Positions 1 to 6,112 of a stretch of 6,112 bases of DNA are shown one piece after another (positions within the stretch are counted from its first letter, which is position 1; every line of letters begins with the position of its first letter). The stretch comes from Deltaproteobacteria bacterium (GTDB lineage: Bacteria; Desulfobacterota_B; Binatia; UBA9968). The notes below the pieces were generated by a model. It had not been told where the DNA came from. It did not search any database and saw nothing but the letters and a program-made list of their open reading frames with translations. The stretch is taken from assembly GCA_030620935.1 (NCBI GenBank), contig JAUXIP010000139.1, positions 1-6,112 on the forward strand, in the 5' to 3' direction. Position numbers and translations under genes: made by a program.

Positions 1-272
1 CCGATCACTTGACCAGGCTCTGTCCCTTCTTCCCCTTGGCCGACCGCAGGCACATTTTCCCCATAGATAAAGCGGTACTCTTTCACTCCCTGGATGGGGA
101 CCTTGATGATCCGGTTGCGGTCTTTACCGATGATGGACTCTTCTGCGAGGATATCCGCAATGTTTTCCCGGATAGCATCGCGCACCTTTTGGCGGTGGCG
201 TAAACGATCCCCGGCGCTTCTGTCGCTTCGTTGGGCCGAAGAAGGGTCGTAGGAACGAAAAATGGTATCCAT
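1..272 (-). CDS. yhbH: YhbH/YeaH family protein (DUF444), N-terminal part, cut by the left edge
   Basis: The minus strand reads from an ATG at 272 to the window edge (90 codons) with no stop; it begins [20 protein letters not shown]. The arrangement of a basic stretch ([20 protein letters not shown]), then EESIIG, then [16 protein letters not shown] is the typical N-terminus of the DUF444 family (Bacillus YhbH, E. coli YeaH). The C-terminal von Willebrand-type part of the family would lie outside the window. An in-frame TGA lies upstream and there is no earlier ATG, so the start is well fixed, although no good Shine-Dalgarno is visible. It lies 82 nt downstream of prkA on the same strand with no convincing terminator between, so the two are probably cotranscribed. 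In known genomes this pair usually comes with spoVR/ycgB and is induced in stationary phase, starvation or sporulation. The molecular function is unknown. Family assignment is firm; symbol is by analogy. Confidence 0.9.
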
Positions 273-354
273 GACAGAAGACTTGTCGCTCGGTAAGACT
301 CGGAAAGAAGCAACTAGGTTTCAACCGTCGCCGGGGCGTCTAAAAAGCTTCGTT

Positions 355-2286
355 TTAATCCTTCCAAAGATTGTTCGCGGCATACTTCAAAACGACATCG
401 ACGCAGTGCGAACAATAACCGCTGTCCAAAAGATTTTTCACCATCGAGTTGTACTTTTCGCCTTGTTCCTCATCGCGGGTTCTCGCCTTAGTGATGACTC
501 GGCTCAAGTCTCGCACCGAAGTCATCAGCTTTTTTTCAATGGCCTCCTTCAAAGGCTCATAGCTTCGGTAGTCGATGGTCTCTCCCCTGCGGTTGGCTGC
601 CCAAAGATAAGCGATCACCTCCTGGCGAAAGCCGTCCGCTGCCGAGCCGATAATGGCGATCTGTTCCTCGATAGACTTCATAAAGCCTTCGTCGGGTGAG
701 AGCTCTTCCTTCGTGTTTCGGTCCTTGAGTTTGGTTTTATTCACGTAGGCTTCGGCATGGTCCAGGTAGTTTTGGAATAAAGCCTCTGCCTGTTCTTGAT
801 AGGAATAGACGAAAGCTCGGGTAATTTCCTTCTCGAGAATCTCGAGGTACTCTTTGTGGAGCGCATCCTGCAAGAATTCCAGGTATTGCTTTCGCGTATC
901 GTCGGTCAAATCGGCGTCCTTGACCATATTAATAATAGCCTCGCGGACATTGATAGGGTTGATGCAGTTGCCTTCAGCATTGTCGGAAAGGGCATTGTCC
1001 AGGGCCTTCATGATAAAGCGGGTAGAGATGCCGGTCATTCCCTCCCTTTTCGCAGCCTCGCGTAGCTCTTGGAAATCTACTTTCTTGGTCCTTCCTTTCT
1101 CCACGATTTCTTCGCCGTTATAAAGCTTCAGTTTGGTCATCAGGTCGCACTTGCTGGTCGGCTCCAAGCGGGAGAGGATGGCAAACATCGATGCGGTCTC
1201 CAAAGTGTGGGGAGCGACGTGGGCGTGAAAATCCGAGTGGCGGATGATTTTCTGATAAATTTTTACTTCCTCGGAGAGTCGAAGGTTGTAGGGAACCTTG
1301 ACAACGACGATCCGGTCCAAAATGGCTTCATTGGTGTGGTCGGCTTTGAACTTTTGCCACTCAGCTTCATTCGAATGGGCGACAATCACGGTATCAACAT
1401 AAACTAGCCCATGTCTCCCTGGGGCCGGGATCACTTTCTCCTGTGTTGCGGTAATCATGCAATGGAGGTATTCAATCTCGTTCTTGAAGACCTCGATGAA
1501 TTCTACGAGGCCGCGGTTTCCGATGTTGAGAGCGCCATTCAGTTCCAAAACTCGCGGATCGCCTTCGGAGTAAAGATCGAGTTTGGAGATATCTTCGCTG
1601 CCGATGAGAACGGAGGTGTCTTGATTGTTTGGATCGACCGGAGGAACCACGCCGATGCCGACGCGGGCTCGTTTAGAGAATTCGATGGTCCCTACCGGGA
1701 AGTCTTCATATCGCCCGTGGAACTCTTCCTTGAGACGGTAGCGGCAGACCGGGCATAGATCTCCTTCAATATGCCCGCCGAGCATCTTTTCAAATTCCTT
1801 ACGCAGGTGGCGGGGGATCAGATGAAGAGGTTCTTCAAACATAGGACAGCCGTCGATCGCATACAACGGGTCGCTCCCTTCCAGGCCCCGGTGAAGTTTC
1901 TCAATGAGCGAACTTTTTCCGGAGCCCACGGGCCCCATCAGATACAGAACCTGCCGGCTTTCTTCTCCCTTGAGGGATGCGGCGTGGAAATAGCGGACAA
2001 TCTGGGCGATGGTTTTTTCGATGCCGAAGACTTCATCGGCGAAAAAATCATAGACCTTAATGGATTCATCTTTATAGAGCCTCTTGATGCGAGGATCATT
2101 AGTTTCCTGGATATCACGAATGTCGGCTTTTATAATAATGTCGTAGAGGCGAGCATGGGCTAGTCTCGCGATGGAGGGATCCTTTTTGATTGTTTCGAGG
2201 TAGCCCAGGAAGCTTCCCTGCCAAGATTTTACCTTGTGTGAGTCTCGATCCTTACGGATGATGTTCTCAAAGTCCTTATGATTCAT
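355..2286 (-). CDS. prkA: PrkA serine protein kinase / AAA+ protein
   Basis: Complete 643-residue protein, close to the usual PrkA length (about 630-645). The AAA+ part has a Walker A loop GPVGSGKSS at 118-126, a Walker B-like segment GLVEFIEVFK near 259-268, a sensor-1 region VIVAHSNEAEW at 300-310 and a sensor-2-like GISTRF at 419-424. The C-terminal PrkA domain follows and ends in YAANNLWKD. Two cysteine pairs, CPVC (178-181) and CSHC (625-628), could hold a metal. From memory, the first pair is shared with Bacillus PrkA and absent from E. coli YeaG, so this is the Bacillus-type form. The family is described as a cytosolic serine kinase, and later as an ATP-dependent protease, acting in sporulation, stationary phase and nitrogen or carbon starvation. 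The start is supported by GGGAG at 2295-2299, 8 nt before the ATG. It is the first recognised gene of a minus-strand operon with yhbH. The identification is secure; the biochemical activity is debated in the literature. Confidence 0.96.
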   Translation of the reverse strand: MNHKDFENIIRKDRDSHKVKSWQGSFLGYLETIKKDPSIARLAHARLYDIIIKADIRDIQETNDPRIKRLYKDESIKVYDFFADEVFGIEKTIAQIVRYFHAASLKGEESRQVLYLMGPVGSGKSSLIEKLHRGLEGSDPLYAIDGCPMFEEPLHLIPRHLRKEFEKMLGGHIEGDLCPVCRYRLKEEFHGRYEDFPVGTIEFSKRARVGIGVVPPVDPNNQDTSVLIGSEDISKLDLYSEGDPRVLELNGALNIGNRGLVEFIEVFKNEIEYLHCMITATQEKVIPAPGRHGLVYVDTVIVAHSNEAEWQKFKADHTNEAILDRIVVVKVPYNLRLSEEVKIYQKIIRHSDFHAHVAPHTLETASMFAILSRLEPTSKCDLMTKLKLYNGEEIVEKGRTKKVDFQELREAAKREGMTGISTRFIMKALDNALSDNAEGNCINPINVREAIINMVKDADLTDDTRKQYLEFLQDALHKEYLEILEKEITRAFVYSYQEQAEALFQNYLDHAEAYVNKTKLKDRNTKEELSPDEGFMKSIEEQIAIIGSAADGFRQEVIAYLWAANRRGETIDYRSYEPLKEAIEKKLMTSVRDLSRVITKARTRDEEQGEKYNSMVKNLLDSGYCSHCVDVVLKYAANNLWKD

Positions 2287-2375
2287 GCCAACTACTCCCC
2301 CTTTCGGAGCAGAATGCGTGTGTTAGGAAAAAATGTTCATAGATGGAAATAAACGGGAACGGGCAGGTCGTCTTT

Positions 2376-2501
2376 TTAACCATGAGAATGAGGAGAAAGA
2401 CCTTTAGGATTCAGTTGGTCTCCTATTAACGACGAGAGGGGGAAGTGGGCCACGATAGAATCTAGATCGGAGATGAGGAGAAACTGCTCTTTGGCCTGCA
2501 C
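2376..2501 (-). CDS. Possible small protein or leader ORF upstream of prkA (doubtful)
   Basis: A 41-codon frame starts at GTG (2501-2499) and ends at TAA (2378-2376). It is preceded by AAAAAAGGAGGTCAC, one of the best Shine-Dalgarno matches in the window, but only about 4 nt separate GGAGG from the GTG, which is shorter than ideal. The product would begin VQAKEQFLLISDLDSIVAHF and end in a His-rich PHSHG, with no transmembrane segment or signal peptide. It lies inside the predicted prkA leader, downstream of the candidate promoter at 2575-2603. It could be a real small protein, a translated leader, or a chance frame with a purine-rich run. I do not recognise it. Confidence 0.22.
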   Translation of the reverse strand: MQAKEQFLLISDLDSIVAHFPLSSLIGDQLNPKGLSPHSHG

Positions 2502-2574
2502 GTGACCTCCTTTTTTAAATATCACGATCGGCTTTTCTCTGAGGTTGTCTCCTTCTTCGGCCTTACACAACTCT

Positions 2575-2603
2575 ATTGAACCGCTATTTCGACTCAATGT
2601 CAA
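2575..2603 (-). promoter_or_regulatory. Candidate sigma-70-type promoter for prkA-yhbH
   Basis: On the minus strand a perfect -35 TTGACA (2603-2598) is followed after 17 nt by TTCAAT (2580-2575), which matches four of six -10 positions. Transcription would start near 2568 and give an unusually long leader of about 280 nt before prkA. The family is often under alternative sigma factors; I see no clear sigma-54 or other special box, so another promoter nearer the gene is possible. Confidence 0.45.
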
Positions 2604-2767
2604 GAAACTTTGGAACCTTCGGCTGCGTTTCTTGAATACGCGTCGGCCAAGAGACAAAAGGCGTTGCCTGGCGTCGATTAAATGTGAGATACTCAGCCCC
2701 CAAGAAAATGAGGACGCTGTTGCAAAAGAGTTTACTTCTAAGCCCTGGTCCATTTTGTGCGGATCTT

Positions 2768-2796
2768 TTCCCAGGTGCTCCCAGCTTTCATATAAT
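2768..2796 (+). promoter_or_regulatory. Candidate promoter for dgkA
   Basis: A perfect TATAAT -10 box lies at 2791-2796. A weak -35 TTCCCA (2768-2773, four of six matches) stands 17 nt before it. The predicted transcript start is near 2803, about 20 nt before the preferred dgkA ATG, so the leader is very short. This fits the poor ribosome site seen there. Confidence 0.5.
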
Positions 2797-2823
2797 GTTC
2801 CTCAATGATGGGTGTGCAGGGCA

Positions 2824-3177
2824 ATGATTCGATCTCTCGGACGGCTGTTTAGAGCAACCGGCTGCTCCCTGGCCGGATTGCGTGCTGCCTTCCGCTACGA
2901 GGTGGCTTTCCGGCTGGAGATCCTAGTCCTCATGTTCGTTATACCAACCGGGATTTGGTTGGGGGAGGATGGTATCACGCGCGCCCTGCTGATCGGGAGC
3001 TGGCTTTTAGTCATCGTGGTGGAATTAATCAATTCGGCTATCGAAGCGGTCGTCGACCGCATCGGGTTGGAACGGCATGAGCTCGCGGGGCGAGCTAAAG
3101 ACTTGGGATCCGCGGCTGTGTTGTGTGCTATTGTGCTGTTCCTTGTCGTGTGGGTACTGGTCCTTGTCGGCCAATAA
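2824..3177 (+). CDS. dgkA: Diacylglycerol kinase (Gram-negative membrane type)
   Basis: A 117-residue integral membrane enzyme that phosphorylates diacylglycerol to phosphatidic acid with ATP at the inner membrane, recycling diacylglycerol from membrane-derived oligosaccharide or lipid turnover. It follows E. coli DgkA (about 122 aa) along its full length: an amphipathic N-terminus with GLRAAFRYEVAFR (18-30), a first membrane segment about 31-46, a second about 52-66, then the catalytic signature VVELINSAIEAVVDRIG (65-81) and HELAGRAKDLGSAAVL (85-100), and a third membrane segment about 97-115. The residues equivalent to E. coli Glu69, Asn72, Glu76, Asp80, Lys94 and Asp95 are all present with an offset of two. 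The ATG at 2824 fits the family N-terminus; an in-frame GTG at 2812 would add four residues, and neither has a good Shine-Dalgarno. It appears to be a single-gene unit, with no strong terminator behind it; a hairpin at 3163-3190 lacks a U-tract. It is read in the same direction as the pyr operon, which has its own promoter. Confidence 0.94.
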   Translation: MIRSLGRLFRATGCSLAGLRAAFRYEVAFRLEILVLMFVIPTGIWLGEDGITRALLIGSWLLVIVVELINSAIEAVVDRIGLERHELAGRAKDLGSAAVLCAIVLFLVVWVLVLVGQ

Positions 3178-3229
3178 TCGGATCGGCAAGTCGCAAAGGC
3201 GGGGTCGGTTTTGGATCGACCATCTCTCC

Positions 3230-3258
3230 TTGACTTTCCTTCGCTCAGGGGATATAAA
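3230..3258 (+). promoter_or_regulatory. Promoter of the pyr operon
   Basis: TTGACT (3230-3235) and TATAAA (3253-3258) are separated by exactly 17 nt, close to the sigma-70 consensus on both sides. The expected transcript start is near 3265, immediately before the 5' arm of the PyrR-binding hairpin, so the regulatory RNA element would sit at the very 5' end of the mRNA. Confidence 0.78.
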
Positions 3259-3264
3259 ATTCCT

Positions 3265-3304
3265 AAGCCTTTTAACTCAGTCCAGTGAGACCGGGAAGGG
3301 TTTT
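3265..3304 (+). promoter_or_regulatory. PyrR-binding loop (anti-antiterminator) in the pyr leader RNA
   Basis: The stretch at 3279-3292, AGTCCAGTGAGACC, matches the PyrR recognition consensus ARUCCNGNGAGGYU as I remember it at 12 of 14 positions. It folds as expected: GTC (3280-3282) pairs with GAC (3289-3291) around the six-base loop CAGTGA. One A-C mismatch follows and then a C-G pair. After an internal loop, the lower stem CCTTTT (3268-3273) pairs with GGGAAGGG allowing G-U pairs. In the known mechanism PyrR bound to UMP or UTP stabilises this hairpin, which prevents the antiterminator from forming and lets the downstream terminator act. An outer AATTCC/GGAATT match (3258-3263 and 3308-3313) exists in the DNA, but its left arm lies before the predicted transcript start. 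Confidence 0.82.
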
Positions 3305-3346
3305 ATGGGAATTAAGCAGAAAATAGTTGTCTATGTTCGAAGACCT
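3298..3346 (+). promoter_or_regulatory. Plausible antiterminator of the pyr attenuator
   Basis: GGGTTTT (3298-3304), the 3' arm of the PyrR-binding hairpin, can pair without mismatch (G-U allowed) with AAGACCT (3340-3346), which starts the terminator stem. A small ATAG-TTGT-CTAT hairpin (3323-3334) lies between. The pairing would exclude both the PyrR-binding hairpin and the terminator, as a PyrR switch requires. This is a paper fold without energy calculation. Confidence 0.5.
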
Positions 3347-3374
3347 CCTCGGTAACCCGGGGGGGTCTTTTTTT
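3341..3374 (+). terminator. Rho-independent attenuator terminator before pyrR
   Basis: The arm at 3341-3352 pairs with 3357-3368 over 12 consecutive base pairs (two of them G-U) around the loop TAAC, and is followed by a seven-T run (3368-3374). This is a very strong intrinsic terminator placed directly before pyrR. The G-run of its 3' arm (3359-3365) is also the only Shine-Dalgarno-like sequence in front of pyrR, so the stem should block both transcription and translation. Confidence 0.9.
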
Positions 3375-3378
3375 GCCT

Positions 3379-3921
3379 ATGAGACAGGAAAAAAGAATTC
3401 TTTTGCGCGAGGAAGAGGTTAAGCGGACTATTAGCCGCATGGCCCATGAAATGGTGGAGAAATCCGGCAACACACAAGAGCTTGCCTTGATTGGAATCCG
3501 GTCCCGTGGAGCCTATCTGGTCCGACGAATCGCGCAAAAGATGGAGGAACTTGGAGGAGTAGCCCCTCTTGTAGGCGTCATTGATGTTACTCCATATCGT
3601 GACGACAGAGATAAGAGAGAAATACCGACAAGCCCTCTCCCGGTAGAGGTTCCGGTTTCTGTGGATGAAAGAACAGTCATTTTGGTCGATGACGTAATAT
3701 ACACAGGCCGCACCATACGTGCGGCGCTGGATCGGATTGCCCATATGGGAAAACCTAAAAGAGTCCTTGTCGCTATTTTGGTCGACCGAGGAGACCGGGA
3801 GTTGCCGATCAAGGCGGATATCGTGGGGAAAAATGTTCAAGTTAATGACTCAGAGAGGGTGAATGTCTTGCTCCAAGAATCGGATGGAGTGGATCAGGTG
3901 ACAGTCACAAGCAATCCATAA
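3379..3921 (+). CDS. pyrR: PyrR, pyr operon mRNA-binding attenuation regulator / uracil phosphoribosyltransferase
   Basis: A 180-residue protein (181 in B. subtilis) that binds pyr leader RNA when UMP or UTP is high and promotes termination; many members also convert uracil and PRPP to UMP. The PRPP-binding signature VILVDDVIYTGRT is at 100-112, YRDD at 73-76, and IGIRSRGAYLVRRIA at 38-52. The N-terminal SRMAHE (19-24) corresponds to TRIAHE of B. subtilis, where Thr18, Arg19 and His22 have been tied to RNA binding; here they are Ser, Arg and His. In the C-terminal contact region, Arg141 and Lys152 equivalents are kept (R140, K151), Arg146 is Lys, His140 is Asp and Thr156 is Val. The ATG at 3379 gives the best N-terminal length; an in-frame TTG at 3373 is better spaced (7 nt) from the G-run and cannot be excluded. 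It is the first gene behind its own attenuator, so autoregulation is expected. The residue roles are from memory. Confidence 0.95.
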   Translation: MRQEKRILLREEEVKRTISRMAHEMVEKSGNTQELALIGIRSRGAYLVRRIAQKMEELGGVAPLVGVIDVTPYRDDRDKREIPTSPLPVEVPVSVDERTVILVDDVIYTGRTIRAALDRIAHMGKPKRVLVAILVDRGDRELPIKADIVGKNVQVNDSERVNVLLQESDGVDQVTVTSNP

Positions 3922-3943
3922 GGATATTTACAAGGATATTTAC
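3920..3943 (+). repeat. 12-bp tandem duplication between pyrR and pyrB
   Basis: AAGGATATTTAC occurs twice back to back (3920-3931 and 3932-3943). The first copy includes the last two bases of the pyrR stop codon, and the second ends directly against the GGAG ribosome site of the next gene. Each copy contains AAGGA, so the duplication also repeats a weak Shine-Dalgarno-like motif. Confidence 0.9.
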
Positions 3944-3956
3944 GGAGACGTGTCCT

Positions 3957-5930
3957 TTGAAAAAGCGTGATTTCATAACCATCGCAGATCTCAGCGACGA
4001 GGAGATCGAGGAGATCTTTCATCTAGCCGATTCCATGGGCACATTAGACCGTGACGATCCTGATGCCAGAGGTTGTACTGGGAGGATTATGGCTACCCTT
4101 TTTTATGAACCGAGCACCAGGACTCGCCTCTCTTTTGAGTCCGCGATGCAACGACTGGGAGGATCCGTCATCAGTTCCCCCGACATGAAATCTTCTTCCG
4201 CAGCCAAAGGAGAAAGTATTGCGGATACGGCTAGGGTCGTCTCCAGCTATGCCGATATCCTGGTGGTGCGCCATTACTGGGACGGGGCGGTGCAGGCCAT
4301 GGCGGAGTATGCCGATATCCCTGTGATCAATGCCGGCGACGGGAGTCATGAGCACCCGACTCAAACCCTTTGCGACCTCTACACCTTGAAGAAGGAGAAG
4401 GGGGCCCTTAAAGGTTTGACTGTGGTCATTTCCGGTGACCTCAAGTACGGAAGAACCATCCATTCCTTGATCTACGCATTGGCACGCTTTGGGGTCAATG
4501 TGGTGACCTTAGCGGCCAATGGGATGGAGCTTCCCCAATACGTTATCGAGAAGTTGGAAACGGAATACCATTACAGTTTAGCCCCAGTAGCTTCGGATGA
4601 TCTTCACGCTGCGGTTACGGAAACCGATGCCATCTATCTGACCCCCAGCCAGCCCCACCAATTAGCGCTTTTTACCCAGGTAGATTCGGACATCCAAAAC
4701 CAGTTGACAACGATGGTATCCGGAGTCAAGTTCGACGCCTTCTATGTCACCCGTAAGCAGAAAGAGCGGATGAAGGAGGGAGATGCAGAAAACGATGGAG
4801 ACTACCCCAGAATTGACGAAAGATTCCTTAAGGAGAAACGCTTCAAGGATACCGTGGTCATGCATCCTCTGCCGCGTGTGGATGAGCTCTCTCAGGAGAT
4901 CGATAAAGATCGCAGAGGCATTTACTTCAAACAGGCTGCCTACGGCGTTCCGATCAGGATGGCTCTACTCAAGTTCCTGTTTGATGCGCTGAAAAAGGGG
5001 AGATACCGGCAGGTGCAGAAAAGATTTCCCCTGTATGAGAGTCCTGAGGCTCTCGGTCCTCAATGTGTCAATTCGAAATGCGTGACGCGTAACGAGGTTG
5101 GCTCTACCCGTCCAAGATTCGATGTGCTTTTCACCGGCCCAGGAGGCAGTTTGATCTTAAGATGCTTCTATTGTGATCATCAGCTCAAGGTCCAATATAT
5201 GGGACATACGAGGTCGAGAAGATACTGTCACTACGACATCATGCTGGGGGAAACTGTGCGGGATTGGCTGAGTCATGGAGAATTGGCGATCTTTGATTCT
5301 ATCAAACAAGCTGAAGAACTGGGATACGAGCCTTATAAGATCGGCCCACAACGGAACATCATGGATGAGGCAGGAATCCGGATGGCAATTCAAAAGATTA
5401 GCCAACAGATTCTTAAGGATGTGGCAGATCCGGACCGCATACTGATTCTTGGAATTCGCTCCAAGGGTGTAGTTCTCGCTAAGCGCATAGCTGCGGAGTT
5501 GGATAAGCAACAGGACCGCAAGGCCGAGGTGGGGGAGATCGAGATATATGGCGCAGGAGATGATCTCCGCAGACTTCCCCCGGATCCAGAACCCTCGCCC
5601 TTAAATCTGAAAGATCGTGCGGTGATTTTGGTCGATGACGTTATCCATACGGGAAGGACGGTTAAGAATGCCTTGAGCATCATTTTTAAATCCGGCCGAC
5701 CCCAGTCTGTACGTCTAGCCGTCTTGATCGACCGGGGCCATCGAGAGTTGCCTGTCAAACCCAACTACGTGGGAAAACACATCCCAAGTTCTGAGAGAGA
5801 AAGAGTCCGCGTAAAGCTGCGCGAGGTGGAACAAAACGAAAAGGATAAGGTCGTGATCTACTCGATTGTAAACCCGGATGCCAGCCACCAGGAGTCGGTC
5901 GTCAGCTCTAATATCGAGGCTGAGAGCTGA
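3957..5930 (+). CDS. pyrB: Fused aspartate carbamoyltransferase: PyrB catalytic chain + PyrI-like zinc domain + PyrR-like domain
   Basis: One uninterrupted 657-residue frame carries three parts. Residues 1-345 are a full PyrB, which makes N-carbamoyl-aspartate from carbamoyl phosphate and aspartate: STRTR (53-57), the Ser/Lys loop SAAK (81-84), R105, HPTQ (133-136), R166 in KYGRTIH, VTRKQKER (264-271) and HPLPR (303-307) are all present. Residues 370-410 resemble the zinc domain of the regulatory chain PyrI: CVNSKC (370-375) and CFYC (403-406), the same Cx4C and Cx2C pattern as E. coli CPNSNC and CKYC. Residues 471-640 are a second PyrR-like domain with ILGIRSKG (497-504), the PRPP loop VILVDDVIHTGRT (556-568) and DRGHRELPV (592-600). 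Residues 411-470 match nothing I know. The PyrI nucleotide-binding domain is absent. The TTG start has GGAG 9 nt upstream; no earlier start is in frame and the next ATG would cut into the enzyme. It lies between pyrR and carA. PyrB and PyrR parts are certain, the zinc domain likely, and the regulatory role is inference. Confidence 0.95.
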   Translation: MKKRDFITIADLSDEEIEEIFHLADSMGTLDRDDPDARGCTGRIMATLFYEPSTRTRLSFESAMQRLGGSVISSPDMKSSSAAKGESIADTARVVSSYADILVVRHYWDGAVQAMAEYADIPVINAGDGSHEHPTQTLCDLYTLKKEKGALKGLTVVISGDLKYGRTIHSLIYALARFGVNVVTLAANGMELPQYVIEKLETEYHYSLAPVASDDLHAAVTETDAIYLTPSQPHQLALFTQVDSDIQNQLTTMVSGVKFDAFYVTRKQKERMKEGDAENDGDYPRIDERFLKEKRFKDTVVMHPLPRVDELSQEIDKDRRGIYFKQAAYGVPIRMALLKFLFDALKKGRYRQVQKRFPLYESPEALGPQCVNSKCVTRNEVGSTRPRFDVLFTGPGGSLILRCFYCDHQLKVQYMGHTRSRRYCHYDIMLGETVRDWLSHGELAIFDSIKQAEELGYEPYKIGPQRNIMDEAGIRMAIQKISQQILKDVADPDRILILGIRSKGVVLAKRIAAELDKQQDRKAEVGEIEIYGAGDDLRRLPPDPEPSPLNLKDRAVILVDDVIHTGRTVKNALSIIFKSGRPQSVRLAVLIDRGHRELPVKPNYVGKHIPSSERERVRVKLREVEQNEKDKVVIYSIVNPDASHQESVVSSNIEAES

Positions 5931-5954
5931 TGGCTGAAAACTAAGAACTGATTT
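5920..5954 (+). repeat. Degenerate 7-bp tandem repeat (CTGANNN, five units) at the pyrB-carA junction
   Basis: The units read CTGAGAG, CTGATGG, CTGAAAA, CTAAGAA, CTGATTT without a gap. The array contains the last codons and TGA stop of the pyrB fusion and fills the rest of the 25-nt spacer up to the last base before the carA ATG. Four of five units keep CTGA and one has CTAA. Confidence 0.75.
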
Positions 5955-5955
5955 T

Positions 5956-6112
5956 ATGAAAGCGATATTGGCATTGGCTGATGGTCGCGTTTTTGAAGGG
6001 CGCTCTTTCGGAGCCGAAGGGGAAGCTGTAGGAGAAGTCGTGTTTAATACCAGCATGACCGGCTACCAGGAGATCCTGACCGATCCGTCTTACGAAGAAC
6101 AGATGGTCGCCA
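5956..6112 (+). CDS. carA: Carbamoyl-phosphate synthetase small (glutaminase) chain, N-terminal part, cut by the right edge
   Basis: From the ATG at 5956 the frame stays open for 52 codons to the window end: [20 protein letters not shown], then [21 protein letters not shown]. This is the conserved N-terminal domain of CarA. The glutaminase domain with its catalytic Cys and His would lie outside the window. CarA releases ammonia from glutamine and feeds CarB, which makes carbamoyl phosphate, the substrate of the PyrB encoded just upstream and a precursor for arginine. It starts 25 nt after the pyrB stop with no convincing Shine-Dalgarno; a TGATG overlap opens a four-codon frame (MAEN) in between, so translational coupling is possible. 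It is probably part of the PyrR-attenuated operon. The identification is secure despite the truncation. Confidence 0.95.

Follow-up and report, generated by a model that had tools for sequence, protein, structure and literature searches.

A three-part aspartate carbamoyltransferase with a PyrI-type zinc domain and a PyrR-derived domain as a candidate nucleotide sensor

We found that one open reading frame in the window (the whole stretch of 6,112 nucleotides analyzed here) encodes an aspartate carbamoyltransferase (ATCase) followed by a PyrI-type zinc domain, a linker and a PyrR-derived domain. The existence of this three-part fusion was confirmed, and the fused ATCase is a conserved variant. 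ATCase catalyses the first committed step of pyrimidine synthesis, and here it probably carries a repurposed PyrR as an on-board nucleotide sensor. From the protein sequences we lean towards the explanation that this is an ATCase with a built-in regulatory arm, in which the PyrR-derived part would be the effector-responsive domain. The interpretation given in the original prediction is, as a whole, partly supported.

Domain organization of the fused protein

The fusion frame (Table 1) opens with TTG, closes with TGA and holds 657 uninterrupted codons ahead of the stop. In the Pfam search of the window protein, OTCace_N was matched at residues 4-145 (E 1.8e-51), OTCace at 152-340 (E 3e-23), PyrI_C at 369-411 (25.7 bits against a cut-off of 23.4, E 1e-5) and Pribosyltran at 467-610 (E 2.5e-20). 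With the NCBIfam models, TIGR00670 (ATCase) scored 300.4 bits (cut-off 236.95), NF002032 scored 290 bits (cut-off 263) and the PyrR model NF003549 scored 166.7 bits on residues 465-634 (cut-off 138). The predicted three-part architecture is thus borne out, with OTCace_N/OTCace, PyrI_C and a PyrR model in one frame, and the PyrI-like four-cysteine domain, which scores above its cut-off, had been placed correctly together with its cysteines. The PyrI nucleotide-binding N domain (PF01948) gave no Pfam match in the window protein at E ≤ 1.

On the fused domain of the loci L005, L068 and L066, NF003549 scored 137.5, 122 and 137.5 bits, respectively, against the cut-off of 138, as for a domain that is derived from PyrR but divergent. 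The other four PyrR models of NCBIfam stayed below cut-off for both the fused part and the window's free PyrR. In a sequence search, the PyrR structures 1a3c and 1non matched the fused PyrR domain with 134.2 and 119.1 bits.

The leader RNA, the separate pyrR, the fusion gene and then a carA-like frame look like a pyrimidine operon. At the other end of the window (positions 3-272, minus strand) lies the start of a gene that we take to be YeaH/DUF444-like.

Table 1. Coordinates of the features in the window.
Feature	Position	Strand	Basis or remark
prkA-type gene (PrkA serine kinase)	355-2286	-	Pfam
dgkA	2812-3177	+	Pfam
PyrR-binding leader RNA with terminator hairpin, 5' of pyrR	3264-3375	+	RF00515
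Separate pyrR, 180 aa from ATG	3379-3921	+	NF003549
Three-part fusion, 657 aa: ATCase, PyrI_C zinc domain, linker, PyrR-derived domain	3957-5930	+	TTG start
ATCase catalytic chain, residues 1-340	3957-4976	+	Pfam and NCBIfam
PyrI_C-type zinc domain, residues 369-411, C370/C375/C403/C406	5061-5189	+	Pfam
Linker, residues 413-464	5193-5348	+	
PyrR-derived (pseudo-PyrR) domain, residues 465-640	5349-5876	+	
AGDD, residues 533-536, at the YRDD-loop site of free PyrRs	5553-5564	+	
Kept PRPP/5'-phosphate loop DDVIHTGRT, residues 560-568	5634-5660	+	Fused PyrR part
carA start (carbamoyl-phosphate synthase small subunit), runs off the window	5956-6112	+	Reading of translation

Conservation of the fusion gene

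The same architecture was found in related genomes, at 22 distinct loci including the window (the others being L001-L006, L061-L071, L072 together with L077, and L073-L075). A stop or frameshift between the PyrB and PyrR parts would have spoken against a single protein; the frame is complete, including its stop, at 20 of the 22 loci. The L003 frame leaves its contig after residue 634 and the fusion gene of genome G127 is split across two contig ends. The genome search counted a TGA inside the matched span in G185; despite this TGA, the frame at that locus (L070) is 650 aa long and spans the whole PyrR part.

The best 120 relatives listed in a protein search show 70-100% identity, and all carry both ATCase domains and a phosphoribosyltransferase domain in the precomputed Pfam column. 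By hand count, PyrI_C is missing from that column in 40 of the 120. In an hmmscan (E ≤ 0.001) of 56 sampled proteins, PyrI_C was matched in 56/56, in line with the zinc domain predicted at residues 370-410. Pribosyltran was matched in 54/56, and the remaining two (L079 and L080) are two-part proteins. Most of the source names listed for the relatives read plainly "aspartate carbamoyltransferase", which conceals the fusion. A second search with the divergent L005 protein as query added 81 proteins. From the 201 pooled relatives, the 194 over 600 aa were scored (7 shorter rows were excluded); these include the window's own protein and those of the loci analyzed. The pattern C-x4-C...C-x2-C and the loop motif DDVxx[ST]GxT in the last part are each present in 194/194, and [YF]RDD is present in the PyrR part of none (0/194).

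In the locus alignment, C370, C375, C403 and C406 are cysteine in 22/22. In the ATCase part, 15 positions were checked in the 21 loci with an aligned catalytic part, and all are identical in 21/21 (S53, T54, R55, T56, R57, S80, K84, R105, H133, Q136, R166, R266, Q268, P304 and L305). By comparison with E. coli ATCase, we presume that these positions have carbamoyl-phosphate and aspartate roles. The complete catalytic chain with its key residues is therefore upheld, TIGR00670 also being above cut-off.

The dN/dS ratio of the fused PyrR part was 0.10-0.26 in seven unsaturated close pairs (the pairs share loci, and an eighth was saturated). In close pairs it was 0.07-0.19 for the catalytic part and erratic (0.01-0.58) for the short zinc part. 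The low dN/dS of the PyrR part and its residue pattern indicate that it is not a decaying fragment.

Distribution among genomes

The fusion is present in 18 of 58 genomes drawn from the class of the relative G002. PyrI_C was matched in exactly these 18, inside the fusion frame. The PyrI nucleotide domain PF01948 was matched in 0/58, with 7 of 14 control genomes positive, in agreement with the predicted loss of this module. The alternative that the nucleotide domain is encoded elsewhere in the genome was rejected, as none was detected in the 58 genomes.

An ATCase-like match at E ≤ 1e-25 was obtained in 54/58 genomes. In the 18 fused genomes this match is of the long type with 55-83% identity; the other 36 have matches of 33-45% only. 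A single match of this grade is found in 17 of the 18 fused genomes, and the second match of G002 is weak (36% identity, query residues 1-198, in a 314-aa frame). The fusion is probably the only ATCase of its bacterium. Since 40 of the 58 class genomes have no fusion match, pyrimidine synthesis as such does not require the arm.

In two overlapping draws from the phylum (148 and 99 genomes) the fusion was found, among the matches listed, only in G002, G127 and G005, all of one class. A scan of genome contigs gave six loci, all titled Deltaproteobacteria; its patterns were taken from one sequence, so distant loci are missed. The names given for the best 120 relatives are Candidatus Binatia (7), Deltaproteobacteria (2), Verrucomicrobiae (1) and "bacterium" (1), and the L005 search adds at least one relative named Deltaproteobacteria.

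Two-part PyrB-PyrI_C relatives

Outside the class of G002, the genomes G009 and G041 encode proteins with the zinc domain and without PyrR. The G009 protein (468 aa) is followed by a pyrC-like frame and the G041 protein (422 aa) by a carA-like frame, both neighbours being assigned by reading. A search with the G009 protein gave, among the matches listed, 120 relatives (P0202-P0321) of 452-499 aa, all PyrB plus PyrI_C. Pribosyltran is absent from the Pfam column of these 120, and the cysteine pattern is found after residue 330 in 118 of them. The few named ones are Chloroflexota (7) and Dehalococcoidia (3). Together with L014/L079 and L016/L080, they make up a set of two-part proteins of 422-499 aa without PyrR.

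The linker of the fusion (residues 413-464) occupies the place of an Ada_Zn-like tail in the two-part relatives. PF02805 (Ada_Zn_binding) was matched below threshold in P0208 (E 0.016) and P0214 (E 0.0095) and was not matched in five others scanned. Neither PF02805 nor any other Pfam domain was matched in the linker of the window, where the best PDB sequence match has E 0.87, and the linker was rejected as a known domain.

The stretch from HPTQ to TRxQxER measures 130-132 residues in 21 fused proteins, 124-134 in 30 two-part proteins, 114 in G041 and 93-98 in nine short PyrBs in which both motifs were found. The window ATCase is about 35-40 residues (roughly 38) longer than short PyrBs between H133 and R266 (4353-4754). 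This extra length is common to the fused and the two-part proteins.

Phylogeny of the catalytic and PyrR parts

In the tree of PyrR domains (where row O_L015_774_m is the same gene as L072_S), the 22 fused copies group in one clade (support 100/100) that excludes both the free neighbours and other PyrRs. The fused and free sides show the same three subgroups of 9, 6 and 7 loci, as expected from one old event followed by joint descent. The fused and free PyrRs of the window share 36% identity. The idea that the fused PyrR is a recent copy of its neighbour is not supported, given this identity and the separate, well-supported sides of the tree.

The catalytic-chain tree includes 15 of the 22 fused proteins. 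They form one clade (99/93) within a 30-row clade of PyrB-PyrI_C proteins (100/99); the position of the long-branched G041 protein is unsure. The nearest kin of the fused catalytic part are PyrB-PyrI_C proteins of about 450-500 aa without PyrR, and for this reason PyrR was probably added rather than swapped in. The simplest reading of this tree, which has no outgroup root, would be a single addition of PyrR to an ATCase that had the zinc domain and lacked the PyrI nucleotide domain. The predicted replacement of the nucleotide module by PyrR was probably a later addition instead, the nearest relatives being two-part proteins.

The separate pyrR gene and its leader RNA

A separate pyrR lies directly upstream of the fusion at 22/22 loci, the interval between the two genes ranging from an overlap to 98 bases. 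In the window, the free PyrR scores 198.4 bits with NF003549 (cut-off 138) and has YRDD and R15/R19. Its leader matches the PyrR-leader RNA family RF00515 with 54.1 bits, the gathering score being 54. A hairpin was located at 3339-3370; taken by themselves, such hairpins are no commoner in this region than expected by chance (3 found vs 3.4 expected).

RF00515 was matched at 16 of the 22 loci. Five are at gathering score (window, L001, L006, L063 and L065). Eleven others (L002, L004, L005, L061, L062, L064, L066-L069 and L077) are below or bordering it, on the same strand and at the pyrR start, with E from 0.00012 to 0.17. RF00515 was not found in L003, L070, L071, L073, L074 and L075. These matches make transcription control by the free PyrR likely at most loci, which leaves the fused copy free for another task.

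The phosphate-loop residue T110 is R in the free PyrR of 8/22 loci (L001, L002, L004, L006 and L061-L064), all of them from the subgroup to which the window belongs; the window's free PyrR has T. The fused copies have S or T at this position in 22/22. An arginine here may weaken nucleotide or PRPP binding by the free PyrR, and the free and fused PyrRs may have split ancestral duties. In L003 the free pyrR (L003:4547-5338) is short of about 25 residues, starting at the PRPP loop, which may be a real loss or an assembly error. A third PyrR-like gene was seen elsewhere in three of eight fused genomes searched (G002:C39, G164:C40 and G180:C53).

None of the 21 fused genomes (0/21) has a uracil phosphoribosyltransferase gene upp that scores above the family cut-off; weak partial matches are all that 13 of them gave. 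In the controls the upp model matched 14/14, above cut-off in 11. If the fused genomes salvage uracil at all, PyrR may be responsible.

Proposed mechanism

The zinc domain would hold the arm against the catalytic chain, the role it has in PyrI. PyrR proteins work as dimers, and the domain derived from them could bridge two catalytic trimers where the PyrI dimer would otherwise be. Occupation of the retained loop by PRPP or a uridine nucleotide (UMP/UTP) would then switch the ATCase between states of lower and higher activity. Both paralogues would respond to one pool, with the free PyrR acting on transcription and the fused PyrR on the enzyme. Like the original prediction, we infer that the ATCase would be under feedback control through its PyrR part. 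There is about an even chance that this is a new allosteric module of ATCase, in which a duplicated PyrR, stripped of RNA binding and catalysis, is set behind a PyrI zinc docking domain to give two paralogous sensors of one pool.

B. subtilis PyrR binds RNA as a UMP-bound dimer, and this UMP/UTP response of the dimer is antagonized by GMP/GTP (PMC7430163). ATCases are known in which three regulatory dimers, either separate or fused, connect two trimers (PMC4581275).

Residues kept and lost in the fused PyrR domain

The comparison was made in B. subtilis numbering over the 51 columns conserved in at least 20 of the 22 neighbouring free PyrRs. Of these columns, 22 are also kept in the fused copies (in at least 20 loci), including G38, G43, D105, D106, G111, T113, D137, R138, G139, R141 and P144. 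Another 22 columns are lost (same letter in 11 loci or fewer), including R15, R19, E26, R42, Y72, R73, D75, R112, R115, A147, D148, N153 and G171. Sixteen columns are conserved in the fused copies only, M8, H140, Y149, P155 and Y178 among them. The roles of single residues in PyrR are taken, as we understand them, from the PyrR literature and related phosphoribosyltransferases.

The loss of the YRDD loop and of 22/51 columns would also be expected if the PyrR-derived domain were a structural arm only, which joins trimers or stabilizes the enzyme and has no effector; P155, Y149 and Y178 could then be contact residues. We consider this unlikely. D105, D106, G111 and T113, which presumably bind ribose phosphate as in phosphoribosyltransferases, are invariant in the 22 fused loci, and together with the loop motif found in all 194 relatives they are what a pure scaffold would not need.

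The retained PRPP loop and the lack of an upp match above cut-off in the fused genomes could point to a bifunctional enzyme, in which the domain is still a uracil phosphoribosyltransferase and adds salvage to de novo synthesis. This is improbable, as the YRDD loop of the active site is absent from all 194 fused proteins, R42 is kept in only 5/22 loci and R112 is replaced by W in 13/22. The adjoining free PyrR has Y/F-R-D-D in 22/22 and could itself serve salvage. With W in place of R112 in 13/22, the ligand and its affinity may differ from those of PyrR.

Still less probable is a fused domain that continues to bind pyr leader RNA, so that the enzyme regulates its own operon. Leader RNA matches do lie upstream, and the fused copies retain R141, K/R146 and K152, which we take to be part of the RNA-binding face of PyrR; on sequence, the loss of RNA binding is therefore not complete. 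Against this, R15 is kept in 5/22 and R19 in 2/22 fused loci (both 22/22 in free PyrRs), and position 27 is D/E in 21/22 fused copies vs K/R in 19/22 free ones. Over reference residues 9-30 the mean net charge is -4.4 in fused vs -0.2 in free copies, and a free pyrR is available at all 22 loci.

An artefact (chimeric assembly or decayed read-through fusion) can be dismissed with near certainty: the six relatives with record titles are all metagenome-assembled genomes, but misassembly and frameshift are rejected by the same complete frame in 20/22 loci, contigs of up to 7.0 Mb (the length for one relative), low dN/dS and a single clade in both trees.

The loss of YRDD and of the basic residues, the kept PRPP loop and the separate pyrR upstream indicate that the fused domain is not an ordinary PyrR. 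The predicted full-length PyrR-like domain is there, derived from PyrR and with its PRPP loop, but it is divergent, with YRDD, R15, R19 and others gone. Most likely the fused copy would be a ribose-phosphate-binding, non-catalytic domain that has lost RNA reading and now acts as the allosteric domain of the ATCase. It would then be a clear natural example of how a regulator of transcription became an allosteric domain of an enzyme. Because the fused and free copies adjoin, the residues for RNA, catalysis and sensing are separable by swaps and point changes.

Comparison with known ATCases and PyrR proteins

The fusion has the catalytic chain family and the zinc domain in common with the E. coli PyrB/PyrI holoenzyme, in which PyrI, with its nucleotide domain, forms a chain of its own. 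Unlike the fusion, the E. coli holoenzyme has no PyrR. A PyrB-PyrI fused ATCase of T. maritima was reportedly described by Chen et al. in 1998. It likewise has catalytic and regulatory parts in one chain, with a PyrI zinc domain. T. maritima, a control here, matches PF01948; the window fusion does not and has the PyrR-derived domain attached. The NCBIfam model NF009916, which we take to represent the T. maritima-type PyrBI fusion, gave only 92.1 bits with the window fusion against a cut-off of 800.

The two-part PyrB-PyrI_C proteins share with the fusion the longer aspartate domain, the zinc domain and the place of the linker; they end in a tail weakly like Ada_Zn_binding and have no PyrR domain. 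The PyrR attenuation protein/uracil phosphoribosyltransferase (B. subtilis 1a3c and B. caldolyticus 1non) resembles the fused domain in sequence and likewise has the PRPP loop. The fused domain differs from it in being attached to an enzyme and in having lost the YRDD loop and the N-terminal basic residues.

ATCases that are fused or linked to a pseudoenzyme are already known kinds. Partners and regulators of ATCase include PyrI, dihydroorotase-like chains and the CAD fusion (PMC4581275), and in plants UMP (PMC7878868). Among the open-licence papers listed in literature searches, we found none that describes a PyrB-PyrI-PyrR or PyrB-PyrR fusion. The P. aeruginosa ATCase partners an inactive dihydroorotase chain (PMC7053772). 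There too, an inactive relative of another pyrimidine protein serves as the ATCase partner; that partner is a separate DHO-like chain and not PyrR, unlike in the fusion. ATCase is a textbook allosteric enzyme, to which a PyrR-derived arm would add a further regulatory solution. With its history and its neighbouring paralogue, the module offers a specific case that is easy to test.
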